A stretch of 64,000 nt of DNA from Syntrophaceae bacterium (GTDB lineage Bacteria; Desulfobacterota; Syntrophia; Syntrophales; PHBD01). Of the stretch, positions 1 to 64,000 are shown piece by piece. The position numbers and the translations under genes were made by a program. Every line of letters begins with the position of its first letter. The first letter of the stretch is position 1. Location of the stretch: positions 1 through 64,000 of the forward strand of contig JABLXX010000006.1 of assembly GCA_013177825.1 (NCBI GenBank). The letters are read 5' to 3'. Below the pieces are notes generated by a model. The model saw nothing but the letters and a program-made list of their open reading frames with translations, did no database searches and was not told the origin of the DNA.

Positions 1-124
1 GCTCCGCCAGGTTCTCTCCGGCCCGTCCCTGAAACGCCCCCCGTCAGCGGGAAAGACGCTGGCAAAGGGCAAGAAACCCCAGGACATCATTCCCCTGGAA
101 GATGGCGATTTCAAGGATTTCTGA
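1..124 (+). CDS. Methyl-accepting chemotaxis protein, C-terminal tail (5' truncated)
   Basis: The window opens inside a reading frame that ends at TGA 122-124. The visible 40 residues are a basic, flexible linker followed by a tail reading IIPLEDGDFKDF. A nearly identical tail ([13 protein letters not shown]) ends the complete MCP at 8638-10569. This makes the fragment the C-terminus of a chemoreceptor whose sensor and signalling domains lie upstream of the window. The gene abuts cheR with no gap and is probably co-transcribed with it. The conserved tail is a candidate docking peptide for adaptation enzymes (inference). Confidence 0.8.
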   Translation, partial: LRQVLSGPSLKRPPSAGKTLAKGKKPQDIIPLEDGDFKDF

Positions 125-125
125 G

Positions 126-965
126 ATGACTCTCTTTCAGGCCGCCACAGAACTGAAAGATAACGAGTACGACAAGATCAGCCGTCTTGTCTACCAGCAG
201 TGCGGCATCTGCCTGCATGAAGGCAAGAAGGACCTTGTCAAGGCAAGACTCGGCAAGCGCCTGCGGGAAGGAGGGTTCAAGTCGTTTCTGGATTACTACA
301 AGTACGTGACGACGGAGGAGGGAACGGATGAGCTGGTCACCATGATCGACTCCATCTCCACCAACGTCACATACTTCTTCCGGGAGGAAAAGCATTTCCA
401 GAAACTGACGGCCCTGCTTCCCGAGGTTGCCCGGGAAAAAGAAAAGGGGGGACGGACCGACATGATCCGAATCTGGACGGCGGGCTGCTCCACCGGTGAG
501 GAACCGTATTCCGTCGCCATGACGGTGAGCGAATGCCTCAAGGATCGTCGGACGTCCTTCCATATCACGGCCACGGACATCTCTACCCGTGTTCTCCAGA
601 CGGCCAGGCGCGGCGTCTATCCGGCGGACAAGGTGAAAGGCATCCCGCCGCCGCTGATGAAGCGCTATTTGCAATATGGAACGGGTACCTCGGAAGGCCA
701 GATCCGGATCAAGCGGGAACTCCGCGATCGCATCATGTTCGAGCGGTTCAACCTGATGGATATCCCTCGTTTCAATCAGCCGTTTGACTTCATCTTTTGC
801 CGGAACGTGATGATTTACTTCGACAAACAGACGCAGAGCGCCGTCGTGAAACGCTTTTACGACGTGCTGCAACCGAACGGCCACCTCTTTATCGGCCATT
901 CGGAGACCCTGACGGGTCTCGACCACCAGTTCCATTACGTGCAGCCCAGTATTTACAGGAAATAA
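126..965 (+). CDS. cheR: CheR, chemotaxis protein-glutamate O-methyltransferase
   Basis: This cytoplasmic enzyme transfers methyl groups from S-adenosylmethionine to glutamates of chemoreceptors. The 279 residues are typical of the family: an N-terminal helical domain (about 1-85) and a Rossmann methyltransferase domain. The SAM motif WTAGCSTGEEPY lies near residues 117-128, and FIFCRNVMIYFD follows further on. ATG 126 was chosen because AAGG at 113-116 gives good spacing. An in-frame ATG at 102 would overlap the preceding MCP by 23 bases and is the alternative. It is the first che enzyme of the cluster and cheY follows after 32 bases. Confidence 0.95.
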   Translation: MTLFQAATELKDNEYDKISRLVYQQCGICLHEGKKDLVKARLGKRLREGGFKSFLDYYKYVTTEEGTDELVTMIDSISTNVTYFFREEKHFQKLTALLPEVAREKEKGGRTDMIRIWTAGCSTGEEPYSVAMTVSECLKDRRTSFHITATDISTRVLQTARRGVYPADKVKGIPPPLMKRYLQYGTGTSEGQIRIKRELRDRIMFERFNLMDIPRFNQPFDFIFCRNVMIYFDKQTQSAVVKRFYDVLQPNGHLFIGHSETLTGLDHQFHYVQPSIYRK

Positions 966-997
966 GGCGAGCCCCGGCTCCGCGCAAAGGAGACAAC

Positions 998-1420
998 ATG
1001 TCCTTCAACATCCTCATTACCGACGATTCGCTCTCCATGAGGGCTGTGATCCGCAAGGTCATCACCCTGTCGGGGATCCCCGTGACGGAGTGCTTCGAAG
1101 CCGCCAACGGACGCCAGGCCCTGGAGATCCTTTCCCGGAACTGGGTGGACGTCATCATTTCCGACATCAACATGCCGGAGATGAACGGCATGGAACTGCT
1201 GAAGGAACTGAAGCAGGACAACCTGTTTCAGGAGATTCCCGTGATCATCGTCTCCACCGAGGGAAACCGGGAACGGATTGAGGAGGCGGAACGCATGGGC
1301 GCCCGGGGATTCCTCAAGAAACCCTTTGTGCCGGAAGAGTTGCGATCGGAACTGTATCGCATTCTGGGGCTCACCGAGGAAGGCATGTATCAGGACGACT
1401 CGGAATCCTGTGATTTCTGA
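998..1420 (+). CDS. cheY: CheY-type single-domain response regulator
   Basis: A 140-residue stand-alone receiver. The acidic pair DD (9-10), phosphoacceptor Asp56 in SDINMPEMNG, a conserved Thr/Ser region in IIVSTEG, and Lys in FLKKPF are all visible, so it should accept phosphate from CheA. A strong ribosome site (AAAGGAG, 985-991) precedes ATG 998. The open frame extends upstream into cheR in another frame, but that extension has no receiver-like sequence. It has about 15 residues beyond the usual receiver end. It lies between cheR and cheB, as expected for the diffusible output of this pathway. Confidence 0.93.
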   Translation: MSFNILITDDSLSMRAVIRKVITLSGIPVTECFEAANGRQALEILSRNWVDVIISDINMPEMNGMELLKELKQDNLFQEIPVIIVSTEGNRERIEEAERMGARGFLKKPFVPEELRSELYRILGLTEEGMYQDDSESCDF

Positions 1421-2476
<1,056 letters not shown>

Positions 2477-2479
2477 GAC

Positions 2480-4705
2480 ATGGAAAAAGACAAACTCGCG
2501 AACAAAATCGATGAAATGGCCTCTGACTTCCTGTTTCTGGAAGGACAGGAGATCGACATCCCCACGGCGGGAAAGTTCCTCAACTACCTGGAAGGCATTC
2601 TCCAGGAAGCGGCATCCGAAGAATTCGCTCCGCTTCAGAGAATTGCCGGGGGCATGAACCTCCTCCTGGAGAGGATGGTGATCGACGCCCTGGACGACAA
2701 GAAGGCCGGCTTCGCCGCCCTCGAGTCGGGCCTGCAGCTTCTGCAGGGAATGGTCCGGGACGCGGGGCTTCCCGAGCAGACGGGACCGGACCCGACGGCA
2801 TTCCTGAAAAGCGTGACGGCGCTAACCGGGGTCGTCATGACGGAAACCGCGGCGGAAGCGGATTCGCCAGCAGCGGAAGCGGCGTCGGAGTCTGCGGAAA
2901 CCGCTCCACCGGAAGAAGATCCAGACGCGGTCGCATTTCAGGACGAAGGGCTGCTGCGCGACTTCATCATCGAAGCGCTGGAATACATCGGGGAGATCGA
3001 GGTCAACATCCTGAACCTGGAGCAGAACCCGGAAGATCGCGAATACATCAATGTCATCTTCCGGCCTTTTCACTCCATCAAGGGCGTTGCCGGTTTTCTC
3101 AATCTGAACACCATCCGGACCCTGGCCCATAACCTGGAAAACCTCCTGGACAGGGCACGCAACGGTGAACTGTCCGTGACCCCTCCCGTCATCGACGTGG
3201 TCCTCGACGGAGCGGACGCGGTGAAATCCATGGTCGTCCAGCTCAAGGACAGGCTCGAGGGGCGAACGGCAGCGGCGGAGCCTGTCGATACGACGTCCAT
3301 CTACGAGCGCATCAAGGCCATCGAAGAGGGCCGCGCCGACCCGGCCCAAAAGCCGGCGAAACTGGGAGAGATACTCAAGACCGACGGCGTCATCACGGAA
3401 AAAGAGCTTGATGCGGGTCTCAAGGCGACACAGGCCGAACCGGGGAAAAAGCTCGGCGAGGCCCTGATCGAGGAGGGAATCGCCACTTCGAAGCAGGTTA
3501 CCCAGGCGCTCAGGAAGCAGTCGGAGCAAGCCACCGATACGGCCACCATCCGGGTCGACATCCGTAAACTGGACGACATGATCGACATGGTGGGAGAACT
3601 GGTCATCACCCACTCCATGATCCAGCAGAACATCAGCCGGACGCTCAACGTCGATCGGTCCCTTACCCAGAATGTGGCCCAGTTTTCCAGGATCACCTCG
3701 GGACTCCAGAGGGCCTCCACCAGCCTGCGCATGGTCCCCATCAAGCAGACCTTCCAGCGCATGTCCCGCCTGATCCGCGACCTGGCAAAGGGCAACGGGA
3801 AAAACGTGGGCGTCGAGATGGAGGGAGAGGACACGGAAATCGACCGCAACATGGTGGACGAGATCTACAACCCCCTGGTTCATCTCGTGCGAAACGCCGT
3901 GGATCACGGGCTGGAAACGCCGGAGGAAAGGCTCAAGACCGACAAGCCCGAGAAAGGCCTTGTCCGGCTGAAGGCCTACCACCGCGGTGGAAACATCATC
4001 ATCGAGATCGCCGATGACGGGCGCGGATTGAACCGGGAAAAGATCCTCCGCAAGGCCGAGAAGTCCGGCCTCATTACGGGCGGGGAAATCATGACGGACC
4101 AGGAAGTGTTCCGGCTGATCCTTCTGCCCGGCCTTTCCACGGCGGAGAAAGTCACGGACGTTTCCGGCCGCGGCGTGGGGATGGATGTGGTCAAGCAGGC
4201 GGTGGAAAAACTCCGGGGCAAGATCGAGATCGAGAGCCACCCTGGAGCGGGGACGAGATTCGTAACGAGTTTCCCCCTCACGCTGGCGATCATCGACGGC
4301 ATGATCGTCCAGGTGGGACCGGAACGGTACATCCTGCCGACGACGGCCATCAAGAAGGCCCTGCGCCCCTCCGCGGACGCCTATACGAACGCCGTCGGCA
4401 AGGGAGAGATGATCCATGCCATGGGCCGCCTCTTCCCGCTGGTCCGCCTGAACGAGCTGTTTTCCATCGAGGAGTCGGTCAAGGATCCCATGGAGGCGAT
4501 CATGGTCCTTACAGAGGGCGAAGGACGCAGCAAGTGCCTCATGGTTGACGAGATCTTGGGAAAGACGGAAGTCGTGATCAAGAGCCTGGGTGACGGAATG
4601 AAAAATCTCAGAGGGATCTCCGGCGGAGCAATTCTGGGAGACGGGCAGATCGGCCTCATCCTCGACGTGGAAGGAATCTTCGAACTGAGCGAAACAAACG
4701 CCTAG
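2480..4705 (+). CDS. cheA: CheA chemotaxis histidine kinase with extra N-terminal region and KLGEIL-type insert
   Basis: 741 residues. The first 100 residues are helical and HPt-like but lack a phosphorylatable His motif. A true HPt domain follows, with His198 in FHSIKG. Between HPt and the dimerisation domain is an insert with two copies of a KLGEIL / KLGEAL motif (294-299 and 324-329). Next come the P3 dimerisation helices, the HATPase domain (NPLVHLVRNAVDHG near 465-478; DDGRG and GRGVGMDVV further on) and a C-terminal CheW-like P5 domain. It phosphorylates CheY and CheB in response to MCP signals. It sits directly between cheB and an MCP. The insert is discussed under findings. Confidence 0.95.
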   Translation: MEKDKLANKIDEMASDFLFLEGQEIDIPTAGKFLNYLEGILQEAASEEFAPLQRIAGGMNLLLERMVIDALDDKKAGFAALESGLQLLQGMVRDAGLPEQTGPDPTAFLKSVTALTGVVMTETAAEADSPAAEAASESAETAPPEEDPDAVAFQDEGLLRDFIIEALEYIGEIEVNILNLEQNPEDREYINVIFRPFHSIKGVAGFLNLNTIRTLAHNLENLLDRARNGELSVTPPVIDVVLDGADAVKSMVVQLKDRLEGRTAAAEPVDTTSIYERIKAIEEGRADPAQKPAKLGEILKTDGVITEKELDAGLKATQAEPGKKLGEALIEEGIATSKQVTQALRKQSEQATDTATIRVDIRKLDDMIDMVGELVITHSMIQQNISRTLNVDRSLTQNVAQFSRITSGLQRASTSLRMVPIKQTFQRMSRLIRDLAKGNGKNVGVEMEGEDTEIDRNMVDEIYNPLVHLVRNAVDHGLETPEERLKTDKPEKGLVRLKAYHRGGNIIIEIADDGRGLNREKILRKAEKSGLITGGEIMTDQEVFRLILLPGLSTAEKVTDVSGRGVGMDVVKQAVEKLRGKIEIESHPGAGTRFVTSFPLTLAIIDGMIVQVGPERYILPTTAIKKALRPSADAYTNAVGKGEMIHAMGRLFPLVRLNELFSIEESVKDPMEAIMVLTEGEGRSKCLMVDEILGKTEVVIKSLGDGMKNLRGISGGAILGDGQIGLILDVEGIFELSETNA

Positions 4706-4714
4706 GAGGGAACC

Positions 4715-5830
4715 ATGAATTTACGCCAAAGCATGATGATCAACAACTTCTTTTCTGCTGCACTGATCCTGTTTGGGGGAATCATCGGGTACGCCGGGAC
4801 GGTAAATCTTCTCAAAAACTTCCTGAGCCCGCAGGCCCAGGCGATCCTGCTGATCGGGGGAACCCTGGTGGGAGTCATTCTTTGCCTTTTGGGCGGTTGG
4901 CTGACATACCGGTCCATCGCCCGCCGGTTTTCAGGCATCCTGGCCGGACTTTACGACAGCACCGGTCAGGTATCCAGCGCCTCCTCGCAGGTGGCTTCCA
5001 GCAGCCAGGCCCTGGCGGAGGGGACGTCCACGGCGGCCTCGGCCCTCGAAGAAACATCGGCATCCCTGGAGGAACTGTCGTCGATGACCAAAAAAACATC
5101 AGACCATTCCTCCAGCATGACCAAATCCGGGGATGTGACCTTCATGCTCATGAAGAGTTGCCACAAGTCCCTCCGGGAAACCGACTCCTGCATGAAGCGG
5201 ATCGGCACCGCAGGGGAACAGGCCGCCAAGGTAATCAAAACGAGCGACGAAATCGCGTTTCAGATCAACCTGCTGGCGCTGAATGCCGCCGTGGAAGCAG
5301 CCAGGGCCGGAGAGGCCGGCGCCGGCTTTGCCGTGGTCGCCGAAGAGGTCCGGAACCTGGCGATTCGCTCCGCGGAAGCGGCCAGGGACACGGAAACGAT
5401 CATCGGCACAATGTCCGGCCACATCCAGGATGGCGCCTCCCTGGTCGGCAAAACCCTTGAGCAGTTCTATTCCATGGGGGAAGAGGGCAAGAAAACCAAC
5501 GACCTGATCAAGGAAATCAGCGCCGCCTCGGGGGAACAGGCCCAGGGCATCGTGCAGATCAACCAGGCCATCACGGAAATGGACAAGGTGACGCAGCAGG
5601 CCGCTTCCGGCGCCGAAGAGTCGGCCAGCGCCGCTGAGGAACTGGCCGCCCAAGCCCAGCAGATGAACGTGCACCTCGGAGAGGTGGTCTCACTCTTCGG
5701 CATCGACCTGGACGGAATCGCGCAACACGAAACAGAAGCACCGGCCGTTCGCGGCGGGCGGGAGCGGTTGCTTTCGCTCGCTCCGCACCGGCTCGGACAT
5801 ATTCAGACAGCAAACTCTATCGGGAGGTGA
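4715..5830 (+). CDS. Methyl-accepting chemotaxis protein without a periplasmic sensor domain
   Basis: 371 residues. Two closely spaced hydrophobic helices (about 10-30 and 40-62) are joined by a short loop, so there is essentially no extracytoplasmic ligand domain. The cytoplasmic signalling hairpin follows, with the conserved tip region [27 protein letters not shown] interrupted only by FQIN in place of the usual FQTN. The protein probably senses the membrane or cytoplasm, or acts as a helper receptor (inference). It lacks the FKDF tail seen in two neighbouring MCPs. AGGAGGG just upstream supports ATG 4715. The stop codon overlaps the ribosome site of cheW. Confidence 0.9.
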
Positions 5831-5835
5831 TTCGT

Positions 5836-6354
5836 ATGAGCCAGCAGGAAAACACAACAGCGGTGGAACACATCGGAAAGTCCGCGACCGAGCGCGAGGG
5901 CAAGTACCTGACCTTTACGCTGCACGATGAGGAATACGGAATCGGCATCCTCAAGGTCAAGGAAATCATCGGAATGATGCCGATCACAACGGTCCCCAAG
6001 ACGCCCGGATACGTAAAGGGAGTCATCAATCTCCGCGGGAAGGTCATTCCCGTTGCGGACCTGCGGCTGAAATTCGGGATGGATCCCATGGACTATACCG
6101 AGCGGACCTGTATCATCGTCGTGGAGATCAGCGGAGCGGGAAAGAAAATCCACATGGGCATCGTCGTGGATTCCGTGTCGGAAGTCCTGAACATCAAAGC
6201 AGGAGACATTGAAGACACCCCCAACTTCGGCAGCCGTCTCGACACGGACTACATTCTCGGCATGGCCAAAGCGGGAGGCGGAATCAAAATCCTGCTGGAC
6301 ATCGACGAGATCCTCAACATCGACGAGATCGCCATCATGGAGCGGGCGGCCTGA
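5836..6354 (+). CDS. cheW: CheW, chemotaxis coupling protein
   Basis: 172 residues forming the single CheW/SH3-like domain that bridges chemoreceptors and CheA. Recognisable family segments include YLTFTLHDEEYGIGILKVKEI near the N-terminus and GVINLRGKVIPVADLR, typical of CheW. ATG 5836 is preferred because GGGAGG at 5822-5827 gives eight-base spacing. GTG 5827 in the same frame would overlap the ribosome site. The gene ends the tightly packed part of the cluster. It is followed by a long gap before two further MCP genes. Confidence 0.94.
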   Translation: MSQQENTTAVEHIGKSATEREGKYLTFTLHDEEYGIGILKVKEIIGMMPITTVPKTPGYVKGVINLRGKVIPVADLRLKFGMDPMDYTERTCIIVVEISGAGKKIHMGIVVDSVSEVLNIKAGDIEDTPNFGSRLDTDYILGMAKAGGGIKILLDIDEILNIDEIAIMERAA

Positions 6355-7101
6355 TCGGGCGCAGCACAGGCGGAGAGTGGCGGCAATCGCCGTTTTCAGC
6401 GATTCACCCGTCTGCCTGAAAGGCAGGCGGGAATGGCGGGCTGCGGGTCCCCTTTCGGAGAACCGCATGGTAAGAGAGCTGCGGCGCTTTCGGCCGTGGA
6501 GGGGGAAATCCCCCTCCCGCCGGCAGCCCTGCGGCTGCGGTTGGATCATTTCATTCGACAGACAACATGGAGGCTTAGAAGAACGTTACAATCCCGGACG
6601 TTTCCAGTCGCAACCGCCGCTGGAAACCGTCCGACCAAAAGCGGGAACGATATTCATCGAGGCAAGGTCCGGAGATATTTCCAGACCTGCATGGAAATCG
6701 CACGAGAACCGAGGGCATCGGAATGTTGGCAGGCGTGGCAGCCCACGATTTCATCAATATCCTGGAATCACATTCAGGAATATCGCAACCTGATGTTATC
6801 GAAAAAGCATTCATACCATCTCCATTCCCATTCCAATTCCCACCCGGAACTCGCGCTCCGAGACACCAGACAAGAACCGGCACGGACCTGATCTGACCAC
6901 CCGGCTCCCCGGCCCTGCGGATTGATACGCGCCGCATGCCGGGCCGATGGTCGCGGGACACATGCTTCCCGGTATCTCCCTGTTCGCTCGAACAGGAGAG
7001 GAGATCCAAGACGGCATACCTGCGTCCGGAAGGCTCCGGACGGAGCGAACCGGGCATGCATGACCCTGCAGACGTCCAATCGAGCAACAAAGGAGACACC
7101 G
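6355..7101. other. Long non-coding gap between cheW and the next MCP
   Basis: This 747-base stretch contains no frame that looks like a protein. It holds two perfect hairpins close together: an 8-bp GC stem with a 4-base loop (6498-6517) and a 6-bp stem with loop CTGC (6523-6538). Neither is followed by a T-run, so they are not convincing intrinsic terminators. The final bases contain AAAGGAG, serving the MCP at 7102. It may carry an mRNA leader or a separate promoter for the downstream MCP pair. Confidence 0.4.
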
Positions 7102-8610
7102 ATGTTCTCAAAACTGAAACTACAAACAAAAACCCTGATCTTACTTGTCATATTCGCTGTTTTTTTCTCCGGGACGATCCTGTTCACCATCATGACAGTG
7201 CGCGAAAAAATCATTCTGACCGCCCAGGAAAAATTAAAGGCCGACATGGCCATGGGTTACGCCATGATCAACGATCAATATCCGGGAGACTGGTCCGTCC
7301 GCGACGGGAAGCTGTTCAAGGGGGAAGTGCCGCTGAACGACAACTTTGTCGCCATTGACCGCATTGCCGAGCTTTCAAACGACACCGTGACCATCTTTCA
7401 GGGGGATACAAGGATTGCCACCACGGTGAAAAACGCCTCCGGCGCCCGGGCCGTGGGAACGAAGGCGGCGGCCAACGTCGTGGATACGGTCGTCCGCAAG
7501 GGACAGTCCTATACGGGAAAGGCCAACGTCGTCGGCACCTGGTACCAGACGGCCTATGAACCGATCCGGGACAGCGGGGGCGATGTCGTCGGCATGTTCT
7601 ACGTCGGCGTCCCGGACACGCGCTACAACCAGGTCGTCAGCGACATTGTTCTGAAGGTCTCGATCTTCGGTGCGTCGAGCCTCGTCATCGTCTTCATCCT
7701 GGGGTTCCTGGTCGTCCGTACCATTACGGGGCCGATCCAGCGAATCGCCCGGGGATTGGCGGATGGCGCCGACAAGGTTGCATCCGCATCCGGCCAGGTC
7801 GCATCGGCAAGCCGGTCCATGGCCGAGGGAGCTGCGGATCAGGCCGCCTCCGTCGAGGAAACGTCCGCTTCCATCGAGGAAATGTCATCCATGACCCGGA
7901 AGAACGCAGACAACGCCGGGCTGGCCAAAGCCCACATGTCGGAAGCACGGGATATCGTGGAGCGTGTAAGCCAGCATATGGAAGGCATGGCGGAGGCCAT
8001 TGGGGAGGTGACCCGCTCCAGCGAAGAAACCGGAAAAATCATCAAAACCATCGACGAAATCGCATTCCAGACCAATCTCCTGGCGCTGAACGCCGCGGTG
8101 GAGGCGGCCCGCGCGGGCGAGGCGGGTGCCGGCTTCGCCGTCGTGGCCGGAGAGGTCCGCAATCTGGCCACCCGGGCGGCGGAGGCGGCCCGGAATACGA
8201 CCGGCCTGATCGACAACACGATCACCGTCGTCAAGCAGAGCAACGAGATCATGGGCCGAACCAGGGAGGCATTCGGAGAAAACATGCAGATCGCCTTCAA
8301 GGTCGGCGCCGTCATCGATGAAATCGCCGCGGCCTCGGAAGAGCAGGCCGCGGGCATCCAGCAGATCAGCAGGGCCGTGTCGGAGATCGAGAAAGTGACG
8401 CAACAGGCGGCGAACCATGCCGGCGAGTCCGCGTCCGTCAGCGGGGAACTGAACGCCCAGGCGGAGGCGATCAAAGGGCTCATGGCCGCCCTGTCGGCCC
8501 TGGTCTCCGGGAAGAACGCACTCATGGAACGGGGCCGTCCGAACGGTGTCCCGGTCGCCGGGAAAGCAATCGTTCCGCTGCGCGAATCCGTTTCGAACAA
8601 TTTAACCTGA
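7102..8610 (+). CDS. Methyl-accepting chemotaxis protein with single-Cache-type sensor domain
   Basis: 502 residues. An N-terminal membrane helix (about 9-30) is followed by a periplasmic domain of roughly 150 residues with single-Cache features, such as an [15 protein letters not shown] segment and a late GMFYVGVP strand. A second membrane helix (about 185-205), a HAMP-like linker and the MCP signalling hairpin follow; the tip [19 protein letters not shown] is intact. ATG 7102 was chosen over upstream in-frame starts because AAAGGAG lies just before it and the signal-anchor helix follows. Probably senses a small organic ligand; identity unknown. Confidence 0.92.
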
Positions 8611-8637
8611 TCAATTTCAAGTAGAAAGGAGAGGAAG

Positions 8638-10569
8638 ATGGTTAAAAATTTTTCACTCAAGAAAGGCGGATTACGGTCAAAACTCATGATCGGCGGCTGC
8701 CTGATGGCGCTCGTTCCGGTCATCATCCTCGGGTCCATTGCCGTGTTCAACGCCATGTCGTCGATCCGGCAGGAAACCAGCCAGCAGATCACGGCGGTAT
8801 CAAAGAGCACGGCGGACATGGTGGATTCCGTCCTGGCATCCGAAATGAACGCCATGGGCATGCTCGCACACCGGGATTCGCTGGTTCAGGCCGTCAAGGA
8901 AGTGAATACCGGTGGAAGCACACAGAAGGCCGAAGCGGTCCAGAGAGAACTGACCAAGATGTTTGCCATCGCAAAGGATCGGTATGAAGTCATCGCCGTC
9001 GCCGGAGAGGAAGGATTTAACATTGCCGACAGCCTGAACGGCGCACTCAAGGGCATCAAGATCACTGACAGGGACTACTTCAAGAAAGGGATGCAGGGCC
9101 AGCCCAACGCGGAATCCGTTGTTATTTCGAGAAACAGCAAGCAGCCCATCTGCTCCATCGCCTACCCCGTCAAGGATGAAAGCGGCAAGCCAATCGGCAT
9201 CATCCTCGGGATCGTGAAGATGACGTTTCTTACGGAAAAGATCAACGAGATCAAGCTGGGTAAGACTGGTTACTCGTACATGATCAACCGTGAAGGCACG
9301 GTCGTCGCCTACCCGGATGTTACAAAGATTCTTCAGCTCAACCTGGCCAAAGAACAGGGCATGGAAGAGGTGATGAAACGGGCCATCGCCGGAGAGACGG
9401 GCGTTCAGGAATACACCTACAAGGGAGCCCGCAAATATGCAGGCTTCTCACCGGTCAAGATCAACGGCTGGAGCGTCGTGTCGGCCGTTCCCGTCGACGA
9501 GATGCTGCAGTCCGCCTATACGACAAGGAACATCATTTTCATCGGCGTTGTCGTCTTTGCCTTGATCGCTGCCGTACTGGCGTATTTTGCCGCCGGGTCG
9601 ATCGCCGTCCCCGTCCAGAGGGCTGTGAAAAGGCTGCTCGCCAGCTCCGACGAGATCTCCGCGGCCTCCGGCGAAGTCGCCTCGTCCAGCCAGTCCCTGG
9701 CGGAAGGCGCCTCCGAACAGGCGGCTTCCCTGGAAGAGACTTCCTCCTCCCTGGAAGAGATGTCCTCCATGACGAAACAGAACGCCGGCAACGCCTCCCA
9801 GGCGGACGCCCTCATGAAGCAGGCAAACACCATCGTGACCAAAGCCAACGACTCCATGGAGCACCTGACCAGCTCCATGCGGGAAATCACTGCCGCCAGC
9901 GAGCAAACGTCGAAGATAGTCAAGACAATTGACGAAATCGCCTTCCAGACCAACCTCCTGGCCCTGAACGCTGCCGTGGAAGCGGCGCGGGCCGGGGAAG
10001 CGGGAGCGGGATTTGCCGTCGTGGCGGAGGAGGTGCGGAACCTGGCCATGCGGGCCGCGGAGGCCGCGAAGAACACCTCGGGACTCATCGAGGGCACGGT
10101 CAAGAGGATCCGGGAAGGATCCGACCTGGTCGGGAAGACGAGCGAGGCCTTCAGCGAGGTCGCCGTCAACGCCGCCAAGGTCGGGGAGCTGGTCGGGGAG
10201 ATCGCCGCCGCCTCCAGCGAGCAGGCCCAGGGCATCGACCAGATCAACAAGGCCGTCACGGAAATGGACAAAGTCACCCAGCAGACGGCGGCAAACGCCG
10301 AGGAATCGGCATCCGCTTCAGAAGAGATGAACGCCCAGGCGATGTCCATGAGAGAGGTCGTTCAGGAGTTGATGCTCGTAATCGGAGGAAACGGCCATCA
10401 TGCCGTCGCCGCGGTCCGGAACGCCGGCCTGGCGGGTAAAATGAGGACGCCTCTTCTTGAGCGGCATACCGGAGCGGGGCTGGCATCGGGAAAAAGCACG
10501 GGGCTGGCGGTAAAAAAACCGAGCCAGATCATTCCCCTTGAAGAGGAAACGGAGTTCAAGGATTTCTAG
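8638..10569 (+). CDS. Methyl-accepting chemotaxis protein with double-Cache sensor domain
   Basis: 643 residues. It has an N-terminal membrane helix (about 15-37), a large periplasmic region (about 38-295) of dCache type, a second helix (about 297-320), and the signalling hairpin with tip [19 protein letters not shown]. The dCache signature includes [42 protein letters not shown] and GWSVVSAVP, as in receptors for amino or organic acids. The C-terminus ends in [13 protein letters not shown], matching the MCP fragment at 1-124. A terminator follows at 10585-10617, so this is the last gene of the chemosensory transcript or of its second half. Confidence 0.94.
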
Positions 10570-10584
10570 AAAACGGATGGACCA

Positions 10585-10617
10585 GGGGGAGGCCGCATGG
10601 TCTCCCCCGAATTTTTT
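10585..10617 (+). terminator. Intrinsic terminator after the chemosensory cluster
   Basis: A 10-bp stem (10585-10594 with 10599-10608, one G-T pair) closes the tetraloop GCAT. A run of six T follows at 10612-10617. It lies 16 bases past the MCP stop and before the convergent cheX-like gene. Confidence 0.85.
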
Positions 10618-10726
10618 GACATGCGGAGAACATGAACCGGAACCGGTATCCTCAAGGTTTTCGAGGCCGACCTGAAAGGGCGGGATCATGCGGAACACCC
10701 GGAGAAAAGCAATCCGAAACATCTTA

Positions 10727-11665
10727 TCAGGGTTTGTCTTTGTTTCCGTAATGCTGATAGTGACGGGTGATTATCGGATTGTCCAAATCGTCCTGGGACA
10801 GCTTCGTCAGCATCTCCAGGGCCTGCATATCCAGCTTGAGGCGCTTGATCTTCTCGTCCAGGAAGGGCAGCTTTTTCTTGTAAGCCTTTCTCTGCTCCAC
10901 CGCCATGAAAGGCTTGTCCCGCAGTTCCTGGAAAATGTGATTCCGGGCCTTGACCATTTCGGAAAGCGCTTTCTTCATGTGCTCGATCCTCTCCGCTTCG
11001 GTCATGGGAGTTGGGCTCTTTTTCGGCGGGGCCTCCGGAGTCCCTTCCGCCGACGGCGCCGCCTGGGGCGTTTGTGGAGGCGCCGAGGGATGGACGGCCG
11101 GGGGCGTCAACCGACCCTCAACGCCATCGGGATCCGCAGGGCGTTCGACCTGCGTCCGGACATTCGTTACCCGGTAGCCTTCCTGCCTTTTCTCCCCCTC
11201 TTCGGAGCGGCGGATGCAGACATCCACCACAAAATTCCCCTGCTCGGTGGAAAAGGGGATCACGATGCTGGGGCTCTTCAGGATATGGTTCAACTGGTGG
11301 CTCCGCCCGTGAATGACCGAAGGGATGGCGGCGTATACCGACAGGCCCTCCTTTTCCATGGTGCGCCGGGCGACCCCGGAAATCATGTTCGTAAGCTCCC
11401 CCACGGTGTCGAGCACATCGTCGATCACCTCCGATATCGTCTCCCCCAGCATCAGCCCGGTAATGCGGCAAATGCAGGGCTCGGTGAAGCTGATCGCCAT
11501 GGACCCCAGCGCATCGCCGGTGATGCCGATAATCCCGGAGACGTCTCCATACGCCGTATCGCTCTTTTTCAGAAACGGCTTCCCCACAACGGCGTTCGTG
11601 GCCGCCATGGTCGAGAGTACCTCGCGGGTCGCATTCAGGAAGGGATTGATGATTCTTACGTCCAT
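10727..11665 (-). CDS. CheX-like chemotaxis phosphatase-domain protein with charged C-terminal extension
   Basis: 312 residues. The first 155 resemble CheX/CheC-family phosphatases. The catalytic pair E-x-x-N is visible as Glu90 and Asn93 in DTVGELTNMISG, the pattern that dephosphorylates CheY-P. A Pro/Ala-rich linker (about 185-235) then leads to a basic helical segment (about 240-312) that I do not recognise. It is transcribed away from the hybrid kinase gene, whose stop is 27 bases upstream, so the three minus-strand genes form one operon. Likely role: dephosphorylation of the kinase's own receiver or of CheY (inference). Confidence 0.8.
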   Translation of the reverse strand: MDVRIINPFLNATREVLSTMAATNAVVGKPFLKKSDTAYGDVSGIIGITGDALGSMAISFTEPCICRITGLMLGETISEVIDDVLDTVGELTNMISGVARRTMEKEGLSVYAAIPSVIHGRSHQLNHILKSPSIVIPFSTEQGNFVVDVCIRRSEEGEKRQEGYRVTNVRTQVERPADPDGVEGRLTPPAVHPSAPPQTPQAAPSAEGTPEAPPKKSPTPMTEAERIEHMKKALSEMVKARNHIFQELRDKPFMAVEQRKAYKKKLPFLDEKIKRLKLDMQALEMLTKLSQDDLDNPIITRHYQHYGNKDKP

Positions 11666-11692
11666 AGGTTTGCCTCTGTTTTCACAATCCGT

Positions 11693-14476
11693 TTACGAGT
11701 CGAGAATCTGACGGATTTTCAGGGACAGCTCTCCCGGCTGAAAGGGTTTCTGGATGAAGCCGTTGCATCCCTTGTCCATGATCTCCTGGGCCTGATCGCT
11801 GAGACTGAATCCTGTGGAAAGAAGGATCCGCGCCTCCGGGTTCATCTCCCTGAGCTGATCGAAGACCTCGCTTCCTCCCATTCCCGGCATGATCATGTCG
11901 AGGATCACCATGTCGATGTCCTTTCCCATTTTCCGATAGAGATCAACCCCTTCCCGGCCGCTTTTGGCCGTGTACACGTGGTATCCCATGATCTCGATCA
12001 GTTCGCGCGTCACATCCATCACAATCTCTTCGTCGTCCACGATCAGGATGGTCTCTTTCCCCCGGACAACCCCGTCCTGCACCCGCTTGTCTTCGACCGC
12101 CGACACCAGCCGGGCCGGAAGATAGATGTCGAAACGCGCCCCGGCGGCGATGCTGCTGGTGACGAAGATATACCCCTGATGCGCCTTGACAACCCCATAA
12201 ACGGAGGCCAGACCGAGTCCTGCACCCTTCCCCATGGTCTTCGTCGTGAAAAACGGCTCGAAGATCCGTTTCCGGGTCTTTTCGTCCATGCCCGTTCCCG
12301 TATCCGTAATGGAGATTCGGACATAGCGGCCGGGAATGACGGGAACCTCCATGACATCGGAGTCGCGAATGAGCCAGTTGTCCGATTCCAGGTAGAGATC
12401 TCCCCCCCCTGGCATGGCCTGGCCGGCATTCACATACAGGTTCAGGAGGGCCTGCTCGATCTGCGCCCGGTCCAGCATGACGCTCCACAAGGCAGGCTCG
12501 AACCGTTGATGGATGCTGATGTCCTTGCGCGTCCGGCCGAACAGGTCGACGGTTTTGCGAACGAGGTCGTTCAGGTTCGTCGGTTTCATCTCGTACTGCC
12601 CGGCCCGTGCAAATCCCAGGATCTGGTTCGTGAGACCCGCCCCGCTGGCCACCTGCTCCTCGATCTTCTGCAGTTTCGCGACGTGCGGGTGATCCGGAGG
12701 GAGCTCCATGAGCATCAGGGAGACAAATCCCTGAATCCCCATGAGCAGGTTGTTGAAATCATGCGCGACCCCCCCGGCCAGGGTGCCGACGGCCTCCATT
12801 TTCGCTGCCTGGGCAAGCCGGGCCTCCATTTTCTTATGCTCGGTGATATCGATGAAGCTCGCCAGCACGGCTTCTTCCCCCGCGTAGGGGATCGGCACGG
12901 CCGACAGGAGGGCCGTAAACGGGCTGCCGCCGGCGCCGCGGAACGTCCGCTCTACATTCGCGATGCTGAGGGATTTGCGAAGTTCTTCCCGGAGTGATTC
13001 CCTCTCGACGGGATTCTCGTAAAACTCACGGACCGTTTTCCCGCTCACCGCCTCCTCGGAGAGACCGAAAATCTTGGCCGCCCGGGGGTTCAGGTAGAGG
13101 ATCCCGTCGTCGGAAAGGCGGGAAACAACCACGGCGATGGGGATGCCGTCCAGAATCCTCCGGAGTCCCTGTTCCGATTCCTTGAGGGATTCCTCCATCA
13201 GTTTCCGGGCCGTTACATCATAGAACGTCCCGAGGCCGGCGGGTTTCCCTTCCCAGTCCACGACAACGGCAAAACAGTCCACCCACCGGTCGGTTCCTTC
13301 CTTTGTCCGGATCTTGAACTCGTAATGCGACGGGACTTCCGGACCATGAGGGCTCGAGAATCCACGCTTCCGGAGCATATCCCGAAAATCGGGATGCGCG
13401 ATATGCCAGAAGGGCATGCTCATCAGTTCCCGGGAGCCGAATCCCGTAATAGCCTCCATCCCCGCATTGACGTAACGATAGCGATCCTCCTGGTAGATGA
13501 AAATAGCCGCCGTCGTGGCTTCCGTCAGCTTGCGGAAACGATCTTCGCTGCTGCGGTAGGCATTCTCGATCTGTTTGCGCTCCGTAACATCCCGGATGGA
13601 CTCGATGGCTCCCACCGCCTCTCCGCGGCTGTTGTAAATGACGCTGGCTTTCCCCCACAGGGTCCGCTTCCGGCCTTTGATACAGGGTGCATCCGTCTCC
13701 GCAATGAGGAGGTTCTTTTCTTTCTGGATGAAGGAATACTTTTGTTCGATCTCCTCGTGAGAGACGAACACCAGGTCGATGAGGATGGGTCTCCGCTCGT
13801 TGTAGAAAGGCAGGGCGTATTCATAGTTCCCCCGGCCGATCATGCCTTCTTTCCGGACCCCCGTCATCTCCTCGATCGCCCTGTTCCAGACGATCACCTG
13901 CCCCTCGCGGTCGATGACGAGCGTCGGATCGGGAATGAAGGAAATGATGTCGCTCATCAGCTGCTGCGACTCCCGGAGCGAATCCTCCACCTTGATTCGC
14001 TCGCCGATGGTAGAGCTCAGGGTCTCCAGGACTCCCGAGAGCTCAAGGGACTGATCCTGAACCCTCATCTCCAGGGCTCTGCAGGTATTCTTGACCGCCT
14101 CCTCCAGTACCCTGCGCTCCGTAATGTCCTCGTAAGTGGCAACAATCATTCGGTCCCGGAGCGATGCCCCTGTCCGGGACGTGCTGATCATGCATTCAAT
14201 GTCTTTCCCGTCCTTGCGCCGGCAGGGAAAGGGCTCGGAATGCGTCCGCTCGTGCTCGAGGGCCGAATAAAACCGCCGGCCCACCTCTTCGTAATCTTCC
14301 GCGCTCCGGTAGAGAAAAAGCGTATCCCTGCCGACGACTTCCTCCGGACGCCATCCGAAGACGCTGGTCACCGCCGGATTCGCGAATACGATCCGCCGAT
14401 TCTTCAGCACCAGAACAGCATGAGGAATGGCATTCAGAACGGACTCCAGGATGTCCTTGATGTCTTCCGTGCTCAT
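11693..14476 (-). CDS. Multi-PAS hybrid sensor histidine kinase with C-terminal receiver
   Basis: 927 residues with no obvious membrane helix, so probably cytoplasmic. At least four PAS modules precede the kinase (roughly 10-125, 165-290, 310-425 and 435-550). The H-box is VAHDFNNLLMGIQGF, the N-box LLNLYVNAGQAMPGGG, and G-boxes appear as DTGTGMD and GLGLASVYGVVKAHQG. A receiver follows (about 805-927), with DDEE and phosphoacceptor in VILDMIMPGMGG. The NNLL-type H-box marks the HWE/HisKA_4-like group common in multi-PAS kinases. ATG 14476 has GGAAGG upstream. It is encoded between a receiver gene and a CheX-like gene. Confidence 0.9.
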   Translation of the reverse strand: MSTEDIKDILESVLNAIPHAVLVLKNRRIVFANPAVTSVFGWRPEEVVGRDTLFLYRSAEDYEEVGRRFYSALEHERTHSEPFPCRRKDGKDIECMISTSRTGASLRDRMIVATYEDITERRVLEEAVKNTCRALEMRVQDQSLELSGVLETLSSTIGERIKVEDSLRESQQLMSDIISFIPDPTLVIDREGQVIVWNRAIEEMTGVRKEGMIGRGNYEYALPFYNERRPILIDLVFVSHEEIEQKYSFIQKEKNLLIAETDAPCIKGRKRTLWGKASVIYNSRGEAVGAIESIRDVTERKQIENAYRSSEDRFRKLTEATTAAIFIYQEDRYRYVNAGMEAITGFGSRELMSMPFWHIAHPDFRDMLRKRGFSSPHGPEVPSHYEFKIRTKEGTDRWVDCFAVVVDWEGKPAGLGTFYDVTARKLMEESLKESEQGLRRILDGIPIAVVVSRLSDDGILYLNPRAAKIFGLSEEAVSGKTVREFYENPVERESLREELRKSLSIANVERTFRGAGGSPFTALLSAVPIPYAGEEAVLASFIDITEHKKMEARLAQAAKMEAVGTLAGGVAHDFNNLLMGIQGFVSLMLMELPPDHPHVAKLQKIEEQVASGAGLTNQILGFARAGQYEMKPTNLNDLVRKTVDLFGRTRKDISIHQRFEPALWSVMLDRAQIEQALLNLYVNAGQAMPGGGDLYLESDNWLIRDSDVMEVPVIPGRYVRISITDTGTGMDEKTRKRIFEPFFTTKTMGKGAGLGLASVYGVVKAHQGYIFVTSSIAAGARFDIYLPARLVSAVEDKRVQDGVVRGKETILIVDDEEIVMDVTRELIEIMGYHVYTAKSGREGVDLYRKMGKDIDMVILDMIMPGMGGSEVFDQLREMNPEARILLSTGFSLSDQAQEIMDKGCNGFIQKPFQPGELSLKIRQILDS

Positions 14477-14634
14477 TCAGCCCGCCTTCCAATCCGTTTC
14501 ATCATGCCGCTCTTCCGATTCCCGATCAGCCCATCGCAAACCGTCAATCGTTTCACATGGCAGTGAAAACCCCGGTCCCGTCGTTTCCGGCCTGGCCTGG
14601 GAATTACGGCAACATAACGCGAATTTTGTCCGCA

Positions 14635-15054
14635 TCATGCTCCCTGAGCGTATCCTCTCCGCCACCGGTTCAATTTTTCGAACGCATCTTCCACAACCCG
14701 AAAAAGAAAGTCAACGGGAAGAGGCTTGGCGAAGAAATCGTCAAATCCGGCCTCCCGGCATTCTTCCACTTCGAAGAGTCCCGTCCAGCCCGTCATGGCG
14801 TAGAGAATGCACAGCGGCTTCTCCCGCCGGATTTTCCGGCACAGCTCGATCCCGTTCATCCCGAAGAGGTTCAGGTCGAGCAGCAGCAGCCCAACCTGCT
14901 CGCGCGAAAGGATCTCCAGTGCATCGACGGCTCCTTCGGCCGTGAGCACCCGGTATCCTTCGTCCGTGAGGATCTCCTGAAAAAAATTCCTCAACGCCTC
15001 TTCGTCATCCACGACCAGAAGGGTCTTCTCGGCCGCAAAATCAGATATCTTCAC
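14635..15054 (-). CDS. Single-domain response regulator
   Basis: 139 residues containing one receiver: acidic pair in LLVVDDEEALRNFF, phosphoacceptor in LLLDLNLFGMNG, Thr in AMTGWTG and Lys in FFAKPLPVDF. GTG 15054 was chosen because GGAG lies eight bases upstream and the receiver begins shortly afterwards. An upstream extension to 15177 is Gly/Arg-rich and unlike any receiver. It lies 158 bases upstream of the hybrid kinase on the same strand and is likely its partner or phosphate sink. Confidence 0.85.
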   Translation of the reverse strand: MKISDFAAEKTLLVVDDEEALRNFFQEILTDEGYRVLTAEGAVDALEILSREQVGLLLLDLNLFGMNGIELCRKIRREKPLCILYAMTGWTGLFEVEECREAGFDDFFAKPLPVDFLFRVVEDAFEKLNRWRRGYAQGA

Positions 15055-15662
15055 AAGAACTTCTCCACTGTCGTTCAGGAGCACGAGGCGGCGGGAGCGA
15101 CCTCCGCGGCAGGCGGCACCCCCCGTATTCGAAAGCGGTGTTGCGTTCCCGCTTCCGCCATGCCCATGAGCAAACACACCATCCCATCATCGATTCCGAC
15201 AACCGGACTTCCCATACCGCATGCCTCCATCCGGAACCCCGTTCCCGGGAATGAGCGGGGACGTTTCCAGAGGGAAGCACCTTGATCTCTATTCCATTTT
15301 CGTGCCGGATGGGACAAAACTTGAAAAAAAGAATTACATCGTGGCATCCATTTGATTTCATTAATCTATTATGAAAGGCAAAACGGAAAGCGTTCGATCT
15401 GTCCCCCCCGGCGGGAAACCGTCTCCTTTTTGCAGACGGGGACTGTGGCGACAGTTTTTTGACGTGCCGTCATAAACCGAGCAAGATCATGCCGTTCGTG
15501 CGGGTCTCCGGGAGAGGACAGAAATCCCTTTTCAAAGTCGGTCTTCCCCGGTATTTATGGGTCCCCGGCAGGCACGTGCAATCCGCCCGACGGGGGAGGC
15601 CGCCGCGGGAAAGACATCCGTCTCTCGGCCCGACAACCGAGCCAGCGGGAAAGGAATATTCT
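15055..15662. other. Non-coding divergent gap
   Basis: 608 bases between the divergent receiver gene and the gamma-carbonic-anhydrase-like gene. No frame on either strand shows protein-like composition. A short AT-rich block (about 15290-15380) is the likeliest promoter area. No convincing terminator or riboswitch was seen. Confidence 0.4.
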
Positions 15663-16190
15663 ATGCCATTATACGAGTTTTCGGGGAAGAAGCCCCTGAT
15701 CGGCGGAGAAACCTTCATTCATCCACAGGCGGTTCTGATCGGGGAAGTGACCATCGGCCGCGAATGTTTCATCGGCCCCGGCGCCGTCCTCCGGGCCGAT
15801 TTCGGCCCCATCACCATCGGCGACGGCTCCAGCATTCAGGACAACGCCGTTCTGCACGTGACTCCCGGAGACCGGGTCGTGGTCGACGGGCGGGTCATTG
15901 TCGGCCACGGTGCCATCCTTCATGATGTCAAGCTGCATGAAGGCTGCGTCGTCGGGATGGGGGCCGTCCTTCTGCAGCGGGTCGTCTGCGAAGAGGCCTC
16001 CTTCGTGGCCGCAGGGTCGATGGTTCCCCAGGGCATGAAGATCCCCGCCGGGATGATGGCCGCGGGAAGCCCCGCCCGGATTATAAAGGAAGTCCCGGCG
16101 GACCTGGCGGCCTACATCGTCATGGGGATCGACGAATACAGGGGGCTGACCCGGCGGTACCTGGAAACCTTCCGGGAAGCCGCCCCGTAA
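15663..16190 (+). CDS. Gamma-carbonic anhydrase-like hexapeptide-repeat protein
   Basis: 175 residues built from left-handed beta-helix hexapeptide repeats (for example IGEVTIGRECFIGPGAVLRADF and the SIQDNAVLHV segment), characteristic of the gamma-CA/YrdA/PaaY group. Metal-ligand histidines are suggested by the conserved positions in LHVTPG and IVGHGAILHDVKLH. Such proteins are cytoplasmic trimers; many members have unproven carbonic anhydrase activity. ATG 15663 follows GAAAGG. It ends nine bases before the convergent methionine sulfoxide reductase gene. Confidence 0.9.
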   Translation: MPLYEFSGKKPLIGGETFIHPQAVLIGEVTIGRECFIGPGAVLRADFGPITIGDGSSIQDNAVLHVTPGDRVVVDGRVIVGHGAILHDVKLHEGCVVGMGAVLLQRVVCEEASFVAAGSMVPQGMKIPAGMMAAGSPARIIKEVPADLAAYIVMGIDEYRGLTRRYLETFREAAP

Positions 16191-16198
16191 TCCGGGAC

Positions 16199-17323
16199 TC
16201 AGCGGTCTTTTCCAAACAGCCGGAGATACTCGCCATATCCCTCGCGCTCCAGGTCCTCCTTCGGAATGAAGCGGAGGGCCGCGGAGTTCATGCAGTATCG
16301 CAGGCCCGTCGGGCGTGGGCCGTCCGGGAAGACGTGCCCCAGGTGGGAATCCCCGCGCCGGCTTCGGACTTCGGTCCGGGTCGTAAACAGGTGCCGGTCC
16401 TCCCGCTCCACGATGTTCTCCTTCACCAGCGGGCGGGTAAAGCTGGGCCAGCCGGTTCCCGAGTCGTACTTGTCGAGGGAACTGAACAGCGGCTCCCCGG
16501 ACACCACATCCACATAAATCCCTTCCCGCTTGTTGTCCCAGTATTCGTTCCGGAAGGGCGGTTCCGTTCCTTCCTTCTGCGTTACGTCGTATTGAAGGGG
16601 AGTCAGGCGCTGCCGGAGCGTCGTATCGTCGGGCTTGGAATAGCCGCTTCCTTTCGTATCCGGAGCGACGCTGCTTACCCGCTCTTTCTCCCCGCCCGGC
16701 CAGACTTTTTCCAGGAACTGGTCCCGCCCCGATCCGTTCCTGTAAAACCGATATCGGAGCGGATTTTTCCTGTAGTAATCCTGATGGTAATCCTCCGCCT
16801 CCCAGAAACGGCCGGCCGGGAGAATCTCCGTCACGATCGGTTTTGAAAATCGTCCCGTCCGCCCGAGGGCCGTCTTGGACTCCTCCGCCTGCAGCCGCTG
16901 CTCTTCATCCTGATAGAAGATCGCGCTCCGGTACTGCCCTCCCCGGTCGACGAACTGGCCGCCGCCGTCGGTGGGATCAATGTGCCTCCAGAACACGTCC
17001 AGAAGGTCCCGGTAGGAAACCTTCGCCGGGTCGTAATGGACCTGTACGGCCTCCAGGTGGCCTGTCTTCCCGGCCGATACGTCCTCGTAGCGCGGGTTTT
17101 CCGTCCGTCCCCCCGTATATCCCGAAACGACGCGGACAACTCCGGGAACCTTTTCGAAATCCGATTCAACACACCAGAAGCATCCACCGGCAAAGGTCGC
17201 CGTACGGACATTTTCGTTCATACCTGGCATGGCCGCTTTCACCTCCTGCGAACTCCCCGCCTGCTGACAACCGAGCAGGAATGCAATGGAGATCATCATT
17301 AATGGAATCAAGAACCGTCTCAT
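16199..17323 (-). CDS. MsrA-MsrB fused methionine sulfoxide reductase, predicted lipoprotein
   Basis: 374 residues. The N-terminal signal ends in a lipobox (LLGC, Cys19), so the enzyme should be exported and lipid-anchored. The MsrA domain (about 40-200) carries the catalytic GGCFWCVE motif, reducing methionine-S-sulfoxide. The MsrB domain (about 235-365) carries [17 protein letters not shown] and the catalytic Cys in [11 protein letters not shown], reducing the R form. The MsrB half lacks the two CxxC zinc pairs and the Cys often preceding GWPSF. ATG 17323 was chosen because the signal peptide starts there; the longer frame adds 21 residues without signal features. Confidence 0.93.
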
Positions 17324-17738
17324 GGCTCCCTCCCCTCTTTTCCGCAATACGTCTCCTACGGCTGAAATGCCGTCACCCGGCCGCAAAAACGCCCGGTTGC
17401 CGGGCCTCCGAAGGCCCGATCCGCACCGCTGTTGCAGGGAAATGAGAACGTGAGGAAAATGCAGCAGACGGGCCTTTTCAACAGCAGCCTGGGGAATAAG
17501 GTAGGGCCGTTTCTTTCGATGTCAATGAGACCCCTGCGGACGCGGAGACATTCCGAATGCAGGTTCTCTCCTTGCCGCTGCGAAGGAAGATCGGGACAAG
17601 CCGAAAATGATACCGGCGGCCATGCCGAAGCACGGCCGCCGGTTCATGCTCCCGGGGATAAGGTGAATGCCACCGGTGATTGGATGGCTTGTGGATTGGA
17701 ACGGGCGGCGGGGCACGGGCGCGGGATACCGAATCCCG
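17324..17738. other. Non-coding gap with hairpins
   Basis: 415 bases with no protein-like frame. It holds a small hairpin (17402-17417) and the 10-bp hairpin at 17612-17643. It also has a short segment around 17470-17495 that loosely resembles one end of the repeat element at 44865-44989. Confidence 0.4.
17612..17643 (-). terminator. Possible terminator of the thioesterase gene
   Basis: A perfect 10-bp GC-rich inverted repeat (17612-17621 with 17634-17643, 12-base loop) lies about 95 bases past the stop of the minus-strand thioesterase. Read on the minus strand it is followed by a short T-rich stretch. The T-run is weak, so the call is tentative. Confidence 0.4.
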
Positions 17739-18188
17739 TCAGTTCTTCTCAAAAACCTCGGCGACCTTTTCCGGGCGTCGATAAGCCAGTCCCTGGACCA
17801 CCGCCAGGAGCTCCCCCGTTTCGTCCTTGACGTGGACCGTGTACGCGGCGAGTGTCCGGCTCGATGATATTTCCCAGGCCTCGGCGGTCAGGAGCCGCCC
17901 TTTGGGAGACTTGAGAAAGGAAACGGAGGCATTGGCAGCAACAGCCACGCGCCCCTTGGAATTGGCCGCCGCGGCAAAGGCCAGGTCCGCCAGTGTGAAC
18001 ACGACACCACCATGGACCATGCGAAGACCGTTGAGGTGCTCATCCCGGACTTCCAGAACGGCTTTGGCCCGGCCGTCAAAGGCTTCCACCAGTTCAATCC
18101 CGACATAATTGGCGAAGATGTCCCTCCGGAAATAGCGCTTCAGGTCCTCCTCACGGACCGGCGGCTCCTGGCCGGCATGTTTCGTCAT
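17739..18188 (-). CDS. PaaI-type hotdog-fold thioesterase
   Basis: 149 residues forming one hotdog domain. The signature MVHGGVVFTLADLAFAAAAN matches the PaaI/YbgC-like acyl-CoA thioesterase group, with the Asp in the central helix as the likely catalytic residue. It should hydrolyse acyl- or aryl-CoA thioesters in the cytoplasm; the substrate cannot be told from sequence. The second of two nearby ATGs (18188) has the better GAGG spacing; 18194 is the alternative. An unrelated small gene lies upstream on the same strand. Confidence 0.9.
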   Translation of the reverse strand: MTKHAGQEPPVREEDLKRYFRRDIFANYVGIELVEAFDGRAKAVLEVRDEHLNGLRMVHGGVVFTLADLAFAAAANSKGRVAVAANASVSFLKSPKGRLLTAEAWEISSSRTLAAYTVHVKDETGELLAVVQGLAYRRPEKVAEVFEKN

Positions 18189-18274
18189 GATCATGATCCT
18201 CAGTTATCATTTTCCGTTCGCTTCCGGATCCCGGCAAGGAACAGCCGGAACCCGGTCTTTCCCGCCGCGCATCG

Positions 18275-18583
18275 TCAGACAGGGAAGCGTTCGTCCAGCC
18301 GTCCCGGAATCTCCAGAAGGTCCGCCCCGGCAGGGGTCAGCATGAAAAAGTCGGGTCGGCGGTGTCCCGTCGTGGTGGACCCGGTGCAATGGACCAACCC
18401 GGAGTCGTTCAAATAATAAAGATCAAAGAGGTTTGCCCTCCCCTCTGCTGTGTTCCAGTCGAAAACCTCCGGGTCGCAATATGCGTATTCGGGATAACAG
18501 GCATAGGCCTCCCGGAGAATCCTCCGGCGGTTCCGGCTGATTTCGTCGTAGGAGCGCTCAGGCAGAGGGGATAAGGAATTCAC
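18275..18583 (-). CDS. Hypothetical protein, about 102 residues
   Basis: I do not recognise a family. The sequence looks genuinely coding: a charged helical start (SYDEISRNRRRILREAYACYPEYAYCDPE) and a C-terminal half with DLYYLNDSGLVH and FFMLTPAGADLLEIPGRLDERFPV. The latter resembles the end of a small winged-helix domain. GTG 18583 has AGGAAAGAG just upstream; ATG 18637 would add 18 low-information residues. It lies 86 bases upstream of the thioesterase on the same strand and may be co-transcribed with it. Confidence 0.6.
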   Translation of the reverse strand: MNSLSPLPERSYDEISRNRRRILREAYACYPEYAYCDPEVFDWNTAEGRANLFDLYYLNDSGLVHCTGSTTTGHRRPDFFMLTPAGADLLEIPGRLDERFPV

Positions 18584-18757
18584 GGCATCTCTTTCCTGGT
18601 CAGGCCTTGGGCTCGATTGGCCTGACAGGGCCGTCATACCTCATTTCAGGAACCTTGGCAACGTACGGGTGGAAGAAGCGAGGACAAGGCAATGATGAAT
18701 CGGGAAAGAAAGCAGGGGTGTTGAAACACCGGATTGAACCGGCGGGGCGAGAAAGAA

Positions 18758-18789
18758 AGCCCCCCTCGCGATATCCTGCGAGGGGGGCT
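18758..18789 (-). terminator. Intrinsic terminator of the small membrane-protein gene
   Basis: A perfect 12-bp stem (18758-18769 with 18778-18789) with an 8-base loop. On the minus strand it is followed by CTTTCTTTC. It lies 32 bases beyond the stop codon at 18821. Confidence 0.85.
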
Positions 18790-18820
18790 CGGAATAGATA
18801 CCGTTGGCTGAATATCCTGC

Positions 18821-19096
18821 TCAGCCGATGAGTCCCCGGATGGCGTCGACGACCGGGTTCGTGAAGAGGGCCACCAGGACCGTGTAGAGGGCGAAGGCGC
18901 CCACCGCCTCGTTGGTGTACATCTTCTCATACTTGTGCTTCAGCGACACGATCGTCAGACCGCCCACGATCAGGCAGCCCAGCTGGAAGAAGGGGAAGCT
19001 CCCCACGCCCGCCGCCGCGTATTCCGCGAAGCTGAAGGTTGCCGTCAGAAGAACTACAATCCCTGCCACCATCATCGTTCCCAGTGTCTTTTTCAT
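18821..19096 (-). CDS. Small exported/membrane protein of unknown function
   Basis: 91 residues. A basic start (MKKTLG) and a hydrophobic stretch ending in SFAEYAAAG look like a cleavable signal peptide or first membrane helix. A second hydrophobic segment (FFQLGCLIVGGLTIVSL) and a third (VGAFALYTVLVALFTNPVV) are joined by a KHKYEKMY loop. No family was recognised. ATG 19096 is preceded by GGAGAGGAG, a very strong ribosome site. The gene has its own terminator and a candidate promoter, so it is probably monocistronic and well expressed. Confidence 0.75.
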   Translation of the reverse strand: MKKTLGTMMVAGIVVLLTATFSFAEYAAAGVGSFPFFQLGCLIVGGLTIVSLKHKYEKMYTNEAVGAFALYTVLVALFTNPVVDAIRGLIG

Positions 19097-19199
19097 GATC
19101 CGTCTCCTCTCCGAGGGTTTTTTGTTTTGTTTGACTATCTCTATAGAAAAAAGCGTGCCAGGACGAGACAGGGAGGAAGAAGAGACGCTTAAGCGCATG

Positions 19200-19227
19200 T
19201 ATTTATATACGTTTAACGAACATACAA
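19200..19227 (-). promoter_or_regulatory. Candidate promoter of the small membrane-protein gene
   Basis: Read on the minus strand, TTGTAT (19227-19222) is separated by 16 bases from TAAATA (19205-19200) in an unusually AT-rich block. It lies about 105 bases upstream of the start codon. Consensus match is moderate. Confidence 0.35.
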
Positions 19228-19323
19228 TTGCTTGCGATAATGCGTACCGACGCAGGAATCGGGCGGTCCATTCGATAAAACGTTAAAGATGGTTTGAAAC
19301 ATTCAGAGGTTTTTAAAGGAGTG

Positions 19324-19470
19324 GCGACCCCGGGCTTGCACAACCCGGGGTCGCTGAGAGGAAGGTAACTTCTGTGGATGCGTTAGACTTCCGCTGTCTC
19401 GATCCGAGAGGCACCCTACGTGACGAAGGCAAACGATCCAATCGGGTTCAGGCCTTTTTTCCGTTCGGTG
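19324..19470 (+). ncRNA. Candidate structured non-coding RNA (family unknown)
   Basis: A perfect 11-bp inverted repeat (19324-19334 with 19344-19354) with a 9-base loop starts the segment. Further potential stems follow, including GGAAG/CTTCC around 19360-19395 and CTCG/CGAG near 19398-19408. The segment finishes near a C/T-rich run of six T (about 19455-19460). No protein frame explains the conservation-like structure. The overall size, about 150 bases, is compatible with a small regulatory RNA such as 6S. I could not match a known consensus, and the strand is also uncertain. Confidence 0.3.
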
Positions 19471-19601
19471 AGCGTCCGAAAGCAACATCGGTGTTTGTCC
19501 TACCTTTCATCGCTTTTCGGCAGGTTGGATCGACATTTCCAACAGGACGGAATCTCCTTCGAGTGATTCCCGAGAAAATGCGGAACCAGGGCCGGGGCGG
19601 C

Positions 19602-19628
19602 TTGACGGCCGGTCAAAGACATTATAAC
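19602..19628 (+). promoter_or_regulatory. Candidate promoter/operator of the PhzF-family gene
   Basis: TTGACG (19602-19607) and TATAAC (19623-19628) are 15 bases apart, slightly short for a sigma-70 promoter. The -35 box is part of an inverted repeat TTGAC-N5-GTCAA, which could be an operator. Confidence 0.35.
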
Positions 19629-19715
19629 GTACATTCGCGTACGCCGCAGCGACGACGGCTGAGGCGCAACGCAGCATCCAGTCATTTTCAGAGGCCGATT
19701 TAAAGGAGAAATGCC

Positions 19716-20498
19716 GTGCAACTACCCCTATACCAGCTAGACGCGTTCACCGGCCGGCTTTTCGCCGGAAATCCGGCAGCCGTATGCCCTCTGAAGGAAT
19801 GGCCCGCAGATGCGCTCCTTCAGTCCATTGCCATGGAGAACAACCTCTCCGAAACGGCTTTTTTCAGCGGATGGGACGGCACGTACCGCCTGCGCTGGTT
19901 CACCCCTGCCTCGGAAATCGACCTGTGCGGCCACGCGACGCTTGCATCGGCCTACGTCATCTTCCGCTATCTCGAACCCACCCTGAGCCGCGCGGAGTTC
20001 CAGACCAGAAGCGGAATCCTCACGGTGGAAAAACAGGGAGACCTCCTGGCCATGGACTTCCCCGCCCGGCCGGCGGATCCCTGCTCCCTTCCGGAGGCTC
20101 TGGCAACCGGCCTTGGCGCTGCACCCCTGGCGGTATTCCGTTCTCGGGATTACATGGCGATCATGGACAGCGAGGAAACGGTCCGGGGACTCCGGCCCCG
20201 GATGGAAGAACTGGTCAAGCTCGACTGTACGGGAATCATCGCGACGGCGCCGGGAAGGGAGTCCGATTTCGTCTCCCGCTTCTTCGCCCCCCGGGTGGGC
20301 GTCCCGGAAGATCCGGTCACGGGATCCTCCCATTGCACCCTGATTCCCTACTGGTCGGAGCGGCTGGGGAAAAAGGATCTGCATTCCATCCAGGTTTCTC
20401 CCCGGGGCGGAGAACTCTTCTGCGCCGATCTGGGCGACCGCGTCCGGATCGCCGGCCGGGCCGTGACATACCTCGAAGGAATCATCCATACCGACTGA
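19716..20498 (+). CDS. PhzF-family isomerase/epimerase-like protein
   Basis: 260 residues with the PhzF/diaminopimelate-epimerase-like fold: an N-terminal LDAFTGRLFAGNPAAVCPL, an early NNLSETAFF segment carrying the family's catalytic Glu, DLCGHATLASAYV, and the C-terminal EDPVTGSSHCTLIPYW. Family members catalyse isomerisations on small metabolites; the substrate here is unknown. GTG 19716 is the start, with GGAG eight bases upstream. An out-of-frame ATG at 19711 is not used. No phenazine genes are nearby, so a phenazine role is unlikely. Confidence 0.88.
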   Translation: MQLPLYQLDAFTGRLFAGNPAAVCPLKEWPADALLQSIAMENNLSETAFFSGWDGTYRLRWFTPASEIDLCGHATLASAYVIFRYLEPTLSRAEFQTRSGILTVEKQGDLLAMDFPARPADPCSLPEALATGLGAAPLAVFRSRDYMAIMDSEETVRGLRPRMEELVKLDCTGIIATAPGRESDFVSRFFAPRVGVPEDPVTGSSHCTLIPYWSERLGKKDLHSIQVSPRGGELFCADLGDRVRIAGRAVTYLEGIIHTD

Positions 20499-20657
20499 CG
20501 GAAAGGGACCACTCACCACCATGATCAATCATCATGGAAGGCGACAGCCGGCTTCGCCCGCCTTTCCAGGACCGGCGATGAACATCCGGATCGCCTGGAT
20601 CGCAAAGCAGGGTAACGCGGGAACAACCGCGAACGGCAAAGGAGGAAGCACTCGATC

Positions 20658-21314
20658 ATGGAAACAATCAGGGTTCTCGGCATTCACTCCAGTCCCGTCA
20701 AGAACGGAAACACCGCCTCGCTGACGGAATACGCCCTCCAGGCCGCAGCGGCGGATCCGGGAGTGGCAACGGAAATGATCGCCCTGGCGGGTCTCGCCAT
20801 CGGCGACTGCAATCATTGCAACTGGTGCATGCGCAAACAAACTCCGGAGAAGCTCTGCAGCATCGAGGACGATGCTGCGGAAATCCTGCAGAAGATCAGG
20901 GACTGCGATGTTCTCGTCCTGGCCACACCGGTCTATTTCACCCGCCTCTCCGGCCGGATGGCCTGTCTCGTCGACCGGACGCGGTGTTTTACCTTCGGCC
21001 GCCAGGGCCATACGGCCCTCCGGGACAAGGTCGGTGTAGCCATCGCGGTGGGCTGGCTCCGGAACTTCGGCGTCGAGTTCACCCTACAGAGCCTCCACAA
21101 TGCCTTTCTTCTCCACGAAATGTGGACGCCGGCGGTCCACCATGCAGGGGTTGCCTGCGGGATCGGGGCCGTGGCAGGCAAGTTGAACGATGACGGCACC
21201 TTCTCCGACCGGAAGCGGGCCGTCATGGACGATGCGTGGGCCCTGTCGGCTACATCCCAGATCATGAAAAAGGCCGTTGAAACCGCACGGATGCTGAAGG
21301 GCGGAAAGTCATGA
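20658..21314 (+). CDS. Iron-sulfur flavoprotein / NADPH-dependent FMN reductase family
   Basis: 218 residues. The flavodoxin-like start reads VLGIHSSPVKNGNTASL, the FMN phosphate-binding loop. A compact cysteine motif CNHCNWCM (about 52-59) matches the iron-sulfur flavoproteins of anaerobes. TPVYFTRLSGRMACLVDR is the second FMN-binding region. Such proteins carry electrons in anaerobic metabolism or oxygen detoxification. GGAGG lies upstream of ATG 20658. It is the second of three same-strand genes with short gaps. Confidence 0.88.
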   Translation: METIRVLGIHSSPVKNGNTASLTEYALQAAAADPGVATEMIALAGLAIGDCNHCNWCMRKQTPEKLCSIEDDAAEILQKIRDCDVLVLATPVYFTRLSGRMACLVDRTRCFTFGRQGHTALRDKVGVAIAVGWLRNFGVEFTLQSLHNAFLLHEMWTPAVHHAGVACGIGAVAGKLNDDGTFSDRKRAVMDDAWALSATSQIMKKAVETARMLKGGKS

Positions 21315-21397
21315 AAGCACAGGAAGCCGCTGTTCATAACGCCCCGATGGATCTTCGGATTTCGGGATCCCGTCAATAACAGACACAGACGCCTTCC

Positions 21398-22090
21398 ATG
21401 AAAATCCACTACCTCCAGCATGTGCCCTTTGAAGGACCCGCCGCAATCCGACGGTGGGCAGAATCCCGCGGTCATCTGCTCACGGCGACTCGTTTTTTCG
21501 AGGACGGCAGCCTCCCCCGGATGAAAAACTTCGACCGGCTGGTGATCATGGGCGGCCCCATGAACATCTACGAAGAGGATCGTTACTCCTGGCTGGCCCG
21601 GGAGAAGTGCTTCATCGGCGAGGCCGTCGCCGCCGGGAAGACCGTCATCGGCATCTGCCTAGGCGCACAGCTGATCGCCGGCGTCCTCGGCGCAAAGGTT
21701 CAGCGCAATCCGCACAAGGAAATCGGCTGGTTTCCCGTCGAGTGGACGGAGCCGGCCCGGCAGTCCGCCGTCTACGAATTTCTACCGGAGCGGCTCGACG
21801 CCTTTCACTGGCACGGCGACACCTTCGATATCCCCGCGGGAGCCCTTCATCTGGCTCGCAGCGAGGCCTGCGAGAACCAAGCCTTCCTCTATGACGGCCG
21901 CGTCCTCGGGCTCCAGTTTCACCTGGAATCGACGCCGGAGAGCGTTCATCTCCTGACGGAGAACTGCCGTGATGAAATCGTTCCGGCCCCCTATATCCAG
22001 AATGAAGGGGAGATTCTGTCGCCGAACGCGGATCGATTCCGCGGGATCAACGAGGCGATGTTCGGAATCCTCGACCGTCTGCCGGGCTGA
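21398..22090 (+). CDS. Type 1 glutamine amidotransferase-like protein
   Basis: 230 residues of a single class I GATase domain. The nucleophile Cys lies in GICLGAQLIAGVLGA, and the catalytic His and Glu in LQFHLEST. The oxyanion segment is VIMGGPMNIYEED. Stand-alone members of this GuaA/YebR-like group are often annotated as amidotransferases or gamma-glutamyl hydrolase-like proteins of unknown target. No clear ribosome site precedes ATG 21398; the gene may depend on readthrough from the flavoprotein gene 83 bases upstream. Confidence 0.88.
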   Translation: MKIHYLQHVPFEGPAAIRRWAESRGHLLTATRFFEDGSLPRMKNFDRLVIMGGPMNIYEEDRYSWLAREKCFIGEAVAAGKTVIGICLGAQLIAGVLGAKVQRNPHKEIGWFPVEWTEPARQSAVYEFLPERLDAFHWHGDTFDIPAGALHLARSEACENQAFLYDGRVLGLQFHLESTPESVHLLTENCRDEIVPAPYIQNEGEILSPNADRFRGINEAMFGILDRLPG

Positions 22091-22342
22091 ACAACGGGCG
22101 AGACCGGAGGAAGAAAACCGGCACCACGCTTTCGGAGCCGCAGCCGTGCTTTCCAGGCCGCACGCCGCCCCCCTCCGGAGACCGGACCGATAATAATCCT
22201 TGCATTGGCGCTGGATCGGGGATAAAAGCTGCAGCAATCAATGCGAACCATACGGTTCGTAAAATCAACCACGCAAAGGAATTTGCAGAGCTTCATCGAG
22301 CTGAGAGTGCCCTTGGCTCAACGGAGTCAAGGAGAACAATCA
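22091..22342 (+). promoter_or_regulatory. Leader region of the DEAD-box helicase gene
   Basis: 252 bases without a gene. They contain a small perfect hairpin (22244-22249 with 22254-22259) and an A/C-rich stretch leading into AAGGAG at 22329-22334. Long leaders of this sort are common for cold-induced helicases, but no specific cold-shock box was identified. Confidence 0.3.
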
Positions 22343-23692
22343 GTGCATTTTGAAGAGTTTCAACTCGAGCCCCACATCTTTGCCGGCATTCGGAAGGCCG
22401 GCTACACCACCCCCACCCCCATTCAGGAAAAAGCCATCCCGGTCGTCCTTGAAGGACGCGACTTGATGGGCCTTGCCCAGACCGGCACGGGAAAATCGGC
22501 GGCCTTTGTGCTGCCCATTCTGCAGCGCCTGGCCAGGGGTCCCGCGAAGCGCATCCGCGCCCTGATCCTCGCTCCCACTCGTGAACTGGCGGAACAGATC
22601 CACCAGACGATTGCGGACCTGGGCCGTTACACCCCTATTCGCAGCGTCGCCGTTTACGGAGGCGTGAGCAAGGGAGGACAGGTCGCGGCCATCAAGCGAG
22701 GCGTGGCGATTGTCGTCGCCTGCCCCGGTCGCCTGCTGGACCACCTGGGAGACGGAAGCATCGATCTGTCCCGGGTCGAAACGCTTGTCCTGGACGAGGC
22801 GGATCGCATGTGCGACATGGGCTTCCTGCCGGACATCCGCCGGATCATTCAGAAACTGCCGGCCAAGCGCCAGACCCTGTTTTTCTCCGCCACCATGCCG
22901 AAGGACATCCGCTCCCTGGCGGACAGCATCCTGAGCAACCCCGCCACGATCCAGATCGGCGCCACCGCACCCGTCGAGACGGTCTCCCATGCCCTTTACC
23001 CGGCGGCGGACGGCCTCAAGACGAAGCTGCTCACAACCGTACTCAAGGAAACGGCGACGGGCCGCGTCCTGGTCTTTACCCGGACGAAGCACCGGGCCCG
23101 CAGCCTGGCAGCGCACCTGGAGAAAAGCTCGTTCCGCGTCTCGGCCCTGCAGGGGAACATGACGCAGAACAAGCGCCAGAGCGCCATCAACGGCTTTCGG
23201 AACGGGACGTTCGACATCCTCGTCGCGACGGACATCGCCGCCCGCGGCATCGACGTGTCGGACATTTCCCACGTCATCAACTTCGACATGCCCGACACCG
23301 TCGACGCCTACACGCACCGGATCGGCCGCACCGGCCGTGCCAACCACACGGGCGAGGCCTTCACCTTCGTCTCCAGGGGAGATGAGGAGATGGTGCGTGA
23401 GATCGAGCGGGTCCTCGGCGCCCGGATCGAGAGACGTCGGCTGCCCGACTTCGATTACAGCAGAAGCGTCGAGGAGGGTCCTGCCCGGCAGACCGACGAG
23501 AGACGGCGAAGTTCGCACTCTGCGTCCCCCCGTCCCAACGCCGGGAGCCGCAAGGAACCAACACGCCGGACCCTGCCGGCAACCGGCTTCATGGGCTCGC
23601 AGCAGCAAGGTGGTGGCGAGTCGCGCTCCGATGCCTCCAGCCGCCACCGTCCCTCGCGGCCCTTACGGTTCTCAACCAACGGCAAGCGCTGA
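22343..23692 (+). CDS. rhlE: DEAD-box ATP-dependent RNA helicase, RhlE type
   Basis: 449 residues. The Q-motif region (FEEFQLEPHI, then TTPTPIQEKAIP), Walker A AQTGTGKS, PTRELAEQ, GGVSKGGQ, DEAD in VLDEADRMCDMGF, SAT, and the helicase C-domain motifs ATDIAARGIDV and HRIGRTGRAN are all present. The C-terminal 70 residues are basic, Ser/Arg-rich and low complexity, as in RhlE. It unwinds RNA in ribosome assembly or decay. GTG 22343 follows AAGGAG and starts the domain; the frame is open to 22241 but without similarity. A bidirectional terminator follows. Confidence 0.93.
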   Translation: MHFEEFQLEPHIFAGIRKAGYTTPTPIQEKAIPVVLEGRDLMGLAQTGTGKSAAFVLPILQRLARGPAKRIRALILAPTRELAEQIHQTIADLGRYTPIRSVAVYGGVSKGGQVAAIKRGVAIVVACPGRLLDHLGDGSIDLSRVETLVLDEADRMCDMGFLPDIRRIIQKLPAKRQTLFFSATMPKDIRSLADSILSNPATIQIGATAPVETVSHALYPAADGLKTKLLTTVLKETATGRVLVFTRTKHRARSLAAHLEKSSFRVSALQGNMTQNKRQSAINGFRNGTFDILVATDIAARGIDVSDISHVINFDMPDTVDAYTHRIGRTGRANHTGEAFTFVSRGDEEMVREIERVLGARIERRRLPDFDYSRSVEEGPARQTDERRRSSHSASPRPNAGSRKEPTRRTLPATGFMGSQQQGGGESRSDASSRHRPSRPLRFSTNGKR

Positions 23693-23740
23693 ACAACGCC
23701 CCTGTAAGCAAGAACGATAAACATCAATCTCACGTAAAAA

Positions 23741-23769
23741 GCGGCCCGCCGGCTCACCCGGCGGGCCGC
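23741..23769. terminator. Bidirectional intrinsic terminator
   Basis: A perfect 12-bp GC-rich stem (23741-23752 with 23758-23769) and 5-base loop. An A-run precedes it and a T-run follows (CTTTTT). It separates the convergent helicase and cupin genes and can serve both. Confidence 0.9.
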
Positions 23770-23784
23770 TCGCTTTTTCGACGC

Positions 23785-24105
23785 CTATTTATAGTCTTCC
23801 CGAACGGGGGAAAAGACGTCGATAACCCGGCAGTCCGTCTGCGAGGTGGCGGAATGGGGAACGTGCGGCGGGATGACGGCCACGTGGCCCGCCTGCAGGA
23901 TCTTCGTCTCGCCGCCGACAGTCATCTTGAAGGTACCCTCCAGGATCGTCGTGATCTGCTCGTGCGGATGGGAATGATCCGGAAGGGACGAGCCGGCCTT
24001 GACCTCCCAGTAGGAAATCGTCATGGCCCCGGCATGGATCATCCGGGCCGTGAATCCCGGCAGCATCGGTTTTACCGCCAGTTCCGCAATCTCGAAAAAA
24101 GGCAT
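23785..24105 (-). CDS. Small cupin-domain protein
   Basis: 106 residues forming one cupin barrel. Motif 1 is visible as DHSHPHEQITTILEGTFKM, giving two His and a Glu for metal binding. Motif 2 is GHVAVIPPHVPHSA, with the last His ligand. Such small cupins bind a divalent metal and act as dioxygenases, isomerases or sensors; no substrate can be assigned. A strong GGAGAG site precedes ATG 24105. It may be co-transcribed with the yjbQ-like gene upstream. Confidence 0.88.
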   Translation of the reverse strand: MPFFEIAELAVKPMLPGFTARMIHAGAMTISYWEVKAGSSLPDHSHPHEQITTILEGTFKMTVGGETKILQAGHVAVIPPHVPHSATSQTDCRVIDVFSPVREDYK

Positions 24106-24227
24106 GGTTTCTCTCCTTTCGGGTCGGGCGTCAGGGACTTGCCCTCCTGCCCTGTTGTTGCACCTCTTCCAGCCGGGTCATCGGAAACCTGCAATCCATC
24201 AGGAGATCCTGCTCCCGGCCCCGTTTC

Positions 24228-24647
24228 TCACACCCCGGACACCTGGAAGACCACCCTGCGCTGTCGAGGACGGTTGTCGAAATCCAACAGAACGATCTGC
24301 TGCCACGTCCCGAGGATGAGCTGACCCGCGGCAACCGGAATGGTGAGGGACGGTCCCAGCAGGGCCGCCCGGACGTGGGAATAGCCGTTCCCGTCCCCCC
24401 AGCGCGCATCGTGGCGGTAGGGGATGCCCCGTGGAGCGATCCGCTCGACGGCCTCCGCCAGGTCCCGGACCACTCCGCGTTCATATTCGATCGTGGTCAG
24501 GGCGGCAGTGGATCCCGGGACAAACAGGACAACCAGGCCTTCCCGAATGCCGGAATCCCTGAGGATACCGGTCGTCTCCCGGCTGATATCGATTACGTCG
24601 GTCTCAGCCGATGTGGTAAAACTCAACTCATCCCGATGGATCTTCAT
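24228..24647 (-). CDS. YjbQ/UPF0047-family protein
   Basis: 139 residues, the usual family length. The signature is present: LVVLFVPGSTAALTTIEYE, then HARWGDGNGYSHVRAALLGPSLTIPV and ILGTWQQIVLLDFDNRPRQRRVV. Conserved His/Asp residues suggest a metal or phosphate site. Family members have reported weak thiamine-phosphate synthase activity, but the physiological role is unsettled. GGAGGAG lies upstream of ATG 24647. It runs toward the cupin gene, 122 bases away. Confidence 0.92.
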   Translation of the reverse strand: MKIHRDELSFTTSAETDVIDISRETTGILRDSGIREGLVVLFVPGSTAALTTIEYERGVVRDLAEAVERIAPRGIPYRHDARWGDGNGYSHVRAALLGPSLTIPVAAGQLILGTWQQIVLLDFDNRPRQRRVVFQVSGV

Positions 24648-25130
24648 GTCCGCTTTCTCCTCCCGCGCGCTTTCCAGAATTCGTTTCTGTTTTTACCATG
24701 CGGACCTTTTGTTCCACAAGGAAGCCCTTCTCCCAAAGCCTGTCCTTCACCGGCTTCCTGAACGGTCAAAACCTCTTTCATCCCCTTCTTCCCGAGAAGG
24801 CATTCCCTGCGTATCCGTATGCCACGATCCTGTAGGTCCCGCTAAATCGGGATGCGCTGAACAGAAGCGAAGGGAAATACCCTGAATACAAATGGCGCTT
24901 GACATTATGCAAGACATGACATAAGGCACGAAATGAATAAACGTGGCACGCGTGATATCTATCGCTTTTTCATGACTGCCTGGATGAACCGGATGTTCGA
25001 AGGACCGGCAGGCCTTGCGGACGCCTCGTTTCATTCCATTTGAAGGGCGCAGGGAACGGTACAGGCAACGGGCCTGCCGGGTTCGAACCCGTCCAATCCG
25101 TCCGAGACGACCACAGGGAGGTTCAGGACA
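24648..25130. other. Divergent regulatory gap upstream of the hydrogenase operon
   Basis: 483 bases without a protein-like frame. It contains a TTGACA box (24899-24904) followed by an inverted repeat TTATG-N10-CATAA (24905-24924), and a 14-bp perfect palindrome CGGGTTCGAACCCG (25078-25091) in the mRNA leader. GGGAGG at 25116-25121 serves the TTG start of the hydrogenase. Confidence 0.45.
24899..24924 (+). promoter_or_regulatory. Candidate promoter/operator for the hydrogenase operon
   Basis: TTGACA at 24899-24904 is a perfect -35 box. It is immediately followed by TTATG-N10-CATAA (24905-24924), a 20-bp inverted repeat of a size typical for a dimeric regulator. The corresponding -10 box is weak (around TAAGGC), which would suit an activated promoter. 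The regulator cannot be named. Confidence 0.35.
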
Positions 25131-26414
25131 TTGAATAAAGAGACAAAAACCTATCGGAAAGGGGAGATTCCCGGAATCATCGCCATCAATACCCGGGAAT
25201 GCAAGGGATGCGACGCCTGCAAGCGCTTCTGTCCCACGGGAGCCATCACCGGCATGTTCGGCGCAACACACCGGGTCGATGCGGACCTCTGCATCAGCTG
25301 CGGCCAGTGCCTGGTCAACTGCCCGTTCGGGGCACCGTATGAAACGGTGGATCCGGTGGAACAGGTGGCGGCGAAACTGGCGGACAAGCGCACGACCGTC
25401 GTGGGAATCATCGCCCCGGCGGTTCGCGTGGCCATCGGCGAGCCCTTCGGCATGCCCGTCGGCAGCCTCGTAACGGGCAAGATGTACAGCGCCATGAAGA
25501 AGGCCGGGTTCGTGATCCTGGACAACAATTTCGCCGCGGACCTGACGATCATGGAGGAAGGGACGGAATTCATCCAGAGGGCGCGTCACGCCCTCTTCGG
25601 GGAAAAGGCGGAACACGGAGGGGAAATCGGTCCGCTGCCGCAATTCACCTCCTGCTGTCCCGCCTGGGTCCGGTTCGTGGAAACGAACTACCCCGCCCTG
25701 ATTCCGAATCTGTCTTCGGCGAAGTCCCCCCAACAGATGGCCGGCGCCGTGGCGAAGACCTACGGGGCGGCACAGGTCTTCAAGGCAGCCCCGGAGTCCG
25801 TCTATACCGTGGGCATCATGCCCTGCACCGCCAAAAAGTTCGAGGCCTCGCGCCCGGAGTTCCAGTCGGCCTGGCATTTCATGAAAGAGAAGGGCGGCGC
25901 AGCTTCGTCCGCACCCTATCCGGACATCGACGCGGTCCTGACCACACGGGACCTGGCGCGGCTTCTGAAGAAAATGAAGATCAACCTGGCCGCCGAAAAC
26001 GACGCCGAGGGAGGCACGCTCTTCGCGGAATACACCGGTGCCGGGACTATCTTCGGCAACACGGGAGGCGTCATGGAAGCAGCCCTCCGAACGGCTTACG
26101 TCGTTCTGACGGGAACCCCCCTCGCCAGGCTCGAATTCGAGGCTGTGCGCGGCCTGAAGGGAGTCAAGAGCGCCGACGTCACCCTGCGGGACCAGAAATA
26201 CGGCAAGGACGTGACGGTGAAGGTGGCCGTCGTACACGACATCCGGGCGAACATCCGTCCCATCGTGGAGGAGGTCATGGCCGGCCGGTCCCCCTATCAT
26301 TTCATCGAGGTCATGAACTGCCCCGGAGGATGCATCAACGGAGGCGGGCAGCCCATCTGCGACACAGGCTCATCATGGATCGGCCGCGTCCTGCCTTCGT
26401 TTGCCTGGTCCTGA
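25131..26414 (+). CDS. hydA: Periplasmic [FeFe] hydrogenase, catalytic subunit
   Basis: 427 residues. Two ferredoxin-type [4Fe-4S] motifs (CKGCDACKRFCP near 24-35, CISCGQCLVNCP near 54-65) precede the H-cluster domain. Its three signatures are intact: TSCCPAW (about 174), MPCTAKKFE (about 230) and MNCPGGCINGGGQP (about 394). It interconverts protons and hydrogen. The C-terminus stops soon after the third signature, as in two-subunit Desulfovibrio-type enzymes whose remaining part is the separate small subunit, here encoded next. TTG 25131 is preceded by GGGAGG at nine bases. No own signal peptide; export would rely on the small subunit. Confidence 0.93.
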   Translation: MNKETKTYRKGEIPGIIAINTRECKGCDACKRFCPTGAITGMFGATHRVDADLCISCGQCLVNCPFGAPYETVDPVEQVAAKLADKRTTVVGIIAPAVRVAIGEPFGMPVGSLVTGKMYSAMKKAGFVILDNNFAADLTIMEEGTEFIQRARHALFGEKAEHGGEIGPLPQFTSCCPAWVRFVETNYPALIPNLSSAKSPQQMAGAVAKTYGAAQVFKAAPESVYTVGIMPCTAKKFEASRPEFQSAWHFMKEKGGAASSAPYPDIDAVLTTRDLARLLKKMKINLAAENDAEGGTLFAEYTGAGTIFGNTGGVMEAALRTAYVVLTGTPLARLEFEAVRGLKGVKSADVTLRDQKYGKDVTVKVAVVHDIRANIRPIVEEVMAGRSPYHFIEVMNCPGGCINGGGQPICDTGSSWIGRVLPSFAWS

Positions 26415-26429
26415 GGAAAGGAGAAGAAC

Positions 26430-26756
26430 ATGAGCAAGAACGATCCGTCCCATGAATTCATGGAAAGCCCCTTCTCGTTGTCCAGAAGGGAATTCATCGC
26501 CATCGGCGGCGTGATCATCGCCCTCCTGGCCCTGCCGGCCGTCTGGGTCCGCTCCGCCCTGATCAACCGCAATCATCACATCCAGGCCAGGACCAAGGGG
26601 CTCTACCGGGACGACGCCACGGCGAAGATCCGTCTGAGTCATGAGAACCAGGCCGTCATGAGGCTGTACAGGGATTTCGCCGGAAAGCCCCTGAGCCCGG
26701 TGTCCGAGGAACTTCTGCACACGAAGTACATCAATCGAATGAAGGCACTTTCATGA
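26430..26756 (+). CDS. hydB: [FeFe] hydrogenase small subunit with Tat signal
   Basis: 108 residues. A twin-arginine motif, LSRREFIAIGG (about 18-28), is followed by a hydrophobic stretch, so the folded heterodimer is probably exported through Tat. The mature part (TKGLYRDD, HENQAVMRLYRDFAGKPLSP, ELLHTKYINR) matches the helical small subunit that wraps around the catalytic subunit in Desulfovibrio-type enzymes. The start lies 15 bases after the hydA stop with GGAG between. The hydC start follows closely. Confidence 0.9.
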   Translation: MSKNDPSHEFMESPFSLSRREFIAIGGVIIALLALPAVWVRSALINRNHHIQARTKGLYRDDATAKIRLSHENQAVMRLYRDFAGKPLSPVSEELLHTKYINRMKALS

Positions 26757-26769
26757 AAGGAGCATGGGT

Positions 26770-27417
26770 ATGACTGAATCATCCTTCATCCTGAAACATC
26801 CGCTCAGGGTCCGTGTTTTTCATTATATTCTCGCCGCAAGCTTTCTGACGCTGGCGGTGACGGGGATCATGCTCTACTTCAAACTCCTGGCCGAGCCGGC
26901 CATGAATACGGCCATGCAGGTCCATGTCGTGGCCGGGGTCGTAATGACCCTGGACGCCCTGGCCTTCTTTTTCCTGGCCTTCGACCGGGTCGTTCTGTTC
27001 ACGAAACGGACGTTCACGTTCTCCGGAAACGATATCAAATGGTTCGCCATCCTCGGGGGATATCCCCAGAAGATCCTTCTGCACAAGAAGGTGGACGTTC
27101 CCCCCATGGGAAAATACAACGCCGGCCAGAAACTGTTCGGCATCTGCGTCCTCGTTGGCGGAACGCTCCTCATCCTGTCGGGATGGGTGCTCTGGGCTCT
27201 GCCCCACGCCGTGCCCCACGGCACGGCGTCCATGATCGGCTCGATCCATCTGTACGCGAGTTGGGTCCTGATCCTTTTCCTGTTCGTCCATCTCTTCCTC
27301 GGCATCTACATGTGGGACGACTTCAAGGCCATGTTCGTTGACGGCCGGATTCCCTACGAGGATGCGGCGGAGAAAGCCCCCTTGTGGGTGAAAAACGAAC
27401 TTCAGCGGCTGAGCTGA
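26770..27417 (+). CDS. Membrane cytochrome b subunit of the hydrogenase
   Basis: 215 residues with four hydrophobic helices (about 18-38, 52-74, 120-145, 160-182). Histidines suited to b-heme ligation occur near the first helix (RVFHYILA), second (MQVHVVAGVV), and fourth (IGSIHLYASW, LFVHLFLGIYMW). This is the formate dehydrogenase-gamma/cytochrome b561 type. It would pass electrons between periplasmic hydrogenase and the quinone pool. ATG 26770 has GGAG at seven-base spacing; ATG 26764 lies too close to it. Third and last gene of the operon. Confidence 0.9.
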   Translation: MTESSFILKHPLRVRVFHYILAASFLTLAVTGIMLYFKLLAEPAMNTAMQVHVVAGVVMTLDALAFFFLAFDRVVLFTKRTFTFSGNDIKWFAILGGYPQKILLHKKVDVPPMGKYNAGQKLFGICVLVGGTLLILSGWVLWALPHAVPHGTASMIGSIHLYASWVLILFLFVHLFLGIYMWDDFKAMFVDGRIPYEDAAEKAPLWVKNELQRLS

Positions 27418-27453
27418 GCCCCTTATCCCGCCTGCCCCCGGGCACGGCGGTTC

Positions 27454-27493
27454 CCGGAGAAAGGGCGGTCGCCCTCCGGCCCCCTTTCTCCGG
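27454..27493 (+). terminator. Hairpin after the hydrogenase operon
   Basis: A perfect 12-bp inverted repeat (27454-27465 with 27482-27493) with a 16-base loop lies 37 bases past the cytochrome b stop. There is no T-run, so it may be an mRNA-stabilising hairpin rather than an intrinsic terminator. Confidence 0.5.
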
Positions 27494-27705
27494 CCCCCCA
27501 GTCCAGCCTCCTTTTCATGCCTCCCGTCAGCAGATACACTTCCTCTCGCAGATCATATGCACGCAATAAGCAATCCGGACGTTGACACGTCCTTTTCCTT
27601 TCGGATAGTCTCACCATCGGTTCAGGTATCGGCCGGTATCCGGAGAACCCGTTTCTCGGCGGCCCCTGACAATGGATCGGCCATTCACAAAAGGGAGGAT
27701 TGCTC

Positions 27706-28269
27706 ATGAAGAAGATCGTTGCCACCGTCACCATCTGTCTGCTTCTCGTTGCAGCATCGGCCTGGGCGGGCCCTGCCGACCAGATCCGGGGACGCATGGA
27801 TAGCCTGCAGCATCGGATCGATGAAGGCACCCGGACGGGAACGCTGACCGGCCAGGAGGCCAAGCGCGTCCAGAACCAGTTGAACAGCATCCGCCGGGGC
27901 TTCGACAGCTCCGTCCGGAATGGGCTCTCCGACCGCGAGGCGAAGCACTTCAACCAGCGCCTCGACACCCTGAGCAAGGAAGTCTCCAAGGAGAGGCACG
28001 ACCGGGAGGACACCCGCTCGGCAGGCCGGATCGACCACCGGATCAGCGACCTGCAGAAGAAGATCGACGAGGGTTCCCGAAGGGGATCCCTGACCCCGGT
28101 GGAGACGCAAAACCTCCAGAAGCGCCTGGACGGGATCCGCGGTCACTATGAGCGGGCACAGCAGGACGGAAACCTGAAGGACGAGGAAATCCGTTCCATC
28201 CAGGGGAAACTGGACTCGCTCGCCAAAAGCATCACCAAGGAGAGGCAGGACCGGGAGCGGTCGCGCTAA
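27706..28269 (+). CDS. Secreted coiled-coil protein with an internal duplication
   Basis: 187 residues. A clear signal peptide (MKKIVATVTICLLLVAASAWA) is followed by a highly charged helical protein. The mature part is an approximate tandem duplication of about 70 residues. The units start near RIDEGTRTGTLTGQEAKRVQ and KIDEGSRRGSLTPVETQNLQ, and end in KEVSKERHDRE and KSITKERQDRE. No family was recognised; a periplasmic stress or scaffold protein is possible. ATG 27706 has GGGAGG at good spacing. A bidirectional terminator follows. Confidence 0.8.
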   Translation: MKKIVATVTICLLLVAASAWAGPADQIRGRMDSLQHRIDEGTRTGTLTGQEAKRVQNQLNSIRRGFDSSVRNGLSDREAKHFNQRLDTLSKEVSKERHDREDTRSAGRIDHRISDLQKKIDEGSRRGSLTPVETQNLQKRLDGIRGHYERAQQDGNLKDEEIRSIQGKLDSLAKSITKERQDRERSR

Positions 28270-28314
28270 GGGAAGAACCCTGCCGCAACACGAAAACATA
28301 GAAGAGGATACAAA

Positions 28315-28347
28315 AAAGGCCGGGGGTCTTTCCAGCCCCCGACCTTT
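28315..28347. terminator. Bidirectional intrinsic terminator
   Basis: A run of A leads into a stem whose core is six perfect GC-rich pairs (28321-28326 with 28336-28341), extended outward through one mismatch by GG/CC and AAA/TTT. It separates the convergent coiled-coil and HD-GYP genes. Confidence 0.75.
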
Positions 28348-28384
28348 CACGCTGCCGTTGACAGCCGCAACAAACCGCAAACGT

Positions 28385-29923
28385 TCAAGACGGCTCCTTC
28401 AACTGATAGCCCTTTTCCCGAAACAGCCGGATACAGGCGTCGACCACATCCGCATCGAACCGTATTCCCCTGTATTCTCCAATCTCCGCGAGGGCCGCGT
28501 CGACGCCGAGAGCCGGGCGGTAGGGCCGGTGAGACGCCATCGATTCCACGGTATCCGCGACGGCCAGGATTCTCGATGAAAGCAGGATCTGCCCTTCTTT
28601 CAGGCCCTGCGGATAACCGGATCCGTCCATTCGCTCGTGGTGCTCCAGGACGGTCCGGGCGATTTCCCAGGGAAACTGGATCTCCCGCAAAATCCGAACA
28701 GCGGTTTCCGGGTGTTCGCGAATCAGCATCATTTCCATGTTGTTCAATCCCGCGGATTTACTGAGAATCTCGGCCGGAATCGACATTTTCCCGACATCGT
28801 GAACCATCCCGGCCATGCGGATTCCTTCCGTCTCTTCTTCGTCCAGGCTCAATTCACCGGCAATCGCACCCGCGAGATCGGCCACCCTCATCTGGTGCCC
28901 CGCCGTATAAGGATCCCTCTGTTCCACAACCCTCACCAGAACCTGAATCACTCCCCGCAGCGCCTGCTGAAGCCTGTCCATCCCCTCGCGGATCTTTTCC
29001 TCCGCTTGCTTCCGATCCGTGATGTCGACGACCCGTCCTTCGTAGAACAGGATCTCTCCCTCCCCATCCCGGATGACTCGGGATGTCAGCGATACCCAGA
29101 ACGGGCTTCCGTCTTTTCGCCGGTGCCGGACCTCCATGTCCCGGATCGACCCCTTCTCCTCCAGTTCGGCGTTGATCCGATCCCGGTCTTCCGCCAGACA
29201 GTAGACCTGCCGGTCGACGGAGAAAATGCCGTCAATCATTTCCTGCGGCGTTTCGTAGCCGTACATCCGGGCAAACGACGGATTGACGACGAGGAATCGA
29301 CCCTCCCGCGTACTCCGGTAGATCCCTTCCACCGCATTGGTGAACATGTCCCGGTACCGGGCTTCGCTGACCCTCAGGTTCCCCTCTACCAGCCTGCGCT
29401 CCCGGATTTCCCCCTCCAGCGAGCGATTCGCCTGTTCGAGATGAAGCATCTTCGCTTCCAGCTTCCGGATCAGCACCTCATTGTATTCCTTCAGGTAATC
29501 CGATTCCGGGAGTTTCATGTCCTTCTCGTCCGCAGGGGCTTTGGAATCGCTTTCCCGTTTCAGAAGAAAGGATGCGATCTCCCGAACCAGCGTTTCCGGA
29601 TCCAATGGTTTCACCAGGAAGCGATCCGCCCCGAGGTTCAGCGCAAAGGCTTCGTCCTTCGGGTCCGTATAGGTGGCGGTATAGAAAATGAAGGGGATCT
29701 TCTTCAGCCGCTCATCCCGTCTCCATTCCCGGCACAGGGTAAAACCGTCCATGACGGGCATCAGGATGTCCGAGACGATGATGTCGGGAGGACTGCGCCT
29801 AGCCTTCTCCAGGGCCTCCAGGCCGTTCACCGCGCTCTCCACCTCGCATCCGTTCCCTTTCAGAAGCACTTCGAGCATATAGAGATTCTGCTCCTGGTCG
29901 TCCACAATCAGGCACCGGTTCAT
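28385..29923 (-). CDS. Response regulator with PAS and HD-GYP output (c-di-GMP phosphodiesterase)
   Basis: 512 residues. Receiver (1-120, phosphoacceptor Asp52 in SDILMPVMDG), a coiled linker (about 135-170), a PAS module (about 180-305), then an HD-GYP domain (about 315-505). HD-GYP motifs are complete: GHQMRVADLAGAIA, MVHDVGKMSIP, HHERMDGSGYPQGL and ILAVADTVESMASHRPYR, so it should hydrolyse cyclic di-GMP. Its start overlaps the stop of the upstream receiver gene by four bases (ATGA), indicating coupled translation. The three-gene operon (kinase, receiver, HD-GYP) reads as one signalling unit. Confidence 0.93.
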   Translation of the reverse strand: MNRCLIVDDQEQNLYMLEVLLKGNGCEVESAVNGLEALEKARRSPPDIIVSDILMPVMDGFTLCREWRRDERLKKIPFIFYTATYTDPKDEAFALNLGADRFLVKPLDPETLVREIASFLLKRESDSKAPADEKDMKLPESDYLKEYNEVLIRKLEAKMLHLEQANRSLEGEIRERRLVEGNLRVSEARYRDMFTNAVEGIYRSTREGRFLVVNPSFARMYGYETPQEMIDGIFSVDRQVYCLAEDRDRINAELEEKGSIRDMEVRHRRKDGSPFWVSLTSRVIRDGEGEILFYEGRVVDITDRKQAEEKIREGMDRLQQALRGVIQVLVRVVEQRDPYTAGHQMRVADLAGAIAGELSLDEEETEGIRMAGMVHDVGKMSIPAEILSKSAGLNNMEMMLIREHPETAVRILREIQFPWEIARTVLEHHERMDGSGYPQGLKEGQILLSSRILAVADTVESMASHRPYRPALGVDAALAEIGEYRGIRFDADVVDACIRLFREKGYQLKEPS

Positions 29924-30315
29924 GAATCCACTCTCTTTCCCTGCGGCATCCCGGGCAGAAAACCGGCGATCTGGTCCATGAACGTGTCGGGATTGATCGG
30001 TTTTTCAATGTATCCCGAACAACCGGCGGCGATCGCCTTCTCCCGGTCGCCTACCATGGCGTAGGACGTGACGGCCACGATGGGGATTCCCTTGAGGACC
30101 GGATTGGTTTTGAATTCCCGCGCCACGGCGTAACCGTCCATCTCCGGAAGCTGGATATCGAGGAGAATCAGGTCGGGATTCTCCTGGAGCGCCAGTTCGA
30201 TTCCCTGCCGCCCGTCCCGGGCCTGCAGAACCTCCTGCCCGTTCCGGTTCAGAATGAATGTTAACAAATACAGGTTCTGCTCATTGTCCTCAATGATAAG
30301 AATCCTTGGTTTCAT
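29920..30315 (-). CDS. Single-domain response regulator (DivK-like)
   Basis: 131 residues of receiver only: acidic residues in IIEDNEQNLYLL, phosphoacceptor Asp53 in LLDIQLPEMDG, Thr in VAVTSYAM and Lys in YIEKPINPDTF. The E-D-N-E-x-N start is typical of DivK/multi-sensor-kinase partner receivers. It overlaps the kinase gene upstream by 26 bases and the HD-GYP gene downstream by four. ATG 30315 begins the receiver; the open frame to 30357 adds an Arg-rich stretch lying within the kinase gene. Confidence 0.92.
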   Translation of the reverse strand: MKPRILIIEDNEQNLYLLTFILNRNGQEVLQARDGRQGIELALQENPDLILLDIQLPEMDGYAVAREFKTNPVLKGIPIVAVTSYAMVGDREKAIAAGCSGYIEKPINPDTFMDQIAGFLPGMPQGKRVDS

Positions 30316-32248
30316 CGTTTTCCTCCTTTTTCCACGGCAGCGTGAACGTAAAAACACTTCCCCTGCCGGGACCTTCGCTTTCCGCCCGGATCCGCCCGCC
30401 CATCAGCTCGACCAGCCGCCGGCTGATGGAAAGTCCCAGGCCCGTTCCCTCGTATCGCCGGGTCAGCCCCGTCTCGATCTGGCGGAACGTTTCAAAAAGG
30501 CTCCCCATGTCCTCCGGTTTGATGCCGATACCCGTGTCCCGCACGCTGACAACGACTTCGTCGGAACGTCGCTCGCACCGGACATGGATTTCGCCGTTTT
30601 CCGTAAACTTGACCGCGTTGTTGACCAGGTTGATCAGAACCTGCTCCACTCTCCGCCGATCGTGAAAAAGCCGGTTCGCATCGGCGGGAACGGGATCCAC
30701 CCGGATCGGCAGGCCTTTTTTGTCGGCCAGGGGCCGCACCAGCTTGGCGACCGAGTCGACGGCTTCGCCCAGGTCGAACCACTCGGGCGACAGCTTCAGT
30801 TCCCCCGCCTCGATCTTTGAAATGTCGAGCACCTCGTTGATCAGTTGCAGGAGGTGATTGGAACTGTTGCGAACCATGCTCAACTGCTTCGCCTGCTCTT
30901 CATTGACGGGACCGGCGAGCCCCTGCAGCAGGATGCCCGTGAAACCGATGATGGAATTCAGCGGAGTTCGGAGTTCGTGGGACATGGAGGCAAGAAAGGC
31001 GGATTTCAGCCGGTCCGCGTCCTGGGCCTTGTCCCGCGCCCCGGCCAGTTCCTCGGTCCTCTCCTTCACCAGTTCCTCGAGGTGTTCCTGGTGGCGGATA
31101 AGGTTCCGCTCCGTATCCTGCAGGGCTTTCTGCGTGACATTCAGGGCCGTGATCATTTCGTTGAAGGACGTTCCCAGCATCCCGATCTCGTCCTTCGAGG
31201 TAATGCGGACCTGGCGGTTCAGGTCGGACGTCCTGGCAATCCGGGTCGTCTCTTCGTTCAGGTGATTGAGAGGGCGGATGACGAAGGCATTCAATCCCAG
31301 GAGGCTGAGAGCGCTGAGAAAGAGGAGGCCGAGGATCAGTCCCGCCGTCGTCAGGAGGATAGGAACCCGGATTTCCCGCTCGATCGCATCGACGGGAATC
31401 AGAACGGCGACCTTCCAGCCGATCCCCGCCATTTCCCGTGAAAACACATAAAGCCTGACTCCCTCGATCGCAACCGCATCCTCTCCCCGGCTGTCACTCA
31501 GCAGAATCTGCCCAAGCTCTTTTGAGTAGTCTCCGATCTTTGAAAACAGGAGGTCCCTGTTCTGGGAAGCCAGGACAATCCCTTTCCGGTCCACAAGGAG
31601 TATTCTGGATTCAGGCCCGACCTTGAAGTTGAGAATGTAGTCCGTGAGATTCGCCAATGTAACGTCCGCGCCTACGACCCCGTAAACATGATCGACGCTG
31701 TCGACCAGTGCCTTCACGATACCGATGTTGACGTCCTTGGTCGTAATGGAAGGATAGGGCTCGGTAATGACGACTCCGTCGGGGGACCGCTCGGCGTGCC
31801 TGTACCAGGGGCGCCTGCGGGGATCGAAGCGGGTCGGTCGCTCCCGCTTGTGGGAACGGACGAAGCTGCCGTTTGCCCGCCCCATGTAGACGGAATTCAC
31901 ATAGGGGTGGGTGACGCGATAGGCATTGAAGATATCGATGATCTTCTGTTCGGACGGCCCGATGCGGTATTGGAAGGTCCTTTCGTCGGCCTTCGTAAAG
32001 TTCGTGAAGTCCCCTTCATCCTTTGTGCAGACGATCCCGTTCTGCGCCAGGGTTCGCACATCGTTTTCCACCTCGTCGAAAAAGGCGCCGACGGAGAATG
32101 CGATATGGCGAAGCTGTTCCTGCGTATTCAAACGAATGGAACGAAACCGGTCCTCGCGGAGATGCTGATAGAGGAGGACTCCCAGCGTGGCCGTGATGGC
32201 CAGCGACGCCACACCGAAGAGAACCAGGAGTTTCCACTTGAGTTTCAT
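30290..32248 (-). CDS. Membrane sensor histidine kinase (Cache-HAMP-HisKA-HATPase)
   Basis: About 652 residues. N-terminal membrane helix (about 7-27), large periplasmic Cache-type sensor (for example DPRRRPWYRHAER, VVGADVTLANLTDYI, GIGWKVAVLIP), second helix (about 293-316), HAMP, coiled coil, then HisKA with H-box ASMSHELRTPLNSIIGF. The ATPase has N-box INLVNNAVKFTENG and G-boxes DTGIGI and GTGLGLSISRRLVELMGG. It likely phosphorylates the neighbouring receivers. ATG 32248 starts right before the membrane anchor; a GTG at 32299 would add 17 residues. No strong ribosome site is visible. Confidence 0.92.
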   Translation of the reverse strand: MKLKWKLLVLFGVASLAITATLGVLLYQHLREDRFRSIRLNTQEQLRHIAFSVGAFFDEVENDVRTLAQNGIVCTKDEGDFTNFTKADERTFQYRIGPSEQKIIDIFNAYRVTHPYVNSVYMGRANGSFVRSHKRERPTRFDPRRRPWYRHAERSPDGVVITEPYPSITTKDVNIGIVKALVDSVDHVYGVVGADVTLANLTDYILNFKVGPESRILLVDRKGIVLASQNRDLLFSKIGDYSKELGQILLSDSRGEDAVAIEGVRLYVFSREMAGIGWKVAVLIPVDAIEREIRVPILLTTAGLILGLLFLSALSLLGLNAFVIRPLNHLNEETTRIARTSDLNRQVRITSKDEIGMLGTSFNEMITALNVTQKALQDTERNLIRHQEHLEELVKERTEELAGARDKAQDADRLKSAFLASMSHELRTPLNSIIGFTGILLQGLAGPVNEEQAKQLSMVRNSSNHLLQLINEVLDISKIEAGELKLSPEWFDLGEAVDSVAKLVRPLADKKGLPIRVDPVPADANRLFHDRRRVEQVLINLVNNAVKFTENGEIHVRCERRSDEVVVSVRDTGIGIKPEDMGSLFETFRQIETGLTRRYEGTGLGLSISRRLVELMGGRIRAESEGPGRGSVFTFTLPWKKEENDETKDSYH

Positions 32249-32355
32249 CTTCGCCGAAACCGAATATGGGAAAGACGGCCGGGACTTCGACACACGCACC
32301 GGCGTTTCACACCTCCGGCATGGAACCGTCGAACCGTCCCGGGAAGCAGGGCATC

Positions 32356-33087
32356 TTACTTCTTCTTCGCCGCCGCCGCAAGCACGGGGAGGACCCGCCG
32401 GAAGCCCTCATCATGTTCCAGGAGGAAGGAGGCCTCCATCCCGGGGGTGCCGCCATCGATCATGAAGCTCTTGGTGGTCGTCAGGGCCGAAAGAGGCGCC
32501 TCCAGCAGGGTCGCGGCGATTGCCAGGGCCCGTTCAAGGACCTGTCCGTCTTCCGCGACCTCGCTGACAAGCCCCGTCCTCAGGGCCTCCTCGGCCCCCA
32601 TCGTCCGCCCCGACAGGCAGAGGTCCCGGGCGATTCCCTCCCCGACAATCCAGCGCAGGGGAGTATAGAGAACGGGGGAGCCGAACTTGATCTCCGGGTG
32701 GCCGAAAACGGCCGACCGCGCGCATATCCTTATATCGCAGAGTTTCGCCAGGTCGAATCCACCCGCCAGGGCGGGGCCGTTGACGGCGCCGATGACGGGT
32801 TTCGGGAATTTCCAGACATCCCGGTGATAGCGGGACGAGGTTGTGAAGATCTCCTCCGTCAGGGTCGGGTCGCGGAATTCCTTCAGGTCGAACCCGGCGC
32901 TGAAGGCGGCGCCGGCGCCCGTCATGACCAGAACGCCCACGGCGGGGTCTTCCTTCCACGCCTCCAGGCAGGCGGAGATTTCCTTCCGCATCCTGACGGA
33001 TATGGCATTCCGCAATTCCGGGCGATTCAGTGTAAGCACTCCCGCGCGGTCCGGCCGGATTTCCGCACGAATCGTCTCGAATTCCAT
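32356..33087 (-). CDS. Enoyl-CoA hydratase/isomerase family protein
   Basis: 243 residues of crotonase fold. The oxyanion-hole segments are GAGAAFSAGFDLKEF and GAVNGPALAGGFDLAKLCDIRI, followed by FGHPEIKFGS. The Glu in HPEIKFG aligns with a catalytic Glu of hydratases, so hydration, isomerisation or a related acyl-CoA reaction is likely. The C-terminus is Ala/Lys-rich. AAAGGAGG precedes ATG 33087. The frame remains open to 33204 through a palindromic sequence encoding a spurious-looking GADFKSAPW segment, which I exclude. Presumably acts in acid or benzoate-type beta-oxidation. Confidence 0.92.
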   Translation of the reverse strand: MEFETIRAEIRPDRAGVLTLNRPELRNAISVRMRKEISACLEAWKEDPAVGVLVMTGAGAAFSAGFDLKEFRDPTLTEEIFTTSSRYHRDVWKFPKPVIGAVNGPALAGGFDLAKLCDIRICARSAVFGHPEIKFGSPVLYTPLRWIVGEGIARDLCLSGRTMGAEEALRTGLVSEVAEDGQVLERALAIAATLLEAPLSALTTTKSFMIDGGTPGMEASFLLEHDEGFRRVLPVLAAAAKKK

Positions 33088-33138
33088 CCCTGTTCCTCCT
33101 TTCCGGTTCGCATAACTCCAGGCAGCGTTACAGATCCA

Positions 33139-33163
33139 GGGGGCAGATTTGAAATCCGCCCCC
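33139..33163. repeat. Short palindromic element
   Basis: A 25-base near-perfect palindrome: GGGGG, then GATTT, a central G, AAATC, then CCCCC, with two unpaired positions between blocks. In one frame it encodes GADFKSAP, a peptide I associate from memory with intergenic palindromic repeats that are mistranslated in gene predictions. A second small hairpin (CGGGT/ACCCG, about 33172-33186) follows. Only one copy was seen in this window. Confidence 0.45.
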
Positions 33164-33379
33164 AAACCCCTCGGGTCAACAACCCGAACCGACCATATCG
33201 TCATTACAGAGATTCAATTCCTTCTTGCAAACGCGCCGGGGGTCCTTTACAGTAACCCTCCGGCCGGGCGGCCGGGAAAGAATCTCAGATATCTTCCAGC
33301 ATATCAAGCACTTTAACAGACAATCCGGGATAAAGACACGCTATCCCGTGGTCACCATCCCGGCGGTAACGGTATCGAC

Positions 33380-34876
33380 ATGGACATTCGCATAGCAGGC
33401 TACAATGTGGACGCCGAGCTCCTGGAAAGCCTCCGGGAGGCCTTGCCGGAGAAGATGGAGCTGACACCGGAGACCGTTTCGGCGGCCTATGCCCGGATCA
33501 GCCGCAGCCCCAGAACCGTGGGTGAACTGCGGGCCTCGGCCCGCCTGGAAGTGGAAAAGGCCCGCCGGTCGAACCGGTCGATCGTCTTCGACATGGGCCA
33601 CAGCTCCGTTGCCGAGCACGCCGTCTTCAACCTGGACATCACGGGGATCTCCCGGCTCGTGGTGGAAGAGGTGGAGCGCTTCCGGCTTTGCTCCTACATG
33701 GAGAAGTCACAGCGCTATGTCCTGTTCCGGGACGACTTCGTCCGCCCCGAGGAAATCAGCCGGGCAGGGTTGTTGGAGCCTTACGTGGACACGATCCGCG
33801 CCCAGCAGAAGCTCTACGCTGAATTGTACGAAGCGCTCCGGCCCCTCATCTTCGAGCGCCATGCCGACCTGGCCGCGGAAGGGAAAAACCGGTCCCTCCT
33901 GGAGGGGTGGGCCAAAGAGGATGCCCGGTACGTCATCGCCCTGGCCACGGAGACACAGCTCGGCCTGACCGCCAACGCCCGGAACCTGGAACTCATGATC
34001 CGGCGCCTTGCCGCGTCTCCCCTGGCGGAGGCGGCCGACTGCAGCCGGCGCATCCTGGAAGCCGTCCGACCGGTCGCCCCCTCCCTGATCCGCTATACCG
34101 AAGCCACGGAATACGACCGGCTGACCCGGGAAGAGCTCCGGCGGGAGGGGGACGTTCTGGCCGACGGAAACACCGGGAAAGGTATACCCCGCGCAAGAAC
34201 GCGGGAAGTCTCCCTGGTCCACGCCACGCCCGATGCGGACGGACAGACGGTGGCGGCCCTCCTGTTTGCCTCGACCCGCTGGCCCCTGGTCCGTTGCATC
34301 GAGGAAGCGGACCGAATGGGGCCGGACGGCCGGAAGGAATGGATCCGCAAAGCCCTTTACCGCATGCAGTCCCATGACGCGGCCCTTCGGGAATTCGAGT
34401 TTCCGGAGCTGGTTTTCGATCTGGTCGTGAGCGCCTCCTGCTTTGCGCAACTGAAGAGGCACCGCATGGCCACGCTGATCGCCCAGGATTACGATCCTTC
34501 GCTGGGAGTAACGATTCCCCGGGCGATCCGCGAGGCGGGAATGGAGGAACGGTTTCTGGAAGTCATGCGGCAGACGGAGAAAACCTACTTCAGGATCCGG
34601 AAAGCGGCGCCCGCCGCCGCCCCCTACATCCTGACCAATGCCCACCGGCGGAGGGTTTGCCTGAAGCTGAACGCCCGGGAGCTGTACCACCTGGCCCGCA
34701 TGCGCTCCGACGGACACGCCCAGTGGGACATCCGGAACATAAGCGACGGGATGCTGGCGCTGGCCCGGAAGATAATGCCCCTGACCATGATGCTGGCTGC
34801 AGGCAAGGACGATTTCTCCAGGACCTGCGAAAAGACCTTCGGCAAGTCCGGGGGTGAAGGAAAGCGGAAAAAATGA
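33380..34876 (+). CDS. Tandem ThyX-fold (flavin-dependent thymidylate synthase-like) protein
   Basis: 498 residues made of two ThyX-like domains (about 1-240 and 245-490). The first shows GHSSVAEHAVFNLDITGISRLVVEEVERFRLCSYMEKSQRY, where the usual RHR is changed to RFR. The second keeps FAQLKRHRMATLIAQDYD and the C-terminal LNARELYHLARMRSDGHAQWDIR. Canonical ThyX, which makes dTMP from dUMP using FAD and methylene-tetrahydrofolate, is a single ~220-residue domain. The double form may be a non-canonical thymidylate synthase or have another flavin role. The start is the first in-frame ATG; ribosome site weak. The stop overlaps the next gene. Confidence 0.85.
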   Translation: MDIRIAGYNVDAELLESLREALPEKMELTPETVSAAYARISRSPRTVGELRASARLEVEKARRSNRSIVFDMGHSSVAEHAVFNLDITGISRLVVEEVERFRLCSYMEKSQRYVLFRDDFVRPEEISRAGLLEPYVDTIRAQQKLYAELYEALRPLIFERHADLAAEGKNRSLLEGWAKEDARYVIALATETQLGLTANARNLELMIRRLAASPLAEAADCSRRILEAVRPVAPSLIRYTEATEYDRLTREELRREGDVLADGNTGKGIPRARTREVSLVHATPDADGQTVAALLFASTRWPLVRCIEEADRMGPDGRKEWIRKALYRMQSHDAALREFEFPELVFDLVVSASCFAQLKRHRMATLIAQDYDPSLGVTIPRAIREAGMEERFLEVMRQTEKTYFRIRKAAPAAAPYILTNAHRRRVCLKLNARELYHLARMRSDGHAQWDIRNISDGMLALARKIMPLTMMLAAGKDDFSRTCEKTFGKSGGEGKRKK

Positions 34877-35082
34877 CCGGGACCGACGTTGTCTGCTCCG
34901 TATGCAGGCAGGCAGATTTTTTCGTCTCCTGCATCGACTGCCGCGTTCCCCTCTGTGAAGGCTGTGCCTGCTTCGAGCTGCTCGCGGAAGGGTGCGGCAC
35001 GGTGGTGCCTGCCTATTTCTGTCCGAAATGCGCCGTCGATCCCCTGGTCAATCCGAATGCCGCTTTTCGAGATGATTTCTGA
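34873..35082 (+). CDS. Small cysteine-rich zinc-finger protein
   Basis: 69 residues with paired cysteines in several CxxC-like units: CSVC, CIDC, CEGCAC and CPKC, plus a Cys in AEGCGTV. This spacing suggests one or two B-box or zinc-ribbon-like knuckles. The start codon overlaps the ThyX-like stop by four bases (ATGA), implying translational coupling. That overlap is the main reason for treating such a short frame as real. No family was recognised; a partner or accessory of the upstream protein is plausible. Confidence 0.7.
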   Translation: MTGTDVVCSVCRQADFFVSCIDCRVPLCEGCACFELLAEGCGTVVPAYFCPKCAVDPLVNPNAAFRDDF

Positions 35083-35290
35083 AACCACAGCCTTCCGCCA
35101 TTCATAACATCTGATGCTTTTGGCCTATGCGGGTTCCTACCTATAGAAAACATTCGTACTTTTGGACGATTGTCTTTTCTATCGCCCCTTCATAAACGGA
35201 CAGAAAAAAGATATGCTGCGAAATCATTTCATCGGCAGACGGTTGATCCTTTAGCAGGCTCCCTTCACTCGGCAGTATGAAGGACGGGAA

Positions 35291-38200
35291 ATGAAATCTC
35301 TCGGTATCTGCATCGGCGCATCGACTCTATCCGCTGTGGAACTCCTGCCATCTGACGGTGGCGGCTTCCGGGAAGGCCTTGTGGTAAACAGCGCCCACGC
35401 GGGAAATCCGCGGGAGGCCGTTCGGGCGATTCTCGACCGGTACCGGACCGGCGAAGACTGCCGGGTGGCCGTGACGGGCCGCAAGTTCCGGGGGCTCCTG
35501 AACCTGTCGTCGATCTCGGAGCCGGAGGCGGTCGAACAGGCCGTCCGCGTCTCGGTTCAGGGAAACGGGTCCTTCGATGCCGTCGTCAGCGCCGGCGGCG
35601 AGACCTTCATGGTCTATCGCATCGACGGGAACGGGCGGATCTGCGGCATCAACACGGGCAACAAGTGCGCCTCCGGGACGGGGGAATTCTTCCTCCAGCA
35701 GATCCGGAGGCTCGGGCTCAGCCTTCCGGAGGCGCTGCCCCTGGCCCGGACGGGCGATCCTTACCGGGTCTCCGGCCGCTGCAGCGTCTTCTGCAAGAGC
35801 GACTGCACCCACGCCGCCAACAAGGGCATCCCCAAGGGCAGGATCACCGCGGGGCTCTGCCAGATGATGGCGGGCAAGATCCTGGAGCTGCTCCGGCAGA
35901 CGGCCCGGGAAAACATCCTCCTGGTGGGCGGCGTCTCCCGGAACGAAGTGCTCCTGGAAATCCTGCGCCGGGAGATCCGGAATGTCGTTGTCCCCCCGCA
36001 GGCCGCCTGGTTCGAGGCCTGGGGAGCCGCCCTCTGGGCCCTGGAAAACGACGCGACCCCGCTGCCTGAAGCCGGCTCCCTGTTCCGGCCGGAGCACCGG
36101 TCTTTCCACTACCTGCCTCCCCTGGCCGACTCCGAAGCCAGGGTGTCTTTTCAGAATAATGGAACGGAGAGCGCGCCGGTGGGTGGCGAGGCGATCCTCG
36201 GCCTCGACGTCGGCTCGACCACCACCAAGGCCGTGATCATGCAGATCGCCGACAGCCGGATCCTGGCCTCGGTGTATCTCCGGACCGGTGGCGACCCGGT
36301 TGCGGCCTGCCGCGCCTGCTACGCCGAACTCGCCCGGCAGATGGACGGGCAGGGGACTCCCGTCCGGATCACGGGCCTCGGCGTCACGGGCTCGGGCCGC
36401 CAGATCGCTGCGCTCCATGCCGGAACGAGCGGCATCGTCAACGAGATCATCGCCCACGCCACCGCCGCCCGTTACTTCGACCCGGACGTGGACACTCTCT
36501 TCGAAATCGGCGGCCAGGACGCCAAATACACGCATCTCGTCAACGGCGTTCCCATGGACTACGCCATGAACGACGCTTGCAGCGCCGGAACGGGATCGTT
36601 CCTGGAGGAGGCGGCCCTGGAAACGCTGGGCGTCGCCATGGAGGACATCGGCCCCCTGGCCCTGGAGGGGAGCCGCCCTCCCAATTTCAATGACCAGTGC
36701 GCCGCTTTCATCTCGAGCGACATCAAGAACGCCCTCCATGAAGGCATCGGCCAAAAGGACATCCTGGCCGGGCTCGTCTACTCGATCGCCATGAACTACA
36801 ACGTGCGGGTCAAGGGAAACCGGCCCGTCGGCAGGCGCGTCTTCATGCAGGGCGGCGTCTGCTACAACCGGGCCGTACCGATGGCCATGGCGGCACTCGC
36901 GGGCAGAGACATCGTGGTCCCCCCGGAGCCGGGCCTCATGGGGGCCTTCGGCGTCGCCCTGGAGGTGGTGGACCGTCAGCGCCGAGGACTCCTGGAGCCG
37001 GAGGAGTACATCCTGGAAGACCTGCGGGACCGCGACTTCTCCCACGAAGCCTCCTTCGTCTGCAAGGGGGGCGCCCGGGAAAAATGCGACCGGAAATGCG
37101 AGATCTCCCGGGTCCGAATCGGCGGCAAGGTGTTTCCGTTCGGCGGAGCCTGCAACCGCTGGTACAACCTGCGGATCCACCGCGACACCGAGGACACGCC
37201 GAATCTGGCCGCGGTCTATGAAAGCCGGATCCATCCTGCGTCCGCCCTTGCGGCGGAGAAGACGGCGGGGACGCACACCGTCGGTCTCAACCGGTCTTTC
37301 CACGTCCACGCCTGCGCACCCCTCTTCCGAACCTTTTTCCGCCGCCTCGGCTTCGATCCGATCCTGCCGGAGAAACCCGAGCCGGACGGGATGGAGGCCC
37401 GGGGAGCAGCCTTCTGCTACCCCGCGGAGCTGGCCCACGGCTTCTTCCTCGACCTCCTCAACCGGGAGCCCGACTTCCTGTTCCTGCCCCACGTGCGGGA
37501 CCTGCCGGCACAGCCGGGGGCGCCCCGGAGTACCACCTGTCCCGTCACGCAGGCGGAGCCCTATGTCCTGGCGACGGCCTTCGGGGAGCACCCCGTCTTC
37601 CGCCGCCTGCAGTCGGAAAAGCGGATCCTTTCGCCACTCCTGGATTTCACAGGCGGATGGGGAGGGGCGGAAGAGGCCTTCGTTCAGATCGGCAGGGATC
37701 TCGGAGCCACGGCCCGGAAAAGCCGTTTTGCCTTCCGGGAGGCCCAGGAGGAGCAGCGGAGAACGACGGAGGAACTCCTCGCGGAGGGACGGAAATTTCT
37801 GGAAGAACTGGAAGGGCGGCCGGACCGGTTCGCCGTGGTTCTCCTGGGCCGCGCATACAACACCTGTGTTCCCGAGGCCCACCTCAGCATCCCTCAGAAG
37901 TTCGCCACCCGAGGCATTCCCGTCATTCCCTGCGGGATGCTGCCTCCGGGCGAATTCCCGCCGGATCCCGGCATGTACTGGGCCGCCGGCCAGACGATCC
38001 TGCAGGCGGCACGGAAGATCCGGGAGCATCCCCAGCTCTTCGGCTGTTACATCATGAACTTTTCCTGTGGTCCTGACTCTTTTCTCCTCGGGGACGCACG
38101 CCGCATCATGGGTCGCAAGCCCTTCCTCGTTCTGGAGCTGGACAGCCATACGGCCGACGCGGGCCTTGAGACACGCATCGAGGCGTTTCTCGACATCATC

Positions 38201-39547
38201 ACCAACTTTCGGAGCGCCAAGGAGGACCCGCCCCGGTGCCCTGCCACCGCAACGCAGCCGGCCCGCTGGGACGAAGCACGCAGGTCGTTCGTCGATTCCA
38301 GAGGATGCCCCCGAAGCCTCATGGATGAATCGGTCCGCGTCGTCTTCCCGTCCATGGGCCGCTTTCTCTCTGAGGCGGGGGCCTCGGTCTTCCGGGGCCT
38401 GGGCATCCGTGCCGAGGCCATGCCCCCGGCCGACATGGAGATTCTCCAGCTCGGGCGGGGGGAAACGACCTGCAAGGAGTGCCTCCCCCTCCTCCTGACA
38501 ACGGGAACGCTTCTCAAGACCGTCCGGGAACGTCCCTCGGCGGAAGAGCTCCTGGTCTATTTCATGCCCACCACCGGCGGCCCCTGCCGGTTCGGCCGCT
38601 ACGCCCCTTTCATGAAAGACCTCATCCGCGGGCAGGGCTGGGAAAACGTAGCCATCCTCTCGCTGACCTCGGAAGACAGCTACACGGGTCTCAGGGAGAG
38701 CGGCGCCTTCCAGCGCCTCTGGCTCGGCGCCGTGACCGCAGACATCATCCAGGACGTCTACTCGGTCCTTCTGTCGGATGCCTATGACCGGGAGCTTGCG
38801 CTCGGCATCTTCGAGGCTGAATGGCAGCGGATCCTGCTCGCCCTGGAGCGGATGAAAGACGAGACGGACGTCCGTGAGGCGCTGGCAGGAGCGGCAGAAC
38901 GACTGGGCCGGATCTCCCTGAAGCGGCCTGTCCCGGACATCCCCGTGATCTTCCTGACGGGAGAGATCTTCGTCCGCCACGACGACCTGTCACGGCAGTT
39001 TCTGGTGGAGCGGCTGGCGGAAGAGGGATACGCCGCGAAGGTGGCCAGCGGCATGGAGTGGGTGTACTACACGGACTGGTGCCTGCGGCAGGGCATCGGC
39101 AAGGAGCGTCCGGACCTGCGCGGCCGCCTTGCCCGCGCCATCCGTGGGGCCGTCATGAAGAGGGGGGAACGGTCGCTCAAGGAAGTCATGGCGCGTTCAG
39201 GACTTTACGCTTCCCACGAGGAAGACGTCGGGACCGCCATCGAGTGCGCCCGGCCCTACCTGGATCCCCGACTGACGGGTGAGGCGGTTCTCACCATCGG
39301 CGGCTGCCTGCACGAAGTTCCCTCGCGGGCCTGCGGGGCCATCGCCATCGGCCCCTTCGGCTGCATGCCGAACCGCATCGCCGAGGCCATCCTGTCCCGC
39401 CGGATGCATCCGCTCCCGTTCCTGGCCATCGAGAGCGACGGCACCCCCTTCCCCCAGCTCATTGCCGCCCGGCTGGAGGCCTTCCTCCTGCAGGCCCGGC
39501 GGGTCCACCAGGAGCGGAGCCCCGGACGGAGAGAACCAGCCCCTTGA
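35291..39547 (+). CDS. Giant acyl-CoA dehydratase activase (double BcrA/BadF-type ATPase fused to HgdB-like domain)
   Basis: 1418 residues. Two ASKHA ATPase domains (about 1-270 and 302-570) each carry the two cysteines expected for a bridging [4Fe-4S] cluster: CASGTGEFF (~126) and CSVFCKSDC (~164); CSAGTGSFL (~429) and CAAF (~470). The second has the clean phosphate loop GLDVGSTTTKAV. A middle region with CDRKCEISR and a C-terminal region resembling 2-hydroxyacyl-CoA dehydratase D components (GGPCRFGRYAPF, GCLHEVPSRACGAIAIGPFGC) follow. Family knowledge: ATP-driven low-potential electron transfer to dehydratases or benzoyl-CoA-type reductases. The actual partner is unknown. The end overlaps the convergent methyltransferase gene. 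Confidence 0.92.
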   Translation: MKSLGICIGASTLSAVELLPSDGGGFREGLVVNSAHAGNPREAVRAILDRYRTGEDCRVAVTGRKFRGLLNLSSISEPEAVEQAVRVSVQGNGSFDAVVSAGGETFMVYRIDGNGRICGINTGNKCASGTGEFFLQQIRRLGLSLPEALPLARTGDPYRVSGRCSVFCKSDCTHAANKGIPKGRITAGLCQMMAGKILELLRQTARENILLVGGVSRNEVLLEILRREIRNVVVPPQAAWFEAWGAALWALENDATPLPEAGSLFRPEHRSFHYLPPLADSEARVSFQNNGTESAPVGGEAILGLDVGSTTTKAVIMQIADSRILASVYLRTGGDPVAACRACYAELARQMDGQGTPVRITGLGVTGSGRQIAALHAGTSGIVNEIIAHATAARYFDPDVDTLFEIGGQDAKYTHLVNGVPMDYAMNDACSAGTGSFLEEAALETLGVAMEDIGPLALEGSRPPNFNDQCAAFISSDIKNALHEGIGQKDILAGLVYSIAMNYNVRVKGNRPVGRRVFMQGGVCYNRAVPMAMAALAGRDIVVPPEPGLMGAFGVALEVVDRQRRGLLEPEEYILEDLRDRDFSHEASFVCKGGAREKCDRKCEISRVRIGGKVFPFGGACNRWYNLRIHRDTEDTPNLAAVYESRIHPASALAAEKTAGTHTVGLNRSFHVHACAPLFRTFFRRLGFDPILPEKPEPDGMEARGAAFCYPAELAHGFFLDLLNREPDFLFLPHVRDLPAQPGAPRSTTCPVTQAEPYVLATAFGEHPVFRRLQSEKRILSPLLDFTGGWGGAEEAFVQIGRDLGATARKSRFAFREAQEEQRRTTEELLAEGRKFLEELEGRPDRFAVVLLGRAYNTCVPEAHLSIPQKFATRGIPVIPCGMLPPGEFPPDPGMYWAAGQTILQAARKIREHPQLFGCYIMNFSCGPDSFLLGDARRIMGRKPFLVLELDSHTADAGLETRIEAFLDIITNFRSAKEDPPRCPATATQPARWDEARRSFVDSRGCPRSLMDESVRVVFPSMGRFLSEAGASVFRGLGIRAEAMPPADMEILQLGRGETTCKECLPLLLTTGTLLKTVRERPSAEELLVYFMPTTGGPCRFGRYAPFMKDLIRGQGWENVAILSLTSEDSYTGLRESGAFQRLWLGAVTADIIQDVYSVLLSDAYDRELALGIFEAEWQRILLALERMKDETDVREALAGAAERLGRISLKRPVPDIPVIFLTGEIFVRHDDLSRQFLVERLAEEGYAAKVASGMEWVYYTDWCLRQGIGKERPDLRGRLARAIRGAVMKRGERSLKEVMARSGLYASHEEDVGTAIECARPYLDPRLTGEAVLTIGGCLHEVPSRACGAIAIGPFGCMPNRIAEAILSRRMHPLPFLAIESDGTPFPQLIAARLEAFLLQARRVHQERSPGRREPAP

Positions 39548-40706
39548 GGTAGCGTCCCTCCGGGTGCCCCAGTGACGAGGGATGATCCGGTCCCGCCCCG
39601 AGCCGGTAGAGGATGGAGGCGGACCGGCCGGCGTCCTGCAGCGCCCCCTGCACGATCCGCTCGAAAAGCACCTCGTCCACGGCATTGGAACAGGAAAACG
39701 TCGCCAGTATGCCCCCCTCCCGCAGCCGGAGCAGGGCCTGCAGATTTGCGTCCTTGTATCCCCGGGCTGCCCGGGTGACATCCCGTCTTGTTTTGGCGAA
39801 GGCCGGCGGGTCGAGGATGACGAGGTCGAAGGTCTCCTCCGTCTCCCGGAGATACCGGAAGACATCGGCCCGTACGACGGGATGGTCCTCCGGCGAAAGG
39901 CCGTTGGCGGCCAGGTTTTCCCGGGCGAGGGCGCAGGCATCTTCGGAGACGTCCACAGAGACGACCCGTTTCGCCCCGCCCCGGCCGCAGGCGACGGAGA
40001 ATCCTCCGGTGAAGGCGAATCCGTTGAAGACCGCCGCCCCGACGGAGAGGCTTCCGAGAAGGGCCCGGTTCTCCCGCTGATCCAGGAAGAATCCCGTCTT
40101 CTGTCCCTTCAGGACATCCACCCGGTAGCGATGGCCCCGCTCGCGAATCTCGACCGGCCCCGGCGGGACGTCTCCGAAAAGGGATCCATGCCGGTCCGGG
40201 AGCCCCTCCAGGCGGCGGGCCTTGCCCTCGGAGCGTTCCAGCACGCAGTCCGGCTTTGTCTCCTCCACGAGCGCCGAGACGATCTCTTCCCGCCGCCGGT
40301 CCATGCCGGCGGTGGCGAAGGAGACCACCAGGACCCGGTCGTACCGGTCCACGATCAGCCCCGGCATTCCGTCCCCCTCCGCGTGAATCAGCCGGTACGC
40401 CGTCGTCTCCGGCGGCACGACGAGGCGTCTCAGGTCCATGGCCCGCCGGATTTTTCTCCGCCAGAAGGCGCCGTCCACGGGTTCGTCGGTGCGGCCCGTG
40501 AGCAGGCGGAAGATGATGTCCGTCTGCGGCTGGTAGAACCCCAGGCCAAGGGGCCGGCCGTCTCCGGAGACGGCCAGGACGACGTCTCCGGCCCTGGCGG
40601 GCGGGCGCACCGACGCAACGGCCCCGGAGAAAACCCAGGGATGCCCCTGGCGCAGGGACCGGTCCCGGCCGGCCTTGAGAATCAGTTGGGGGACGACATC
40701 GCTCAC
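39459..40706 (-). CDS. rlmI: RlmI-type 23S rRNA (cytosine-C5) methyltransferase
   Basis: 415 residues. N-terminal PUA-like domain (LKAGRDRSLRQGHPWVFSGAV), a central segment DGMPGLIVDRYDRVLVVSF, and a Rossmann methyltransferase domain with AVFNGFAFTGGFSVACG (motif I), SVDVSEDACALARENLAANG, and the catalytic-type LDPPAFAKTR plus FSCSNAVD. It modifies 23S rRNA in the RlmI/YccW family. GTG 40706 is the start; GGAGG lies upstream. The last 29 codons, a Gly/Pro-rich tail, overlap the convergent activase gene by 89 bases. Confidence 0.92.
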   Translation of the reverse strand: MSDVVPQLILKAGRDRSLRQGHPWVFSGAVASVRPPARAGDVVLAVSGDGRPLGLGFYQPQTDIIFRLLTGRTDEPVDGAFWRRKIRRAMDLRRLVVPPETTAYRLIHAEGDGMPGLIVDRYDRVLVVSFATAGMDRRREEIVSALVEETKPDCVLERSEGKARRLEGLPDRHGSLFGDVPPGPVEIRERGHRYRVDVLKGQKTGFFLDQRENRALLGSLSVGAAVFNGFAFTGGFSVACGRGGAKRVVSVDVSEDACALARENLAANGLSPEDHPVVRADVFRYLRETEETFDLVILDPPAFAKTRRDVTRAARGYKDANLQALLRLREGGILATFSCSNAVDEVLFERIVQGALQDAGRSASILYRLGAGPDHPSSLGHPEGRYLKGLVLSVRGSAPGGPAGPAGGRPPAGRQ

Positions 40707-40866
40707 GGTGGGAATTCACCTCCGATGGAATCACCGGGCCCGGGGAGAGGGTGGAATTTGTTCATCCGCCTCTTCACCTGTTGCCACAACGCCGGGACCG
40801 GATGCATTTGGCCCTGGCAATGTACCGGCGGGCAGGCTAAATTGCAAGAAAACCGCGAGGCGCCCC

Positions 40867-42015
40867 TTGAACCTGTTCCGCGATCCCCTGTACCCCAACC
40901 TGTGCCCGTCGACGTTTCGCCGCCGGCTGCACCGCTTCGCCGTCGAGTGCGACCTGGACGGCCGGACGGTGACGGCCCATCTGCCCAACCCGGGGCGCCT
41001 TTGGGAGCTTCTCCTGCCGGGCCGGACCGTCCTCCTGGCGCCCGCGGACAAGCCTGGGCGCACCCTGGTCTGGACGGCCGTGGCCGTTTTGCGCGACGGG
41101 GCCACGGTCCTGCTCCACACGACTCTGGCGAACCGTGTCGTGGAATTCCTGATCGAAGCCGGCCGGATCCCGGACCTGGAAGGGGCGTCCGTCGTACGCC
41201 GGGAGGCGACCGTCGGGGACAGCCGCCTGGACTTCATCCTCCGGCGGGGAGAAGAGGAGATCCTCCTGGAAGTGAAATCCTGTACGCTTTTCGGAAACGA
41301 CCTGGCGATGTTCCCCGATGCCGTCACCGAACGGGGGCGCCGCCATCTCCTGAACCTGGCCGAACAGGTCCGGCCGGGGCGGCGATGCGGCGTCGTCTGG
41401 CTCGTCCAGTGGCCCCGGGCGCGGAGATTCCTCCCGGACTACCACACGGACCCCGCATTCGCCCAAACCTTCCTGGAACAGAAAGACAGGCTTTTCTATC
41501 TCCCCGTCGCCGTGTCCTGGACGGAGGACCTGCGCCTCGCCCCCGAGGTCCGTGTCCTCCCCGTTCCGTGGGACCTGCTCCGCCGGGAATCCCGGGACCG
41601 GGGCGCCTATCTCCTCCTCTGCCGCCTGGCGTCGAAGCGCTCCATCGAGGCCGGCTCCCTGGGGCGGATCGCCTTCCCGCCGGGGACCTACTGCTACGTC
41701 GGCTCCGCCCGGAAGAACCTGTCCCGTCGAGTTGCACGGCACCTGCGTCTGCGGAAGACCCTGCACTGGCACATCGACCATCTCCGGGCCGTGGCGGACT
41801 CCTGTACCGCCCTTCCGATCCGAACGGCTGAAAACATCGAGCACGAACTCGCCCGGGCACTGGGGGCAATCGCCGACTTCTCCGTCCCCCGCTTCGGGTC
41901 CTCCGACTGCTCCTGCGAAAGCCATCTCTTCGGCTGGCGGGGCGACCCGCTCCGCGATCCGGCCTTCGTCGCCCTGCTCCAGCATTTTCGCATGGACCGC
42001 CTCCCGCCGGATTGA
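40867..42015 (+). CDS. SfsA-DUF123 (GIY-YIG-like) fusion protein
   Basis: 382 residues. The first 235 are SfsA (RRLHRFAVECDLDGRTVTAHLPNPGRLWELL, then LDFILRRGEEEILLEVKSCTL), with a PD-(D/E)xK-like D...ExK nuclease core. The rest is a DUF123 domain related to GIY-YIG nucleases (GTYCYVGSARKNLSRRVARHL, HWHIDHL, IEHELARAL, FGSSDCSCESHLF). SfsA has been linked to DNA/RNA binding and nuclease activity. TTG 40867 with GAGG upstream is chosen because SfsA homology begins there; the frame is open to 40675 without similarity. The fusion is discussed under findings. Confidence 0.88.
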   Translation: MNLFRDPLYPNLCPSTFRRRLHRFAVECDLDGRTVTAHLPNPGRLWELLLPGRTVLLAPADKPGRTLVWTAVAVLRDGATVLLHTTLANRVVEFLIEAGRIPDLEGASVVRREATVGDSRLDFILRRGEEEILLEVKSCTLFGNDLAMFPDAVTERGRRHLLNLAEQVRPGRRCGVVWLVQWPRARRFLPDYHTDPAFAQTFLEQKDRLFYLPVAVSWTEDLRLAPEVRVLPVPWDLLRRESRDRGAYLLLCRLASKRSIEAGSLGRIAFPPGTYCYVGSARKNLSRRVARHLRLRKTLHWHIDHLRAVADSCTALPIRTAENIEHELARALGAIADFSVPRFGSSDCSCESHLFGWRGDPLRDPAFVALLQHFRMDRLPPD

Positions 42016-42121
42016 TCTTGTCAACGGGGGCTGTCTCTGCTATGCATCCCGGGGTCGTGATAACCGTCCGTATTCATATGACAAGTCGAACGCCGACCCA
42101 TTATCTGCAAGGAGAATTCTC

Positions 42122-43210
42122 ATGTATATCGTCATCATGGCCGGCGGCCGGGGAACCCGCTTCTGGCCCCGGAGCCGGGACCGGAAGCCCAAGCACCTCC
42201 TGGACATTCTGAGCGAGCGGACGATCATCCAGGAAACCGTCGACCGCCTTCTTCCGCTCGTACCGCAGGAACGCATCCTCGTCGTCACCGGACAGTCCCA
42301 CGAAGAAGAATTACGGAACCAACTCCCCGACATCCCTGAAGACAACATTCTCGTCGAGCCGATGGGGCGGAATACCGCCCCCTGCATCGGCCTGGCGGCC
42401 CACTATATCCGCTGGCAGAACAGGGGTTGTCCCGACAAGGATGAGGTCATGGCGGTCCTCCCGGCGGATCACCTGATTACCGACGGAGCAAGGTTTCTGG
42501 AAGTTCTCCAGGCGGCCGCCGAAGCGGCGGCACCGGGGCGGCACCTCGTGACCATCGGCATCGCCCCCACGGCCCCGGAGACGGGATACGGCTATCTCGA
42601 ACTGGGCGATGCGGAGGATCCCGTTCGTGGCGAGAAGGTCTGGCGGGTCCGGTCCGTCCGGGAGAAACCGGACCTCGAAACGGCGAAGGCCTTCCTGGCG
42701 GAGAAGGATTGTTACGTCTGGAACAGCGGGATGTTCGTCTGGACCACAAGAGCAATCCTGCAGGCAATCGAGGCACAGATTCAGAATTCCGCCGGCCGGT
42801 TGAGAACCATCGCCGGCACTTTCGGAACAAGCGGTTACGGGCATACACTTGCAAAGGAATACCAGGCGATGGATTCCATTTCCATCGACTACGGCGTCAT
42901 GGAAAAGGCCGACAATGTCCTCGTCCTCCGGGGGGATTTCGGATGGTCCGACGTGGGAAGCTGGGACGCCCTCTGGGAAGTGTCGCCAAAGGATCCGTCG
43001 GGAAACGTCATCAAGGGATCCGTCGCCACTACCGGGACACAGAACACGCTCGTCGTGGCCCGGGACCGGCTGGTCGCCCTGGCGGGGGTGGAGGATCTGA
43101 TCGTCGTGGACACGGAGGATGCGCTCCTCGTCTGCCGGCGGGGCGACTCCCAGCGGGTCAAGGAATTGGTGGACCTTCTGGAGAAGGAAGGACTCACACA
43201 GTATCTCTGA
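42122..43210 (+). CDS. manC: Mannose-1-phosphate guanylyltransferase
   Basis: 362 residues. The nucleotidyltransferase signature is MAGGRGTRFWPRSRDRKPKHLL. Further motifs are EPMGRNTAPCIGLAA, VLPADHLI, TGYGYLELG, FVWNSG-type YVWNSGMFVW, and SIDYGVMEKADNVLVL. It makes GDP-mannose from mannose-1-phosphate and GTP for glycan synthesis. Length matches the single-domain form, with no fused phosphomannose isomerase cupin. AAGGAG precedes ATG 42122. The gap after it (43211-43469, 259 bases) ends in an AT-rich promoter-like block. Confidence 0.93.
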   Translation: MYIVIMAGGRGTRFWPRSRDRKPKHLLDILSERTIIQETVDRLLPLVPQERILVVTGQSHEEELRNQLPDIPEDNILVEPMGRNTAPCIGLAAHYIRWQNRGCPDKDEVMAVLPADHLITDGARFLEVLQAAAEAAAPGRHLVTIGIAPTAPETGYGYLELGDAEDPVRGEKVWRVRSVREKPDLETAKAFLAEKDCYVWNSGMFVWTTRAILQAIEAQIQNSAGRLRTIAGTFGTSGYGHTLAKEYQAMDSISIDYGVMEKADNVLVLRGDFGWSDVGSWDALWEVSPKDPSGNVIKGSVATTGTQNTLVVARDRLVALAGVEDLIVVDTEDALLVCRRGDSQRVKELVDLLEKEGLTQYL

Positions 43211-43469
43211 CCGGCATGGTACAGACAGCAATCGGGAGACTTTCCATCGGGTTCTTGAAAACACCCGCCGGCCGTGTTCTCCGAGTCCCGAGCCACGGTC
43301 ATGCCAAAGACCGAGACTGCAACATTTTTGAGCTGCACGGCAGGGATTCCTGCCTTATGACGGTCAGTTCCGCTGTCCCATTCTTCCAGAAAAAAGTGTG
43401 GATAATTTATTCTGATTATATTAAGCACTCTCACTTGATAAGCGCTATGATTACAGGGGATCAATTCAT

Positions 43470-44804
43470 ATGAGGTTTGAAATCTGCAAAGGCGGAAGCG
43501 GGCTTACCTACGAAATCCGCAACATCGTCAACATCGCGAAGAAGCTGGAGGGGTACGGGGTCGAGATCTGCTGGGAAAACATCGGAGATCCCGTTCAGAA
43601 GGGGGAGCACATCCCCGACTGGATGAAAGAAGTCATCATCGAACTGATCCGGGACGACAGGTCCTTCGCCTACTCTCCCACGAAGGGCATGGACGAGACC
43701 CGCAAATTCCTGGTTGATCGGGTCAACAGCCGGGGCAAGACCCAGATCACGCCGGAGGACATCATCTTTTTCAACGGCCTGGGTGACGCCATCGCCCGCT
43801 CGTACAGCGCGATACGCATCGACGCCCGGGTCATCGTCCCCGAGCCGACCTATTCGACCCATTTCCTGGCGGAAGTGCTCCACGCATCGTTTCCGCCCAA
43901 CACCTACCGGATGAATCCATACAGCAACTGGTATCCGGACATCCGGGAATTGGAGCAGAAGGTCAAAAGCCACAATGCCGTCGTGGGCATCCTGGTCATC
44001 AACCCGGACAACCCGACGGGCTTCGTCTATCCGGCGGACACGCTCCGGCAGATCGTGCGCATCGCCAAGGAGTACGACCTGTTTCTGATCTTCGACGAGA
44101 CGTACATCAACATCGTCTACAACAACAAGAAGACGGCCCAGCTCTCCGACGTCATCGAGGACGTGCCCGGGCTCAGCATGAAGGGAATCTCCAAGGAATT
44201 CCCATGGCCGGGATCGCGCTGCGGCTGGATTGAGGTGTACAACGCCGACAAGGACGAGAAGTTCGCCAGCTACATCAACACGATCCTGCACCAGAAGATG
44301 TCCGAGGTATGCTCCACCACGCTGCCCCAGATCACCATCCCGAAGATCATGAGCCATCCGGAGTACCAGAATTACCTGGCCGAACGGACGAACCGGTATG
44401 AGCGCCTGTCCAACATCGCTTACAAGATCCTCAAGGATGTGCCCTACCTGATGGTGAACCGGACCAACGGCGCCTTCTACATGACCGCCGTGTTCAACGA
44501 GGCGGTCCTCAACGCCCGTCAGTTCCTGCCGATCGAGCATGAAGAAGTACGGGAGTACATCGAAAAGCTGACCGGCCCGAACATCGAGTTCGACAAGCGC
44601 TTCGTTTACTACCTCCTTGCCTCCACGGGGATCTGCGTCGTGCCCCTGACGTCGTTCTTCACGAACATGCAGGGCTTCCGGATGACCCTCCTTGAAAAGG
44701 ACGAGGATAAGTTCGCCCACAACATCCATGTCATCGCCGAGAAGATCGTGGAGTACATCGAGTCTTCCAACAAGCAGTCCGTCAATGCCATGGTGGGGCC
44801 GTAA
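43470..44804 (+). CDS. PLP-dependent aminotransferase, class I/II
   Basis: 444 residues, fold-type I. Family elements: GDPVQKGEHIPDWM, FAYSPTKGMDETRKFL, NPDNPTGFVYP, the Asp in LIFDETYINIVY, and a Lys in LSMKGISKEFPWPGSRCGW for the PLP Schiff base. The substrate is an amino acid but cannot be defined. It has fewer low-GC codons upstream than expected for transfer and looks native. The upstream block (43400-43465) is AT-rich and may hold the promoter. A strong terminator follows. Confidence 0.9.
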   Translation: MRFEICKGGSGLTYEIRNIVNIAKKLEGYGVEICWENIGDPVQKGEHIPDWMKEVIIELIRDDRSFAYSPTKGMDETRKFLVDRVNSRGKTQITPEDIIFFNGLGDAIARSYSAIRIDARVIVPEPTYSTHFLAEVLHASFPPNTYRMNPYSNWYPDIRELEQKVKSHNAVVGILVINPDNPTGFVYPADTLRQIVRIAKEYDLFLIFDETYINIVYNNKKTAQLSDVIEDVPGLSMKGISKEFPWPGSRCGWIEVYNADKDEKFASYINTILHQKMSEVCSTTLPQITIPKIMSHPEYQNYLAERTNRYERLSNIAYKILKDVPYLMVNRTNGAFYMTAVFNEAVLNARQFLPIEHEEVREYIEKLTGPNIEFDKRFVYYLLASTGICVVPLTSFFTNMQGFRMTLLEKDEDKFAHNIHVIAEKIVEYIESSNKQSVNAMVGP

Positions 44805-44828
44805 TCATTCCAAGGAATCGTACACAAA

Positions 44829-44862
44829 GGCGGGCCGGGAAATCCGGTCCGCCTTTTCTTTT
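44829..44862 (+). terminator. Intrinsic terminator of the aminotransferase gene
   Basis: A 10-bp stem (44829-44838 with 44844-44853, one G-T pair), 5-base loop, then TTTTCTTTT. It begins 24 bases past the stop codon. Confidence 0.9.
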
Positions 44863-44864
44863 GG

Positions 44865-44989
44865 CAGGCTGTTCAAAAATGCCCGGATGGCAAGGCGCCC
44901 GATATCCCGGGCCGCGAGGTGTACTCGGCAGTACGTTGAGCGGAGCGGGATAAGGGCAACGCCGCAGATGGGCGTTTTTCAACAGCCTG
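44865..44989. mobile_element. MITE-like 125-bp inverted-repeat element
   Basis: The two ends are 20-base terminal inverted repeats matching at 18 of 20 positions (44865-44884 and 44970-44989). Inside, further inverted repeats (ATCCCG with CGGGAT; GTACT with AGTAC around 44922-44935) would fold the whole element into one long hairpin. There is no open frame. The sequence resembles an abundant intergenic repeat I recall from Deltaproteobacteria. It lies between the aminotransferase terminator and the stop of the ABC permease gene. Confidence 0.7.
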
Positions 44990-44995
44990 TAGACA

Positions 44996-45772
44996 TTATT
45001 TTACCAGGCGGCGGTGCATCAGCCTGAGGGCCAGCGGGTACGACACGGCCGCAAAGGCCAGGAAGTAAAGAAGGCCCCACAGGGCGGACAGGTCCCTGAA
45101 CCCGATGCTGATGGCCCGGGTGACGTTCACCAGGTGGGTCAGGGGCATGATGAGGGCCGCGTGGCGGGCCCACTCGGGAAGGGCCTCCAGTGGAAAGAAC
45201 GTCCCGCCGAAGAGGTACATGGGCGTGATGAAAAGGAAAAAGGGGAGGTTGAACAGCTCGATGTGGGGCGTGACGGCCGTGAAGATCATGCCGATCGAGC
45301 CGAAGGCGATCCCTCCCAGGAAAGCCAGGGGAATCAGGAGAAGCGCCTCGGGCCAGCGCAGGAGCCCGAAGAGACTGATTACAACCAACATGATGGCCGT
45401 AGCGATGACGGCCTTCGTGGCGCCCCAGACGATCTCGCCGGTGATGATCTCCGAGACGGTCAGCGGTGTGGCCATCATGGCGTCGAAGGTCTTCTGGTAG
45501 TACATCCGGACGAAGGAGCCGTAGGTGTTTTCGAAAAAGGCGTTGTTCATCACCGTCATGGCGACCAGGGCCGGCGCGAGAAAGAGAGTGTAGGAAACAG
45601 TCGCCCCGCCGTAGGGGACGTCCCCGACGAGGCGGCTGAAACCCACGCCGAAGGCCAGGAGATAGAGAAACGGCTCCAGCATCGGCGTCAGGAAGCTGAC
45701 CATCCAGTTCTGCCGGTAGACGGCGAGATTGCGCCTCCACACCCTCCAGAACCGCCCCGAAATGGCGCTCAT
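44996..45772 (-). CDS. ABC-2 family exporter permease
   Basis: 258 residues with six hydrophobic helices. Segments include MVSFLTPMLEPFLYLLAFGVGF, AMTVMNNAFFENTYGSFVRMYYQKTFDAMMATPLT and FFLFITPMYLFGGTFFPLEALPEWA, typical of the NodJ/DrrB-like ABC-2 group. It should pair with the upstream ATPase to export a lipid, drug or polysaccharide precursor; the substrate is unknown. ATG 45772 overlaps the ATPase stop by four bases. Its stop is only seven bases from the MITE-like element. Confidence 0.9.
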   Translation of the reverse strand: MSAISGRFWRVWRRNLAVYRQNWMVSFLTPMLEPFLYLLAFGVGFSRLVGDVPYGGATVSYTLFLAPALVAMTVMNNAFFENTYGSFVRMYYQKTFDAMMATPLTVSEIITGEIVWGATKAVIATAIMLVVISLFGLLRWPEALLLIPLAFLGGIAFGSIGMIFTAVTPHIELFNLPFFLFITPMYLFGGTFFPLEALPEWARHAALIMPLTHLVNVTRAISIGFRDLSALWGLLYFLAFAAVSYPLALRLMHRRLVK

Positions 45773-46686
45773 TCCCGTAGCCCCCGTCCCGTCAGTTTCA
45801 GAAAGACATCCTCCAGGGTCGCCATCCGGAGCAGGCAGCCGTCTCCCGGGCACCGGCCGGCGACCTCCCGGAACAGGCCCTCGCTGTCTCCGTCGTTTCC
45901 GAAGATGATCAGCCGGTGACCCAGATCGTCGAATTGAAACCCCCGCTCCCGGACCCACGCGCGGAGATCCTCCCTCGGCTCGGCCACCTCGATGACGTGC
46001 CGCCCGGCAAATCGCTCCACCAGTTCCCGGGGGCTCCCCTCCACCAGGAGTTTCCCTTTGTCCATAATGATGAGCCGGTCGCAGAGCCGCGCCGCCTCGT
46101 CCATGTAGTGGGTCGTCAAAAGGATCGACAGGCCCCGGGAGCGGAGCTCCTCCAGGCGCTCCCAGACCTGGTGCCGCGACTGCGGATCGAGGCCCGTCGT
46201 CGGCTCGTCCAGGATGAGAAGGTCCGGGTTGTTGATGAGCGCGCGGGCGATCACCAGGCGGCGCATCATGCCGCCGGAAAGCTCCATGGCCCGTGTTTCA
46301 CGGCGGTTTTCCAAGGACATGAAGGCCAGGAGATCCAGGGACCGTTTGCGGGCTTCCTGCCTGGGGACGTTGAAAAACCCGGCGAAGACCTCCAGATTCT
46401 GGACCACCGTCAGGTCCGGGTCCAGATTGTTCTCCTGCTGGCAGACGCCGATCCGGCTCTTGATGGCCCGGTAACGGCGGCGGATGTCCATCCCGAAGAC
46501 CGAGAGATCCCCCGCCGTCATGGGCGAAAAGCCGTAGATCATGCGGATCGTGGAGGTTTTGCCGGCGCCGTTGGGCCCCAGGATCCCGAAGCACTCGCCG
46601 CTCTCCACCGCAAACGACAGGCCGTCCACGGCCACAAGATCGCCGAAGGTCTTCCGCAGATTGGTTGCCTCGATAACCGATTCCAT
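45769..46686 (-). CDS. ABC-2 exporter ATP-binding protein
   Basis: 305 residues. Walker A GPNGAGKTS, Q-loop CQQENNLDPDLTV, signature LSGGMMRRLVIARALI, Walker B LLILDEPTTGLD, and H-loop LTTHYMDEA are all intact, as in the NodI/DrrA family. A C-terminal extension of about 70 residues (HVIEVAEPREDLRAWVRERG onward) is common in this group. ATG 46686 starts the domain; the longer frame to 46806 adds unconserved residues. First gene of a two-gene exporter operon. Confidence 0.92.
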   Translation of the reverse strand: MESVIEATNLRKTFGDLVAVDGLSFAVESGECFGILGPNGAGKTSTIRMIYGFSPMTAGDLSVFGMDIRRRYRAIKSRIGVCQQENNLDPDLTVVQNLEVFAGFFNVPRQEARKRSLDLLAFMSLENRRETRAMELSGGMMRRLVIARALINNPDLLILDEPTTGLDPQSRHQVWERLEELRSRGLSILLTTHYMDEAARLCDRLIIMDKGKLLVEGSPRELVERFAGRHVIEVAEPREDLRAWVRERGFQFDDLGHRLIIFGNDGDSEGLFREVAGRCPGDGCLLRMATLEDVFLKLTGRGLRE

Positions 46687-46968
46687 ACCGCTTTGCGTTT
46701 CCGAAAAAAAATGAGCCGGAGATCCCCGGCAACACCCACTCACACAGGGTTTTTGTTCTCCCGGTCCGGCAACCGGACCGGACAGGGTCATCCCTCCGTT
46801 TGCCAATCGCCACCGGGATGATTATCTTGGCAGTCACATCGCTGATACCATACCCTTCGCGGAAAAGGGAACTGTCGGACGATTTTTATTGCATCGGAAT
46901 TACCGCCGGGATATGGGGGAACGCATGAACCCAAAGGACACCAAGGTGTCGGAAAGGACAGGAGACAC

Positions 46969-47289
46969 ATGTTCACGGTAACGGAAAAAGCAAACGAAAT
47001 GATCAAGGATTTCATGAAGAACCGGAAGGAGAACCTGCCGATCCGGCTGATGGTTTTCGAGGGCGGCTGATCGGGGCCCTCCTTGGGCATGGCTCTGGAT
47101 GAGCCGAAACAGGACGACCAGACGTTCGAGGACAACGGCCTCAAGTTTGTGATCAATCAGGCCCTGTACGACGAGATTCAACCCATCACCGTGGACTTCA
47201 TCGAGACCCCGAACGGGTCCGGATTCAAGCTGTCGTCCAACTTCGTCGCCGCCGGCGGCAGTTGCGGCACCTGCTCCTCCTGCGGTTAA
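46969..47289 (+). CDS. HesB/IscA-like selenoprotein (in-frame TGA read as selenocysteine)
   Basis: 106 residues if TGA 47068-47070 is read as selenocysteine (Sec34). Upstream of the TGA, MFTVTEKANEMIKDFMKNR and LPIRLMVFEGG continue into SGPSLGMALDEP after it, giving GGU-SG exactly where A-type iron-sulfur carriers have GGCSG. The end GGSCGTCSSCG resembles the IscA CxC pair region. A bSECIS-type hairpin begins 20 bases after the TGA (47091-47105). ATG 46969 has GGAG six to eight bases upstream. Probable role: Fe-S or redox chemistry related to A-type carriers. Ordinary calling would leave a 33-residue fragment and a 3' piece from ATG 47089 or earlier. Confidence 0.9.
47091..47105 (+). promoter_or_regulatory. 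Bacterial SECIS element
   Basis: A 5-bp perfect stem GGCTC/GAGCC encloses loop TGGAT. The G at loop position two and the distance of 20 bases from the TGA fit the bacterial SECIS pattern recognised by SelB. A GCCC/GGGC pair just upstream (about 47076-47087) could extend or compete with the structure. Confidence 0.75.
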
Positions 47290-47371
47290 ACGGACATCTC
47301 TCAACCACTTGCGGCCCGGGGCTGCGGATCATCCCATCCGCTTCCCCGGCCGCTCTCTTTTTTAAACAATC

Positions 47372-48313
47372 ATGACGACTGCGAACGACAATAGCCAAAG
47401 CGGGCGCAATGCGGCGGACCGGCTCTATCAGGACGGGCGGTTCGAGGAAGCGATCCTTCTGTATCGGAATCTGCTGGCGTCATCTCCCGAAGACAGTTCC
47501 ATCGCCCTCTCCCTTGCCTGGGCCTGCCACGATGCAGGCCGTCTGGAGGAGGCCATCGGGCACTTCGAGCGCCTTTTCCAGAAGGAGCTGACCCGGCAGG
47601 TCTTCACCGGGTTCGGCTTTGACGAGCTCGTCCGCATCTTCAAGGACAATGCGATGTTCGACCGGCTGGTCGACATCTGCGAACGGGCCATGGCGGTTCA
47701 GCCGGAGGACTTCGCCCTCAGCGAGGCGCTGGCGGACGCCTACCTAAAGGCGGACCGTCCCCGGGACGCGGTGAGGGTGCTGGAAAAAATGACGGAGGAG
47801 GAGCCGGAGGCGGCCGCCGTTCTCTGCCTCCTCGGCAACGCCCTCCTGGCCCTCTCCGAATGGGACCGCGCCGAGGCGGCCTACCGGCGGGCCGTCTGCC
47901 TGGAGCCCGAGAAGACCGGCGTCTTCTACGGCCGCATGGCCCACATTCTTCTGGATCTGAATGAGCCCGAACGAGCGCTTGATGTCTATAGCCACTGCAT
48001 CGACTTCCAGCCGGAAGATCCCCTTTATCGTTGCGGCCGGGGAGACATCCTCCTCCGACTCGACCGGCTGGAAGAGGCCCTGGAGGCCTATGACCTGGCT
48101 GTCTCCCTCAACCCGGAACAGGCCGGGGCCTACCTGAACCGGCTGGGCCACAGCCTGGCCCGTCACAACCGGCACCCGGAAGCCGCCGACGCCTTCCGCA
48201 AGGCCGCCGCCGCCGAGCCCGACAACCCCCTCTACCCCCTCCATCTCGCCGAATGCCTCCTGGCCATGGGGAAGGAGGAAGAAGCGAATAAGATTCTGAA
48301 GAATCTTAACTAA
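47372..48313 (+). CDS. Tetratricopeptide-repeat protein
   Basis: 313 residues of consecutive TPR helices: pairs such as ADRLYQDGRFEEAILLYRNLL, ALSLAWACHDAGRLEEAIGHFERLF, LLGNALLALSEWDRAEAAYRRAVCLEP and GDILLRLDRLEEALEAYDLAVSLNP. There are about seven repeats. No signal peptide, so cytoplasmic; a scaffold role is inferred. The 3' end (AAGATTC-TGAA-GAATCTT, 48290-48307) forms a hairpin inside the last codons. Gene 82 bases after the selenoprotein; relation unknown. Confidence 0.88.
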   Translation: MTTANDNSQSGRNAADRLYQDGRFEEAILLYRNLLASSPEDSSIALSLAWACHDAGRLEEAIGHFERLFQKELTRQVFTGFGFDELVRIFKDNAMFDRLVDICERAMAVQPEDFALSEALADAYLKADRPRDAVRVLEKMTEEEPEAAAVLCLLGNALLALSEWDRAEAAYRRAVCLEPEKTGVFYGRMAHILLDLNEPERALDVYSHCIDFQPEDPLYRCGRGDILLRLDRLEEALEAYDLAVSLNPEQAGAYLNRLGHSLARHNRHPEAADAFRKAAAAEPDNPLYPLHLAECLLAMGKEEEANKILKNLN

Positions 48314-48660
48314 CGCCAAACACGATAATTGGCATGATAAAAAGTATCAACGACTTTCTCATGTCGTTAAAACCCCCTCTCAATCAGGAATAGAGCATTA
48401 CAATTAAAAATCTGCTTTTCAGACTACATGGGTCCGATTCCCATGCACATCAACCACTTTTTCACAAATTCAGCAAATTAGCGAAGCATCAACTCTAAAC
48501 TGCCTTTAACCTAATGATCCCTGAAAAATATTCCGTTGGGACAGACAGGATATAAGCATTTCTTCCGTTGACGACGATTCCTCCGAAAAGACTTCTCTTC
48601 TTGACATGAAGCGAAAGACCCGTCTTATTGCTTCACAGAATGAAGCATTTAGGACGGCAA
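48314..48660. other. AT-rich gap with a tRNA 3'-end-like segment
   Basis: 347 bases, visibly richer in A/T than both sides. Positions 48428-48444 form a perfect T-arm-like hairpin (five pairs, loop TCCGATT), followed by GCACATCA and ACCA to 48456. A small hairpin (48411-48423) precedes it. No complete tRNA can be built, because the expected 5' half is absent. This could be an attachment-site remnant. No gene was seen otherwise. Confidence 0.45.
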
Positions 48661-49779
48661 ATGGCTCGATACCTCTGGCAGCGTCCGAACTGGACACGGT
48701 TTCGCTGGAACAGCGAGGAGATGCTCGTTGGACTGGGCGAGTGCAGGCTGTTGCAGGGCAAACTGCTCAACAAGGTGACAGACCTCGGGCTGACGCTGGA
48801 AAGCCAGGCCCATGTTGAAATCCTGACAGAGGAAACCCTGAAAACGGCCCTGATCGAGGGAGAGACCCTCAATCTGCAGGCTGTCCGGTCTTCCGTGGCA
48901 AGAAAGCTCGGACTTCCATCCGCAGGGCTCCCGGTGAGCCGTCCCGTTGACGGGCTCGTTTCCGTTCTCCTGGGCGCCACAAAAAATTTTAACGAACCCT
49001 TGACGAAAGAACGGATCTGCGGCTGGCACGCCTCCCTTTTTCCGACGGGATACTCGGGAATGCATCGGATCCGGGTTGGAGAATGGCGTGGAGACCAACC
49101 CATGCGGGTTGTGTCCGGCCCACTGGGCAAAGAAACCGTCCACATCGAGGCGCCTCCAGCGGATCGCATATCCTTGGAAATGGATCGTTTCCTCGGGTGG
49201 TGGAACGAGAGCAGGGACCGTGTGGAAGGAATCCTCCGGGCGGGAATCGCCCATTTCCATTTTGTAACCCTCCATCCCTTCGAAGACGGCAACGGTCGAA
49301 TCGCCCGCGCCCTGACCAACATGGCCCTGTCCCAGGATGACGGACAATCGATCCGTTACTACAGCCTCTCGTCCCGGATCATGGCGGAACGCGATGCTTA
49401 CTATCGTATCCTGGAACGATGCCAGAAGGGAACTGGGGATATGACAGAGTGGCTCGTCTGGTTTCTCGGGTGTTTCCGCAGGGCGATCGAGCACTCCGGG
49501 GGAATCCTGTCAGGCGTTCTCGACAAGGCTGACTTCTGGAAAACGCATGCTCAGACGCCCCTGACAGAGCGGCAGCGCAAGGTCATCAACCGGATGCTGG
49601 ATGCCGGCAGAGGCGGTTTCGAGGGAGGCCTGACCACAAGAAAATGTGTTTCGCTTGCCAAAGTCAGCCGGGCAACAGCCTTCCGTGAGATGGACCAGCT
49701 TGTCAAGCTCGGCATCCTGACCGTGAATCCTGGAAAAGGCCGGAGTGCAAGCTATGACTTGCGCTGGGATGAAATGTGA
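48661..49779 (+). CDS. Fic-family AMP-transferase with class II inhibitory motif
   Basis: 372 residues. An N-terminal DUF4172-like segment (ARYLWQRPNWTRFRWNSEE) is followed by an inhibitory motif TALIEG (62-67, pattern T/S-x3-E-G), the Fic core with HPFEDGNGRIAR (His205 to Arg216), and a C-terminal winged-helix (about 310-372). Fic enzymes usually transfer AMP to target hydroxyls; the inhibitory Glu blocks ATP until released. ATG 48661 was chosen because the domain starts there; earlier in-frame starts at 48628 (TTG) and 48640 (ATG) are alternatives. Follows an AT-rich gap, consistent with acquisition. Confidence 0.92.
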   Translation: MARYLWQRPNWTRFRWNSEEMLVGLGECRLLQGKLLNKVTDLGLTLESQAHVEILTEETLKTALIEGETLNLQAVRSSVARKLGLPSAGLPVSRPVDGLVSVLLGATKNFNEPLTKERICGWHASLFPTGYSGMHRIRVGEWRGDQPMRVVSGPLGKETVHIEAPPADRISLEMDRFLGWWNESRDRVEGILRAGIAHFHFVTLHPFEDGNGRIARALTNMALSQDDGQSIRYYSLSSRIMAERDAYYRILERCQKGTGDMTEWLVWFLGCFRRAIEHSGGILSGVLDKADFWKTHAQTPLTERQRKVINRMLDAGRGGFEGGLTTRKCVSLAKVSRATAFREMDQLVKLGILTVNPGKGRSASYDLRWDEM

Positions 49780-49879
49780 ACGAGAAAACAGAGCGCGTCG
49801 AAAAAGGTTTTTTTCTATCGCGTTGAGAACAAAGAAAAATCCGGCCTTCCTGATTCATGCAAGAAAGCGAGAGGACAAA

Positions 49880-51109
49880 ATGGGGAAAAGATATTTCATA
49901 CCGATCCTGTTGTTTGTTTCTGCACTTATCATGGTGTTTTTCGTCAACAGCGCTTCGGCCCAACTGCACGGAAGTAACGCCGAGAAGCAGGCGGTCGCGG
50001 AGATGCGAACCCGTTTGAAAGCCGCTCTGTCAAAAGGCGATACGGCGGCCTGCAGGAGGGAGGGGGACAATCTGGCGCGCTACCAGCGGGCAAAGGAAGG
50101 AGAAGCCCTGATCGAGGCAGACCTCAGGGCCGTGGAGAAACGATTGATCGAGATACGGACAGTATACGACCAGCTCCGGCAAGTTCGCGACCTCAAACTG
50201 CAAGGGGCTGTGGAACAGGCATACGGTCTGATCCGGGGCATCGCTGCAAAAATGGCGGAGGACGTGGTCACGGAGGTCACGGTCACGCTGGTGACGGCAC
50301 CGGTTCCCGGGGCGGGCAAGATCGTGACGGAGATGGGCAAGCAGGCCGCCGACTTTCTGGGTAATTTCAATGATGCCGGCAAAGTGGTGAACCGGGCAAA
50401 GGCCATGAAAAGCCTGGACGCCATGGCGCGCTATGCCGACGAGCAGATGAAAACCCTGATCCCCGCCATTCAGGAAGCGCGATGGACGCGGGGCATGCTG
50501 AACGAATGCCGGCAGCAGTATCTGGCCGGTGCGGCGGGAAAGATGCCTGCGATGAAGACGGAAGTCAAGGCGCCGCAGCCGGCGATCGCAAAAGGCGGGG
50601 GCCTGTGGGTGCTTTATGACATCAGCCGCGGCAATGAAAACAAAGGGGGGGACTATGCGACCGTGCAATTTGGAGATGACGGGCTCGCCGGCACATTCAA
50701 ACTGAATCCAACGGACGGCCGGAACATACCGGTTGAAATCAAATGGAGCCTTCCGCCCGCCAAGCTCGTAGCGGGGTCATCCATCACGCTCACGGCGAAG
50801 GTGACCCATGGCAGCCTGCAATGGCCGGGGAAGCCCCTGGAGAAAACCGCCAATACATCATGGAGTTACGGGAAGCTGGTCTGGGACGGAAAAATCCAGA
50901 CCACGGAAGGCACCGCGACGCTGATCGTGCCGGAATTGAATGCCAGAGGAACCCTGGGCAATCTTTACGGGATCTCCTATAATGCATCGGGCCAGGCCGG
51001 ACCGGGCCGCAAAGCCTGGAACGGGGTAACGTTCAAGTACAAATACATAAACCCCGGTGACGCCATGCCGGCAAGCCCATCCTATCAATACATGAAAGAT
51101 AAAAAGTAA
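49880..51109 (+). CDS. Secreted protein of unknown function
   Basis: 409 residues. A signal peptide (MGKRYFIPILLFVSALIMVFFVNSASA) precedes a helical, Lys/Arg/Glu-rich domain (about 30-240) with a heptad-like character, and then a beta-rich domain (about 265-400; GGGLWVLYDISRGNENKGGDYATVQF, ISYNASGQAGPG). I do not recognise a family. ATG 49880 has GAGAGGA upstream. It follows Fic by 100 bases on the same strand and is closed by an unusually strong terminator. The N-terminal domain could be a toxin, adhesin or matrix protein; nothing decides between these. Confidence 0.75.
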   Translation: MGKRYFIPILLFVSALIMVFFVNSASAQLHGSNAEKQAVAEMRTRLKAALSKGDTAACRREGDNLARYQRAKEGEALIEADLRAVEKRLIEIRTVYDQLRQVRDLKLQGAVEQAYGLIRGIAAKMAEDVVTEVTVTLVTAPVPGAGKIVTEMGKQAADFLGNFNDAGKVVNRAKAMKSLDAMARYADEQMKTLIPAIQEARWTRGMLNECRQQYLAGAAGKMPAMKTEVKAPQPAIAKGGGLWVLYDISRGNENKGGDYATVQFGDDGLAGTFKLNPTDGRNIPVEIKWSLPPAKLVAGSSITLTAKVTHGSLQWPGKPLEKTANTSWSYGKLVWDGKIQTTEGTATLIVPELNARGTLGNLYGISYNASGQAGPGRKAWNGVTFKYKYINPGDAMPASPSYQYMKDKK

Positions 51110-51121
51110 GGGAGCAGCTCT

Positions 51122-51162
51122 GGAACGACAAAAGGGGGCTCGCCGCCCCCTTTTGTCGTTCC
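51122..51162. terminator. Very strong bidirectional intrinsic terminator
   Basis: An 18-bp perfect stem (51122-51139 with 51145-51162) with a 5-base loop. The arms contain AAAA on one side and TTTT on the other. It separates the secreted-protein gene from the convergent pilus genes. Confidence 0.9.
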
Positions 51163-51183
51163 CGCAAATATTACAACCGGGCC

Positions 51184-51681
51184 TCAGATCTTCCCGATCT
51201 TCCTCAATCCGTCCGTGAACACGGCGTAGAAGTTCTTGTTGTCGTTGATGCCCCGGCGCAGGATCGGTCCGACGTCGTCGATGTTCTTCTTGTTGATCAC
51301 CAGATTCACGCTATGATGAAAGGCGGCCATGTTGTCCATGGTCCGCATCGTGGCAGTGAGCAGAACGACAAAGATGTTCCGCCGAACGCTCATGTTCAGG
51401 GTTTCCAGGTAATCCAGCACCTCCTGCTCAAAGCCCTCATCCACAACCACGAGGTCGAACAGGTGGAAACGCATGCTCTTCAGGGCGTCCTTGGCGGCTG
51501 CGGACTCGCTGATCTGGAATCCCATCGCCTGCAGCGCCTGGATGATCTTCTCCCGGCTCGAGGTCTCGTTCGAGCACACCAGGGCCGTCTCTCCCTCCTC
51601 GAGAACGAAGTCGAACGGACGGTCCGACGAATCGTATGTATCCGCCGCCACCTCGTCCAACAATTTCTTTTCTTCTTCCAT
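51184..51681 (-). CDS. Degenerate receiver-like protein of the pilT operon
   Basis: 165 residues. The fold looks like a receiver (TALVCSNETSSREKIIQALQAMGFQI, FHLFDLVVVDEGFE, RRNIFVVLLTATM, NLVINKKNIDDV), but the acidic pair near the start is replaced by CSNE. The phosphoacceptor position is in VVVDEGFE and the conserved Lys may be in INKKN. Phosphorylation is doubtful. It follows two PilT-family genes on the same strand, suggesting a role in controlling pilus retraction. ATG 51681 starts it; the open frame extends far upstream into the pilT gene without similarity. Confidence 0.75.
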   Translation of the reverse strand: MEEEKKLLDEVAADTYDSSDRPFDFVLEEGETALVCSNETSSREKIIQALQAMGFQISESAAAKDALKSMRFHLFDLVVVDEGFEQEVLDYLETLNMSVRRNIFVVLLTATMRTMDNMAAFHHSVNLVINKKNIDDVGPILRRGINDNKNFYAVFTDGLRKIGKI

Positions 51682-51724
51682 CGCCTCTCTCCCCTTGTCT
51701 GAAAACGGTATCAGGAACGAATAT

Positions 51725-52906
51725 CTACCAGCCCGGTTTCTTGGGAGGCCTGCCGTAATCCGAGTCCACCTGGAGTTTTCCCAGGTCCGTCGTTTTTTCG
51801 CCCCTGGCGCTCTTGATGGAGTCGATGCCCCGTCCCACGGCACTCTTGTTGGACGCATAGGCCTTTGCCGTGTCTTCCGTGATGAGACCCTGCTGGTATA
51901 GCTCCACAATGGATTCGTCGAAGGTGACCATGCCGAAGGGCCGGCTCTGGGAGATAATATCGTAGAAGGTCTTGCCTTCGGACTCACCGTTCAGGATCGT
52001 TTCCTTCACCCGCAGGTTCGAACCCATGATCTCGAAGGCCGCCACCCGGCCGCCGCCGACCTTCGGCAGCAGACGCTGGCAGGCGATCCAGCGGACCGTA
52101 TCGGACAGGCGGATGCGGATCTGCTTTTCCTCCTCCGTGTTGAACATGCCTATGATGCGGTTGATGGTCTGACCCGCGTCGACGGTGTGCAGGGTGGTCA
52201 GGACCAGGTGCCCCGTCTCCGCGGCGGAGAGGCCGATCTCGACGGTTTCGCGGTCGCGCATTTCGCCGACGAGGATCACCTTCGGGGCCTGGCGCAGGGC
52301 CGCCCGGAGGCCATTGGCAAAGACATCGAAGTCCTGGCCCATCTCCCGCTGGTTGAAGGTCGCTTTTTTCTGGGAATGAACGAATTCTACGGGGTCTTCC
52401 AGGGTGACCACGTGGACGGACTGCTCGTCGTTGATCTTGTCGAGGACCGCCGCCAGCGACGTGGACTTCCCGCTTCCGGTGGCGCCGGTGACGAAGATGA
52501 TGCCGTTTTTCTCCTGGGCCATCTTCTGGAAGCCATCCGGCAGGTTCATCCCGGCAATGGTGGGAATTTTCGTCTCCAGTTTGCGCATGACGATGGAGTA
52601 GTTGCCCTTCTGGGAGAAGACGTTCACGCGGAATCGGGCCCTACCGGGCAACTCATAGGCCAGGTCGCAGGATCCTTTCGTCAGGAGGTCCTCCGTGAGG
52701 CGGCGGTCCCGGTTGATGAGGTTCATCGCGAAGACTTCCGTCTGGAAGGGCGAGAGTTTTTCGAAGCTCGGCTCCAGGTCAACCTTCGACAGCTGGCCGG
52801 ATGTCTCCACCTGGAACGGCTTGCCCACTGTCATGTTCAGGTCCGAAACACCCTTGTGGGCATCCAGCATCTTTCCCAGGATATAGTCGATCTCCTGCTT
52901 TCTCAT
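51725..52906 (-). CDS. PilT/PilU-family twitching ATPase
   Basis: 393 residues. N-terminal PAS-like region, then the secretion-ATPase core with Walker A GATGSGKSTSLAAVL, Asp box TLEDPVEFVHSQKKA, Walker B VILVGEMRDRETV and His box TGHLVLTTLHTVDA. Start MRKQEIDYILGKMLDAHKGVSDLNM. It should act at the inner membrane as a hexamer that retracts type IV pili. It is more divergent from textbook PilT than its neighbour and has a basic C-terminus (KSARGEKTTDLGKLQ), fitting a PilU-like accessory. GGAGG precedes ATG 52906. Confidence 0.9.
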   Translation of the reverse strand: MRKQEIDYILGKMLDAHKGVSDLNMTVGKPFQVETSGQLSKVDLEPSFEKLSPFQTEVFAMNLINRDRRLTEDLLTKGSCDLAYELPGRARFRVNVFSQKGNYSIVMRKLETKIPTIAGMNLPDGFQKMAQEKNGIIFVTGATGSGKSTSLAAVLDKINDEQSVHVVTLEDPVEFVHSQKKATFNQREMGQDFDVFANGLRAALRQAPKVILVGEMRDRETVEIGLSAAETGHLVLTTLHTVDAGQTINRIIGMFNTEEEKQIRIRLSDTVRWIACQRLLPKVGGGRVAAFEIMGSNLRVKETILNGESEGKTFYDIISQSRPFGMVTFDESIVELYQQGLITEDTAKAYASNKSAVGRGIDSIKSARGEKTTDLGKLQVDSDYGRPPKKPGW

Positions 52907-52950
52907 GTCCTTGCCTCCTCGTCGCCGGTCCGGCGGGACCGGACGGTCGA

Positions 52951-54033
52951 CTACACCTCCGTGAAATCCGTCGGCGGGTTCTTCAGATACTGGCGGAACC
53001 GGGCCTTGTCGTTACACTTTTGGTACGCATCATCGCCGGAGATCCACCCCTTGTTCATGAGTTCCATGATGGCGTCGTCCAGGAGCTGCATGCCGTATTT
53101 CTTTCCTGTCTGGATCATGGACGGGATCTGGAAGGTCTTGGATTCCCGGACAAGGTTGCGGACGGCAGAGTTGGCGATGAGGATCTCCAGGGCGGCACAG
53201 CGGCCCTTCTTGTCGACCCGCTTGAAGAGGGTCTGGGAAATGACCGCCCGGATGCCGTCGGCCAAGGTGGAGCGGATCTGCGCCTGTTCGTTGGCGGGGA
53301 AGACTTCAATGACGCGATCCACCGTCTTGGCCGCGCTGGTGGTGTGCAGGGTCCCGAAAACCAGATGGCCCGTGGAGGCGGCCTCGATGGCCAGGCTGAT
53401 GGTCTCCAGGTCGCGCATTTCACCGACCAGGATGATGTCCGGGTCCTCGCGGAGGGCGCCCCGGAGGGCCGCCGAGAAGCTGCGCGTGTGGAGCCCCACT
53501 TCCCGGTGGTTGACGATGCAGCCCTGGCTCTGGTGAACAAACTCGATGGGATCCTCGACGGTGATGATGTGGTCTTTGCGGAGCCTGTTCGCCTCGTCGA
53601 CGATGGCCGCCAGGGTCGTCGATTTGCCGCTCCCGGTGGGTCCCGTGACCAGGACGAGTCCCCGGGGCAGGAGGGCCAGTTTGGCGATCACGTCCGGGAG
53701 TCCCAGATCCTTGCAGGTGAGGATCTTGCTCGGGATCTCCCGGAAAACGGCGGCGCAGCCCCATTTCTGCTCGAAGAAGTTGGCACGATAACGGGCCAGC
53801 CCTGGGATTTCATAAGCAAAGTCGACATCCCCGGTCTCTTCGAACTGCTTGATCTTGATCTCCGGGGCGATCTCGTAGAGCATGGCCTTCAGCCCATCAT
53901 TGTCCAGGGTGTCGTACTTGATACGCTCAATTTCGCCACGGATGCGGAGGGCAGGCTGCTGGCCCGTGACGAGGTGCAGGTCCGAAGCCCCCTGTTCGTT
54001 CATCAACTGGAAAAAGGCATCTATTTTGGCCAT
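52951..54033 (-). CDS. pilT: PilT, type IV pilus retraction ATPase
   Basis: 360 residues. Core motifs: Walker A GPTGSGKSTTLAAI, Asp box TVEDPIEFVHQSQGCIVNHREVG, Walker B IILVGEMRDLETI, His box TGHLVFGTLHTTSA, AIRAS-like region ADGIRAVISQTLFKR. Start MAKIDAFFQLMNEQGASDLHL is typical. It powers retraction of type IV pili for twitching and surface contact. GAGGAGG precedes ATG 54033. First of three same-strand genes; the pilin and assembly genes are not in the window. Confidence 0.93.
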   Translation of the reverse strand: MAKIDAFFQLMNEQGASDLHLVTGQQPALRIRGEIERIKYDTLDNDGLKAMLYEIAPEIKIKQFEETGDVDFAYEIPGLARYRANFFEQKWGCAAVFREIPSKILTCKDLGLPDVIAKLALLPRGLVLVTGPTGSGKSTTLAAIVDEANRLRKDHIITVEDPIEFVHQSQGCIVNHREVGLHTRSFSAALRGALREDPDIILVGEMRDLETISLAIEAASTGHLVFGTLHTTSAAKTVDRVIEVFPANEQAQIRSTLADGIRAVISQTLFKRVDKKGRCAALEILIANSAVRNLVRESKTFQIPSMIQTGKKYGMQLLDDAIMELMNKGWISGDDAYQKCNDKARFRQYLKNPPTDFTEV

Positions 54034-54300
54034 GGAATTCCTCCTCTGTCGATTTGGCGGCCCCGTTGGATTCTGAAACCGCGCTTTCGTCGCCGAAAGC
54101 GGGAATCCGGAGAAAGGCAGGCCGATCTCGTGGAAAAGCCCGGCTGCCTGTTGGATGAATCGGCCGATCCCGGTGCGTGCGGATGCGACAATCTATAAAG
54201 GATAGGTAAAAAGAATGTCAAGCGTTTCTGCGACCATGCGCCTTGTCAGGCGGTTTCGGGTATGTTAATGGTTCCTTCAGGAGGTCGGAAGAAGCTTTTT

Positions 54301-55296
54301 ATGAATGGACAATTGCCAAAAAAAATCAACTACCTGCGAGTATCCGTCACGGACCGCTGCAATCTGCGCTGCATCTACTGCATGCCTAAGGAGGGACTAT
54401 CCCTGCTGGGGCACAACGACATCCTGCGCTATGAGGAAATCCTGCGGGTTGTAAGGGCGGCCATCCCGGAAGGCATTACCAAGGTCCGGCTCACCGGCGG
54501 TGAGCCACTCGCACGGAAAGGTCTCGTGGGATTCATTGCCAGGCTCGCAGGGCTCAAGGGCCTGATGGACGTCAGCCTCACGACCAACGGCACACTGCTC
54601 GCGGACCATGCGGAGGAGATCTATCGGGCGGGCGTCCGGCGGATCAACATCAGCCTCGACTCCCTGAATCCCGAGCGGTACCGGGCCATCACCCGGGGCG
54701 GAGACCTGGAGGCGGTACTGCGGGGGATCCGGAAAGCCGCCGCAGTCGGCTTCTTTCCGATCAAGATCAATGTTGTCCTGATGAAGGGGACCAATGACGA
54801 TGAAATTCTGGACTTTGCCCAGGCCACCCTCCGGTGGCCCTACCAGGTCCGATTCATCGAGATGATGTCCATCGGACAGAATAATTCGGAAGCGATCACC
54901 GAATACCTGTCCAACGATGTGGCCCTCGAACGGATCGGCCGGATGTTCAAGCTGGAATACCTGGGCGAGAACGGCGCTCCGGAAAACCGAGGGCCTGCCC
55001 GGCGCTACCGGATCGAGGGGGCGAAGGGAGAAATCGGTTTCATCAGCCCCATCAGCCATGAATTCTGCGGCGACTGCAACCGGCTCCGCCTCACCGCCGA
55101 AGGCCACCTGCGGGCCTGTCTGCTCTCCGACGACGAGATCGACCTCAAGCACGACCTGAGAAGCGGATGCTCCGACCGGGTGCTCAAGGCGCTGATTCGT
55201 AAAGCCATTGCCAGCAAACCAGCGGCAAAGAACATGCTGCCGGGGGATCCATCTCCGAAGAAATGCAGCCGGCAGATGTCAACCATCGGTGGATAA
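54301..55296 (+). CDS. moaA: MoaA, GTP 3',8-cyclase
   Basis: 331 residues, the usual length. The radical-SAM cluster motif is TDRCNLRCIYCMPK (Cys20, 24, 27). The second Fe-S cluster is in EFCGDCNRLRLTAEGHLRACLL, C-x2-C-x13-C. The protein ends in MSTIGG, the double-glycine tail needed for activity. It catalyses the first step of molybdopterin synthesis from GTP, so the organism makes molybdenum or tungsten enzymes. ATG 54301 has GGAAGAAG upstream; an ATG at 54262 with no conserved sequence is the alternative. Confidence 0.95.
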   Translation: MNGQLPKKINYLRVSVTDRCNLRCIYCMPKEGLSLLGHNDILRYEEILRVVRAAIPEGITKVRLTGGEPLARKGLVGFIARLAGLKGLMDVSLTTNGTLLADHAEEIYRAGVRRINISLDSLNPERYRAITRGGDLEAVLRGIRKAAAVGFFPIKINVVLMKGTNDDEILDFAQATLRWPYQVRFIEMMSIGQNNSEAITEYLSNDVALERIGRMFKLEYLGENGAPENRGPARRYRIEGAKGEIGFISPISHEFCGDCNRLRLTAEGHLRACLLSDDEIDLKHDLRSGCSDRVLKALIRKAIASKPAAKNMLPGDPSPKKCSRQMSTIGG

Positions 55297-55382
55297 GGAC
55301 GGTAATACAAAAGGATACAGTCCACCGCACGGGTGCAGATCCCGGGCCATGCCGGCGCTTCGCCGGGCAAAGGAGCAGGGAA

Positions 55383-56150
55383 TTGATTTTCAATGAGGAC
55401 ATCGCCCAGGCCTACGACGACTGGCTCCTGACCCCTGCCGGGGCCTACATGGACAGGAGAGAGAAAAGCCTCATCCTGAACCACCTGGCGCCTCGCGAAG
55501 GGGAGCGGCTGCTGGACGTGGGGTGCGGAACCGGAGACCACCTTGCCCTCTTCCGGGCAAAGGGCTGCGCCGTCTCCGGAATCGACCCGTCTCCCCCCAT
55601 GCTGGCCCGGGCCAGGGAAAAACTGGGGGCTCATGCGGACCTCCGGCTCGGCTCGGCAGAAGAGTTGCCCTTCTCGGACAACGAGTTCGATGTCGTCACG
55701 CTCATTACTTCCCTGGAATTCACCGCCGACCCGGAACGGGCGGTCGCCGAGGCGATCCGGGTCTGCCGGGGCCGCGTCTTCGTAGGAGCCCTCAACCGCT
55801 GGTCTCTCATCGCCGTCGAGCGCCGCCTGGCCGATCGGCGCGGCCCGACCATCTTTCGCCATGCCCGCTTTTTTACCGCCGGGGAACTTCGGCGGCTCAT
55901 CCGGAAGCTCCTGCCGGGATCCCACATCCAGTGGGGAAGCGTCGTCTTCCTGCCCTATGGATGGTATCCCTCCTTCTCGGACCTGGAAGAATTGATCCCG
56001 GTAACCAAAAATCCCCTGGGGGCCTTCCTGGGACTGTCTTTCCCGGTTACCTTCTCCACCCGGACCATCCAGGAACCCATTCGGATTTCCTTCGGAATGG
56101 AGACCCGGAAGCAGCGACCCATCCCCGGCGCCATCCGGGTGATCAAATAG
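55383..56150 (+). CDS. Class I SAM-dependent methyltransferase
   Basis: 255 residues. Motif I is LLDVGCGTGDHLALFRA, followed by VSGIDPSPPMLARAREKLG and LPFSDNEFDVVTLITSLEFTADPERAVAEA, as in UbiE/COQ5-like enzymes. The target may be a quinone, small metabolite or macromolecule. TTG 55383 is chosen with AAGGAG at seven-base spacing. The C-terminal segment (IPVTKNPLGAFLGLSF onward) is not typical of UbiE. It precedes the radical-SAM gene by 15 bases and may be co-transcribed with moaA. Confidence 0.88.
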   Translation: MIFNEDIAQAYDDWLLTPAGAYMDRREKSLILNHLAPREGERLLDVGCGTGDHLALFRAKGCAVSGIDPSPPMLARAREKLGAHADLRLGSAEELPFSDNEFDVVTLITSLEFTADPERAVAEAIRVCRGRVFVGALNRWSLIAVERRLADRRGPTIFRHARFFTAGELRRLIRKLLPGSHIQWGSVVFLPYGWYPSFSDLEELIPVTKNPLGAFLGLSFPVTFSTRTIQEPIRISFGMETRKQRPIPGAIRVIK

Positions 56151-56165
56151 GAGAGGTACCGAACC

Positions 56166-57176
56166 GTGATGCGGGAAGCGCTGCTCTACGAGAAGAAGGA
56201 AGAAGGAAAAGTCAGATGCGGGCTCTGCGCCCACCGGTGCCTCATCGCCCCGGAGAAAAGGGGGATCTGCGCCGTCCGGGAAAACCGGGACGGGATGCTC
56301 CACACCCTCGTGTACGGGGCTCTCATCGCCCAGAACGTCGATCCCATCGAGAAGAAACCCCTCTTCCACATCCATCCGGGTTCGAAATCCTTTTCCATCG
56401 CCACGGTGGGCTGCAACTTCTCCTGCACGTTCTGCCAGAACTCGGACATCTCCCAGATGCCCCGCGAGACCGGATTCATCCAGGGCCGCGAGACTTCCGC
56501 TGAGGACGTGGTCGAACGGGCCGTCCGTTCAGAGTCCCGGACCATTGCGTACACCTATACGGAACCCACGATCTTCTTCGAGTACGCCCTCGACATCGCA
56601 CGGCTGGCCGGCGGTAGAGGGCTCCGGAATGTCTTTGTCACCAACGGTTACATGACCCCTGAGACCCTCGACATGATCGGCGCCGATCTTCACGGAGCCA
56701 ATGTGGACCTGAAGTCCTTCTCCGACGAGTTTTACCGGAAGCGTTGCGGGGCAAGGCTGGAACCTGTCCTCGCGACCCTGCGGGAGATGAAACGGAGGGG
56801 GGTGTGGGTGGAAGTGACGACGCTGCTGATCCCGGGGCTCAACGACAGCGATGCGGAGCTTCGGGAGATTGCGTCGTTCCTCGTGTCCCTCGGACCGGAG
56901 ACCCCCTGGCATATCAGCCGGTTTCGTCCCCAATACCGGCTTACGTCAGCACCGCCGACCCCGCTGGAGATCATTCATCGGGCCGCGCAGATCGGACGGG
57001 AGGCGGGGTTGAAATACGTTTACAGCGGGAATGTCCCGGGAGACGAGGGGGAAAACACATCCTGCGCCGCCTGCGGAGAGGCGCTGATCCGGCGATGGGG
57101 CTTCACCGTTGCGGAAAACCGCCTCCGGCAGGGCGCCTGTCCGCAATGCGGCACCCCCCTGGACGGCATTTTCTGA
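56166..57176 (+). CDS. amrS: AmmeMemoRadiSam-system radical SAM enzyme
   Basis: 336 residues. An N-terminal Cys region (CGLCAHRCLIAPEKRGICAVREN) precedes the radical-SAM motif VGCNFSCTFCQNSDISQMP. It ends with a zinc-ribbon-like CAACGEALIRRWGF...GACPQCGTPL. This organisation is that of the AmrS enzymes associated with AMMECR1 and Memo domains, and is related to glycyl-radical activases. The function of the system is not settled; the companion AMMECR1/Memo genes are not in view. GTG 56166 or ATG 56169 could start it; AGG at 56154 favours the GTG slightly. Confidence 0.9.
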   Translation: MMREALLYEKKEEGKVRCGLCAHRCLIAPEKRGICAVRENRDGMLHTLVYGALIAQNVDPIEKKPLFHIHPGSKSFSIATVGCNFSCTFCQNSDISQMPRETGFIQGRETSAEDVVERAVRSESRTIAYTYTEPTIFFEYALDIARLAGGRGLRNVFVTNGYMTPETLDMIGADLHGANVDLKSFSDEFYRKRCGARLEPVLATLREMKRRGVWVEVTTLLIPGLNDSDAELREIASFLVSLGPETPWHISRFRPQYRLTSAPPTPLEIIHRAAQIGREAGLKYVYSGNVPGDEGENTSCAACGEALIRRWGFTVAENRLRQGACPQCGTPLDGIF

Positions 57177-57233
57177 CGGACGGAAGGCGGCTCCGCCCAT
57201 ACGGAACGACGCCCCGGCTGTCCCTTTCACGTT

Positions 57234-57488
57234 CTATTCTTCGCCCTGCCAGTCCAGGTCCCGTTCTGCATAGGTCCGGTTCAGGATTTGCCGGGCCTGC
57301 TCCACGTACTCTTCCGGCACAAGGATTCTCACCGCCCCCAGCCCGTTGATCGTCACACCATAGAGGGAACCCGCCACATCGTACCTCAGCCTTACCGGGA
57401 TGCCTTCCGCCTCCAGGCGGCCGGCCATGACCTGCGCCGCAGTCAAACCCGAAGCGGTTACGGCGACGGACCAGGATTCAGGATCCAT
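57234..57488 (-). CDS. DUF2007-like small protein
   Basis: 84 residues. The fold pattern resembles DUF2007 signal-transducing-like domains: VTASGLTAAQVMAGRLEAEGIPVRLRYDVAGSLYG, then VRILVPEEYVEQARQIL. These are often stand-alone cytoplasmic proteins of unknown role. The second of two adjacent ATGs (57488) gives five-base spacing to AGGAGG; 57491 is the alternative. It is convergent with amrS. Confidence 0.75.
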   Translation of the reverse strand: MDPESWSVAVTASGLTAAQVMAGRLEAEGIPVRLRYDVAGSLYGVTINGLGAVRILVPEEYVEQARQILNRTYAERDLDWQGEE

Positions 57489-57646
57489 CATGACCTCCTA
57501 TGCGCCGGATACCTTGTTTCTCCAACAATGGGAACAGCGAATACCCCGACAGGGCGGATTCGGGAACACATCCCGTGGAACCGGATCGTCGAATACCCCC
57601 TATACCGGAACGGACACCTCGGAATCCGCCTCACAACGAGGTTTTC

Positions 57647-59443
57647 TCAGCGCCTCCTGATGATGACCCTTCTCTTCAAAATCTTTTTGGTGCTTTTCGC
57701 CGCCTCCGATGTTTTCTTCGCGGCCACTGGGGCAGCCGTTTCGTCCTTCGTCGTGAAACCCGCCACACGATAGTTGAACTCGAACGCCAGGGCGCCGCTC
57801 CAGTCCTCGTCGAAAATACCCTTGTAGCGGGTTCCGTCGACAGGTCCCACGGGCTTCCCGTAGGTATAGAACCAGTTCACGATGGGGTCCCCGGTGAATC
57901 CCAGGGCAATCCAGTAGGAGCCGGGCATCAGAATCGGGCTGTCCTTCGAGAAGTCGAAGTCCGTCCAGCGATACCCGGGCTTCGTGGAAAGCTGGTCAAG
58001 GGTGACGAGTCTGCTTGTCGCCAGGGGCGCACCCGGTTTTCCTCCGTTGTCCTGGTAGATCTCAGCCCAGAGCTGGCCGTCGCCGCCGAAATTGTGCAGG
58101 GCAAGGGCCACTTTCTGAAGCTTCACTGGCTTTCGCAGAACGACGACCTGGGCGTACTGGGTGGCCTTGGTGGTCACGTATTCCGCTGTTTCCACGAGAA
58201 AATTCCGGGCCATCTCAAACTGGTTCGCCCCTGACTTCTTCGTCGCCCGGGGGAAGGCGAAATCGACATTCTCCGGATATTCCAGGTTGCCGTAGAGGAA
58301 GGGGACATCATAGCGCAGCTCTTTTTTCACCTCCTCGGGAATGACCGGCGGAGGAGGAGGCGGTTCGATGATGATCTGCTTGAACTCGGCTTTCACGCTC
58401 GGCGTCAGGAGCAGGTTTTTCGGCCCGTATGCCTGCCGGGTACCTCGGACTTTCACCGCATCGTTGGCGAAGGCGGCGTCGATGTTCTCCTGCATGGTCG
58501 GTTTTGTCCTGGCATTCGCCACCTGGGACCACCGCATCAGTCCGTCGTTCTTCGTCTCGTTGTTGTCAACGCCGACTTCGACCCTGATAAAGCGGTTCGG
58601 CACGAACAGGACCGTGCTCTGGGGATCGAAGGGCACCCAGCCCAGATCGGGGAACCAGACCTCGATCCAGGAATGGCGGCCTTTGCCCATCTTGAAGGTC
58701 ATGACGCCCCGGTCCCAGGTCACGTCGTAGGCCCGATCCAGGGTCACGCCGTTGATGATGCGAACCGGAATGCCGACGGAGCGGAGCAGGGCCGCGCTGA
58801 GGTGCGAATAATTCTGGCAATTCCCCTTGCCCGACTGGAGGGAGTACAGGGCATCATACTGGGCCGGAGGGCTGACGTAACGGACATGATCAACAACCCA
58901 GGAAATCACCTGCTGGACGGCATCGAATTCGGTCTTCAAGCCCTTCGTCAGGTCCGCGGCAAGAAGCCGGATCTTCGGGTTATCCGATTGGACCTGCTCG
59001 GTCGGTTTCAGGTAATCCTCCAAGACTGCGTCGACTCTTCCCAGCGGGAAGGGCGTCCGGGTCTCCAGGAGCTGAAGGTTCGTCCGGTTCAAGGCATTGC
59101 AGGAAAGCTTCACGACCACCGACGCGGGTGGCTCCGTCCAGGTAGCTGTTACGATCCGGTTTCCCCGGGCATCCGTCGTTTCCTGCCGGTCCTGCGGATT
59201 CGGTTTCAGGTCCAGAGAGAAATCCGATATTGCCTGACGGTAGGTGGGTGACTCGAAGCTCTGGGGAATGACGAAACTCATCACGATCTTCCGCATCCCG
59301 TCGCCGGAGATGACCTTTTCCTCCAGCACGTAGCGGATCGTGGAGCCCATGTCGCCCTGAACGGTGACGTTTTCCGCAGCGGCCGGAGACGCCATGAGCG
59401 CAAGCAAAAGCACGTACAGGATCCGGACGGCCAATCGGTGCAT
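57647..59443 (-). CDS. Secreted transglutaminase-like protein
   Basis: 598 residues. Signal peptide (RILYVLLLALMASPAAAENV), then a beta-rich N-terminal region (about 25-150), a transglutaminase-like core with the catalytic triad in GKGNCQNYSHLSAALLRSVGIPVR (Cys), KGRHSWIEVWF (His) and WVPFDPQ (Asp). A Pro-rich spacer (PPPPPPVIPEE) leads to a C-terminal jelly-roll-like module (about 430-560) and a basic tail. It is exported, probably to the periplasm or outer face. Likely a protease or crosslinker. GGGAGG precedes ATG 59443. Confidence 0.88.
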   Translation of the reverse strand: MHRLAVRILYVLLLALMASPAAAENVTVQGDMGSTIRYVLEEKVISGDGMRKIVMSFVIPQSFESPTYRQAISDFSLDLKPNPQDRQETTDARGNRIVTATWTEPPASVVVKLSCNALNRTNLQLLETRTPFPLGRVDAVLEDYLKPTEQVQSDNPKIRLLAADLTKGLKTEFDAVQQVISWVVDHVRYVSPPAQYDALYSLQSGKGNCQNYSHLSAALLRSVGIPVRIINGVTLDRAYDVTWDRGVMTFKMGKGRHSWIEVWFPDLGWVPFDPQSTVLFVPNRFIRVEVGVDNNETKNDGLMRWSQVANARTKPTMQENIDAAFANDAVKVRGTRQAYGPKNLLLTPSVKAEFKQIIIEPPPPPPVIPEEVKKELRYDVPFLYGNLEYPENVDFAFPRATKKSGANQFEMARNFLVETAEYVTTKATQYAQVVVLRKPVKLQKVALALHNFGGDGQLWAEIYQDNGGKPGAPLATSRLVTLDQLSTKPGYRWTDFDFSKDSPILMPGSYWIALGFTGDPIVNWFYTYGKPVGPVDGTRYKGIFDEDWSGALAFEFNYRVAGFTTKDETAAPVAAKKTSEAAKSTKKILKRRVIIRRR

Positions 59444-59585
59444 GATGGAACCTCCCTTTCAGATATATGACGTTCGGCGCGTCTTCCGATGACGGGATCC
59501 ACCCGGAGACGACCGGTACGGATGACCGGGAAGAGGGTTACGGAAACGCCCCGGGCGGCGATCTTCCGGATCGGAATCAAAACCT

Positions 59586-60176
59586 TCAGAAGGATGCGGG
59601 CTTGGCGATGATTTCCTTTACCTTCAGGTCGAAGACGTTCGAGCTGTTGGCGGGCCGGATGATCAGGGCGGCGTCGCATCCCTCTTCCGTGCCGCCGATG
59701 GAGACGACATCCTCATCAGTCCGGGCGAGCCCTGCATCTGCGGCCATCAGGGCCAACTCGACGGCGACCTTGGTTCCCTGACCGAAGAGCCGGAGGGTGA
59801 AGGCCATGATTTCATCCACCTGGTATGTACCCAGCCGCTTGCGAATCCCGCGGCCGACGCCGCCGAAGGCATGCTGGGCCGTCAGCACGGATACGCCGAG
59901 GGATTCCAGCTTCCGGCGGTCCGCCTCGGCAAGCTCCTGGTGGTTCGGCTTCTCAAATCCGGTGAAATGGGTCACGGCGATGATCCGGATGTCTGCCGCG
60001 AAAATCTTCCGGGCCTCGAAGGCTGTGCGACCGCTGCACGTGGCCACAAGGACCTTCCGGATCCCCGCCTCTTCCGCCCTCCCGGCCGCTGCTTCAAGCA
60101 GAGCCTTTGTATTGCGCCGGCCGGGGTGTCGAAAGTAGCGGCAGGAAAGGTCTTCATAAGACTTTGCTCGGGTCAT
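59586..60176 (-). CDS. Stand-alone pyruvate kinase alpha/beta-domain-like protein
   Basis: 196 residues resembling the C-terminal domain of pyruvate kinase without the catalytic barrel. Segments are KVLVATCSGRTAFEARKIFAADIRIIAVTHFTGFEKP, then GGVGRGIRKRLGTYQVDEIMAFTLRLFGQGTKVAVELALMAADAGL and SIGGTEEGCDAALIIRP. The function is unknown; a sensor of a phosphorylated metabolite is a guess. ATG 60176 has GGAG at eight bases; ATG 60215 is the alternative. Upstream and divergent to a small membrane-protein gene. Confidence 0.85.
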   Translation of the reverse strand: MTRAKSYEDLSCRYFRHPGRRNTKALLEAAAGRAEEAGIRKVLVATCSGRTAFEARKIFAADIRIIAVTHFTGFEKPNHQELAEADRRKLESLGVSVLTAQHAFGGVGRGIRKRLGTYQVDEIMAFTLRLFGQGTKVAVELALMAADAGLARTDEDVVSIGGTEEGCDAALIIRPANSSNVFDLKVKEIIAKPASF

Positions 60177-60325
60177 ACATTCGCTCCACGACTGTTTAGA
60201 GCTTTTTATCTTCACGCTCCCCGGGTGTCAAAGAAAAATCCGAACCGGCCCCTCGCAGCCGGGAGGACGCGCTTCTCTCCAGGCGAGGGATCAAGAATGC
60301 CGGACCTTGAGGAAATGCGCGATCC

Positions 60326-60646
60326 ATGATACCCGTCAGGACCATGAAACGATCCCACTGGCTTGGAATGTACGGCCTTCTATGGATCGCCGTGCTCTGG
60401 TTCCTCTTCGCCGTACCGGGCTGGGCTCCCGGAGGAAGCGGACGGGGCGCGGCCATGGCCTGGTTCATTCTGCAGAAAGGGCCGGCGGTTCTCGTTCTGT
60501 TCGTAGTCACGGACTTCCTGACGCTCCATCGGAAAGAGGAAACAATTCCCCTTTCGGGAATCCCTGAGTATCTGAAAAAACGGCCGCTGCCTACGGTGTT
60601 TTTCATCCTGGGGATGGCCCTTTTTGCAATCCTGAATCTCCTGTAA
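60326..60646 (+). CDS. Small integral membrane protein
   Basis: 106 residues with three hydrophobic helices: WLGMYGLLWIAVLWFLFAVPG, GAAMAWFILQKGPAVLVLFVVTDFL and LPTVFFILGMALFAILNLL, joined by short charged loops. No family recognised. No strong ribosome site precedes ATG 60326, and the next in-frame Met (60344) is possible. Confidence 0.6.
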   Translation: MIPVRTMKRSHWLGMYGLLWIAVLWFLFAVPGWAPGGSGRGAAMAWFILQKGPAVLVLFVVTDFLTLHRKEETIPLSGIPEYLKKRPLPTVFFILGMALFAILNLL

Positions 60647-61098
60647 TATTCTACCTCTTCCGTTATTGTCTTCCATAAGGATCGGCCGGCCGCACATCTT
60701 ACCGGTTCTCTTCTCTGAAGACTTGAAGGCCGTCCCATCACAAAGTCTTCCGACGAAACCCGTCCCTGCCCCCGGCATGGGTCCTTTCGGTTTTCCCGCT
60801 GCAAACTCCTTCCATGATCGTCAGCCGCTGGACAAGCCACCTAACCTCATAGGTGTTCGCTTTTTCAGGCAATTCCACTTGACTCTTATGTAATATGTAA
60901 ATATATGTAAGGCAAATATTCGTTATAAAAACTCAATTCTCCCGACCCATCAAGGGAATGAAGACCCTGAACTTAATAAACGGTTCTCAACCCGGTTCAA
61001 TCGCACCCCCCGTCAATTTACCTGCAACCGGGGCGCCTTTCTGCACTACCTGTGAACACGCTTGATTTCCAGCTGCGTTTCAAAGAAGGGAGCTGCCC
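60647..61098. other. Intergenic region with promoter, mostly AT-rich at its right end
   Basis: 452 bases without a convincing gene. The left 200 bases are GC-rich and featureless. The right half (60860-61020) is AT-rich and contains the sigma-70-like promoter at 60879-60907. GAAGGGAG precedes the next start. Confidence 0.5.
60879..60907 (+). promoter_or_regulatory. Candidate sigma-70 promoter of the barrel/FecR operon
   Basis: TTGACT (60879-60884) and TATATG (60902-60907) are 17 bases apart in the most AT-rich part of the gap. It lies about 190 bases upstream of the TPR-barrel start. Confidence 0.55.
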
Positions 61099-62706
61099 AT
61101 GAAAAAGAACATCCTGATTTTCCTTCTGACAGTCCTCATCGCTTGTTTCACTCCTTCGGCACCCCTTGCACAGGGTTTGCCGGACCTGCAGGCGGGAATC
61201 GAGCAGTACAAAGCTGACAATTACGAGGAGGCCCTGGAAATCTTCAAGAAGGTCAGAGAGGAAAACGCTTCCTCGTCGGAGGCCGCCTTCTGGCTGGGAC
61301 TGACCTACAAGCAGATGAACAGTACGGCGGAGGCGCTGCCGCATCTGGAAGCCGCATCCACCCTGAAGCCATCCGTCAAGGAAGCGGTCATCGAACTGAT
61401 AGACGCCCTGTACCAGACCGGCAGGGTGGGAGAAGCGAAAAAGTGGATAGGCGTGGCGGAAGAGAACAGCATCTATCCTGCCAAAACGGCTTTCCTCAAG
61501 GGGATGGTACTCGCAAGGGAGGAGAGGCACAGCGAGGCCATTGAATCCTTCGAGCGGTCCAAGAAAATGGACCCCAGCTACAAAACCGCCGCGGATTTCC
61601 AGATCGGCGTCTCCCTGATGCTTGAAAAAAAGTTCGACAAGGCCAGGGATCGCTTCCAGGCCGCCATCACCCAGGATCCTCTCTCCGACCTGGCTGCCTA
61701 CGCCCGGCGCTATACGGACATCGTGGAGCGGCGCAGCTTCCTCGAGAGGCCCCTGCGCTTCACCTTCGGCATGATGGGTCAGTATGACACGAACTTCATC
61801 CAGGAGCCGAACGACTATATTGGCATTCCCTTACCGACGCCCGGACAGCTCGATATGGGCAAGGAATACGGTTACGCGCTGATGACCTCTGCGCGTATGG
61901 ACTGGGTCCCGGCCCTAAAGGGTCCATGGCTGTTCAACGCCGGCTTCGCCGTCCTGAGCACGCTCCATGAGCGGTTCATCATCGCCCAGAACGGAAACGT
62001 GCCGTCGACCAACTACGACATGTTCGCCACGAGTATTTACATGGCGCCGGGCTACGATTTCGGCCGCGCCGCCCTCAACCTGTCAATGAATTATACCAAC
62101 ACGCTGAAGAGAAACCCCGGCTATGAGCGCTACATCGACACGTACAACATCGGACCCCTCTTCCGGGTCGCCCTGACCCCGACCAACAGCCAGATCCTGG
62201 AATTCTACGCCGGCTATTCCAAGAAGGATTACGCCAACAAGGTCAATACGGAAATATGGCCGTATCAGGACGTCCTCGACAGGGACGAGGAAGATCAGAC
62301 CTCCGAAGGGTTCAACGCCCATGCCAGCTGGTTCTGGCTCTTCCGGAACACCGGCCTCTTCAACCTGAAATACACCTACAACAAGGATCATGCCCGGGGC
62401 GTCAACTGGGACAATGAAGGGCACCGCTTCACTGCGAACCTGATCTATCCCGTCTGGAAGGCCCTCAAGCTCCAGATCTCCGGAGATGCCTACCTCCAGG
62501 ATTTCACCCATCCGAGCACCTTCGCCATCTTCAACGGCGTAACCAGGAAAGACAGGATCTACACGGGCACGGCAGGCCTCACCTGGGAATTCAACCGGCA
62601 TCTGAGCGCTCTGATCCAATACACACGCATTCGGGCCCACTCGAACATCTTCCTGTACGACTACAATCGGGAGATCTATGCGGCGGGATTCGAACTGCGG
62701 TTTTAG
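61099..62706 (+). CDS. TPR protein with C-terminal outer-membrane beta-barrel
   Basis: 535 residues. A signal peptide (MKKNILIFLLTVLIACFTPSAPLAQG) precedes TPR helices (about 26-210). From about 215 the sequence alternates polar and aromatic residues as in a transmembrane barrel (for example FGMMGQYDTNFIQEP, YALMTSARMDWVPALKGPWLFNAGFAVLS). It ends in FELRF, a terminal aromatic typical of outer-membrane barrels. TPR plus barrel is the architecture of Slam-type surface exporters and of some glycan exporters; which applies is unknown. AAGAAGGGAG precedes ATG 61099. It is followed at 28 bases by the FecR-domain gene. Confidence 0.85.
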   Translation: MKKNILIFLLTVLIACFTPSAPLAQGLPDLQAGIEQYKADNYEEALEIFKKVREENASSSEAAFWLGLTYKQMNSTAEALPHLEAASTLKPSVKEAVIELIDALYQTGRVGEAKKWIGVAEENSIYPAKTAFLKGMVLAREERHSEAIESFERSKKMDPSYKTAADFQIGVSLMLEKKFDKARDRFQAAITQDPLSDLAAYARRYTDIVERRSFLERPLRFTFGMMGQYDTNFIQEPNDYIGIPLPTPGQLDMGKEYGYALMTSARMDWVPALKGPWLFNAGFAVLSTLHERFIIAQNGNVPSTNYDMFATSIYMAPGYDFGRAALNLSMNYTNTLKRNPGYERYIDTYNIGPLFRVALTPTNSQILEFYAGYSKKDYANKVNTEIWPYQDVLDRDEEDQTSEGFNAHASWFWLFRNTGLFNLKYTYNKDHARGVNWDNEGHRFTANLIYPVWKALKLQISGDAYLQDFTHPSTFAIFNGVTRKDRIYTGTAGLTWEFNRHLSALIQYTRIRAHSNIFLYDYNREIYAAGFELRF

Positions 62707-62733
62707 CGGACCGCGAAGAAAGGAGTCTGACCC

Positions 62734-64000
62734 ATGAAGGCAGGGAAATGGTGGATCCTTGTGGTTTTCCTGATGGCGCTGTTCATTGCCGGACCGGCAC
62801 TGGCTGCTCCGGTCGGCAAGGTCACCCATCTGGAGGGTAAGGCGGATCTCACCGGTCCGGCCGGAAAGTCCCGGGCTCTCAAGCTTAGCGATCCGATCGA
62901 AAACGGCGACATCCTCAGGACGAAGAGTAAATCCAAGGTAGGGATCACCTTCAGCGACGGCAACACCCTGTGGCTGGCGGAAAAAACCCGCATGAAGATC
63001 AGCCGGTACAGCGCAGAAGCCGGTTCGCACAGCTATTTCGACCTTTTCCGCGGAAAGTCCCGGGCGGTTGTAACGAAGCTGGCCCGCGGCTCCCGCATGG
63101 AGCTCCACACGCCAACGGCCGTCTGCGGTGTCCGCGGCACCATCATCATCGGCCTGTTCCTGAACGGGGAGAGCGCCTTCTTCCTGCAGGGCGGCGCCGG
63201 GTACGGCTATAACAAGAACGAACCCGGCAAAGAGGTGGCAATCCCGGCGGGAAGCGGGATGGTGGTAACAAACGAAAAGGCCGAACCCGTGGTCAAACCC
63301 TCCACGGCGGCGGATATCGAAATGCACATGCAGGACACATCCGCAGGGACGGGTGAAAATTCGGCGGAAACGTCCGGCACTACCGAGACGCAACTGGAGG
63401 TGGCAGCCCCCTGGACCCCGGAGACCGGCGCCGAAACGCCGCCTGCCACGATCACGGACGAGACGACCGATGTCACGTTCACAAACACGATCGCGCAGGA
63501 CGGTTTTGCCGGTACCTTGCAGGGAAGCTACGGTCTGCTAACAAGCAGGGGTACGATCAGCTACAGCGGCACCGGGCCGTCGGGGCCGGCCGTCACCTCG
63601 CTGGCCACGCCATTGACCGGAACCCTCAGCAACGGCTCCACGTACACAGGGCTCATCGGAGGCGTGACCGGAACCTATCATGGTTTCTTCAACAGCATCA
63701 CCAACAACGGCGGGGCTCTCGGCATCCTGGCGGGCAACCTGGATGGAACGTATTCCGGCGGAAGTATCACCGCAAATGGAACACTGGATTACACCAGCAC
63801 CGGCTACACCGCAGCCGGGGCGTTCCAGGCCTTCGGCAGCGTTGCCGTTCCGACCTTCGCAACAACCAAGCTGAGCGGCCTCTTTTCCTATTATGCTCCG
63901 GTCGAGACGGGACTCGCCTACGGGTACCTCACCTCTTCGGGAGGTCTCTTCGGCCTGTGGGGGTTTTCGGGAAACGGCGGAGAATATGTGAACGACGGCG
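62734..64000 (+). CDS. FecR-domain protein with Gly/Thr-rich extension (3' truncated by window end)
   Basis: At least 422 residues, running off the window. Signal peptide (WWILVVFLMALFIAGPALAAP), then a FecR domain (about 25-165): GKVTHLEGKADL, NGDILRTKSKSKVGITFSDGNTLWL, FDLFRGKSRAVV, and LHTPTAVCGVRGTIIIGLF, with the usual VRGT motif. A Thr/Glu-rich linker (about 210-245) leads to repetitive Gly/Thr/Ser-rich sequence (about 250 onward), with recurrent GT-Y-G units, likely a beta-rich surface passenger. AAGGAG precedes ATG 62734. Likely a substrate or partner of the barrel protein encoded just upstream. Confidence 0.85.
   Translation, partial: MKAGKWWILVVFLMALFIAGPALAAPVGKVTHLEGKADLTGPAGKSRALKLSDPIENGDILRTKSKSKVGITFSDGNTLWLAEKTRMKISRYSAEAGSHSYFDLFRGKSRAVVTKLARGSRMELHTPTAVCGVRGTIIIGLFLNGESAFFLQGGAGYGYNKNEPGKEVAIPAGSGMVVTNEKAEPVVKPSTAADIEMHMQDTSAGTGENSAETSGTTETQLEVAAPWTPETGAETPPATITDETTDVTFTNTIAQDGFAGTLQGSYGLLTSRGTISYSGTGPSGPAVTSLATPLTGTLSNGSTYTGLIGGVTGTYHGFFNSITNNGGALGILAGNLDGTYSGGSITANGTLDYTSTGYTAAGAFQAFGSVAVPTFATTKLSGLFSYYAPVETGLAYGYLTSSGGLFGLWGFSGNGGEYVNDG

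Follow-up and report, generated by a model that had tools for sequence, protein, structure and literature searches.

ThyX, a target for antibacterials, is a symmetric tetramer with active sites that extend across its subunits, so that single sites are not changeable one at a time. Its motif is RHR-x7-S, and chlamydial ThyX may be long. In the known enzymes (e.g. Thermotoga maritima TM0449 and Mycobacterium tuberculosis ThyX), the tetramer is assembled from one-domain chains with the active site between monomers, and in a viral ThyX structure Ser-88 is supplied by monomer B, and Gln-75 and Arg-182 by monomer A (available sections of PMC3498832). According to the accessible portions of two further papers, H53 is placed on a third monomer (PMC11940539), and R174 has a role in dUMP activation, with S88 and Y91 possibly taking part in the methylene step (PMC8316439); no subunit assignment was found in the accessible portion of PMC4901301. 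The UMP/dUMP methylase PolB of polyoxin biosynthesis also has a ThyX fold and holds dUMP between two monomers with an identical split of residues. The dUMP phosphate is contacted by Phe79, Arg82 and His83 of one monomer and by Ser96′, Ala97′, Arg98′ and Arg166′ of its neighbour; Glu94′ and Arg86 hold the ribose, and Arg193 the pyrimidine (PMC5003785, in the part of the text available). We equated these contacts by alignment spacing with Tm S88, R90, R147, E86, R78 and R174, and all residue equivalences between the published structures and the protein described here are likewise our own, made by alignment and motif spacing.

The window analysed here, a 64,000-nucleotide stretch from a Syntrophaceae bacterium, encodes a ThyX of a different architecture. 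It resembles the known enzymes in the fold of each half, in its Thy1 domains and, taking the chain overall, in the scored dUMP half-site residues, whereas the half-sites themselves are divided between two fused domains. It differs likewise from PolB, which has a single domain, acts naturally on UMP and belongs to an antibiotic pathway. We consider it a flavin-dependent thymidylate synthase that arose through a single ancient fusion of two copies of thyX, after which the halves specialised to form composite sites, and place the probability of this reading at roughly 0.87.

Domain architecture and predicted fold

The fused pair of ThyX-like domains put forward in the original prediction is confirmed by a 498-aa ORF with two Pfam Thy1 (PF02511) stretches above the cut-off of 24.8 bits (213.9 bits, E 2.2e-63 for the whole protein), and each domain also exceeds this cut-off when scored apart in the genome search (Table 1). 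The protein lies above the curated cut-off of NCBIfam TIGR02170 as well (129.7 versus 87.9 bits). The whole chain, predicted as a monomer, gave a mean pLDDT of 83.6 and a pTM of 0.83, with residues 11-80 poorly predicted (block means 49-58). The C half of this model (residues 273-481) matches T. maritima ThyX 5chp with a VIA Z of 17.6 over 192 residues (rmsd 2.5), and the N half, predicted alone (pLDDT 77.0, pTM 0.69), matches M. tuberculosis ThyX 3gwc with a VIA Z of 15.7 over 207 residues (rmsd 3.7). The structural matches also include the atypical Corynebacterium glutamicum ThyX (3fnn, 3ge9), which shares the ThyX fold and is dispensable for thymidylate according to its PDB title, whereas no ThyA was found in the present genome. 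Fold matches outside the ThyX-type proteins (Z of at most 6.0) were set aside.

Table 1. Coordinates of the double-ThyX gene, its functional segments and the adjoining small gene in the window
Feature	Position	Strand	Basis
Double-domain ThyX gene, 498 aa	33380..34876	+	ORF and Thy1 profile matches
N half, residues 1-257, predicted ThyX fold	33380..34150	+	predicted half model; Thy1 120.4 bits
C half, residues 273-488, predicted ThyX fold	34196..34843	+	predicted whole-chain model; Thy1 96 bits
N-half substrate-recognition loop E108-K-S110-Q-R112-Y113 (Tm E86, S88, R90, Y91)	33701..33718	+	alignment
N-half R183 (Tm R147)	33926..33928	+	alignment
C-half R360-H361-R362 (Tm R78-H79-R80)	34457..34465	+	sole full RHR of this protein
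C-half NARELYHLARMR, residues 431-442, last residue R442 (Tm R174)	34670..34705	+	sequence, alignment
ATGA overlap, thyX stop / small-gene start	34873..34876	+	sequence; also in related species
69-aa Cys-rich B-box-like zinc-finger gene	34873..35082	+	neighbour of thyX

Division of the half-sites between the two domains

Both halves of 93 double proteins were aligned with 34 single ThyX proteins. The double set comprises the window protein, the best 80 of at least 537 relatives, five viral loci and seven plasmid or phage proteins (L161 was left out), and the single set comprises the 30 best-scoring loci of the phylum Thy1 search together with L001, L072, L162 and L164. Half-site B was defined as E/Q86, S88, R90 and R147, where Q at position 86 was admitted after the columns had been inspected, and half-site A was scored as R78, H79 and R174. 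Half-site B is complete in 93/93 N halves and 0/93 C halves, and half-site A in 0/93 N halves and 93/93 C halves, counts that are not independent, given that one related type accounts for 81 of the 93 sequences. Both half-sites are complete in 34/34 single ThyX proteins, a mostly best-scoring set that is biased towards canonical ThyX. The deep spread of the double form rests on the 12 viral, phage and plasmid members and on L161.

At individual positions (n = 93 for each half), E86, R90, Y91 and R147 are each present in 93 N halves and no C half, S88 in 93 N halves and one C half, and H53 in 90 N halves and no C half. For H79 the corresponding numbers are 2 and 93, for Q75 they are 2 and 88, and for R78 they are 14 (the window protein among them) and 93; R80 and R174 are each found in 89 N halves and 93 C halves. 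Thus, the C half lacks the whole of half-site B and the N half lacks only part of half-site A, mainly Q75 and H79, and the part that it retains would still permit N-N contacts. The set of 25 double proteins used for the trees, which includes L161, has S88, R90, Y91 and R147 in 25/25 N halves; among its C halves, S88 occurs once and the other three not at all.

In the window protein, the motifs are as originally predicted: RFR stands at residues 100-102 in the N half, and the C half carries RHR (360-362) and NARELYHLARMR (431-442). The N-half equivalent of R174 is R209 as aligned, beside a one-residue gap. The N half is without the His of RHR, yet retains the Ser-x-Arg-Tyr substrate loop, which is gone from the C half, a feature absent from the original prediction. 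A contiguous RHR-x7-S is accordingly absent from either domain (RFR...S110 in the N half, RHR...D370 in the C half) and is whole only across both halves, and we therefore file the protein as a two-domain derivative and not as a classical ThyX. Exceptions to the pattern are L035 and L036, which retain the N-half His, and L036, the C half of which also retains the Ser. The very divergent double ThyX of a faecal phage (L161, MT835736.1) has its motifs split alike.

The stretch that substitutes for the lost loop in the C half (residues 363-378, window 34466-34513) is itself well conserved, with conserved positions around Q369, Y371, P373, G376 and T378, and hints at a kept role.

The 93/93 complementary half-sites and the published subunit assignments together bear out, at the level of sequence, the proposal that active sites may be built from both halves; as each copy retains a different half-site, the halves probably must work together.

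Origin and selection

In a 65-row tree that includes phage and plasmid proteins, the halves of 25 double proteins separate into an N clade (99/92) and a C clade (99/97), each with 25 rows. These clades persist on removal of four motif stretches (99/86 for N, 97/96 for C), and on removal of both the motif stretches and the long rows L160 and L161 (100/99 for each); when included, the long-branched halves of L161 group with the N and C clades. The separation of N and C halves, even in trees built without the motif columns, favours one old fusion. In the best trees the two kinds of half are not sisters, the N clade joining single ThyX with long branches in play. A grouping of N and C halves against the singles is seen in 0% of bootstrap trees, and a constraint that groups all halves is not rejected (p-AU 0.296). 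We therefore claim one fusion and not one duplication; the fused copies may have arisen by duplication of a single gene or by the joining of two thyX genes.

A comparison of the window gene with that of HGW-19 gives a dN/dS of 0.20 across thyX, with the N half at 0.07 and the C half at 0.32, and the small Cys-rich gene stands at 0.22 for the same two species; both genes thus look to be maintained. The faster C half and the presence of a single-domain ThyX (L001) on contig C3 (59677-60252) are what would be expected had the halves decayed under relaxed selection while the single enzyme does the work, but this is very improbable. The single thyX lies near genes for a Mu Gam-like end-protection protein and a late transcription activator, neighbours that make it most likely prophage-borne, and of the places listed only G135 holds another such ThyX (L072, 73% identical over 225 aligned positions). 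Moreover, the sister species G086 has just the two Thy1 matches of the double gene, and dN/dS is below 1 in both halves. Chance or plain decay of the halves was rejected on the 93/93 pattern and the selection estimate.

A search of the genome for a further thyA or thyX, suggested with the original prediction, thus yields this single-domain ThyX and no ThyA. A single thyX elsewhere and an unconserved gene pair had been named there as grounds against the proposal, and both are formally seen; the assignment as a thymidylate-forming enzyme stands nonetheless, since the single thyX sits among Mu-like prophage genes and the double gene is the lineage-conserved one.

Distribution of the double architecture

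A match to the double-ThyX protein is present in 133 of 149 sampled genomes of the host class. Thy1 occurs in 138/155 class genomes (88/92 good ones), most of which have exactly two matches, as a double gene yields; no Thy1 match was obtained in the other 17/155 (4/92 good ones), which include the genome with a thyA fragment (G152). Across the phylum, Thy1 is found in 251/395 genomes, mostly as one match. A scan of named genomes confirmed at least 537 relatives, and the titles of the best 80 of these are mostly Syntrophaceae, Smithella, Syntrophus, Syntrophales and unplaced Deltaproteobacteria, with some Aminicenantes, Omnitrophota, Elusimicrobiota and Auribacterota; these names suggest that the host class is GTDB Syntrophia. 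The nearest among the matches listed is from HGW-Deltaproteobacteria-19 (93% identical). Viral contigs contain five double-ThyX loci, and matches extend to 26 plasmid and 49 phage records, of which 10 and 2, respectively, cover no less than 80% of the query.

Among the annotated double records examined, the product is named FAD-dependent thymidylate synthase or thymidylate synthase, so databases already contain the double architecture. Partial listings of the openly licensed literature yielded no paper on a ThyX of two domains, and none is described in the available portions of PMC5954106, PMC9931769 and PMC7824862. The protein is thus a widespread, automatically annotated ThyX variant, and no description of its clean active-site split was found among the openly licensed papers listed.

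Thymidylate supply in the host class

ThyA was detected in 1/155 class genomes, by a partial match in G152, which is less clean and gave no Thy1 match, and in 0/92 good ones; DHFR was found in 0/155, and thymidine kinase in 3/155 with weak scores, of which 2 exceed the cut-off and none belongs to this genus. ThyX is used by most of the bacteria in which no DHFR can be recognised (PMC1971073, available text). With ThyA and thymidine kinase nearly absent, the double ThyX is the evident source of dTMP, and from genomic context it is probably the main one in the host class, a large syntrophic group. This supports the original prediction of a variant thymidylate-forming enzyme.

Neighbouring genes were scanned at two levels. 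For seven genes of distant members, picked partly by annotation, three are nucleotide genes: a dCMP deaminase gene directly upstream of the double thyX (L160), a dCTP deaminase gene near it (L156) and a thymidylate kinase gene two ORFs upstream (L153). The other four are a SET-domain gene, an AAA ATPase gene and two without a match. At the loci of the best 80 relatives and the viral contigs (85 loci, 76 parsed), one upstream family, a putative glutamate racemase, recurs at 26 loci, and no nucleotide genes were seen in the printed recurring neighbour clusters of the 76 parsed loci. On one contig of the viral collection (L036), a SET-domain gene (2595-2996) lies immediately upstream of the double ThyX.

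A substrate or product other than dUMP/dTMP, in the manner of PolB, might be envisaged, with the enzyme modifying nucleotides or nucleic acid; PolB is among the structural matches of the predicted models, and UMP is its natural substrate even though dUMP binds tighter (PMC5003785, part of the text). We regard this as improbable: it would leave a class almost devoid of ThyA, DHFR and thymidine kinase without an evident source of dTMP, the dUMP half-sites are kept, and dCTP deaminase, dCMP deaminase or thymidylate kinase genes lie near three distant members. Nothing pointing to the nucleic-acid modification role raised in the original prediction was found, and that role was rejected on the points just given.

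Proposed assembly and its two kinds of site

For the composite thymidylate synthase, the N half would provide the dUMP-holding loop and arginine (E108, S110, R112, Y113 and R183), and the C half would provide the flavin-side RHR, Q357 and the uracil-activating arginine R442, so that an active site would arise at the contact between an N half and a C half. A pair of chains could then form a ThyX-like four-domain assembly with two dTMP-forming sites, whereas the remaining two sites would be unable to bind dUMP in the usual way. We infer that the protein synthesises dTMP as a dimer of double chains with two working sites. The replacement of the lost C-half loop by another well-conserved stretch raises the possibility, which we advance only tentatively, that the two sites without dUMP binding are now regulatory or flavin-handling, giving two catalytic and two control sites per assembly. 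With each half-site fixed to one domain, the protein would constitute a natural asymmetric ThyX in which each contribution is mutable alone, and which would show directly if two sites suffice; the fused form is also carried by phages and large plasmids.

The small Cys-rich gene

As originally predicted, a 69-residue Cys-rich ORF begins in the stop codon of thyX, its ATG overlapping the TGA as ATGA; this overlap is present in 2/2 species of the genus compared. The small protein is like B-box and zf-HIT zinc fingers in its Cys-pair spacing and weak Pfam matches, whereas it and its scanned relatives score under the curated cut-offs (18.6 bits against 24.7 for zf-HIT; best match of four relatives 23.1 against 27). 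Its family is Cys-rich and B-box-like, comprises two paralogue types (L043-L070) and occurs in 66/155 class genomes.

The overlap, and the location of a family member less than 5 kb away from thyX in three further genomes (G071, G097 and G028), could suggest that enzyme and zinc-finger protein constitute a single conserved system in which the finger would regulate or escort the enzyme. The wider placement of the family makes such a system hardly probable. Direct adjacency of the small gene to thyX is confined to this genus (2/2 genomes), whereas the family is on a different contig from thyX in 54/66 genomes, at 33 to 49 kb in 3 and in genomes without a double-thyX match in 4/66, as judged from a combined reading of two match lists in which fragmented genomes could hide some links. 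Around 28 other double thyX loci (L006-L033), one weak family match was obtained (L021, E 0.52), and family members are often in tandem pairs with varied neighbours. The two-gene system of the original prediction was rejected on these points, and the small gene appears to be a local neighbour or bystander outside the mechanism of the fused thymidylate synthase.

Local gene setting

A scan for promoters and terminators returned nothing useful. Upstream of the double thyX, on the opposite strand, lies an enoyl-CoA hydratase gene. Downstream, after the small gene, the window encodes a 1418-aa acyl-CoA dehydratase activase (35291-39547) with BcrAD_BadFG and DUF2229 domains.
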